From IMG/VR virus record IMGVR_UViG_3300029258_003820, positions 1-32,424 of that record: a stretch of DNA of 32,424 bases; one strand, given 5' to 3'. This document shows, piece by piece, positions 1-32,424 of the stretch; position 1 is the stretch's first letter; each line of letters starts with the position of its first letter. Source of the stretch: a virus. The translations under genes were made by a program, and so were the position numbers. The notes beneath the pieces were generated by a model. The model did no database searches and was not told the DNA's origin. It was given only the letters and a program-made list of their open reading frames with translations.

Positions 1-321
1 CTGTCTAAGGATGTTATTAAATCTAAGATGCTTGGCTCACAGATTACTGAGAATGATCGGGCCTATATGGTTGCTCTCGGTGCCGGACCAAATTTAAAAG
101 TAGGGTTATCTTCACCTGAAGCATTGTTGGAAGCTGTAGAAAGGGCCAGAAAAATCTTAAATAAGCTTGTTAAGATTGATGAAAGGCCAGGTAATAGTGG
201 TGGTGCTATAAAACCAAAGGGTTCAGATGGTAACTCTGGTGGGTCAGGTGGTGATGAAATCCCAACCTATGAATTTGATCCCAAGACTGGAAAATTGGTC
301 CTTAAAAAGGGTGGTAATTAA
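1..321 (+). CDS. C-terminal fragment of a phage virion protein (5' end outside window)
   Basis: The reading frame is open from base 1 to the stop at 319-321, and the first internal ATG (28) has no Shine-Dalgarno before it. This is best read as the last 106 codons of a longer gene. The visible part has a helical segment (SPEALLEAVERARKILNKL), then a Gly/Ser-rich linker (NSGGSGGDE), and ends in YEFDPKTGKLVLKKGGN, a tail of the D-P-x-T-G-K-L type often seen at the C-terminus of phage structural proteins. Its stop overlaps the next ATG (TAATG at 319-323), so the two are probably translationally coupled. A virion or DNA-ejection role is inferred from this coupling and position; no domain is recognised. 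Confidence 0.55.
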   Translation: MSKDVIKSKMLGSQITENDRAYMVALGAGPNLKVGLSSPEALLEAVERARKILNKLVKIDERPGNSGGAIKPKGSDGNSGGSGGDEIPTYEFDPKTGKLVLKKGGN

Positions 322-2312
322 TGGGAAATGTAATTAAGGAAATTAATATAAACGGTGTTATAAAGGAGATAAGAGTCCCAGATAAGGCCTCACAAGAACA
401 AATAACAGATTTGGTTAATGATTTGTATTCTAATCAGAAACCGCCAGCTATTAAACCCACCCCTAAACCTGAGCCACCGATTGCAACAGGAATGGGTCTA
501 TTAAGTGGTCCTGCTGCGTGGGGTAAAGGTCTGATTAAATCTGGTGAGGATGTCATAGAGGCCCATAAACAGCCTCTATCTGCGGGTAATGTGCTTCATA
601 CTCTCGGACAGGATGCTAAGCTTGTTGGGGATGTTATAGCTACTCCTTTAACTCTGCCTGGTCAGGTACTTGCTAAAAGTTTCCCAAGAGCTACAGAATC
701 TATTAAGGGTGGTATAGGTGCTACCTTAGGAGCTATTGCAAATACTAAAATGAGTGGTTGGAAAAATCAGCCAGAGACTATAGAGGCAGCACCAACACTT
801 GGTCAGGTTGCTTCAGGAAAGTATAAGGCTATACCTCCTTCTATAAGAAGAGGAGTTGGAGACCTGTTAAATATTGCTTCTGTAACACCTATGGGTAAGG
901 GAGCTCAGGGTTTAAGAGCTACTCCAATGTTCATGGCAGCAAAGGCTCCCTATAAATTGGCATCAAAAGGTATTGAAAAAACAGCTGAGATTTTTCCTAA
1001 AAATATGGCCCCCAACATAAAGACCACTGCGAGAGTTGTAGAAGACCCTATTAAGGCATTGGGGGTCTTGTCTTTACAGCCTAAGGTTGCAGAATATATA
1101 GAAAACGCAAAAAATGCCGTGTCAATAGAAAACCTACCTGGTGACATATCAAAAATAAAAACAAAAAATCTAACAAAAACAATAGTTGAAGAGGGGCTAC
1201 ATGGTGATATAGGTAACCCGGAAAAATTATTCATTAATGCAAGGAAAAAAGCGGATGAGTATGCACATGAGGCTTTTTCCGATGCAGCCAAGGAAGGGAC
1301 TATTTTAGCTAAATCTCCGGTACAAGCTGGTATAGATAATGTTAATAAATGGTTATCTGAGGGGAATGCTCCTGGCGGAAACACTAAACTCATTAATAAT
1401 GCTTTGAAACAGGTATCAGAAGATATGATTCAGCGTGGGTATGGTGGTGATATACTGTCACCCGAAATGGCTTTTAACTTTAAAAGGGATCTTAGTGTTG
1501 ATTGGAAAGCTGGTACATCAATAAAAGATTCAGAATCAGCTAAAAATCAGGTACGAAAGCTTATGTACTACGGGGCGGATAATTTAATAGATAAACCAGA
1601 GATTAGAAAACAACTAAAAAAATCTGCTGATCTTTATAAGTTAATGGACGTTTTACAGGGTCAGAAAAAAGCTCCTATTACTGCAATGTCTGCTGTTAAA
1701 GCTGCATCTGTAGCGGCACCAACTGCTTTAGTCGGTGGTGCCGCTCCTTTTTCTCGTGTATTAGGTGATATACCTCCACCAATATTAGCTGGTTTAGGCC
1801 TTTTTGGGGCTGCTGGAGCAGGTACTTACCATGGTGTAAAAAGTGGTCAGCTTGGGAAGGGTTTGATTATGTTAAGTGACTTTGGTGGTCCTGTAAAGAT
1901 TCCAAAGAAGTCTCAAAACTTTCCTAAATTTGCTTTAGATTATAAAAAAAATCAACAATTAAAACAGATGTCTCCCAAAAAGGCAACTAAACTATATGAA
2001 ATTATGAGTAGAGATGTTAATAAGGAGTTGGTATTACAGAAAGAAAAAGTTCTTGATATGAAGGCAAATCCCAAGACTTATTGGGATGATTATTCAAAGG
2101 AATTGAAAAAACTTCAGAAACTTGAGGCTGAAAAGGACCTAATTGAATATGTTAAGAGGGCTAAAGAAGTCTCTAAATCTGTAGGAACTGATAAAAAAAT
2201 GATTGCTTTGGATGAATTCAGTAAGGCACCTAAAGTACCTGTTAAAAAGAAAAATACCAGATACATGAAAACTAATGAGTCTTCTTGGACTGATAGAGTC
2301 AACCCTTATTAA
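321..2312 (+). CDS. Putative DNA ejection / internal virion protein
   Basis: This is a 663-residue protein. The N-terminus (INGVIKEIRVPDKASQEQI) resembles the short beta-hairpin module, with a consensus like V-x-A-P-D-G-A-T-Q-E-E, found at the start of many phage ejection proteins and virion transglycosylases. A Pro-rich linker follows (about residues 39-52). The middle is rich in Ala, Gly and Lys helices, with a hydrophobic Ala/Gly stretch near residues 455-510 that could insert into a membrane. The C-terminal 150 residues are highly charged. It starts on the stop of the preceding gene and lies just before the tailspike, a place where P22-like phages carry ejection genes. I saw no catalytic motif. 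The base composition is AT-richer and poorer in GGTC/GACC than the genes that follow, which suggests separate ancestry. Confidence 0.5.
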   Translation: MGNVIKEININGVIKEIRVPDKASQEQITDLVNDLYSNQKPPAIKPTPKPEPPIATGMGLLSGPAAWGKGLIKSGEDVIEAHKQPLSAGNVLHTLGQDAKLVGDVIATPLTLPGQVLAKSFPRATESIKGGIGATLGAIANTKMSGWKNQPETIEAAPTLGQVASGKYKAIPPSIRRGVGDLLNIASVTPMGKGAQGLRATPMFMAAKAPYKLASKGIEKTAEIFPKNMAPNIKTTARVVEDPIKALGVLSLQPKVAEYIENAKNAVSIENLPGDISKIKTKNLTKTIVEEGLHGDIGNPEKLFINARKKADEYAHEAFSDAAKEGTILAKSPVQAGIDNVNKWLSEGNAPGGNTKLINNALKQVSEDMIQRGYGGDILSPEMAFNFKRDLSVDWKAGTSIKDSESAKNQVRKLMYYGADNLIDKPEIRKQLKKSADLYKLMDVLQGQKKAPITAMSAVKAASVAAPTALVGGAAPFSRVLGDIPPPILAGLGLFGAAGAGTYHGVKSGQLGKGLIMLSDFGGPVKIPKKSQNFPKFALDYKKNQQLKQMSPKKATKLYEIMSRDVNKELVLQKEKVLDMKANPKTYWDDYSKELKKLQKLEAEKDLIEYVKRAKEVSKSVGTDKKMIALDEFSKAPKVPVKKKNTRYMKTNESSWTDRVNPY

Positions 2313-2355
2313 AAAATTTAAAGTAAAGAAAAATGAAGAATAAAGGAGCTAAATA

Positions 2356-4677
2356 ATGTCAAACGCAAATTTGGGAGCAACACCGTACCACACAGTGGTA
2401 GATACCAACGGCATCCCGGTCTCAGGCGCTAAAATTTACACATATACTGCAGACTCAAATGACCCCAAGGTTACATACACTGATTATGATTCTGGAGTCG
2501 AACAGACCAATCCTATCGTAGCTGATAGTGCCGGTCGGTTTGAGTTATGGCTCGGGGGTGGGTTATATAAATTAGTATACAAAGACTCGGATGATGTTAC
2601 CATCCGTACCATTGATAATGTCGGGACCGGGTCTGGTGGCGATACGGCAGTAATGACAGTACAGACTATTACCGGGTCAGAGGACTCACTTAAAAGCCTG
2701 TCTGAGGGCGTTGTAGGGTCAGTCGTGGCTCTGGGATACCGTACTGCCGGTGATGGTGGTGGTGGCCTGTTTAGATGGTCTGACGGGTCCTCTGGAGGAG
2801 ATGATGGGGCAGTAGTAGACGGTAATACTACTTACACGTCCGGAAGATGGGTCCGGGTCATTGAGGATACAGTTAATCCGAGATGGTGGGGAGCATATGG
2901 TGACGGGTCAGATGATAAAGATTTTATTGATGCAGCGGTCTGGTATGCGCGGGAAAATGGGAAATCAATGTTTCTCCCGGAGGGTACTTATAGATTATCA
3001 AGTGACACGACATTTACTGACGTTACTGTAATTTTTGATCCAAAGGCGATCATAGCGGTCAATAATTTTCGGCCAGATATTGATGTCGTGATTAATGACT
3101 CTAACCAGCATTTTTCCTGCAGTATTGGGACCGCTCCTATACTACATGTACCCGGTGTCCGTCCGGAATGGTTTGGGGCCACAACAAACGAAGAGGCCGC
3201 AGCTGAGACCTACTTTGATTTTGCTATGCAAGCGGCGGCGGGGGATGTCTTGTTATCCGATGGTACCTATACTGTTGATGACGTGATCACCCCGGTATCT
3301 AATGTAACGCTTAGAGGTATGGGTAATGCTACAACAATAGAGCCTTCCCTTGGATTTTCCGGAGACTGGATTATGGATGGTTCAGTCAATAACTTCTCAG
3401 TCCGAGATTTTGAGTTAAAATCTCAATATGCGGCCAATACGGATGGATTGAGACTGAGCGGTAATGATATTGTAATCGAGCGTATAAAGTTTGATTCTCA
3501 CCCCTATTCTGCCATTAATATCGGTGGTAATGCAGGGTCAGATACAAAAAATATAGCAATCCGTAACAATAGATTTGTTGATTGCGCATCGGCGGAAACT
3601 GACCCGGTCATATTGCTCGAGTCCGGATCTAATATTGATATCCATGACAATGTTATAGAGATGACCGATGAGTTAACCATACCTGATTATGCAATTAAAC
3701 TTGATCGTAACAGTTACACATTATCGGACGTTACAATCAGGGATAACAGGATCAAGGGGTATGCCTCTGGTGTCAAGATGGAGAGTGATAACTCCCCAGA
3801 CGGTAATGTTATTATCCGGGATAATGATGTAGAGGTCTGTAATGATTCTGCTACCGGAATTGGGATTAATCTCAAGGTTAATACTACTGACAATGTCCAA
3901 TCATATGTAGTGTCCAACAATAATCTTTACTCATCTGAGGATGACGCGATTGGTATTAAGTTTGATTCTTTGACCTCTCCGATATACTGTGATGGTAATA
4001 GTATTAATTTACCTGGTACGGCCTCGGTCGGTATCAGCGAGGAGAGTCTTACATCTGATACATCATACGGCACCAATTTTATTGATGCATCTGATAAGTA
4101 TCTTACGAGCTCATCCAGATATTGTTATTTGGGAACTGATGTAAGGACCGAGATTGATGGTAGTAATACAACAGTTTATGGTGATATGACAGTGACCGGA
4201 GATATGGCAGTTGATGGTGATATTAGCTTTGGTAACCTTTCTGCCGATACTCTAACATCTATTGGTGATGTGACTTCATCTACTGGTAACTTTGTAGCGG
4301 TCGAGGGTGGCTTGTCCCTGGGTCTATTAGGGGATGCTCTGAAAATAGCACATAACTCTATCGTACAGGCTTCTGGAACTGGTCCATTCACTGCCGATAC
4401 CACAGGGTGCGTCGGTTCAATAGGTATACCTAATGTGGCAAGCAATGAAGGAACAGGCTCCCACAGATACCTAACCATGAGAAATCCTATATTAAAAACT
4501 GATTCTTGGGTCCAGGTTACGTCTTACATCCAAGACGATGATTATGTGGCATCAACGTCAACTTGGACGGTACAACCTTCCAGCTTGGTTGACGGTACAA
4601 TGACCTTTTATGTTTTCCAGTACAATGGATCCAATGCTGCTACTGATATGACAGCTACTTACATGATAATAAATTAA
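2356..4677 (+). CDS. Tailspike with right-handed beta-helix (pectate-lyase-like fold)
   Basis: This 773-residue receptor-binding protein probably binds and may cleave a surface polysaccharide. Residues 1-95 look like a virion-binding domain of the kind seen in many tailspikes (a V-x-G-A-K-I-Y-x-Y strand, then TNPIVADSAGRFELWL and YKLVYKD). Two WGA/WFGA motifs (PRWWGAYGDG near 175 and RPEWFGA near 273) mark entries into pectate-lyase-type beta-helix segments. From about 320 to 560 there are regular rungs rich in N, D and I (IAIRNNRF, IDIHDNVIEM, VTIRDNRIKG, VIIRDNDVEV, YVVSNNNLY). The C-terminal ~190 residues are beta-rich and may form the trimer tip. The start has a good AAAGGAG Shine-Dalgarno at 2342-2348. 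Catalytic residues cannot be assigned by eye. Confidence 0.85.
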   Translation: MSNANLGATPYHTVVDTNGIPVSGAKIYTYTADSNDPKVTYTDYDSGVEQTNPIVADSAGRFELWLGGGLYKLVYKDSDDVTIRTIDNVGTGSGGDTAVMTVQTITGSEDSLKSLSEGVVGSVVALGYRTAGDGGGGLFRWSDGSSGGDDGAVVDGNTTYTSGRWVRVIEDTVNPRWWGAYGDGSDDKDFIDAAVWYARENGKSMFLPEGTYRLSSDTTFTDVTVIFDPKAIIAVNNFRPDIDVVINDSNQHFSCSIGTAPILHVPGVRPEWFGATTNEEAAAETYFDFAMQAAAGDVLLSDGTYTVDDVITPVSNVTLRGMGNATTIEPSLGFSGDWIMDGSVNNFSVRDFELKSQYAANTDGLRLSGNDIVIERIKFDSHPYSAINIGGNAGSDTKNIAIRNNRFVDCASAETDPVILLESGSNIDIHDNVIEMTDELTIPDYAIKLDRNSYTLSDVTIRDNRIKGYASGVKMESDNSPDGNVIIRDNDVEVCNDSATGIGINLKVNTTDNVQSYVVSNNNLYSSEDDAIGIKFDSLTSPIYCDGNSINLPGTASVGISEESLTSDTSYGTNFIDASDKYLTSSSRYCYLGTDVRTEIDGSNTTVYGDMTVTGDMAVDGDISFGNLSADTLTSIGDVTSSTGNFVAVEGGLSLGLLGDALKIAHNSIVQASGTGPFTADTTGCVGSIGIPNVASNEGTGSHRYLTMRNPILKTDSWVQVTSYIQDDDYVASTSTWTVQPSSLVDGTMTFYVFQYNGSNAATDMTATYMIIN

Positions 4678-4725
4678 GGTTACATTAATAATCTTACAAT
4701 AATGTGTTGACGAGGAGTTGATGCT

Positions 4726-4998
4726 ATGACAGAAGGTACACATTTACATATAGATTGTGAAGAAGACATTCCGGACCTATGCAAAAATGTCTTCCTCACA
4801 TCGAGAAAATTTTTGGGCATGGTCTGGGTCCTGTCATGCCTACTACTTGGTACCCTTGGTGGATGCCTGACCTGGGCCTTAACCACGAGTAGTAGCGTGG
4901 TTAAACTTGAGGAGGGGCAAAAAGCATGTGTAAGAGATCTGTCCCAAATAAAAAATGAAATTAATACAAAACTCGATATCCTAATTGACCGTAAATAA
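4726..4998 (+). CDS. Small membrane protein with C-terminal coiled coil
   Basis: This 90-residue protein has one clear transmembrane segment at about residues 30-52 (FLGMVWVLSCLLLGTLGGCL). A Cys/His/Asp-rich N-terminus (HLHIDCEEDIPDLC) precedes it. The charged C-terminal part (EEGQKACVRDLSQIKNEIN) looks like a short coiled coil. A GAGGAG Shine-Dalgarno lies just upstream. It sits between the tailspike and the collagen-like fibre. A single membrane span plus a coil is compatible with a holin, hemolysin XhlA-like or spanin-like lysis accessory, but the order is the reverse of XhlA (coil, then span), and no lysis partner was recognised nearby. The function is open. Confidence 0.65.
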   Translation: MTEGTHLHIDCEEDIPDLCKNVFLTSRKFLGMVWVLSCLLLGTLGGCLTWALTTSSSVVKLEEGQKACVRDLSQIKNEINTKLDILIDRK

Positions 4999-5011
4999 GG
5001 TGAGGTAATAA

Positions 5012-7780
5012 ATGAGCGACGAATGTCATGATGCATGTAAGGGTGAGACCGGAATCCAGGGGATCAGAGGCCCTGTAGGACCAACTGGCGATACAGGAGA
5101 TCAAGGTCCTCAAGGGCAATCCGTGCAGGGGCCGAGAGGCGAAAAAGGATCTGTCGGTATGACCGGTGTACGTGGCATTGGGTGTCGAGGTCATACCGGA
5201 GTACAAGGAGAGATTGGGTTAGCCAATTTTTTGGATACCACATCTTTCCCATCCCCGGCCGGAGATCAACCAATACTGATGTGGGATCAGACCGACGAAG
5301 CCTTATATGCAGCATCAAGCGTTTCCGCTGTACCCGAGTGGATACAGATATCAGCGGGGTCAAGTCAAGGTGCTACCGGTATCAATGGCCTGACTGGTAT
5401 TCAAGGTGATCAAGGTGACAAAGGTGTGACCGGTCTTGTCGGTCTCGGAACAACAGGTATTGATGGTATCCAGGGTGACACAGGTATTAAGGGTGATGTT
5501 GGAAATCAAGGTGTGACCGGTCTTATGGGTCATGATGGAGAGACAGGTATTATTGGTCTTACAGGACATACAGGTATCCAAGGTCTCGGCCTGACCGGAT
5601 TACAAGGCATTAAGGGTGATACTGGTATTATTGGATTACAGGGGTTAACCGGTCTTGTAGGACTCGGTATGACTGGTCTGATAGGATTAACTGGCGAGAC
5701 CGGAATCCAAGGTCTACAAGGTCTGACAGGTCTGCAATGTAATCAAGGTGAGACCGGAATCCAAGGACTGACCGGTATCTTAGGTATTGATGGACAAACA
5801 GGTATACAAGGTCTCCAAGGACTGACCGGTATCTTAGGTATTGATGGACAAACAGGTATACAAGGATTAACAGGTGAGACAGGGATATTAGGTCTCCAGG
5901 GAGTTACTGGTCTTGGGGCTGAACAGGTAGCATCAGAAGTACCAATGGATTTTATCGGTACCCCTGGTTATACTGAGGTCCAGGCCTGGAGTAATGGAGT
6001 ACAATCTGCCGGAGTTATAGATGGCGGTGTAATTACTGATGGCGGGTCCGGGACTATTAATATATCTGCTATTGAGGGCATAGTCAAAACGTCTGATAGC
6101 ACAGTAGGTGCCAATGTCTTTTTTGACACGACAGCGGTTACAGGTCTTACTCTGACCGACGAGGTAACAAATTACGTGTCCGTTGATTATAATGGCGGCA
6201 CCCCCATATTAACCGTAGCCACATCAAATACGTCAAACGGCCATACAACTTTTAATCTTGGTAAAGTGTTCCGCGAGGGCACAAGCATTGATATCATTGA
6301 TTCCGGCCTTAATATTTATGATTTCCAAAAGCGCGTGCAACAGCATCATGTCGAGGATGTTGCGCTTGAGTTTACTTCCGGGGCTAAAGTAACTGAGACC
6401 GGTACGCTTAATATAGCTATTTCTGCAGGTGTGTTGTATGCTGGTCTCAACCGTATTGTTACAGACGCAATTGACACGGCAGTAGCAGATGATTTTGAGT
6501 ACTATTACTATACCGGAGCGGCCTGGACCGAGAGCGATGCTACTACAATTAATAACACACAATACAATGACGTTGCAACAGGCTTAGTTGAACTTAATAA
6601 TAACCAGTATGGTGTGCATTGGGTTTACAAGGGGACAAATTCCTCGACCTATGTTATATACGGCCAGGACAGTTATACTCTCAACGATGCGCAAAACGCT
6701 CAACCCCCAGTATCCTTACCAGAGCATGTGTCCGGATTTGGCGTGCTACGGGCAAAAATCATAATCGAAAAAGGGGCTACAGTTTTCACGGAAATCGAAT
6801 CGGTCGAGGACATATCGTTTTCTTCAGGATCTGCTGCCAATCATAACGAATTAGGCGGCCTGCAAGGTGGAATAGCCGACGAATATTATCACTTAACGGC
6901 CGATGAGCATACAAGCATAACCGGTAATCCAACAGGTATTCAAGGCCTCCAGGGTGTGACCGGAATCCAAGGTGACACAGGTATCCAAGGCCTTGGAGTT
7001 ACCGGACTACAAGGTATCAAAGGTGACAGAGGTCTGACAGGGTTTTATGGCCTTACCGGTGTGTATGGTCTCACAGGTGATACGGGTGATACAGGAATCC
7101 AAGGTCCCGTAGGTCCGAGAGGTTTGACAGGATTTTATGGTCTGACCGGGGTATATGGTCTCACAGGTGATCAAGGTGAAACAGGTATTATAGGTCCTGC
7201 AGGTCCGAGAGGTGTGACGGGTTTCTATGGCCTTACCGGTGTGTACGGTCTCCAGGGAGTGACTGGTTTACAGGGTATCCAAGGTGATCAAGGTGACAGA
7301 GGTCTGACAGGATTTTATGGCTTGACCGGAGTCCACGGAGTGACCGGTCTGATAGGCTCTACGGGAGTTATAGGTACTAAGGGTGATAGAGGTCTGACCG
7401 GTTTCTACGGTCTGACCGGCGTATATGGTGAGACTGGATTACAAGGCCTGACTGGTATTACAACACCGGTTAATGTCTATACGACCTCCACGGCCACTAC
7501 TCTGATCCCTGATTGCACATCTTATCATAGATATGTGGTTAATGCTCTTGCTACTGACATGACCGTAGCGGCCCCGACAGGTACCCCATATGACACACAA
7601 TTACAGTGGTTCCGATTTTTGAGTACTACAGATGTTAATCTTGAGTGGAATGCAATCTATGCCGCTGGCGGAGTTGATCTGCCTACGACCGCAACGGACT
7701 CAAAAAATGTGTTTACGGGGGTATCTTATGCATCTGATACAACTAAATGGTACTGTATAGCTCAGGTCTCGGAGGAATAA
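5012..7780 (+). CDS. Large collagen-like tail fibre
   Basis: This 922-residue fibre has a modular build. Residues 10-70 are Gly-X-Y repeats. Residues about 71-117 form a globular insert (WDQTDEALYA, EWIQISAGSSQG). Residues 118-302 are Gly-X-Y repeats that are poor in Pro and rich in Thr, Ile, Leu and Gln. Residues about 303-638 are a beta-rich phage tail domain ending in HNELGGLQGGIADEYYHLT, a motif common in phage tail proteins. Residues 640-815 are Gly-X-Y again, built on an exact 30-residue super-repeat. The C-terminal ~105 residues (LEWNAIYAAGG, LPTTATDSKN, WYCIAQVSEE) resemble a widespread tail-fibre end domain. It is likely a trimeric receptor-binding shaft. One repeat Gly is replaced by Cys (GLQCNQGETG). 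Its stop overlaps the next ATG. Confidence 0.85.
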   Translation: MSDECHDACKGETGIQGIRGPVGPTGDTGDQGPQGQSVQGPRGEKGSVGMTGVRGIGCRGHTGVQGEIGLANFLDTTSFPSPAGDQPILMWDQTDEALYAASSVSAVPEWIQISAGSSQGATGINGLTGIQGDQGDKGVTGLVGLGTTGIDGIQGDTGIKGDVGNQGVTGLMGHDGETGIIGLTGHTGIQGLGLTGLQGIKGDTGIIGLQGLTGLVGLGMTGLIGLTGETGIQGLQGLTGLQCNQGETGIQGLTGILGIDGQTGIQGLQGLTGILGIDGQTGIQGLTGETGILGLQGVTGLGAEQVASEVPMDFIGTPGYTEVQAWSNGVQSAGVIDGGVITDGGSGTINISAIEGIVKTSDSTVGANVFFDTTAVTGLTLTDEVTNYVSVDYNGGTPILTVATSNTSNGHTTFNLGKVFREGTSIDIIDSGLNIYDFQKRVQQHHVEDVALEFTSGAKVTETGTLNIAISAGVLYAGLNRIVTDAIDTAVADDFEYYYYTGAAWTESDATTINNTQYNDVATGLVELNNNQYGVHWVYKGTNSSTYVIYGQDSYTLNDAQNAQPPVSLPEHVSGFGVLRAKIIIEKGATVFTEIESVEDISFSSGSAANHNELGGLQGGIADEYYHLTADEHTSITGNPTGIQGLQGVTGIQGDTGIQGLGVTGLQGIKGDRGLTGFYGLTGVYGLTGDTGDTGIQGPVGPRGLTGFYGLTGVYGLTGDQGETGIIGPAGPRGVTGFYGLTGVYGLQGVTGLQGIQGDQGDRGLTGFYGLTGVHGVTGLIGSTGVIGTKGDRGLTGFYGLTGVYGETGLQGLTGITTPVNVYTTSTATTLIPDCTSYHRYVVNALATDMTVAAPTGTPYDTQLQWFRFLSTTDVNLEWNAIYAAGGVDLPTTATDSKNVFTGVSYASDTTKWYCIAQVSEE
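5761..5865 (+). repeat. 54-bp tandem duplication inside collagen-like fibre gene
   Basis: Bases 5761-5811 recur unchanged at 5815-5865, an offset of 54 bp (18 codons). Each copy encodes Q-G-L-T-G-I-L-G-I-D-G-Q-T-G-I-Q-G. The lack of synonymous change points to a recent slippage or recombination event that lengthens the fibre shaft. Confidence 0.85.
7041..7430 (+). repeat. 30-residue super-repeat array in collagen-like shaft
   Basis: The segment holds five occurrences of G-[LV]-T-G-F-Y-G-L-T-G-V-[YH]-G. The first four are each followed by filler that brings the period to exactly 30 residues (90 bp), ending in GPR or GDR; the fifth is partial. The DNA has diverged between copies while the aromatic positions are kept, so this array is older than the 54-bp and 81-bp duplications. 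Confidence 0.85.
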
Positions 7781-7965
7781 TGGATCAAAAAATATTATTT
7801 ATCAACGATATCAATCAAGCAAACGTAAGCTCTTTTATAAATGTATTAGATATTGATGCTTACTCTTACAATAATTCCGGTAATTTACCCTATGCCTCCA
7901 GGGATGTGACCTCTTATTCTCCGGGTGAATACTCTGCACTTATATACGTTGATGGAGGTGAATAA
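7780..7965 (+). CDS. Small protein between fibre genes, unknown function
   Basis: This is a 61-residue product beginning MDQKILFINDIN. I chose the ATG at 7780 rather than 7747, because it has a strong GGAGG at 7771-7775 and overlaps the stop of the collagen-like fibre (TAATG); the 7747 ATG lies inside the fibre gene with no Shine-Dalgarno. The C-terminus (PGEYSALIYVDGGE) ends in a D-G-G pattern. Its own stop overlaps the next gene. Coupling on both sides suggests it is co-translated with tail proteins and may be an assembly or attachment partner. No domain is recognised. Confidence 0.6.
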   Translation: MDQKILFINDINQANVSSFINVLDIDAYSYNNSGNLPYASRDVTSYSPGEYSALIYVDGGE

Positions 7966-8660
7966 TGGCATTACCATCCCATCAATGGTCAGTATTGTCC
8001 GCAGGGTCTGGTATTAGTAATAATGGTAACTTTAGCGGGACGTTAGAGAACGATATTATTGTGGAATCATTAGCATTGTTTTTTAATACATCACCAGGTG
8101 CTACTGTGCCGGACGGCTATACACAGATTTCTGACGTAACTGTTGGCACGCTTTCTGGTGATACTATACGAATGATTACGGCATGGCGAAGGATTGCTGC
8201 CGATTCGGAAGGTGCGGGGAGTTGGTCAGGGATATCAGGATACAGATTCTTCACAACTACAAACATCAGAGGGTGCAAAACTACCGGGAATCCTTTCGAA
8301 TTTGTAGATGATGGGATATCAACTGGATCCAGTTTGTCGATGGCTTTGTCCACATCAAACTATACGGACATAATGGTACTGCACCACATGGCTACCGAGC
8401 GTGACTTTTCAGGGGAATGGATGGGTGCAAGGGCAAATGCGCAATTGTCAAGCTTAACAGAGCAAACAGACCTGTGTCTACCCACATCTGGTGGGTGTGG
8501 AAGAGGGGCGATTACAGGTACGAGAACCGCAGTTGGATCATTAGGTACTACAACCGTGGCAACAACTACTGATAATATGACGTGGTTAGCGATCCCATTA
8601 CAAAGTACAACATCAACTACAGGTGGTGGTAATAACGGTGGCTTCTTTGCTTTCTTTTAA
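7965..8660 (+). CDS. Tail-associated protein, paralogue of the N-terminal domain of the 28086-30206 protein
   Basis: This 231-residue, beta-rich protein aligns by eye over nearly its whole length with about residues 1-225 of the 706-residue protein at 28086-30206. Shared landmarks are ENDIIVES/EGDIIVES, GYTQIS/DYTQVS, AWRR/AWHR, NIRGC/CIRGC, GNPF/GDPF, GEWMG/GQWMG, NAQL followed by LT, GRGAITG/GRGCVTG and W-x-A-I. The C-terminus is a Gly/Thr/Phe-rich tail (TGGGNNGGFFAFF), where the long paralogue continues into a beta-solenoid. The domain is probably a jelly-roll-like sheet module used in fibres or adhesins. The start overlaps the previous stop (TAATG). The gene converges on a - strand gene and shares a TTAA with its stop codon. 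Confidence 0.75.
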   Translation: MALPSHQWSVLSAGSGISNNGNFSGTLENDIIVESLALFFNTSPGATVPDGYTQISDVTVGTLSGDTIRMITAWRRIAADSEGAGSWSGISGYRFFTTTNIRGCKTTGNPFEFVDDGISTGSSLSMALSTSNYTDIMVLHHMATERDFSGEWMGARANAQLSSLTEQTDLCLPTSGGCGRGAITGTRTAVGSLGTTTVATTTDNMTWLAIPLQSTTSTTGGGNNGGFFAFF

Positions 8661-8836
8661 TTCTTGGGGGTCTGGGCCGCGTTCTTGGCCATGTAATGAA
8701 GCCACTCGGCCTGGAACCTTGCTTGCTCATACTCGAGCTCTCTGACTCTCTCAGACGCTTTTGCGACCTCGAGTTTTGCCAGGGAAATTTTTTCGTGAAA
8801 TGCTGCTAATTCGATTTGATACTTTAGTTCGTCCAT
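8657..8836 (-). CDS. Small coiled-coil protein
   Basis: This 59-residue ORF runs from the ATG at 8836 to the TAA at 8659-8657. GGGAGA lies about 6 bases upstream of the start. The product (MDELKYQIELAAFHEKIS...) is one continuous charged amphipathic helix with E/K/R/A heptads, rich in Glu and Ala, and ends AAQTPKN. Its stop and that of the + strand gene share the palindrome TTAA at 8657-8660, with no terminator between them. It is the last gene of the short leftward locus. The function is unknown; a dimeric coiled-coil scaffold is plausible. Confidence 0.6.
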   Translation of the reverse strand: MDELKYQIELAAFHEKISLAKLEVAKASERVRELEYEQARFQAEWLHYMAKNAAQTPKN

Positions 8837-8924
8837 TTTGTTTCTCCCATTTAATGTAATTGTTAAGAGTCATATCCTTATATAATTGATGACCGGTCGG
8901 ATTGCATATAGGACATGATAACAT
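8751..8924 (-). CDS. Possible tiny CPxC protein overlapping another frame (doubtful)
   Basis: This 57-residue ORF starts MLSCPICNPTGHQLYKDMTL and ends in a basic tail (KTRGRKSV). A GGAG lies only a few bases before the ATG at 8924. It sits between the zinc-ribbon gene and the coiled-coil gene and overlaps the latter out of frame by 86 bp. The CPxC...H opening fits the zinc-binding theme of the locus. The basic tail coincides with the overlapped region, so it may be a by-product of the other frame. Only one of the two need be real over the overlap, and the coiled-coil ORF is favoured there. Confidence 0.3.
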   Translation of the reverse strand: MLSCPICNPTGHQLYKDMTLNNYIKWEKQNGRTKVSNRISSISRKNFPGKTRGRKSV

Positions 8925-8937
8925 AGCTCCAGTCGAT

Positions 8938-9513
8938 CTATGCCAATGCCTCGGAGACAAAGTAGTCGTCTTCTTTTTTTCTGGGCTTGAGCATTTTGAT
9001 GATATATTGATTCTTTTTGTTTTTGTAGACGTGGTAGAACTTGAACTGGGAGTTGGTGCCTGAGTAGACCTCTTCCCATCCTCCGTCCTTAGTAATTTCC
9101 AGAAATCGTCCCATGGTAACTCTTTTGACGCCATACTGACCTGCCTTAATATTACTATCACTTGGTATACGTAAGGTCGGGAAAATCATCCCTTTTACAT
9201 GTTCTATTTTCCTGTTTTTTCTCTTTTTTTCTGCACAGGCCGGGCACAAAGGGCGCGAGCAATCGGGCTTATATCTCTGACCGCACTCTGTACAATTACG
9301 CCAGGGGAATCTATAGATAGCAGCATCGCCGAAGGCGCGCATCTGATGTTTGTTTTTTGTAAATCCGCAATCACTCTTTGTGGCCTGATGGATATTTCTG
9401 ATATAGTCAAAAGGCCTTTTGACGTATACATCTGACATCTCACAATGAGCGCATACCGGTCCAGGACCGGTAATTGGCTCCCCACATTTCTGACATTCTT
9501 TTTCTTTCCCCAT
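8938..9513 (-). CDS. Zinc-ribbon protein of the leftward accessory locus
   Basis: This 191-residue protein has two Cys-pair zinc-binding units. The first is near the N-terminus (CQKCGEPITGPGPVCAHC, residues 8-25). The second, at residues 73-92, has pairs CTEC and CPAC around a basic loop and is followed by KKRKNRK. A separate C-terminal domain of about 80 residues (YGVKRVTMGRFLEITKDGG, FYHVYKNKKNQYII) is predicted alpha/beta. The arrangement suggests nucleic-acid or protein binding, for example an HNH-like or zinc-ribbon regulator, but no H-N-H catalytic set is visible. It is the first gene of the only leftward unit. The ATG lies 5 bases after a TATAAT box, with no Shine-Dalgarno. Confidence 0.65.
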   Translation of the reverse strand: MGKEKECQKCGEPITGPGPVCAHCEMSDVYVKRPFDYIRNIHQATKSDCGFTKNKHQMRAFGDAAIYRFPWRNCTECGQRYKPDCSRPLCPACAEKKRKNRKIEHVKGMIFPTLRIPSDSNIKAGQYGVKRVTMGRFLEITKDGGWEEVYSGTNSQFKFYHVYKNKKNQYIIKMLKPRKKEDDYFVSEALA

Positions 9514-9518
9514 ACTTA

Positions 9519-9547
9519 ATTATAGCTTTTGTGACCTTAATTTTAAA
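9519..9547 (-). promoter_or_regulatory. Leftward sigma70-type promoter, possibly giving a leaderless mRNA
   Basis: Read on the - strand, TTTAAA (9547-9542) is followed after 17 bases by a consensus TATAAT (9524-9519). Only TAAGT separates this -10 box from the ATG at 9513, so the expected start of transcription falls at or next to the A of the start codon. Confidence 0.55.
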
Positions 9548-9780
9548 GTATTAAATGATTATTAAATCGGTCATAGTGCCTTATGTTGGGTCACAGAAAT
9601 CCTGAATCGGTAATAATACCCGACCACTTAATTGTTAAATGGCTTAATTATGCTTTAAATGGCAATAATACATTGGCATACTTCTCGCTACATATTAAGT
9701 GTTCTTTTAAATTTTAATTTTTTATTAAATTTACCCCGTAGCACCTGTCCAAAAATAATTAATAAAAATGTAAATAAGTG
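9548..9780. promoter_or_regulatory. AT-rich divergent control region with direct repeats
   Basis: I see no gene in this stretch. It is very AT-rich, especially 9700-9780, which would make an UP element or an easily melted segment. TTAAATGGC occurs at 9635-9643 and again at 9655-9663, exactly 20 bp apart (two helical turns). AATCGGT also occurs twice (near 9574 and 9605). These look like operator half-sites between the leftward and rightward promoters. Which protein binds is unknown; the ribbon-helix-helix protein encoded at 10170 is a candidate. Confidence 0.4.
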
Positions 9781-9809
9781 TTGACAAAAGTATTTTAATG
9801 TATTATATT
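9781..9809 (+). promoter_or_regulatory. Strong rightward early promoter
   Basis: A perfect TTGACA (9781-9786) is followed by a 17-bp spacer and TATATT (9804-9809). An A/T-rich stretch lies upstream. It lies 50 bp before the first early gene, which has AAGGAG ahead of its ATG. Confidence 0.8.
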
Positions 9810-9858
9810 ATAAGTGTGATGAGGGAAACAACAAACAACTTAACAAGGAGATGTAAAA

Positions 9859-10122
9859 ATGAACAGAATGATTTACAAAACAAACGATGTGTACTGTACA
9901 ACAGTTAATGCCGGCGATACAGATAAGCTAACGAGCGATATAGTAATGTGTAGCGCTATGGCTCACGTTGAGCCTGGCTGGACGGATTGTTATCTCAGAG
10001 ACAGTAATGGAGCGTTACTGGATAAGATGAGTAGCAGAGACGCAGGGGTCGTAGACTGGGGGGATAATGGCTCTGACCCAATTTTTTCCGGCAAATACGC
10101 AAAATATAATCAACCTAATTAA
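9859..10122 (+). CDS. First early-operon protein, unknown function
   Basis: This 87-residue protein is the first gene after the strong promoter, with a clear AAGGAG Shine-Dalgarno. The sequence (MNRMIYKTNDVYC..., CYLRDSNGALLDKMSS) is acidic to neutral and soluble, with three Cys and no membrane span. First-position early genes of phages often act on the host, but nothing in the sequence shows this here. A GC-rich hairpin follows directly. Confidence 0.65.
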   Translation: MNRMIYKTNDVYCTTVNAGDTDKLTSDIVMCSAMAHVEPGWTDCYLRDSNGALLDKMSSRDAGVVDWGDNGSDPIFSGKYAKYNQPN

Positions 10123-10132
10123 TTAATTAACC

Positions 10133-10153
10133 GCCCCGCCATCACGGCGGGGC
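10133..10153 (+). terminator. GC-rich intercistronic hairpin (no U-tract)
   Basis: GCCCCGCC (10133-10140) and GGCGGGGC (10146-10153) form a perfect 8-bp stem around the loop ATCAC, in otherwise AT-rich DNA and preceded by TTAATTAATTAA. No run of T follows, so it is more likely an mRNA-stabilising or processing hairpin, or a Rho-assisted partial terminator, than an intrinsic terminator. It lies 16 bases before the next ATG. Confidence 0.55.
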
Positions 10154-10169
10154 TCAACAAGGAGTAAAA

Positions 10170-10340
10170 ATGAGTAAAAATGAGAAAAAGAAAAAGGAAA
10201 AAATAGTAACACTAAGAGTAGATCAGGGCCTTTTTGACAAAATTGATCAAACAGCAAAAGAAGAGGGTAGATCGCTGACAGATCAGTATCGCTGGATGTT
10301 TAACAATTATCTAAAAAAAGGAGAAAAAGATGGAAACTAA
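10170..10340 (+). CDS. Ribbon-helix-helix DNA-binding protein
   Basis: This 56-residue protein starts at the ATG at 10170 after AAGGAG. A Lys-rich N-terminal tail (MSKNEKKKKEK) leads into the strand IVTLRVD, then helix 1 (LFDKIDQTAKEEG) and helix 2 (SLTDQYRWMFNNYL). This strand-helix-helix order matches the Arc/MetJ/CopG fold, in which dimers insert the paired strands into the DNA major groove. It is probably an autoregulator of the early operon or a repressor of the divergent region. It overlaps the next gene by 11 bp. Confidence 0.7.
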   Translation: MSKNEKKKKEKIVTLRVDQGLFDKIDQTAKEEGRSLTDQYRWMFNNYLKKGEKDGN

Positions 10341-10527
10341 ACACATTAAACTCAAAGACCTCGAGAAGCACTTAATAGATGAGCGGGTCAGAAAAGCAAA
10401 GGAAGAGGGTCGGGAATGTACCTGCAGTTATGATAAAGGACCCTTGGTTTGCGAGCATTGTGATAAGTCTTATGCTGAGATGCAACGTATTAGATCCCAG
10501 GCACGTAAAAAACTTAACAAGGAGTGA
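10330..10527 (+). CDS. Small Cys-containing helical protein
   Basis: This 65-residue, highly charged protein (METKHIKLKDLEKHLIDERV...) has an internal C-x-C ... C-x-x-C set (CTCSYDKGPLVCEHC, residues 34-48) that could bind one zinc ion between two helices. Its start overlaps the preceding gene and has AAAGGAG ahead of it. Its stop is 2 bases before the next ATG. The function is unknown; a small DNA- or protein-binding regulator is plausible. Confidence 0.55.
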   Translation: METKHIKLKDLEKHLIDERVRKAKEEGRECTCSYDKGPLVCEHCDKSYAEMQRIRSQARKKLNKE

Positions 10528-10529
10528 TA

Positions 10530-10886
10530 ATGGAAGATAACCCTTATAAATTATGTGTAACGTGCGAGTGGTGGGCCTTAAACGGCCAAAGATGTGTTAG
10601 GAAGGCTCCGACCAGGGATTTGGATCAGAGGGCTGTATGGCCCGTTACCGGACCTCTGATGAAATGTGGTGATTGGGAAACGTGTTCGGATAAAAACGAG
10701 TTGTTAAAACGGAAGATAACCTTACAGGAGATATCAATGGATAACCAAGAAAAAAAGGATAAAAGAGTATGGACACATGAGGAAATCATGCTATTATCTA
10801 AGGAAAATAAGGTCAGAGTATTACAGGATATAAACTCTGGCCGGGCCGCATTTCGTGAAACAAAAAATCCTTATGATAGGAAATAG
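10530..10886 (+). CDS. Small Cys-cluster protein (CxxCxWW type) with a charged C-terminal half
   Basis: This 118-residue protein uses the ATG at 10530, with AAGGAG 5 bases upstream; a GTG at 10524 inside the Shine-Dalgarno is unlikely. Residues 9-50 carry C-x-x-C-x-W-W ... R-C-V-R-K-A-P ... M-K-C-G-D-W, a small metal-binding pattern shared with the 60-residue protein at 13898. The second half (from MDNQEKKDKRVWTHEE) is helical and charged and begins at an in-frame ATG (10738) with its own AGGAG, so an internally started short product is possible. The function is unknown. Confidence 0.6.
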   Translation: MEDNPYKLCVTCEWWALNGQRCVRKAPTRDLDQRAVWPVTGPLMKCGDWETCSDKNELLKRKITLQEISMDNQEKKDKRVWTHEEIMLLSKENKVRVLQDINSGRAAFRETKNPYDRK

Positions 10887-10889
10887 TCC

Positions 10890-10918
10890 TTTACTTTTTG
10901 TATTAAATATGCTATTAT
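10890..10918 (+). promoter_or_regulatory. Promoter of the structured leader / replication genes
   Basis: TTTACT (10890-10895), a 17-bp spacer and TATTAT (10913-10918). The -10 region reads TATTATTTAAATAA, nearly the same as that of the promoter before the portal gene (TATTATTTAAGTAA at 19199). Transcription is expected to start near 10925. Confidence 0.65.
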
Positions 10919-10924
10919 TTAAAT

Positions 10925-11054
10925 AAGCCAGGCTTGATCACCTGGTCCTACATTATGGCACTTAAAGAGAGAGGGCTTCGGCCTTCTCTCTCCGCTTCCT
11001 CACAAAGGCGGAAGCACTGTAGGTTAAAGGCCAAAAAGCGGACGGGAAGTGCCA
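10925..11054 (+). ncRNA. Candidate structured RNA with pseudoknot (leader or small RNA)
   Basis: Five perfect or near-perfect helices can be drawn. Ha: CCAGG 10928-10932 with CCTGG 10941-10945. P1: CCTACA 10947-10952 with TGTAGG 11018-11023. P2: TGGCACTT 10956-10963 with AAGTGCCA 11047-11054. Hb: 11 bp with one G-U, 10966-10976 with 10981-10991, closed by a C(UUCG)G tetraloop. Hc: GCTTCC 10994-10999 with GGAAGC 11010-11015. P1 and P2 interleave (5'P1-5'P2-Hb-Hc-3'P1-3'P2), which is a pseudoknot. It begins right after a promoter and no credible protein gene occupies it. I do not recognise an RNA family; the order is close to but not that of HDV-like ribozymes. It may be a free small RNA or part of the 265-nt leader of the ATPase gene. 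Confidence 0.55.
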
Positions 11055-11150
11055 ATTAACTTCTCTTCTCAAAAATCAGAGTTACCATAAAATGCCAATG
11101 TTATAGCCATATCTACTCATAATTGGGCTAAACATTACTTAGAAGACGGC

Positions 11151-11189
11151 AATAACTCATTCCACTAACCTTTTTTAGGAGGAGTTATT
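11151..11189 (+). promoter_or_regulatory. Shine-Dalgarno-masking hairpin of the ATPase gene
   Basis: AATAACTC (11151-11158) pairs perfectly with GAGTTATT (11182-11189), which ends at the base before the ATG at 11190. The Shine-Dalgarno AGGAGGAG (11177-11184) lies partly in the stem and partly in the loop. Folding would limit translation of the replication ATPase. Confidence 0.45.
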
Positions 11190-12428
11190 ATGCCCGATAA
11201 GCTTTCTGAGGCAATGCTGTTAAGAGGTGCTCTCGACAAATCAATTGAAGAATTACAGCAGAAAAATCCAGCTCCATTCGATGACTTATGTAAGCAACTT
11301 GCAGTGATGGATAAAGATGGGCAAGCTGAGTTCCCTGAATTTAAAAAGGGGAAAAATTACTGGATAGACGAGACGTTACAAAAAAGAGACGTATTTATGG
11401 AAGGTCTAATGGAGAGAGGTGATGTAGTATCGTATAATGCCCCATCGAAAGCCAGAAAAACTTTTGACGGCGGAATATGTTTATCTCTGTGTTTAGCAGG
11501 TGGAATACCTTGGCATGGAATACAAATTCCTAAAAAGCTCCGTGTAGGTTATATAAACTTTGAACTCAGAGAGAGAAATTTCAGGTCCCGAGTACGAAAG
11601 GTAGTTAAAAGCCTGGAAAAAGAGGGCTTTGATGTAAATGACATGGACAACTTGATGGCTTTTCATCTCAAGGGAATCATGATAGATACAGAGTCAGCTA
11701 TGATATACTTTCGAAAAATCATCCAGGAACATAAGATAGATATCCTGATGATCGATCCTTTTTATAAATTTCTTAATTCCCGAGACCGGAAAGGTCTGGA
11801 CGAAAACAGTACTGGAGACATGGAATACATCATAACCCGTCTCAATGCCCTCACTACATGTGCTACACAAGGTTGTACAATCTATTGGCTGGATCACTAC
11901 ACTAAATCTAACAGGTCTAACTTAAAGGCTATGGATCGTATGGCTGGAAGTGGTGTAAAGGCCAGGGAACCTGACTGCATCATGTCTATGACCGAACTTA
12001 AAAGTGATTCTGATGAAGAAGAGGTTGATTCCTGCCCAGATAATTTCAGACTCGAATTCACCCTAAGGGACTTCGCACCAAGACCTCCAATCGGTCTGAC
12101 CTGGGACTTTCCAATGTATAGGGTTAATGATTCTCTCAATGATCAGAAACTTGCAGGAGAGGCTGGAAGACCTAAAGTAAAACTCTCTTACGATAAACTC
12201 GTGGAACGATTTAATGCGTTAAGGGATGGATCAACAACAGTACCTATTGAGGAAACAGGAATTGGTCGGGCAACACTTTATGGTATTATTGCTGACGCAA
12301 AGAAATCCGACTCAAACACATATGATTTTAAAATTATTAAAAGGAACCTTATTGGCAAGGCACCATACAAATCATCCCCAAAAACTGAGCAAGAAAAGAA
12401 CATTGAATTTAAATTGGAAGACTTCTAA
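11190..12428 (+). CDS. RepA-like / AAA_25-type replication ATPase (helicase)
   Basis: This 412-residue RecA-fold ATPase is likely the replicative helicase or helicase loader, working with the primase-polymerase encoded downstream. The Walker A variant is NAPSKARKTF (about residues 83-92). An acidic strand follows (GYINFEL, with Glu in the catalytic-base position). Walker B is DILMIDPFYKF (about 184-194). An IYWLDHYTK segment (about 231-239) matches the H-x-x-K element of RepA-type hexameric helicases. MAGSGVKAREPD and the following beta strands complete the core. The last ~90 residues look like a helix-turn-helix region (PIEETGIGRATLYGIIADA) with a charged tail. Length and motifs fit RepA/AAA_25 proteins. 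It has a strong AGGAGG but a masked start region. A double-hairpin repeat follows its stop. Confidence 0.8.
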   Translation: MPDKLSEAMLLRGALDKSIEELQQKNPAPFDDLCKQLAVMDKDGQAEFPEFKKGKNYWIDETLQKRDVFMEGLMERGDVVSYNAPSKARKTFDGGICLSLCLAGGIPWHGIQIPKKLRVGYINFELRERNFRSRVRKVVKSLEKEGFDVNDMDNLMAFHLKGIMIDTESAMIYFRKIIQEHKIDILMIDPFYKFLNSRDRKGLDENSTGDMEYIITRLNALTTCATQGCTIYWLDHYTKSNRSNLKAMDRMAGSGVKAREPDCIMSMTELKSDSDEEEVDSCPDNFRLEFTLRDFAPRPPIGLTWDFPMYRVNDSLNDQKLAGEAGRPKVKLSYDKLVERFNALRDGSTTVPIEETGIGRATLYGIIADAKKSDSNTYDFKIIKRNLIGKAPYKSSPKTEQEKNIEFKLEDF

Positions 12429-12431
12429 TAA

Positions 12432-12545
12432 CCCCAGTCCAGAGTCTAAAAACATTATATATACATATAGACTGGACTGTGACTAAAAAAAGACCTCCAA
12501 TAGGTCGGCTTTTATTTAGTCTAAAGGATTTTGGACACATGGACA
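12432..12545 (+). repeat. Double-hairpin module, copy A
   Basis: This 114-bp copy is nearly identical to 14065-14176. Hairpin 1: GTCCAG-ag-TCTA (12437-12448) pairs with TAGACTGGAC (12468-12477), with a 2-base bulge and an AT-only-rich loop. Hairpin 2: GACTAAA (12481-12487) pairs with TTTAGTC (12515-12521), enclosing AAAA/TTTT and GACCT/AGGTC. TAGACT of hairpin 1 can alternatively pair with AGTCTA at 12518-12523, so two folds compete. It lies between the ATPase stop and the start of the ribbon-helix-helix gene. A GTG-initiated frame runs through it, but I treat it as non-coding. Confidence 0.75.
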
Positions 12546-12562
12546 CTACGAAAGGAAAAAAC

Positions 12563-12748
12563 ATGAAATTCAAAAACGAAGAACAATACGAAGAAGATTT
12601 ATATGGTGAAGAGTATGGATGTAAAGTAGTAACTAAGATACCTGCAAGGGTGTATGATCAGTTGGAAGGACTGGCTTATGAAAAAAATATTACTATAGGT
12701 GAGACAGTAACAGAAATCCTTAAATGGTGGGAGGACAAACATGCCTGA
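12563..12748 (+). CDS. Second ribbon-helix-helix-like protein
   Basis: This 61-residue protein uses the ATG at 12563 (GAAAGGA upstream). The GTG at 12479 would add the translated hairpin module and is rejected. An acidic N-terminus (MKFKNEEQYEEDLYGEE) is followed by the strand CKVVTKIPARVYDQL, then a helix (LAYEKN), the turn ITIGETV, and the second helix TEILKWWEDK. This matches the ribbon-helix-helix order (strand, helix, G-x-S/T-turn, helix). It overlaps the primase-polymerase start by 8 bp, so it may control or couple to it. Confidence 0.6.
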   Translation: MKFKNEEQYEEDLYGEEYGCKVVTKIPARVYDQLEGLAYEKNITIGETVTEILKWWEDKHA

Positions 12749-13901
12749 TATTAAAACTGACCTAAAATACCTTTTCTCTCAGAACCTGCAGCTTTTTCCA
12801 GCATGCACTATAATGATCAAGAACTCCGAAGGAATGATGAAGAAGATCCCTATATTCGGGCCAAAAGGTTCTGACCTGTCCAGGTGGGCTTCTGTTACTC
12901 ATACACCTGAAACATTCAAAGAACGTAGGGATGCGTTAAATAAAGCTGACCGGGCTGTTAATACAGTGTGTTTGGCAACGGGAGAAAGATCCGGGATCGA
13001 TGTTATAGATGAAGATGTCTTCGAAGGGTCTAAGGCACAGGAACTACTAAAAAAATATGCCCCCGAGTTACTTGAGCTCGGACCGATGGTCAGAACTCCA
13101 AGTGGTGGATTTCATTATTGGTGCAAACACTCTGAGTGGACCCGAACAATGGCCAAAGATGGTTTGGACATTCGTGCAGATGGAGGGCTGGCAATAATTC
13201 CTCCCTCATCTAATAAAAAAGGATCCTATACTTGGTTGAGACCTTTCACCTGTGTTGACGATCTTCCAGATTTTCCACTGGGTCTGATAGGTTATTTAGG
13301 TGGTTTAAAGAAAGGCCGAAGGAGCACAGCCCCTAAAACTGAACACAGTAGGAAGACCTTAGATGAAATTAATAACGATTTATGCGCCTTATCTTCAGTA
13401 AAATGGGGATATGATGAATGGCTGAAGATTATATGTGCCTTATGGACAGAGTATGAATATGATGAAACAATCGATATGCTGAAAAAATGGTTACCAGAAC
13501 AGGAATTCGGTGAGTACGAGCGAAAGTATAATAGCCGGATATTGGAAGGAATAACTATGGGAACATGGAATTATTATGTGCATAAAGCTACAGGATACTC
13601 AATAAGTGGTAAAATGGAGGAGGATTACACACCAAAAACAGTTAAATCAGTACAAGAAAAGGTCATTACTGAACCGAAAGCAGTCGAAGAGGTGCAGGTA
13701 GTGCAAGAAAAAGCAGTTGAACTTAAACAGGAGGTTAAATTGGATAATACCAAAAAGGAAGAAGAAACAGAATTGACTGTACCTGAATTTATGTGGGGAT
13801 TAAAATGTAATCATGCAACAGTTGAATCTCGAAATGCTTTGATGAGTATTATTTTTGGGGAAGGTAATTTTAAACCAGAGCTGAAAGGAGAATTAGCATG
13901 A
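12741..13901 (+). CDS. Primase-polymerase (archaeo-eukaryotic primase type)
   Basis: This 386-residue protein is expected to synthesise primers for phage replication. The N-terminal Prim-Pol-type domain (residues ~15-190) shows SRWASVTHTPE near 50-60, the catalytic strand GIDVIDEDVF (~90-99), TPSGGFHYWC (~120-129, Gly-Gly-x-H motif) and DIRADGGLAIIPPS (~143-156). A second helical domain (~210-295, WGYDEWLKIICALW, MLKKWLPEQEFG) resembles the PriCT module common in phage primases. The rest is a charged Glu/Lys/Val linker and a short C-terminal domain. There is no fused helicase; that job probably falls to the RepA-like ATPase upstream. The stop overlaps the next ATG. Confidence 0.8.
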   Translation: MPDIKTDLKYLFSQNLQLFPACTIMIKNSEGMMKKIPIFGPKGSDLSRWASVTHTPETFKERRDALNKADRAVNTVCLATGERSGIDVIDEDVFEGSKAQELLKKYAPELLELGPMVRTPSGGFHYWCKHSEWTRTMAKDGLDIRADGGLAIIPPSSNKKGSYTWLRPFTCVDDLPDFPLGLIGYLGGLKKGRRSTAPKTEHSRKTLDEINNDLCALSSVKWGYDEWLKIICALWTEYEYDETIDMLKKWLPEQEFGEYERKYNSRILEGITMGTWNYYVHKATGYSISGKMEEDYTPKTVKSVQEKVITEPKAVEEVQVVQEKAVELKQEVKLDNTKKEEETELTVPEFMWGLKCNHATVESRNALMSIIFGEGNFKPELKGELA

Positions 13902-14080
13902 CATGCAATTCATGTAAATTTTTTCTGCAATTAGGACCTGTTTATGGTAGATGCAAAAGATATCCACCTCAGGCACCTGAAAAAGAGTTTGGTGTACCAA
14001 AATTTTTGATACTACCAAATTCTGAGTGGTGTGGTGAATATAGAGCAAAACCTAACAAATCATCCCCCAGTCCAGTCTAA
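13898..14080 (+). CDS. Small Cys-cluster protein (CxxCxFF type)
   Basis: This 60-residue protein (MTCNSCKFFLQLGPVYGRC..., SEWCGEY) has C-x-x-C-x-F-F near the N-terminus, G-R-C-K-R-Y-P-P in the middle and W-C-G-E-Y near the end. This looks like a four-Cys metal site and is common in small phage proteins. It shares the pattern with the protein at 10530. The ATG overlaps the primase-polymerase stop (ATGA). Its last codons lie inside hairpin 1 of repeat copy B, so the terminal PSPV residues are encoded by the repeat. Confidence 0.6.
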   Translation: MTCNSCKFFLQLGPVYGRCKRYPPQAPEKEFGVPKFLILPNSEWCGEYRAKPNKSSPSPV

Positions 14081-14176
14081 AAACATATATATATAAATAG
14101 ACTGGACCGTGACTAAAAAAAGACCTCCTAAAGGTCGGCTTTTATTTAGTCTAAAGGATTTTTGGACACATGGACA
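14065..14176 (+). repeat. Double-hairpin module, copy B
   Basis: This 112-bp copy matches 12432-12545 apart from a few indels and loop changes. Hairpin 1 is perfect here: GTCCAGTCTA (14070-14079) pairs with TAGACTGGAC (14098-14107) over 10 bp. Hairpin 2 is 14111-14151 (GACTAAA/TTTAGTC outer stem, GACCT/AGGTC inner stem). The start overlaps the 3' end of the 60-residue Cys gene. Both copies sit upstream of a GAAAGGAAAAA Shine-Dalgarno. Confidence 0.75.
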
Positions 14177-14219
14177 GAAAACTGATAGGAAAAACAAAAG
14201 TCATGCGAAAGGAAAAATC

Positions 14220-14684
14220 ATGTACAAAATTTGTGAATCATGTAACAGCGAGTTCGAAACTGTTATTAACAGTCAGACCGAATGTGGTAGCTGTTTAGTC
14301 AGACCTGGAAATGCCAGGTCCAGGACCTATGCAAAAAAGATATGTATTGATTGTGAGACCGAATTCATCCCGTCCGGTCCCAGAACTCTTCGATGCCCAA
14401 ATTGTAATGACCGTAAAAATGATACCTGGGAAGATATCTCAAAGGATTATACTCCAGGTTGTTTAACAGCAGACATGCCTGAGAGTACCACTAAACCACC
14501 AAATGAAGATGAGATGACCGAGAATACCACCAAAATTAAACGGCCCTTAAACGCCGTTAAAGACAGCTCTATCGGGTCACTCTGTCAGGGAGTATTATCT
14601 CTGACCGGTGCCGATGAAATAACAATGGTCATTAATGACCTGGAAATCTCAATCAGTAAAATTAAGACCGAGGAGGATCAATGA
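14220..14684 (+). CDS. Double zinc-ribbon protein
   Basis: This 154-residue protein starts at the ATG at 14220 (GAAAGGA upstream), not at the GTG at 14109, which would translate the hairpin module. It has two four-Cys ribbons. The first is CESCNSEFETVINSQTECGSC (about residues 5-25, two C-x-x-C pairs). The second is CIDCETEF...RCPNC (about 41-60). The C-terminal half is acidic and Thr-rich and ends in a helix (TGADEITMVINDLEISISKI). It could be a DNA- or RNA-binding accessory factor of replication or transcription. The stop overlaps the ATG of a 13-codon ORF (ATGA). Confidence 0.6.
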   Translation: MYKICESCNSEFETVINSQTECGSCLVRPGNARSRTYAKKICIDCETEFIPSGPRTLRCPNCNDRKNDTWEDISKDYTPGCLTADMPESTTKPPNEDEMTENTTKIKRPLNAVKDSSIGSLCQGVLSLTGADEITMVINDLEISISKIKTEEDQ

Positions 14685-14722
14685 CCGAGAATTTCGAATT
14701 AATACTGGAAACAGGTGTATGA
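14681..14722 (+). CDS. 13-residue coupling mini-ORF
   Basis: The ORF encodes MTENFELILETGV after AGGAGG (14671-14676). Its ATG overlaps the stop of the zinc-ribbon gene, and its TGA overlaps the ATG at 14719 of the Gly-rich gene, giving two ATGA junctions 38 bases apart. It probably carries ribosomes on to the next gene; the peptide itself may have no role. Confidence 0.4.
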   Translation: MTENFELILETGV

Positions 14723-15057
14723 CCGAAGGAGATGGGTCTGGGAATGTGCACGAGTCTGGAAATGGGTCTGGAAATGGGTCTGGATACGGGTTTGGGTCTG
14801 GGGACGGAGATGGGTACGGAACCGGGTCTGGGTTTGGGTCTGGGGACGGGTCTGGTTCTGGGGACGGGTACGGAGATGGATACGGGTCTGGGGGTGGGTT
14901 CGGAGATGGGCACGGGTACGGAGAGGGAAATATAGTTGAAAGAGAAAAAATAGAATTAAATATTTTAAATAATCTCAAGGATTCTGAACTTCCTCTCTTT
15001 ATGACCTGGGAATTTCCTGGAAACAGAGACCACTTCGAAAAGAGATTAAAAGTTTGA
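14719..15057 (+). CDS. Gly-rich repeat protein (GSG/GDG/GYG)
   Basis: This is a 112-residue protein. Residues about 4-72 are nearly strict G-x-G dipeptide repeats with x = S, D, Y, F, N, T or H (for example GDGYGTGSGFGSGDG). The C-terminal ~40 residues are an ordinary helix-plus-strand segment (NIVEREKIELNIL, LFMTWEFPGNRDHF). Similar low-complexity Gly-repeat proteins occur in other phage genomes, with no function I know of. The start is coupled to the mini-ORF stop. The repeat is encoded by GGGTCTGG-like units, and the coding strand can form a canonical G-quadruplex. Minus-strand Pro/Ser-rich frames here are shadows. Confidence 0.6.
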   Translation: MTEGDGSGNVHESGNGSGNGSGYGFGSGDGDGYGTGSGFGSGDGSGSGDGYGDGYGSGGGFGDGHGYGEGNIVEREKIELNILNNLKDSELPLFMTWEFPGNRDHFEKRLKV

Positions 15058-15117
15058 TATCCAGGTATATAATAGTTTTGAGGCGGCCCGCCTGTCAGGG
15101 CAACATAAGGGGGAAGT

Positions 15118-15399
15118 ATGAGTATAAAGACATGGGAAGAGATAGTAGTAATTGAGCCAAAACTTGAGGATCTAAGGAAAAAGGCTGCTGAATCTAAATC
15201 ATCATGTTATATGAGTACATGGTATGGTGTCCCATATGGTACCGGGTTAAAGTACAGTATGGCCAAACTTGTTGGGTGGAGTTGCTCCAATAATGACCTT
15301 TGTAATAGTGTTGATTACTCTACAGCACAGCAAAAGATATATGGTGAATTACCCGACTGCACCGAATATTGTGATTCATGCAATAGAAAACCAAAATAA
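15118..15399 (+). CDS. Unknown early protein, 93 residues
   Basis: The start has a strong GGGGGAAGT just ahead of the ATG. The N-terminal third is a charged helix (PKLEDLRKKAAESKS). The middle is Tyr/Gly-rich (YMSTWYGVPYGTGLKYS), and the C-terminus carries four Cys (CTEYCDSC plus an upstream CSNNDLC), suggesting another small metal site. A short GC-rich palindrome (AGGCG/CGCCT at 15081-15093) lies before it. I do not recognise a family. It belongs to the last part of the early transcript. Confidence 0.55.
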   Translation: MSIKTWEEIVVIEPKLEDLRKKAAESKSSCYMSTWYGVPYGTGLKYSMAKLVGWSCSNNDLCNSVDYSTAQQKIYGELPDCTEYCDSCNRKPK

Positions 15400-15417
15400 C
15401 AAGACCTGGGAGGAAGT

Positions 15418-15684
15418 ATGAAGAACCTAATTAAAATTTTATCCCTGTCAGTAGTACTTATTTTTGCTGGTGGTATGTTAGTTACTTCGAGCAGCCAGTA
15501 TGGTAATTATAAACAGTATCGATGCCATACCTGTTATCATTGCCAGGGATTTGGGTCAGTTAAATGCTCTATGTGTCAGGGAAAAGGAACCGCATGGGGG
15601 AATGATTGTACCTGTCCGAGCTGCAAAGGTAGAGGCTATAAACTTTGTTATGTATGCAAAGGACGTGGAGAAGTATGTAGATAA
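15418..15684 (+). CDS. Secreted or membrane-anchored DnaJ-type zinc-finger protein
   Basis: This is an 88-residue protein. Residues 1-26 (MKNLIKILSLSVVLIFAGGM...) are a signal peptide or N-terminal anchor: Lys positive, long hydrophobic core. Residues about 36-88 hold four C-x-x-C units with DnaJ-type C-x-G-x-G endings (CYHCQGFG, CSMCQGKG, CPSCKGRG, CYVCKGRG). This matches the two-zinc cysteine-rich domain of DnaJ, without J domain or substrate-binding domain. It would act outside the cytoplasm, perhaps as a disulfide or folding modulator in the envelope. The Shine-Dalgarno is GGGAGGAAGT. It is the last gene before the strong terminator. Confidence 0.7.
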   Translation: MKNLIKILSLSVVLIFAGGMLVTSSSQYGNYKQYRCHTCYHCQGFGSVKCSMCQGKGTAWGNDCTCPSCKGRGYKLCYVCKGRGEVCR

Positions 15685-15705
15685 TTAATATCGAAATAGT
15701 TCCAT

Positions 15706-15742
15706 AAAAGGTCCGAAAATTAACTTTTTCGGACCTTTTTTT
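15706..15742 (+). terminator. Rho-independent terminator of the early block
   Basis: GGTCCG (15710-15715) pairs with CGGACC (15730-15735), extended by AAAA/TTTT on both sides of the stem and followed by a T-tract to 15742. The A-tract upstream makes it potentially bidirectional. Confidence 0.9.
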
Positions 15743-15751
15743 ATTAAAAAC

Positions 15752-15780
15752 TTGCAATTATCGTGTAAAAGGGCTATAAT
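15752..15780 (+). promoter_or_regulatory. Promoter of the packaging genes
   Basis: TTGCAA (15752-15757), a 17-bp spacer and a perfect TATAAT (15775-15780), located just after the early terminator and about 50 bp before the small terminase start. Confidence 0.8.
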
Positions 15781-15828
15781 AATGGTAGATTTAATACTCT
15801 TTCAATACTTCTGACCAGAGGAATTATT

Positions 15829-16215
15829 ATGGCACATCCTGGAGGCCGTCCCACCAAATACAAAAAATCATATTGCAAAGATGTCATCGATTACTTCCAC
15901 ACAGGCAACAAAGATTACTATCCATCCATAGCTGGATACGCTGCCAGGATCGGTGTAAGCAAGTTTACTATCTTCGAGTGGGCCAAAACTATACCCGAGT
16001 TTTCTAACGCTTTAGACAAGGGAAGGGCTATTGGAGAGGATTTATTGATCCGTGGCACCATGTCAGGGAGCTTTAATCCTAACTTCGCTAAGTTCGTTGG
16101 TCAGAACTTTTTTGGTATGGCTGAGAAGGTAGAATCTAAAAACGAGCACAACTTCCCGACCGGTATTAAGGTGAGCTTTGTTGGCGGAAAAAAGACCGAT
16201 GAAAAAGGAAACTGA
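15829..16215 (+). CDS. terS: Terminase small subunit
   Basis: This 128-residue DNA-recognition subunit of the packaging motor opens with GGRPTKYKKSYCKDV, a typical start for this family. A helix-turn-helix follows (YAARIGVSKFTIFEWAKTIPEFSNALDKG, about residues 42-70), then an oligomerisation helix (GEDLLIRGTMSG). Its place at the head of the packaging genes, just after a consensus promoter and with GAGGA before the ATG, supports the call. The large subunit is four genes downstream. The stop overlaps the next small gene by 17 bp. Confidence 0.85.
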   Translation: MAHPGGRPTKYKKSYCKDVIDYFHTGNKDYYPSIAGYAARIGVSKFTIFEWAKTIPEFSNALDKGRAIGEDLLIRGTMSGSFNPNFAKFVGQNFFGMAEKVESKNEHNFPTGIKVSFVGGKKTDEKGN

Positions 16216-16402
16216 AGAATCTTATAAGCTCGATGCTAATAGCTCTCTGTTAAGGTCAAAGGGGTTCGCTCTTTTTTGTGTGACCGCTGAAGGTGATATA
16301 GAATGCACATTTCACACAAGCAATCTCAACTTAGTAGAAGGAATCGGATTGAAGTCATACATTAACAATTTTAAAGGAAATGAAAATGAAGAAGAAATGT
16401 AA
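16199..16402 (+). CDS. Small protein overlapping terS, unknown
   Basis: This 67-residue protein uses the ATG at 16199; a TTG at 16178 is less likely. The sequence (MKKETEESYKLDANSSLL..., ALFCVTAEGDIECTFHTSN) has a predicted beta core (about residues 25-45) and an acidic C-terminus (NENEEEM). The Shine-Dalgarno is weak (GGAAAAAAG). It is in the same block as the terminase genes. No family is recognised. Confidence 0.5.
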   Translation: MKKETEESYKLDANSSLLRSKGFALFCVTAEGDIECTFHTSNLNLVEGIGLKSYINNFKGNENEEEM

Positions 16403-16430
16403 GGGCGGTAAAAAAGGAGGAAGAGGATGA
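16386..16430 (+). CDS. Tiny basic peptide ORF (MKKKCKGGKKGGRG)
   Basis: This 14-codon ORF has AAAGGA about 8 bases upstream. It overlaps the previous gene's end and, by ATGA, the next gene's start. Its Lys/Gly codons also build the AGGAGG Shine-Dalgarno of the next gene, so it may only be a translational-coupling device. Confidence 0.3.
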   Translation: MKKKCKGGKKGGRG

Positions 16431-16699
16431 GTGACGATATCAAAGAAATTAATGAAGCATTAGATGTAGCTCTTCAGGCAAATAACAAAAAAATTATTCC
16501 GGTCCGAAAGGGCCTGACAAATATTATTAATGTCGGAGTTTCATATTTAGTGTCATACACGGCCTTGTGGGTCACAAAAAAGTCAGGGGTGGAAATACCT
16601 GCTGACCTTATTACTGAGGCCCAGATCGGTCTTACAATGATTGTGGCAGGTCTTGTGACATCAGGCCTCAACTGGTGGAAGCATAGAGGAGATAAATAA
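16427..16699 (+). CDS. Two-span membrane protein, candidate holin
   Basis: This 90-residue protein has two hydrophobic segments, about residues 33-50 (INVGVSYLVSYTALWV) and 65-83 (AQIGLTMIVAGLVTSGLNWW), separated by a short polar loop (TKKSGVEIPADLI). The N-terminus is acidic and the C-terminus basic (WKHRGDK). This fits class II holins, which have two spans and under 100 residues, but no endolysin is adjacent. It has a strong AGGAGG Shine-Dalgarno. The next gene follows at once (stop and ATG abut at 16699/16700). Confidence 0.55.
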   Translation: MSDDIKEINEALDVALQANNKKIIPVRKGLTNIINVGVSYLVSYTALWVTKKSGVEIPADLITEAQIGLTMIVAGLVTSGLNWWKHRGDK

Positions 16700-17008
16700 A
16701 TGATCCCAGAATTAACTACTATAGGTGATGTTGTAGCAATCAAGCCGGACATACCACCTGACCGGACCCCTGGAGGTATATACTACCCAGAGGTCGAAGA
16801 CATGATGCTCAACGAGGAGCAATCAGGTGTCCGAGAGGGTGTTATACTATCAGCAGGACCTGATTGTGGAACTCTTAAGGTAGGTGACCGGGTAATGTAT
16901 CACAAATCACAGTGTGCTCCATGGGATTTCTCTGCCCCGGAATGTGAGACACCAGAGATCGTGCAATTTTTGCATGAGCATGAAGTCCTCGCTTTGTTGG
17001 AGACTTAA
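16700..17008 (+). CDS. GroES-like co-chaperonin
   Basis: This 102-residue protein has the length and landmarks of the Cpn10 family. The opening strand is IGDVVAIKPD. The mobile-loop segment has a G-G-I-hydrophobic tripeptide (TPGGIYYPE, GGIVL in E. coli GroES). The core is REGVILSAGP and LKVGDRVMYHK. The closing strand is HEHEVLALLE, matching the E-x-D/E-I-L-A-I-V end of GroES. It would cap the host GroEL during folding of phage proteins, as gp31 of T4 does. Its position directly before the large terminase (TAATG overlap) suggests help with capsid or terminase folding. The Cys/Trp-containing segment CAPWDFSAPEC is an addition not found in GroES. Confidence 0.75.
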   Translation: MIPELTTIGDVVAIKPDIPPDRTPGGIYYPEVEDMMLNEEQSGVREGVILSAGPDCGTLKVGDRVMYHKSQCAPWDFSAPECETPEIVQFLHEHEVLALLET

Positions 17009-18396
17009 TGGCAAGACCTGATATAAACATTGATATTCCAGAAATATTCTCCCCACTACTTACCCAGTCTGCCCGATATAAGGTATTCTGTTCGGGCCGA
17101 GGAGCTGGTAAATCATGGGCATGTGCACGTGCAGCTATTATAAAGGCTGTAAGTGGTAAGTACCGTATTTTGGCATGTCGCGAAGTCCAATCCTCTATAC
17201 GAGAGTCTGTGCATAAGCTACTGTGTGATACAATACAGACCATGGGCTTAGAATCCATGTTTGATATTAACGAGCGTGAAATAAGATGTCATGTGACCGG
17301 GTCAGAGTTCATCTTCGAAGGGCTGTGGCGTAATAGCCAGAGAATCAAGTCACTCGAATCAATCGATATTTGCTGGATTGAAGAAGGTCAGACAATTAGC
17401 GAGGAATCCTTACGGATATTAATACCGACAGTACGAAATCCCCAGTCAGAGTTTTGGATTATATTCAACCCAAAGTATAAGACCGATCCGGTCTATGTCC
17501 GTTTTGTTGAAAACCAACCAGATAACTGTATACTGGTAAAACACAGCTGGAGAGATAACCCTTATTTTCCAGATGTACTCCGTAAGGAAATGGAAGACGA
17601 CTTCGCTTATCGACCAGAGACAGCTAAAAATACGTGGGACGGAGAATGCTTAGAGGCAGGAGCTCATGTCTGGATCCCTCCTTATGATAAAAGAGTCCAT
17701 GTCAAAGATTTTGATCTAAAGAACATTAAGGATTATAAGATCTTTCAGGCCTTGGATCCTCACACAGCTTTTTACTCTGCAGCTGTATGGGCTGCACGGT
17801 GGAAGAAAGGTGATAGGTATTATACTTGGATATATGATGAGTATCCAAATTTCTCAGAGGTCTCAGGACATTATTCTGACATCCGAAAGAAATTACACTA
17901 TAAGGGGACATTAGCTGACATGTCTCGGACCTTCTTTGCCCGTGAGACCGGTAAGGAGGTAACTGCCAGGTATATCGATACACGATTCGCCAAAGGATTT
18001 GGTGGTGCACAATCCAATCTCATTAATAACACTGTAGGTCTTGTACAAAATTTTGCTAAGAAAGAAAATGGTGGTATACTATTTCTATTGCCCCAGGAGA
18101 AAAATATTGACGCGGCTAATGATCGGATAAAAAAAGATCTCGGCTACAATACTCTTGCTCCAATAAGCGAGTACAATGAGCCCTGTCTGTATGTTAGCCC
18201 ATCCTGCAAAAACACTATAAGGGCATTAACTAACCATAGATACATGGAAGAGTCGCAGAAGGAAGAAGAGGAATTTAAGGACTTTTCGGACGTCCTTTGT
18301 ATCCTTGAGGCAGGTCTGAGCGAGTACAGATGGCCAGGTAAACGAAAATCATTAAATGTCAGAGGAGGGGGTTCGGGGTCATGGATGGGGAACTAA
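17008..18396 (+). CDS. terL: Terminase large subunit
   Basis: This 462-residue packaging ATPase and nuclease has Walker A SGRGAGKSW (about residues 29-37) and Walker B IDICWIEEG (about 122-130, with the catalytic Glu pair). A coupling segment (FWIIFNPKYKTDP, about 150-162) follows. The C-terminal RuvC-like nuclease has a first Asp in FQALDPHTAF (~248) and a last Asp region in EFKDFSDVLCILE (~423-435). Motifs and length fit the Terminase_3/PBSX-type family. The start overlaps the co-chaperonin stop, and the stop overlaps the next gene by 16 bp. The C-terminal tail is basic and Gly-rich (RKSLNVRGGGSG). Confidence 0.93.
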   Translation: MARPDINIDIPEIFSPLLTQSARYKVFCSGRGAGKSWACARAAIIKAVSGKYRILACREVQSSIRESVHKLLCDTIQTMGLESMFDINEREIRCHVTGSEFIFEGLWRNSQRIKSLESIDICWIEEGQTISEESLRILIPTVRNPQSEFWIIFNPKYKTDPVYVRFVENQPDNCILVKHSWRDNPYFPDVLRKEMEDDFAYRPETAKNTWDGECLEAGAHVWIPPYDKRVHVKDFDLKNIKDYKIFQALDPHTAFYSAAVWAARWKKGDRYYTWIYDEYPNFSEVSGHYSDIRKKLHYKGTLADMSRTFFARETGKEVTARYIDTRFAKGFGGAQSNLINNTVGLVQNFAKKENGGILFLLPQEKNIDAANDRIKKDLGYNTLAPISEYNEPCLYVSPSCKNTIRALTNHRYMEESQKEEEEFKDFSDVLCILEAGLSEYRWPGKRKSLNVRGGGSGSWMGN

Positions 18397-18737
18397 AATT
18401 TGATTGTAAGTGTGAGGGGCATTGTTGTAGGGGCATAGGAGCGGTCGTAAAACATGCATATAGTATGTGTATGAAAGCAGCTGAAGATAACGAAGCAGTG
18501 GATCAGATAGTCTATGACCTGGCCGAGTTCCCTTATGAAATATGTGAAGACGGGTCCTGTTCCCAATTAGATCCTGGAGGCTTTTGTAAGATATATGCTT
18601 CCAGACCGACAGTATGTAACACTGATGCCATGTACGATAAGTATTACTCTAATGGTCTGACCAAGGAGCAGTTTTATGCCTTGAGTTATAAGAGTTGTGA
18701 AAAAATACACAGCAAGTATAATAAGGTGGAAAGTTGA
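18381..18737 (+). CDS. YkgJ-like Cys-cluster protein
   Basis: This 118-residue protein has nine or more Cys in the order C-x-C-x-x-x-C-C (CKCEGHCCRG, residues 9-18), C-E-D-G-S-C (~55-60), then FCKIYASRPTVC (~68-79) and a late Cys. The C-x-I-Y-x-x-R-P-x-x-C signature is typical of the CxxCxxCC (YkgJ/DUF) family, thought to chelate zinc or an iron-sulfur cluster. It overlaps terL by 16 bp and so is part of the packaging operon. A redox or metal-dependent modifying role is possible; none is shown. Confidence 0.6.
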   Translation: MDGELKFDCKCEGHCCRGIGAVVKHAYSMCMKAAEDNEAVDQIVYDLAEFPYEICEDGSCSQLDPGGFCKIYASRPTVCNTDAMYDKYYSNGLTKEQFYALSYKSCEKIHSKYNKVES

Positions 18738-18749
18738 AAGGGGTCTACA

Positions 18750-19025
18750 ATGTTCTCATCCCAATATGAAGATATGTACGAGCCAGTAATCAAAAGATTG
18801 AAAGAGAAGATTGCCGCCCTTGAAGAAGAGGTGAGAATTTTAACTTCGAAAAAGGAAGCAAGATTGAAGATACTGTTTATAGAAAGTCCCAGCAAGTGCC
18901 CCTATAATTGTGATGGATATTGCTCTAACGAAGCACCGGGGGCTAAAGGGTCATGTGACGATACTAAGGACAGTTTTCCGACAGAGTGCCCACTACAAAG
19001 TATTAATGGAGGAGAGAATGGATAG
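18750..19025 (+). CDS. Coiled-coil plus Cys-rich small protein
   Basis: This is a 91-residue protein. Residues 8-42 form a strong amphipathic coiled coil (VIKRLKEKIAALEEEVRIL). The C-terminal half has five Cys (KCPYNCDGYCSNEAP, SCDD, ECPL), probably a small metal site. A GGGG/AAGGGG-type Shine-Dalgarno precedes the ATG. It is encoded between the YkgJ-like gene and the short gene before the portal. No family is recognised. Confidence 0.55.
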   Translation: MFSSQYEDMYEPVIKRLKEKIAALEEEVRILTSKKEARLKILFIESPSKCPYNCDGYCSNEAPGAKGSCDDTKDSFPTECPLQSINGGENG

Positions 19026-19173
19026 TACATCATCGGTAATGATAGCGGTCACAGACATTATGACCGAGTGGTTAGAAATAGGAAGAAAAGGATCTTTGAC
19101 CATACATTGTGACGGTCAAACATTCAAGAAAATAGAGTTTAACTACCAGGTTAATTTAGAAAATAAAAATTAA
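19018..19173 (+). CDS. 51-residue protein upstream of the portal promoter
   Basis: The ATG at 19018 has a near-ideal GGAGGAGAG; longer in-frame starts upstream lie inside the preceding gene with no Shine-Dalgarno. The product (MDSTSSVMIAVTDIMTEWLE..., LTIHCDGQTFKKIEFNY) has one helix followed by two or three strands. It ends 2 bases before the -35 region of the portal promoter. The function is unknown. Confidence 0.55.
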   Translation: MDSTSSVMIAVTDIMTEWLEIGRKGSLTIHCDGQTFKKIEFNYQVNLENKN

Positions 19174-19175
19174 TC

Positions 19176-19204
19176 TTGATTAATCTTTTAATTTATGTTA
19201 TTAT
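19176..19204 (+). promoter_or_regulatory. Promoter before the portal gene
   Basis: TTGATT (19176-19181), a 17-bp spacer and TATTAT (19199-19204). The expected start of transcription is near 19211, giving a leader of about 75 bases before the terminator hairpin. Confidence 0.7.
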
Positions 19205-19245
19205 TTAAGTAACGCAACAACTACACATATAGGGTTATCTTCTAC

Positions 19246-19288
19246 AAAAGAGCCTTCAGTGACAGAAATCATTGGGGGCTCTTTTTTT
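19246..19288 (+). terminator. Terminator hairpin abutting the portal start codon
   Basis: AAAAGAGCC (19246-19254) pairs perfectly with GGCTCTTTT (19277-19285) around a 22-base loop, and the T-tract runs to 19288. The portal ATG is at 19289. This has the form of a complete intrinsic terminator and lies between a promoter and the portal reading frame. Confidence 0.75.
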
Positions 19289-21436
19289 ATGGCAACATAT
19301 ACAACAGCAGCAGCGGATGATAATTTAAAAGGTGATGACAAGATACTGGCCGAGGCTAAGACCCGTTACACTATATGCCAGGATAACGATACCAAGCTGC
19401 GATCAGACTCCAGTGATGACATCAAGTTTTTCGTAGGTGAGCAGTGGTCATCCACAGCCCTGGAAGAGAGAGCAGCAGATAGACGCCCCGCATTAACGAT
19501 TAATAAGCTTCCAGCAGTATGCCAACAGGTGGTAAATTCCATCAGACGTAACAGGCCAGCTATTAAGGTCAGAGCAGTCGATTCGGCCACAGACCCCAAG
19601 ACTGCAGAATTGATCAATGGCATGACCCGTAACATCATGGCATCAAATGATGTTAAGAGCGCGATGGATACAGCCCTCGAATATGCTGTTATCTGTGGTC
19701 AAGGATATTTCCGTATACACACAGATTATGTTGATCCTGAGTCATTCGATCAAGAAATTATGGTTTCAAGGATTGATAATCCTCTCTCAGTATATATACC
19801 GTTTCATTTATGTCACGAAGCGGACCTGTCCGATATGCCTTATGCCTTTATTAGATTCTCCATGTCAAAAGACGAGTTTAAAGAGAAATATGGAGAAAAG
19901 GCCCAAAATGACCTACAGGAGTGGGAAGATGGTGGTGAAGGTGATTCCAATTGGGTTGAAGAAGATGTGGTATGGTTAGCTGAATACTTCTGCATAAAGG
20001 AAGAATCTAAGACATTATATCAATTATCAGATGGATCTACGACCTTTGATAAGGATGAGATAGAGCAACAGACCGAGCAGTATGATCAGATGGGTAATCT
20101 AATACCTCCTCTGACAATTGTAGCAGAACGTGAGACGGTAGCCAAAAAGACTATGTGGTATCTCATGTCGGGTTCTACTATTCTCGAATCAAAAGAGTTC
20201 CCGTCCCCATACATACCAATCATACCGGTCTTAGGATGGGAAATTAATGTTGATGGCCGTAAGGAGCTCTTATCACTTATTAGACAGGCTAAGGACCCGC
20301 AGAGGCATTATAACTTCTATAAGAGCATGGAGGCTGAGATTATATCACTATCTCCAAAAACTCCATGGCTTGCAGCATTAGGCCAGTTAGAGGGCTTCGA
20401 AGATAAATGGGCCATGGCCAATGTGAAGAATTTCTCGGTCCTGGAATACAATCCAATTGATGCAGCAGGACAGCAAGTAGCTCCCCCAAGACGTATTGAT
20501 CCACCAGCGATCCCTTCAGCAGCTATTAATGCTATGAGAGAGTCCGCTGATGACATCAAAGCGGTCACAGGTATCCATGATGCCTCGATGGGTGCACAAG
20601 GTAATGAGAGCTCTGGTAGAGCGATTATAGCACGACAGAAGATGGGTGATAATGCTACATGGCATTTCCAAGATTCTCTGACCCGTGCCGTGAAACTTAT
20701 GGGCCGTATCATTGTTGATCTTATCCCAAAGATATATGACGTACCCAGAGCGATCAGAATCCTCGGTGAGGATGAAGTGGACTCTATAGTAATGGTTAAT
20801 CAGCTCCATTTTGATGAAGAAGATGGCGAAAACAAACTCTATGACATGACCGTTGGTAAGTATGACGTGACAGTTGACGTAGGTCCGAGTTATGAGTCCA
20901 AACGCATGGAGGTTGCAGAAAATCTTACTAATATCATACAGGCAATCCCAAATATGGGACAGGTCGCATCGGACATCCTGGTACGTAACCTTGATTTTCC
21001 TGGTGCCTCTGAGCTTGCAGACAGATTAAAACGTACAATACCTCCTAATCTCTTAGAGGATCCTAACAGTAAGCCTAATAAGATCTCTGAGGAAGAGGTC
21101 AGAATGATTATACAGGACCTGCAAGGTCTCCAGCAGCAGTTACAGTTGGCTGGGCAAGAGAAAGAGCAGCTTATAGGCACAATTAAGCGGTATGAGACAT
21201 TGCTTAAGAGTAAGGAGTTGGAATCTCGGACAAAGTTACAGACCGAGTCGATGCGTAATCAGACAGCTATCCAGACCCAACGCATGAAGCTGATGCAAGA
21301 AAAAATGAAGAATGATCAAGAAGATGAAATGAAGATGATTGATACAGCTATGAAAATGACAGATTCCAGGTCCGGTCCAGCTCGGCCGAACCTGAGTGAT
21401 AGATACGAGCAGGGTCCAGCCCCCATGGCTGAGTAG
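19289..21436 (+). CDS. Portal protein (P22 gp1-like)
   Basis: This 715-residue dodecameric DNA-entry channel subunit is very close in length to P22 gp1 (725). Typical P22-portal features are the N-terminal DIKFFVGEQWSS and RPALTINKLPAVCQQVVNSIRRNRP, NMTR-type helices, the KTPWLAALGQLEGFEDKW region, the ASMGAQGNESSGRAI segment, and a long C-terminal Gln-rich coiled barrel (QDLQGLQQQLQLAGQEKEQL). I prefer the ATG at 19289; a GTG at 19259 (inside the terminator loop) would add ten residues. Neither has a good Shine-Dalgarno, the nearest purine run being GGGGG inside the terminator stem. Scaffold follows. Confidence 0.9.
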   Translation: MATYTTAAADDNLKGDDKILAEAKTRYTICQDNDTKLRSDSSDDIKFFVGEQWSSTALEERAADRRPALTINKLPAVCQQVVNSIRRNRPAIKVRAVDSATDPKTAELINGMTRNIMASNDVKSAMDTALEYAVICGQGYFRIHTDYVDPESFDQEIMVSRIDNPLSVYIPFHLCHEADLSDMPYAFIRFSMSKDEFKEKYGEKAQNDLQEWEDGGEGDSNWVEEDVVWLAEYFCIKEESKTLYQLSDGSTTFDKDEIEQQTEQYDQMGNLIPPLTIVAERETVAKKTMWYLMSGSTILESKEFPSPYIPIIPVLGWEINVDGRKELLSLIRQAKDPQRHYNFYKSMEAEIISLSPKTPWLAALGQLEGFEDKWAMANVKNFSVLEYNPIDAAGQQVAPPRRIDPPAIPSAAINAMRESADDIKAVTGIHDASMGAQGNESSGRAIIARQKMGDNATWHFQDSLTRAVKLMGRIIVDLIPKIYDVPRAIRILGEDEVDSIVMVNQLHFDEEDGENKLYDMTVGKYDVTVDVGPSYESKRMEVAENLTNIIQAIPNMGQVASDILVRNLDFPGASELADRLKRTIPPNLLEDPNSKPNKISEEEVRMIIQDLQGLQQQLQLAGQEKEQLIGTIKRYETLLKSKELESRTKLQTESMRNQTAIQTQRMKLMQEKMKNDQEDEMKMIDTAMKMTDSRSGPARPNLSDRYEQGPAPMAE

Positions 21437-21450
21437 AGAGGGGATTTAGT

Positions 21451-22320
21451 ATGCCGGAATTAACATTAGCAGACATCGAAGGTAAAGTCGAAGAAACAGA
21501 AGTAGAAGCTGTAGACGGTGACAATCAGCCTGAGGAAGAAGTCCAGGAAGAAGTCCAGGAAGAGGAACCTACAGACGAACAGTCTGGTGACGATGACTCT
21601 GATGATGCTAAAGAAGAAGAGTCCAAAGAAGAGGATCCAAAGCCTAAGAAGAAGGAGAATCACGACGAGAGGCGCTGGAAGAGGATCTTACAAGAGCGGG
21701 CCGAGTACAAGGCTAAGGCCGAGTTGTATGAAAAGCAATTTAACCAGCCTAAGCAGGAAGAACAGCAAGAAGGAGGAAGACCATCCAGAGCAGATTACGA
21801 TAATGATGAGGATTATGTAGACTCATTAACGACCTGGAAGGTAGAACAAAAATTAGCTGGAGTTAGACAGGAGCTAACACAGGAACAGATGCAAAGTCAG
21901 GCCCAGGCAAGTTGGGGTAGCAAGGTTGACCAGGCGAGAACGGATTATGCCGATTATGATACCGTCATGGAAGATGCCCAGGATATCCCGGTAACACCTG
22001 CAGTTGTAGAGGCATTACAGTCCTCCGAGATCGGAGCGGACGTAGCTTATTACCTGGCAAAGCACCCTGAAAAAGCTGAGAGACTTAATACGTTACCACC
22101 ATTGTCCCAGGTCCGAGAGATAGGCCGGATAGAGGCGTTGGTTGAGGGTAATAAGTCAGGAGCTCAGAAGAAGTCTGTGTCAAAAGCACCTGCACCAATA
22201 AAGCCGGTACGAAATACAGCATCTAAAGGCACCGGGAAAAAAAGCCTTGATGACATGAGCCCGTCTGAGTACATGGCTTATCGTAATAAACAGGAACAAT
22301 CACGCGGCAGACGTCGCTAA
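21451..22320 (+). CDS. Scaffolding protein
   Basis: This 289-residue assembly scaffold is highly helical. Residues ~10-65 are extremely acidic (EEEVQEEVQEEEP). A basic patch and long helix follow (DERRWKRILQERAEYKAKAELYEKQ), then a Gln-rich middle. It ends in a short basic segment (YMAYRNKQEQSRGRRR) like the coat-binding C-terminus of P22 gp8. Size (P22 gp8 is 303) and place between portal and coat support the role: it would direct procapsid assembly and then leave. GAGGGGA precedes the ATG. Confidence 0.85.
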   Translation: MPELTLADIEGKVEETEVEAVDGDNQPEEEVQEEVQEEEPTDEQSGDDDSDDAKEEESKEEDPKPKKKENHDERRWKRILQERAEYKAKAELYEKQFNQPKQEEQQEGGRPSRADYDNDEDYVDSLTTWKVEQKLAGVRQELTQEQMQSQAQASWGSKVDQARTDYADYDTVMEDAQDIPVTPAVVEALQSSEIGADVAYYLAKHPEKAERLNTLPPLSQVREIGRIEALVEGNKSGAQKKSVSKAPAPIKPVRNTASKGTGKKSLDDMSPSEYMAYRNKQEQSRGRRR

Positions 22321-22338
22321 AATAAGGACATAAATATT

Positions 22339-23562
22339 ATGGCTAACAGTTTTCTTTCACCAACAATTGTGACCAATGAGGCATTACGCATTCTTCACAA
22401 TAATCTCACCTTCGCAAAAGGTGTAAACAGAGCTTATGATAACAGTTTTGGTAACTCTGGAGCATCGGTCTCCGGAAAAATCGGACCGAGCCTCAGAATC
22501 AGAAAGCCAAACCGCTTTTCAGTTTCTTCTGGGTCTGCGCTTGATATCCAGGATACCAATGAGGAATACGTAACCCTTACTGTGTCAACACGCAGTCAGG
22601 TCGCGTTTAAATTTACCTCTGATGATCTCACATTAACTATCGATCAGTTCTCTGACCGATATCTTAAACCGGCCGGACTTGCTCTTGCCAGTAAGATTGA
22701 CCGTGATGGACTTACCCTTGCATCCCAGACTGTTTATAACAGTGTTGGTACACCTGGTACAAGCCCTAACGCAGCTCTCACATATCTTAACGCTGGTGTC
22801 AAGCTTGATGACAATGCTTGCCCTCGTGATGATATGCGCTATGCATGCATCAATCCAGCAGCACAGGCAGCAACAGTTAATGCTCTGACCGGTCTTTTCC
22901 AAAAATCAGACTTAATTGGTCAGCAGTATGAAAAAGGTGAGATGGGTACAGCTCTTGGTTTCGTCTTCAAAATGGACCAAAATGTTAACTCAATAACCAC
23001 AGGTACAGGTTGTGACGCAGCTGGTCTTACAGTTAAGGGTGCTACACAGAGTGGTGCATCGCTTCTTATTGATGCAACAACTGGTGACACTTTTAACGTC
23101 GGTGAGGTCTTCACCATCGCTGACGTTTATGGTGTTAACCCCGAAACTTTCCAAAGCACAGGCGAGTTGCAGCAGTTTGTTATCACAGCTGACGCAACAG
23201 CAGCAAGCTCAGAGGTCACATTGTCAATCAGCCCTGCGATCTATGCAACAACCAGTTCTTCTGGGAAACAGACCGTAACTGCTCTTCCTGCTGATGACGC
23301 GGCTATCACTATGTACGATACAACCGCTTCTACGGCAAGACCCCAAAATATCGCTTACCACAAGGACGCTTTCACTTTGGTGACCGCTGACTTACAGGTC
23401 CCGAACGGTGTTGACTTTGCTGCACGTAAAGTATATGACGGTATCTCTCTACGAGTTATACGTGATTACTCTATTAACAGTGATGAAATGCCATGTAGGC
23501 TGGATGTTCTTTCTGGTTGGAAAGAGCTTTACCCACAACATGCAGTTAAGATCTGGGGATAA
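22339..23562 (+). CDS. Major capsid (coat) protein, P22 gp5-like
   Basis: This 407-residue coat protein is close to P22 gp5 (430). The N-terminal MANSFLSPTIVTNEALRIL, an R-K-P-N-R-F/V-x-S strand, TFKFTSDDLTLTIDQFSDRY and a SKIDRDGLTLA helix are typical of the P22 coat family with the HK97 fold. An inserted beta domain lies at about 225-310 (TTGDTFNVGEVFTIADVYGVN). The end (RPQNIAYHKDAFTLVTADL, RDYSINSDEMPCRLDVLSGW) matches the family closely. It has the C-rich synonymous choice expected of a highly expressed gene. A hairpin follows the stop. Confidence 0.92.
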   Translation: MANSFLSPTIVTNEALRILHNNLTFAKGVNRAYDNSFGNSGASVSGKIGPSLRIRKPNRFSVSSGSALDIQDTNEEYVTLTVSTRSQVAFKFTSDDLTLTIDQFSDRYLKPAGLALASKIDRDGLTLASQTVYNSVGTPGTSPNAALTYLNAGVKLDDNACPRDDMRYACINPAAQAATVNALTGLFQKSDLIGQQYEKGEMGTALGFVFKMDQNVNSITTGTGCDAAGLTVKGATQSGASLLIDATTGDTFNVGEVFTIADVYGVNPETFQSTGELQQFVITADATAASSEVTLSISPAIYATTSSSGKQTVTALPADDAAITMYDTTASTARPQNIAYHKDAFTLVTADLQVPNGVDFAARKVYDGISLRVIRDYSINSDEMPCRLDVLSGWKELYPQHAVKIWG

Positions 23563-23575
23563 GTAATTAGTGTGT

Positions 23576-23597
23576 GAGAGGTCCTAAAAAGCCTCTC
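23576..23597 (+). terminator. Hairpin after the coat gene
   Basis: GAGAGG (23576-23581) pairs with CCTCTC (23592-23597) around a 10-base loop, with no T-tract. It lies 14 bases after the coat stop. It may stabilise the coat mRNA end or act as an attenuator between coat and downstream genes. Confidence 0.45.
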
Positions 23598-23659
23598 CAT
23601 ACATTTAACACAAGTAAATTTTAAAAATTAAATAATAAACTTTAGCAAAGGACCATATT

Positions 23660-23866
23660 ATGGCAGTTTATCAAGTATCTGATAACGGACCCGACGGAGC
23701 AGTTCTCGGCAAGTCCGCTACCGAAAAGGTAGCACTTTTTGGAGCAACCCCTGTCGTACAACAGTCTGCCGCTTCAGCACTTACTGGTGCCAGTGACAGT
23801 ACAGCAGTTGCGACAGCAGTCAATGCGATTAATACAGCCCTGACTAATCTCGGGATTGTAGCATAG
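23660..23866 (+). CDS. Small head fibre / decoration protein
   Basis: This 68-residue protein (MAVYQVSDNGPDGAVLGKSATEKVALFGATPVVQ..., AINTALTNLGI) carries the G-x-S-x-x-D/E-K-V-x-F/L-F-G-A-T-P-V-x-Q motif of the short phage head-fibre or decoration proteins (Phage_fiber_2-like), usually encoded next to the coat gene. It has a helical C-terminus and no Cys. The ATG is preceded by AAAGGA. It probably sits on the capsid surface. Confidence 0.65.
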   Translation: MAVYQVSDNGPDGAVLGKSATEKVALFGATPVVQQSAASALTGASDSTAVATAVNAINTALTNLGIVA

Positions 23867-23927
23867 TTGTTTTTCTTCCCTCCGATATGTGTGGGGCTGT
23901 AAAATGTCCCATGCATATTATTACCTT

Positions 23928-23937
23928 CCGGGCCCGG
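23928..23937. other. Perfect GC-only palindrome CCGGGCCCGG
   Basis: A 10-bp perfect palindrome of only G and C lies in the 101-bp gap between the head-fibre gene and the next gene. It could be a protein-binding site or a small mRNA hairpin core; nothing else marks it. Confidence 0.3.
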
Positions 23938-23967
23938 TCCCGAGCGATTTAACCAAGGAGTAAAAAA

Positions 23968-24231
23968 ATGTATGGATTTCCTAAACACATTTATCATGAG
24001 TCTTTTGATGGTGGTCGTAAAATAGCCTATAGTTTTTCGGAAGAGGAGAGGATCAAAGATGAAATCAATGCTTTTAACAATCCGAGAATTATCGAAATAC
24101 CTCCTATTAAAGACAGAGTATTACCTAAGGCTCCTGCTAAAAAGGCTCAGCCCAAAGCAAAAGGAAAGTCCAAAGCAAAAGGAAAGTCCAAAGGAAAAGT
24201 AAAGACACAGAATTTATTATTTACAATTTGA
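23968..24231 (+). CDS. Small protein with Lys-rich repeat tail
   Basis: This 87-residue protein has an N-terminal half (MYGFPKHIYHESFDGGRKIAYSF..., EEERIKDEINAFNNPRII) that is folded-looking. Residues 54-82 are a basic low-complexity tail built on KAKGKSK repeats (a DNA-level direct repeat of about 18 bp, AAAGGAAAGTCCAAAGCA). Such tails bind nucleic acid or acidic scaffold-type proteins. AAGGAG precedes the ATG. It lies between the head-fibre gene and the tail accessory factor, so it may be a minor head protein. No family is recognised. Confidence 0.55.
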   Translation: MYGFPKHIYHESFDGGRKIAYSFSEEERIKDEINAFNNPRIIEIPPIKDRVLPKAPAKKAQPKAKGKSKAKGKSKGKVKTQNLLFTI

Positions 24232-24243
24232 GGATGATAACCT

Positions 24244-24987
24244 ATGGCCACGACAGCTAACAGTATAATTAAGAGATCACTGAGATTACTTGGTGTATTA
24301 TCATCAGGGGCAGACCCCAATGCTGATGAAGCTAATGATGCATTAGAGGTCCTTAATGATATGTTGGATCAGTGGTCCAACCAAAAATTATTGATCTATG
24401 AGATTGTTAACAATCTTTTTGATATCACATCAGGTACATCAGACTATACTATAGGACCTGAGAGTTCCGGGGCCACATGGGAATCATCTGAGATAACAAG
24501 ACCTTTGATGATGCAGAAATATACGGCCTTTTGCAGGGATACCCGGACATCTTATGCTACCGATTACCCTATGGATTACTATCCTAATTCCCGATTTCAA
24601 TCCATTCTTCAGAAGAGTACATCCAGCACCTTTCCGGAGGCCTGGACAATTGATGGGGCTTATCCGGTCGCAACAATAAGATTATGGCCCGTACCTGAGA
24701 TGACCGGTCTTAAATTTGGTTTAAGTGAATGGGCCCAGCTCAAAAAGTTTTGTGCCTTAACAACATATGCTGATTTTCCTCCGGGGTATGTTTCCGCTAT
24801 GGCTTATAATCTGGCCTTAGAGCTTGCTCCAGAGTATGGGGTAGCCCCCAACGCAATTGTGGTTGATAAGTCTCGGGAGACAAAATATCTGCTTAAGAGG
24901 ACCAACCATAAAACAACATTAATGGCAGTGGATACTCCAATGCTTAGTAGGGGTACGTATAACATATACGCTGATGGAGAATACTAA
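24244..24987 (+). CDS. Tail accessory factor, P22 gp4-like
   Basis: This 247-residue head-tail connector factor would assemble under the portal after packaging. The N-terminal helical region (IIKRSLRLLGVLSSGADPNADEANDALEVLNDMLDQW) is diagnostic for the P22 Tail-4 family. It is followed by beta segments (SDYTIGP, ITRPLMMQK), a W-P-V-P-E strand (ATIRLWPVPE) and a FPPGYVSAMAYNLALELAPEYG helix near the C-terminus. P22 gp4 is shorter (166), so this is the longer form found in many relatives. The stop overlaps the next ATG. Confidence 0.87.
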   Translation: MATTANSIIKRSLRLLGVLSSGADPNADEANDALEVLNDMLDQWSNQKLLIYEIVNNLFDITSGTSDYTIGPESSGATWESSEITRPLMMQKYTAFCRDTRTSYATDYPMDYYPNSRFQSILQKSTSSTFPEAWTIDGAYPVATIRLWPVPEMTGLKFGLSEWAQLKKFCALTTYADFPPGYVSAMAYNLALELAPEYGVAPNAIVVDKSRETKYLLKRTNHKTTLMAVDTPMLSRGTYNIYADGEY

Positions 24988-26453
24988 TGGCCAAGATGGA
25001 TGTAGTTGGAGCCTTATATAAGGGTAGATATCTCGGTCTGGACGGACAAGAGTGTATTAACCTATATCCAGAGATGTCCGCCTCAGCAGGAGCAAAAAAT
25101 ACTGGTGCATTAATAGGTACCCCAGGTCTTAAACTCCTAAAAAATATAAGTAGCGGTGGTAATAGGGGTATGTATACTACGGCTATGGGCAGACTCTTAA
25201 TCGTATGTGGTAATACCCTATACGAGATGACCAAAAGCCTTAATGTAATTAATAGAGGTACTCTTAAGACCACAAAAGGTACTGTAAGCTTCGCTGAGAT
25301 TGATAAACAGCCTGATCCGACCTCTGCAGCGGTCTCACAGGTCATGCTTGTAGATGGTCTCCATGGGTACATATTTAATACTGCAACAAATGTTTTTTCG
25401 AAAATAACTGGTGATTATCTGGCCGGAACCTCTGTGATATCACAGAACGGCTTTTTCATTCAAAATATTAACGGGTCCAATAAGGTCATATACAGTAATT
25501 ATCTGGATGGTCTGACCTGGTCATCGAGCCTTAATTATCTTGCTGCAGAATCATCTCCAGACCCGGTCCTAAGCCTATTTCTGCTCAATAATCAGGTCTG
25601 GGTAATGAACAGTAAATCAATAGAGTTATGGGACTTTACCGGTGATCCTAATTTATTGTGGAGGAGATCCGGTGTAGGGTATATCAATACTGGCGTGTCC
25701 GGTAAGTATGCGGCATCTACAATTAATGGTACAATAGCTTGGCTTGGGACCGATAACGGTAATAACATGGTGTGGATGTCAGGCGGGTCATATAACCCTA
25801 CACGGATATCAACACATGCTATTGAGTATATACTCGGTAAGATGGATCTATCGGATTGTATCTCATTTGCATATCAGCAGGAGGGGCATCAATTTTTTGT
25901 CTTTAATTTCCAGACCTCTAATCGGACCCTTGTATATGACGTATCGACATCAATGTGGCATGAGAGAGGGTCTTATAACCCTACTGACGGAGAGAATGAT
26001 CGCCACAGAGCCTTGTATACTACCCCATGGGACTCAAAGGTCATTGTTGGTGACAATGCTAATGGTTATATATATGAGTGGTCTCTTGAGCAGTATACGG
26101 ACAATGGTAGGGTAATTAAGAGGGTCAGGACCTGTCCCCACATACATACTGATAGAAAAAAGATAAGATTCCACCAAATTGAGTTGGATCTTGTCAAAGG
26201 TTATGGTCTTAATGGTACATCTGATACCTATGGCTCTGACCCAGAGGTCATGCTCACATACTCTGATGATGGGGGATATAATTATCTTCCTCATGAATAT
26301 AGAGCAAAGGTCGGAAAAATAGGGGCTCGGTCTGGTTGTGTTGAGTATTACAGACTGGGTATGTCCAAGGACCGGGTACATAGATTTACTATGACCGATC
26401 CGGTCCGTTGGTGTATTATTGATGGGTCAATGAAGATAACGGTGGAGTCATAA
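24987..26453 (+). CDS. Packaged-DNA stabilisation protein, P22 gp10-like
   Basis: This 488-residue hub protein is close to P22 gp10 (472) and plugs and seals the portal after gp4. The N-terminus (GALYKGRYLGLDGQECINLYPEM, GTPGLKLL) is typical of the Phage_stabilise family. Beta-propeller-like strands follow with W-V-M-N-S-K-S-I-E-L-W-D-F-T-G and WHERGSYN, and a KKIRFHQIELDL segment lies near the C-terminus. It overlaps both neighbours by the start/stop TAATG, forming a tight gp4-gp10 pair. Confidence 0.88.
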   Translation: MAKMDVVGALYKGRYLGLDGQECINLYPEMSASAGAKNTGALIGTPGLKLLKNISSGGNRGMYTTAMGRLLIVCGNTLYEMTKSLNVINRGTLKTTKGTVSFAEIDKQPDPTSAAVSQVMLVDGLHGYIFNTATNVFSKITGDYLAGTSVISQNGFFIQNINGSNKVIYSNYLDGLTWSSSLNYLAAESSPDPVLSLFLLNNQVWVMNSKSIELWDFTGDPNLLWRRSGVGYINTGVSGKYAASTINGTIAWLGTDNGNNMVWMSGGSYNPTRISTHAIEYILGKMDLSDCISFAYQQEGHQFFVFNFQTSNRTLVYDVSTSMWHERGSYNPTDGENDRHRALYTTPWDSKVIVGDNANGYIYEWSLEQYTDNGRVIKRVRTCPHIHTDRKKIRFHQIELDLVKGYGLNGTSDTYGSDPEVMLTYSDDGGYNYLPHEYRAKVGKIGARSGCVEYYRLGMSKDRVHRFTMTDPVRWCIIDGSMKITVES

Positions 26454-26824
26454 TGCCAACATCTGCTATTACAGGTCTGACCGGGATTAATGTGGAAGTT
26501 TCCGGACCTCCACCTATTAGGACTCCGATATATCCTTCGGTCCAAGACCCGATGAATTGGCAGTGGGCTAAATGGTTTAATAATCTTGATACAACGGGCG
26601 GTGGTAGTAGTGGAACAGGGACAGGAGATCAAGGTGCAACAGGAATCAGAGGTATTCCAGGACCGGACGGAGCCGATGGAGCTCAAGGCCTTCCTGGAGA
26701 TGATGGGGAGCAAGGTATACAAGGAGTCACAGGATTACAAGGACCTCAAAGATTTGGTATAGATGGTGGATCTGCATCATCAACATACTTAACAATACAA
26801 AACTATGACGGCGGTGGAGCATAA
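26453..26824 (+). CDS. Short collagen-like tail protein
   Basis: This is a 123-residue protein. The N-terminal ~45 residues (PPIRTPIYPSVQDPMNWQWAKWFNNLD) probably attach it to the tail. A Gly/Ser linker leads into 14 or so Gly-X-Y triplets (GDQGATGIRGIPGPDGADG...) that, unlike the other fibres here, contain Pro. It ends in FGIDGGSASSTY...YDGGGA, a D-G-G-x-A-S terminal motif recurrent in phage neck and tail proteins. Its start overlaps the gp10-like stop, and the next ATG is at +1. It is likely a linker between the hub and fibres. Confidence 0.7.
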   Translation: MPTSAITGLTGINVEVSGPPPIRTPIYPSVQDPMNWQWAKWFNNLDTTGGGSSGTGTGDQGATGIRGIPGPDGADGAQGLPGDDGEQGIQGVTGLQGPQRFGIDGGSASSTYLTIQNYDGGGA

Positions 26825-27799
26825 ATGGCTGAAATCATACAATTAAGACGCGATACATCTGCTAACTGGAATTCCTCGGACCCAATTCTTGCACAAGGTG
26901 AAATGGGTATTGAGCTTGATACATCACAAGCCAAGATAGGTGATGCCGAGTCTACCTGGTCCGAGTTACCTTATTGGGCTTTCGGATCTACAGGTATTCA
27001 AGGTCTGACTGGTTTACAAGGCATTAAGGGTGATACTGGTATTATAGGTCTGACCGGTGAGACTGGAATCTTAGGTCTTCAGGGCGTGACCGGTATCCTC
27101 GGTATAGATGGTGTGACCGGATTACAAGGTATCCAAGGTGAGACTGGAATCTTAGGTCTTCAGGGCGTGACCGGTATCCTCGGTATAGATGGTGTGACCG
27201 GATTACAAGGTATCCAAGGTGGAACTGGAATCTTAGGTCTTCAGGGTAGTACAGGTATTAGGGGTGTGACTGGTATTGTTCCAATTTCTGACACATTTAA
27301 TCCTATGCCAGCAGTTACAAGTACCGTCTCGCTACATTGGTCAGAGACCGATGATGCCTTTTATGCCGGTGTAACCGGTGCGGTTGGTAAATGGGTCCAG
27401 ATATCGGCTGGTAGTATGAGGGGTGTGACCGGTATTAGAGGCGACTCTGTAAGTTTAAATTTTTCATCATCGGCTCCTATAGGAGCTGTTGCTACTGGAA
27501 TTATGGGTCAGGCAACTATCCCATTTAATTGTGAGTTTGATTCATGGCAATTATTATCGGACAAGACCTGTAACATAGAGGTTGATTTCGAAAAAACTGA
27601 TTATGCGTCTTATCCGTCTTATACTAATGTGCATGGATCTACAGGTCTTTATATTGAGGATAATGTTAAAAATTCAGGAACTCCGACCTGGTGGTCAAAT
27701 GCTACGGCGTCTGCTGGTGATATAGTTAAAGCGACATTAAGGGGCTCTGATGCAACAGCAACAAATATATCGCTTAATATTGGTTATAAATCAACATAA
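26825..27799 (+). CDS. Collagen-like tail fibre with MEIQLRR-type N-terminus
   Basis: This is a 324-residue protein. Residues 1-55 (MAEIIQLRRDTSANWNSSDPILAQGEMGIELDT, KIGDAESTWSELPYW) form the phage fibre N-terminal domain seen in Mtd-like and many tail fibres. Residues ~56-155 are Thr/Leu/Ile-rich Gly-X-Y repeats with an 81-bp tandem duplication. A globular insert (SLHWSETDDAFYAGVTG, KWVQISAGSMRG) resembles that of the 922-residue fibre. The last ~110 residues (IMGQATIPFNCEFDSWQLLSDKTCNIEVDFE) are a beta-sandwich tip. It is probably trimeric. Confidence 0.82.
   Translation: MAEIIQLRRDTSANWNSSDPILAQGEMGIELDTSQAKIGDAESTWSELPYWAFGSTGIQGLTGLQGIKGDTGIIGLTGETGILGLQGVTGILGIDGVTGLQGIQGETGILGLQGVTGILGIDGVTGLQGIQGGTGILGLQGSTGIRGVTGIVPISDTFNPMPAVTSTVSLHWSETDDAFYAGVTGAVGKWVQISAGSMRGVTGIRGDSVSLNFSSSAPIGAVATGIMGQATIPFNCEFDSWQLLSDKTCNIEVDFEKTDYASYPSYTNVHGSTGLYIEDNVKNSGTPTWWSNATASAGDIVKATLRGSDATATNISLNIGYKST
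27056..27217 (+). repeat. Exact 81-bp tandem duplication in fibre gene
   Basis: Bases 27056-27136 and 27137-27217 are identical over 81 bp (27 codons, nine Gly-X-Y triplets). A third, partial and altered copy starts at 27218. The absence of synonymous change shows the duplication is recent. Confidence 0.9.
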
Positions 27800-27810
27800 G
27801 GAGTAGCATA

Positions 27811-28086
27811 ATGTACGAGGCATCAACATCAGTGGTACCAGACAGCACGGCAGTCATACCCGGGGGAGTGGTATTACCTACGGTCCGATACGCGGCCCCG
27901 TCCGGTACATTAGCTCTTGGTGATACAATTAATGGTAAGATAACAGTGACGGACTCATCGGGCAGTATTAAGCCTCTTGATTATGATGGGGAATTTGAGG
28001 TCAGACTTAATGATTGGCCAGAGGACCCAGATGAGGAGATTTTAGCGGTCCTAAAGCTTAACTTTGTGCGAGCCCGGAGACCTTAA
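27811..28086 (+). CDS. Small beta-rich protein, unknown
   Basis: This 91-residue protein (MYEASTSVVPDSTAVIPGGVV..., GDTINGKITVTDSSG, FEVRLNDWPEDPDEEILAVLKL) looks like a single small beta domain with no Cys and no membrane span. AAGGAGT precedes the start, and the stop overlaps the next gene's ATG (TAATGG). Like the 61-residue protein at 7780, it is a small gene placed directly before a member of the paralogous domain family, but the two small proteins do not look alike. The function is unknown. Confidence 0.6.
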   Translation: MYEASTSVVPDSTAVIPGGVVLPTVRYAAPSGTLALGDTINGKITVTDSSGSIKPLDYDGEFEVRLNDWPEDPDEEILAVLKLNFVRARRP

Positions 28087-30206
28087 TGGGTTGTGATATC
28101 GAACATAGATGGACAACTGCGGCTGCCGGTCAGCAAATAGATTATAATATTAATTTTAACTCTGCTGACACGTCCGAAGGTGATATAATTGTTGAGTCTT
28201 GGGCATTTTTTTATGGTGCCGAAAGATTCCCGCCAACTGATTATACTCAGGTATCATCACTAAGGTTTGGACCCACCACGTATGCTTCAGGGATGCACAT
28301 GAAGACTGCCTGGCATAGGGTTTTGTCAGACGGAGAGGGTCCTGGAGTATGGACCCCCGTATACCCTGCTGAGTTAGGTGGTTTTTACCAGACGACATGT
28401 ATTAGAGGATGTCCTGCTATAGGTGACCCTTTTCAGGTCTTAAACGATGGGACGGGTAATGGCCCGGGCCTGTTAATGGATTTACCCGATTCTTCGAAGA
28501 AAAACTCTCTTGCTGTATATCACACTGCGACAAGACAGAGTTATGAAGGTCAATGGATGGGTGATCCTGTTAATGCACAGCTAACTGACCTTACAACCCA
28601 ATATGATAGGTGTTTTGAGAATTGGTGGGGTGGTTTTGGTCGTGGTTGTGTAACTGGGGAATTGGGAGAAATAGGCGCATTAGGTGATACATCAGTGTCC
28701 ACGTCAGAGGATTTGATGGCATGGTCAGCTATAGTTTTGCATCAGAAGGAGATTAGGACCTGGAATGGGTCCTACAATAATGACCTAAATGATGCATCTA
28801 ATTATGATGGGACAGGTCCTCTACTTAGTGATAATATAATGTTATACAACTCTGGGTCAGTAAATGCTACAATGACTGCTGATTTAACATGTTGTTCTTT
28901 TACCACGACCGCTGACTACAGTGGGGACATGGGTCTGTCATCCTATAATCTTACAGTATTAGGTGGTGACTTTAATTTATCACATCCCGGGGACCTTGAT
29001 GCTGGTACGAGTGTTGTAACACTTTTGGGTGACGTTGTTAATATCACGACTGGAGGTCATGAACTCTATGACTTTGTGCTCGAGGGTTCCGGAACCAGAT
29101 ACATGTTAGATGACCTGTCCTGTAATGACCTATCGATCATTAACGGTTCATGGACAGCAAATGGTTATAATGTTGATTTGGCTGGTGACCTTACTATTGA
29201 TGGTGCTGCAACAACTTTTGGCGATGAGCTTAATATTAATGGTGATTCAGTCATTGATACAAACATCATTTCTGGGTCTTTATCATCCACAACAATTGTT
29301 ACTTTTGCCTCTGGCACTGATTCGACATGGATTGAGTCTGTGTCACCTGCAAACGCTTTTTATTTTGCAAAACTTGTATTAGAGGATAATGCCTCGGTCA
29401 ATTTTCCAATCGGGGGTTATTATAACATAGTTGGGTATGATTATCCTCTTACTATGGGTCAGGATTCAACCATCTCGGGTAATCCTAATTTACATTTTTT
29501 TGGGCCCGGTGTATATGATACTACTATGTGGGATTTAGGTTCTGGTTACAGTCTGCAGGGCCAAATACAGCTTGACCCTTACTATCACCCGACCGGTGCT
29601 GCTAATTATGTCTTACCTGACATTAATATTGATGGGGTGATTTATATTACCCCTACTTATGGTGGGGTACACAGATTTGATGTTGGTAATGTTACTGCAA
29701 CTAATAATATGGCATTTTACACTTACGGTGGGACTAATACAGCCACGATTAATATTAATGGCAACCTGAATACCGGCCGCGAGATATTTTTTGGGTATTC
29801 AGGTGGTATTCTTGGGTCAACCATGGATGTTAATATGGGGTCAGGGACACACAACGCACATAAAATCAACCTGGCATATTGGTCGAATGAGTTAACAGGG
29901 GTCACGATTAATTTACAAAAATCAACAATTATACTTAATGAGGGTACCATTGATGCAGGACCTGCAAAATGGATAAATTCGGACAATGTGGGTGTCACAC
30001 ATGCATGGGATAAATTGGTTTGTAATTATGATACTGAGATAACATCTGCTAATAAGTATCATAATTGGATGGAGATATCCGAGGATGCAACAGCAACATT
30101 AATAGATGATTTTAAATGTCGGGATTTAATTAATAATGGCACTTTGGATAAAAATAGCATGATTTTTTCCCAGACTGGTGATATAATTGAAGTAACGCAA
30201 CTATAA
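28086..30206 (+). CDS. Tail adhesin: paralogous N-terminal domain plus beta-solenoid
   Basis: This is a 706-residue protein. Residues 1-225 are the paralogue of the protein at 7965-8660 (EGDIIVESWAFF, DYTQVSSLRFG, CIRGCPAIGDPF, GQWMGDPVNAQLTDL, GRGCVTG). From ~228 (RTWNGSYNNDLNDASNYDG) a repeat-rich region runs to the end. Its rungs are of the D-L-x-x-x-x-L-x-x-x-G type (LDAGTSVVTLLGDVVNI, LVLEDNASVNFPIGG, VDLAGDLTIDGAATTFGDELNING), fitting a right-handed beta-solenoid. Such proteins bind or degrade surface glycans or act as adhesins. No catalytic residues were identified. AGGAGAT for the next gene overlaps its 3' end. Confidence 0.72.
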   Translation: MGCDIEHRWTTAAAGQQIDYNINFNSADTSEGDIIVESWAFFYGAERFPPTDYTQVSSLRFGPTTYASGMHMKTAWHRVLSDGEGPGVWTPVYPAELGGFYQTTCIRGCPAIGDPFQVLNDGTGNGPGLLMDLPDSSKKNSLAVYHTATRQSYEGQWMGDPVNAQLTDLTTQYDRCFENWWGGFGRGCVTGELGEIGALGDTSVSTSEDLMAWSAIVLHQKEIRTWNGSYNNDLNDASNYDGTGPLLSDNIMLYNSGSVNATMTADLTCCSFTTTADYSGDMGLSSYNLTVLGGDFNLSHPGDLDAGTSVVTLLGDVVNITTGGHELYDFVLEGSGTRYMLDDLSCNDLSIINGSWTANGYNVDLAGDLTIDGAATTFGDELNINGDSVIDTNIISGSLSSTTIVTFASGTDSTWIESVSPANAFYFAKLVLEDNASVNFPIGGYYNIVGYDYPLTMGQDSTISGNPNLHFFGPGVYDTTMWDLGSGYSLQGQIQLDPYYHPTGAANYVLPDINIDGVIYITPTYGGVHRFDVGNVTATNNMAFYTYGGTNTATININGNLNTGREIFFGYSGGILGSTMDVNMGSGTHNAHKINLAYWSNELTGVTINLQKSTIILNEGTIDAGPAKWINSDNVGVTHAWDKLVCNYDTEITSANKYHNWMEISEDATATLIDDFKCRDLINNGTLDKNSMIFSQTGDIIEVTQL

Positions 30207-30216
30207 GGAGATTTAT

Positions 30217-31521
30217 ATGGCTTTTCCATTAAGTCCTACAGACGGACAAACATACACAACAGCTCTGGGTACTAATTATACCTATGTGGATGCTGATTCC
30301 GCCTGGAAGATAACAGGTGGTGTAACCGAGTACGGTAATGTAAGTGGTTCTGGAACAATCAATTATGTACCAGTATGGTCAGATGCATCAACATTAACTG
30401 ACTCGGTCCTGTACCAAGACACAACAGCAATTGGTCTCGGTACCACATCCCCATCAGCACATATGCATATAAAGGGTATAGGGCAATCTACTAATGCCTT
30501 TAATGATGCAAGTGAGACCGGTGGAGCCCTATTCCTCCATGATTATGAGCAGTCGGTCGGGTCCGGTGGAGCATTATTAATAGGTGGGGCTTCTGGAGAT
30601 AAATGGTTTGCAGGAATCAAAGGATATCTCACTAATGGTGATGTCAACTCAATTGGTAATCTGGCTATATCGCTGCGGGAGAACACAACTGATACTACTC
30701 TGACCGAGCGGCTTGTTATACAGCCTAATGGTCATATAGGGATTGGTACTGGGACCCCAGGTGGTATGTTACATCTATCCTCATCATCCATTACTCCGGT
30801 CTTGCGTATCACTGATACAGATGGATTGATCGGTGGGCAGATTTATCTGGAAAATGCAGAGGAAAATATCGGAACCAATCATAATCTTGGTGTATTAGAT
30901 TATTATGCTACAGTTGATAGTGCCTCGACCTGGATGGCTCGCATATCATCTAACTCGGTCACGGCTAATACTCAGGAGAGTATTATACAATTATCAACTG
31001 CTAATGGCTCTGACCCAGAGGCCAGGATGACAATTAATAAGGTTGGTAGTGTCAGTATTGGGACTACCGATGCATCAGGTATACTTAACATTGCATCAAC
31101 AGAGTCCGAGGCTACTACACATTTAATCGCCACTAATGTCGGTGATACATCAGCAGTAGCTGGAACATTTACCAGAGCAAATCTCCCGGTACATACCCGC
31201 AAGGATACCGGAACTCTGACCGATGACGGTATCCTCAATATTGTTAACAGTGGTGGTGAGCCTTATACAGCCACAGGATATGTATGGGCCTCGACCGGTC
31301 TATCTGACACAGTGCAATCGATGAATTTCTCGGTTGATTTTGCGGGTATATCGGTCTTTAACGGTATTGGTAGTGTCTCTACCACTGACCTGGATGGTAA
31401 TCTATGCTTGTACAATGAGGATATAGGTGGTGGTCAGTACGAGTTGTGCATAAAAAATCGTCTTGGTGCAACAGTAAGAATAGGATATGTTGTCGATTAC
31501 TTTATCAATGAAGTAGTATAA
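30217..31521 (+). CDS. Tail fibre with N-terminal YxxW domain and shared C-terminal knob
   Basis: This is a 434-residue protein. Residues 1-32 (FPLSPTDGQTYTTALGTNYTYVDADSAWK) form a recurrent fibre N-terminal module. The centre holds lectin- or endosialidase-like beta repeats with GLGTTSPSAHMHIKG and IGIGTGTPGGMLHLSSSS, a pattern usual in fibre stalks ahead of chaperone or knob domains. The last ~110 residues (VHTRKDTGTLTDDG, GYVWASTGLSDTVQSM, LCIKNRLGATVRIGYVVDYF) match the end of the next protein. There is no intramolecular chaperone of endosialidase type. AAGGAGA precedes the ATG. Confidence 0.75.
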   Translation: MAFPLSPTDGQTYTTALGTNYTYVDADSAWKITGGVTEYGNVSGSGTINYVPVWSDASTLTDSVLYQDTTAIGLGTTSPSAHMHIKGIGQSTNAFNDASETGGALFLHDYEQSVGSGGALLIGGASGDKWFAGIKGYLTNGDVNSIGNLAISLRENTTDTTLTERLVIQPNGHIGIGTGTPGGMLHLSSSSITPVLRITDTDGLIGGQIYLENAEENIGTNHNLGVLDYYATVDSASTWMARISSNSVTANTQESIIQLSTANGSDPEARMTINKVGSVSIGTTDASGILNIASTESEATTHLIATNVGDTSAVAGTFTRANLPVHTRKDTGTLTDDGILNIVNSGGEPYTATGYVWASTGLSDTVQSMNFSVDFAGISVFNGIGSVSTTDLDGNLCLYNEDIGGGQYELCIKNRLGATVRIGYVVDYFINEVV

Positions 31522-31533
31522 ACGGGGGAATAA

Positions 31534-32376
31534 ATGATACAAAATATTAACTCTGAGGGTTTAACAATCAAGACGGTGGTAGGGTCTGATTACACTAATG
31601 TGGCTACAATTAATGCTACGGGTCTTGGGATCGGTATGGCTCCGTCCGGAAAACTATCTCTTGCTGACGGTACAGATATTAATATCCTCATTGACCGGAC
31701 CTCTGCAGATAATTGGGATACTGGTGATAACTTAATTGGAGATATCACCTTTCGAGGACCTGGATATCTCGTTGATAGTTATGATTATGTAAAAATGGAT
31801 TCAAGATTGGCTGATAGTGAGGGTAATGGCCGATTTGATATTGGCTTAGCCATGAGAGGGATCAGCGGCACTAATACGCCAGGATATGGTGCGGATGAAG
31901 TTCCCGGTGGTACTCTACATGTAAGGTCCCATAGCCAAGATATTTTGGGATGGCAGATTGCTACTAATGTAGGACCTGAGCATTACGCTGATGATCCGGT
32001 TGGGGTAGTTAATCAGGCTGACTGGACACGTAATCTATCGGTATATACCAGAGAGGATTGTGGTAGTATTGGTGATGGTGCAGATATGACAGTTGTAGGT
32101 GAGGCTGACACGAAATTTTATGCGGGTCGTGGTTATGTATGGGCCTCTACCAATTATACAGCAGCGGTCAGTTATATGGATTTTCATTTTGATAGCAATG
32201 GTGTGGCTGTTATAGCCCAGGCTGGTGATATGAGTAACTCTGATTTTGCCGGTAAATTGAGTGTTGTGTCCGAGAATACGGGTAGCGGTGTAAAACTAAA
32301 ACTTAAGAACAATTTGGGTAGTAATGCCCGTCTGGGCTACAGTCTCAAATACTGGGAGAATGTTAACGTATCATGA
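31534..32376 (+). CDS. Tail fibre / knob protein, paralogue of the preceding gene's C-terminus
   Basis: This is a 280-residue protein. The N-terminal part (INATGLGIGMAPSGKLSLADG) resembles the stalk repeats of the neighbour. Residues ~170-280 (VYTREDCGSIGDGADM, GYVWASTNYTAAVSYMDFHFDSNG, LKLKNNLGSNARLGYSLKYW) align with the C-terminal domain of the 434-residue protein, about 12 bp upstream. It may form an alternative receptor-binding tip or a partner in a heteromeric fibre. The Shine-Dalgarno is weak (GGGGGAA). Its stop overlaps the next ATG (ATGA). Confidence 0.72.
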   Translation: MIQNINSEGLTIKTVVGSDYTNVATINATGLGIGMAPSGKLSLADGTDINILIDRTSADNWDTGDNLIGDITFRGPGYLVDSYDYVKMDSRLADSEGNGRFDIGLAMRGISGTNTPGYGADEVPGGTLHVRSHSQDILGWQIATNVGPEHYADDPVGVVNQADWTRNLSVYTREDCGSIGDGADMTVVGEADTKFYAGRGYVWASTNYTAAVSYMDFHFDSNGVAVIAQAGDMSNSDFAGKLSVVSENTGSGVKLKLKNNLGSNARLGYSLKYWENVNVS

Positions 32377-32424
32377 TAATTTACCAATATGATGACGGCA
32401 AGCATGAAGCCTACTCGACCTGCA
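32373..32424 (+). CDS. Start of a further gene, cut by the window end
   Basis: The ATG at 32373 overlaps the preceding stop (ATGA), and the frame stays open for 17 codons (MIIYQYDDGKHEAYSTC) to the window edge. The overlap, as at other gene junctions here, supports a real coupled gene. There is too little sequence to name it. Confidence 0.5.
   Translation, partial: MIIYQYDDGKHEAYSTC

Follow-up and report, generated by a model that had tools for sequence, protein, structure and literature searches.

A candidate structured leader RNA before the helicase and primase genes of an uncultured P22-like phage

In cis-acting translational operators and leaders of the riboswitch type that have H-type pseudoknots, the ribosomal-protein leaders being an example, the regulated gene is preceded by a folded domain and then by a ribosome-binding site that is itself folded. 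Phage HK022 uses the put antiterminator RNA, with hairpins at the start of the phage early transcript. HDV-like (delta, theta) ribozymes show the crossing order P1-P2-hairpin-P1'-P2'; a G opens P1, just after the cleavage site, and P1.1 pairs the P3 loop with the bases that follow the P1 3' strand. Such ribozymes are known in phages, where they adjoin tRNAs, and their catalytic C is the first position of J4/2 (PMC10879173). Structured RNAs of AT-rich genomes tend to sit in long GC-enriched gaps, a signature that is used for finding them (PMC8632094). The locus compared here with these systems is a domain of 130 nt (10925-11054); its significance as a candidate structured leader RNA is moderate, and its pseudoknot and function are unproven.

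The window analysed is a whole 32.4-kb virus record (IMGVR_UViG_3300029258_003820, 32,424 nt), the contig of a P22-like phage. It encodes a P22-type portal (PF16510, E 1e-170 in Pfam), the coat protein PF11651 and a phage large terminase. The nearest relatives by terminase and portal show about 40-53% identity to the contig proteins; L122, the nearest phage by both genes, has a replication module unrelated to that of the contig. A small Cpn10-like protein (16700-17008; PF00166, E 1e-4) adjoins the terminase gene, and its counterpart occupies the same place in L122. Two tail-region proteins (5012-7780, PF01391 with E 1e-55, and 26825-27799) carry long collagen-like repeats (GLTGLQG, GITG). On the minus strand, 8938-9513 is an isolated ORF of 191 aa that has several CxxC pairs and no Pfam match; it sits where the + strand shows no convincing genes.

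The candidate lies in a gap of 303 nt (10887-11189), the second longest of the contig, which is preceded by a run of small same-strand genes and in which no ORF on either strand reaches 50 aa. On its 3' side come, in order, an AAA_25 helicase, a small ORF and a Prim-Pol primase. Helicase and Prim-Pol are separate at 11190-13901, and in the nearest helicases the matched part lies in one large primase/helicase gene; the replication module of this contig seems to be split into helicase and primase genes. The features of the region are as follows.

10890-10918, + strand: promoter-like site TTTACT-17-TATTAT with TG before the second hexamer (consensus scan, 9/12)
10927-10932/10941-10946, + strand: P0, 5' hairpin GCCAGG/CCUGGU, 6 bp with one G-U
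10947-10952/11018-11023, + strand: P1, uncertain pseudoknot helix, 5' strand CCUACA and 3' strand UGUAGG, 6 bp, all Watson-Crick
10956-10963/11047-11054, + strand: P2, 5' strand UGGCACUU and 3' strand AAGUGCCA, 8 bp, all Watson-Crick
10966-10976/10981-10991 (whole 10966-10991), + strand: H3, hairpin with UUCG loop, 11 bp with one G-U
10994-10999/11010-11015 (whole 10994-11015), + strand: H4, hairpin GCUUCC/GGAAGC, 6 bp
11137-11210, + strand: predicted hairpin enclosing the helicase Shine-Dalgarno (11177-11184) and start codon (z -3.3, 6/1000 shuffles as good)
11190-12428, + strand: helicase gene (AAA_25), the first gene after the putative leader (PF13481, E 3e-15; phrog_2597 DNA primase, E 4e-33)
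12741-13901, + strand: primase gene (Prim-Pol; PF09250, E 4e-13)

The preliminary description had reported five helices in 130 bases, and all of them are there, at the coordinates listed above. Some of their strands have competing partners: a 7-bp pairing (10991-10997/11006-11012) overlaps H4 as an alternative, 11036-11042 is an equally good partner for 10991-10997, and 10980-10985 can pair with 11027-11032. The nested fold exceeds chance expectation. Compared with dinucleotide shuffles it has a z of -3.9 for 10915-11060 and of -3.6 for 10925-11054, where 4 of 1000 shuffles equal it. This nested part is unusual for the contig as well: when all 130-nt segments of both strands are ranked by the folding energy that remains after regression on GC, 10901-11030 comes third. 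This segment folds well on its minus strand, too. The domain reaches 53% GC in a contig of 42.5%, and its flanks within the gap are AT-rich, with 16% on the upstream and 33% on the downstream side. In Rfam 15 no family reaches its gathering threshold in the window, and with lax filters up to E 10 the best match in the leader has E 3.4, with 15.6 bits vs a threshold of 80. The domain was initially presented as an unrecognised RNA, and Rfam indeed gives no credible match at either setting; its folding energy and its enrichment in GC, together with the lack of an Rfam match, support a structured and hitherto unrecognised element in noncoding sequence behind a plausible promoter.

The evidence for a pseudoknot between P1 and P2 is much weaker than that for the nested fold. 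The preliminary description held that crossing pairs of 8 and 6 bp, together with the other stems, would be improbable. The chance rate, taken from 4.35 million strand-bases of other loci, does not bear this out for the bare crossing pairs: about 11 crossing pairs of at least 6 and at least 8 bp enclosing a hairpin are expected per contig of equal size, and seven further crossing pairs with a hairpin inside occur in the window itself. The full architecture, defined by post hoc filters as two hairpins inside, of which one has 10 bp or more, plus a criterion of P1+P2 stability or of loop length, is expected 0.03-0.06 times per window. The lower value is obtained when P1+P2 must be at least as stable, and the higher one when a first loop of at most 3 nt replaces the stability filter. 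Given P2, H3 and H4, a 6-bp P1 appears in 3% of shuffles with Watson-Crick pairs and in 12% when G-U is allowed. Crossing loops of 3 and 23 nt make the pseudoknot sterically plausible, and on this one sequence it may form. When the entire leader is given a nested fold, the P2 strands take other partners, which is better by 3.8 kcal/mol, so that P2 would be retained only if the stacking energy of P1 repays this amount.

The position of the domain relative to transcription signals was then considered. A phage promoter had been proposed at 10890-10918; the site is a plausible consensus match, but such sites are not above chance in the region, 26 being found vs 20.0 +/- 4.3 in shuffles. The scan found no + strand terminator-like site in 10887-12492, hence none from the domain to the helicase gene; terminator-like hairpins follow downstream at 12492-12506, 14122-14136 and 15706-15739. 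As none lies between domain and helicase, a transcript from 10890-10918, where we infer that transcription starts, or from the upstream genes would carry the domain as a leader. At the other end of the gap the helicase start site is predicted to be folded, with a Shine-Dalgarno pairing probability of 0.83-0.87, the third highest among 23 gene starts tested.

The reading that we tentatively favour is translational control by a bound factor, with 10924-11189 serving as the 5' untranslated leader of the helicase/primase operon of the phage. Its first 130 nt would form a compact domain, in which a 5' hairpin is followed by P2 closing over the UUCG-capped hairpin and the second hairpin, with P1 as a possible pseudoknot; its last part would be the hairpin that takes in the helicase ribosome-binding site. 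The most likely job of such a leader would be cis control of helicase translation, the folded domain being bound by a host factor or by a replication protein of the phage, possibly the helicase or primase itself. Leader control is favoured because no terminator-like site lies in between and because the helicase start site is itself folded; a folded domain together with a folded ribosome-binding site is the anatomy of a translation-controlling leader, which argues for a cis-acting operator. That the downstream genes are a replicative helicase and a primase also supports this reading, as do the folding excess and high GC of the domain and the lack of longer ORFs in the gap. Counting against it are the single sequence, a promoter that is a consensus match only, the replacement of P2 by other pairs in the nested fold of the leader, and a start-site hairpin predicted to be unaffected by P1 and P2. 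In nested secondary-structure models, no alternative pairing exposes or hides the start site, and the Shine-Dalgarno pairing is 0.87 whether P1, P2 or neither is forced. The presumed coupling between domain and start site is therefore the weak link of leader control. Compared with known translational operators and riboswitch-type leaders, the locus has no mutually exclusive pairing of domain and start site, no Rfam match and no relatives found. The earlier suggestion of a control RNA for the downstream ATPase gene is the one we retain, with no start-site switch visible in these secondary-structure models.

Relatives of the domain were searched for by several methods, in collections that may omit records very near the window, so that an empty result is absence of evidence. 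Matches of 10880-11200 by blastn against 50,697 phage records were all of chance level (E at least 1). No relatives of the helicase were found in IMG/VR or GTDB contigs, nor of the primase in IMG/VR. Sequence-pattern scans covered IMG/VR and GTDB. The exact pattern CTGTAGGTTAAAGGCCAA recovered no relative, nor did CCTACA-gap-CTGTAGGTTAAAG; the pattern CCTACA-gap-TGGCACTT-gap-TGTAGG gave 17 matches, none of which has the P2 3' strand, and TGGCACTT-gap-GGGAAGTGCCA gave a single match within a coding ORF, which is not a relative. A covariance model, insensitive as it was built from one sequence and with P1 left out (pseudoknots not being allowed), matched only itself among 91 sources and had no match in 47 phage records or about 900 bacterial genomes. 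If real, the domain would be a folded leader that regulates the replication operon in a P22-like phage not yet cultured; RNA-level control of replication genes is little described for such phages. At present it is a single candidate with no relatives found, and its value is that of a lead for testing. A bolder proposal, that phage leader RNAs with a pseudoknot form a novel class here, which senses a replication protein or metabolite and controls the split helicase/primase module, seems to us quite unlikely.

A serious rival, if an unlikely one, is that the segment has no RNA function at all. The helices would then result from chance and from DNA-level features in a gap beside replication genes: an operator palindrome at the promoter start, an inverted repeat serving as replication origin or protein-binding site, or remnants of inter-module recombination. 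Several observations agree with this. Bare crossing helices are common, P1 has a chance probability of 0.03-0.12, no homologue that keeps the helices was found, and the minus strand folds as DNA inverted repeats would. P0 is a near-palindrome at the position of the expected RNA 5' end, that is at the expected transcription start, and could alternatively be a DNA operator. Against chance and DNA-level features stand the nested fold energy, which so few shuffles reach, the low expectation of the full architecture per contig, and a UUCG-capped stem in a GC island, which are typical of RNA.

A discrete trans-acting small RNA, transcribed from 10890-10918, ending by processing at about 11055-11070 and targeting for example a host or phage mRNA or a protein, appears improbable. 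The promoter-like site directly before the domain and a compact fold with closed ends would suit it, but the + strand offers no terminator-like site in 10887-12492 and the gap runs on into the folded helicase start site. We are still more doubtful about a put-like antiterminator, in which RNA polymerase, bound by the folded 5' end of an early transcript, would read through the terminators that follow in the operon. The position fits, with hairpins in front at the very start of the phage transcript, as in put of HK022, and the three terminator-like hairpins downstream; the form does not, since the domain is longer and larger in its fold than put, with a long-range helix and a possible pseudoknot, and Rfam searches reveal no sequence relation to known elements.

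A self-cleaving ribozyme of HDV-like topology, a likeness drawn in the preliminary description from the similar order of the crossing strands and in keeping with the known occurrence of such ribozymes in phages, is hardly credible: the crossing order is present but a second, additional hairpin intervenes before P1', the first base of P1 is a C (10947) preceded by U where G is required, the UUCG loop of H3 and the UU after the P1 3' strand leave no P1.1, no clear P4 exists in 11024-11046, so that neither J4/2, despite a C at 11043, nor the catalytic junction can be placed, no tRNA is nearby, Rfam yields no match even with lax filters, and the match to a loose HDV-like descriptor carries no weight, since 186 of 248 contig segments fit it. 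With an alternative P1, GGCACUU at 10957, making a P2 would require breaking H3.

Other repeated and folded elements were observed downstream of the helicase. A direct repeat of 84 nt, 90% identical, is present at 12449-12532 and 14079-14162, each copy containing a GACCTCC..GGTC hairpin and a T-rich flank; an inverted repeat, GTCCAGTCT/AGACTGGAC, surrounds the repeat hairpin at 14070-14107. The strongest fold of the contig, 13981-14110 on the minus strand, is explained by this repeat with its hairpin and inverted repeat. ORFs starting in the 84-nt repeat (12479, 14109) share the N-terminal peptide VTKKRPP.GRLLFSLKDF, so that both may begin within a regulatory element that is repeated. A tandem repeat based on 6 nt (GGGTCTGG-type) at 14733-14933 lies in an ORF and encodes a Gly/Ser/Asp-rich stretch. 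The hairpin at 15706-15739 is a strong intrinsic-terminator-like one, with 14 bp and a T tail, at the end of the early region and ahead of the gene for the small terminase.
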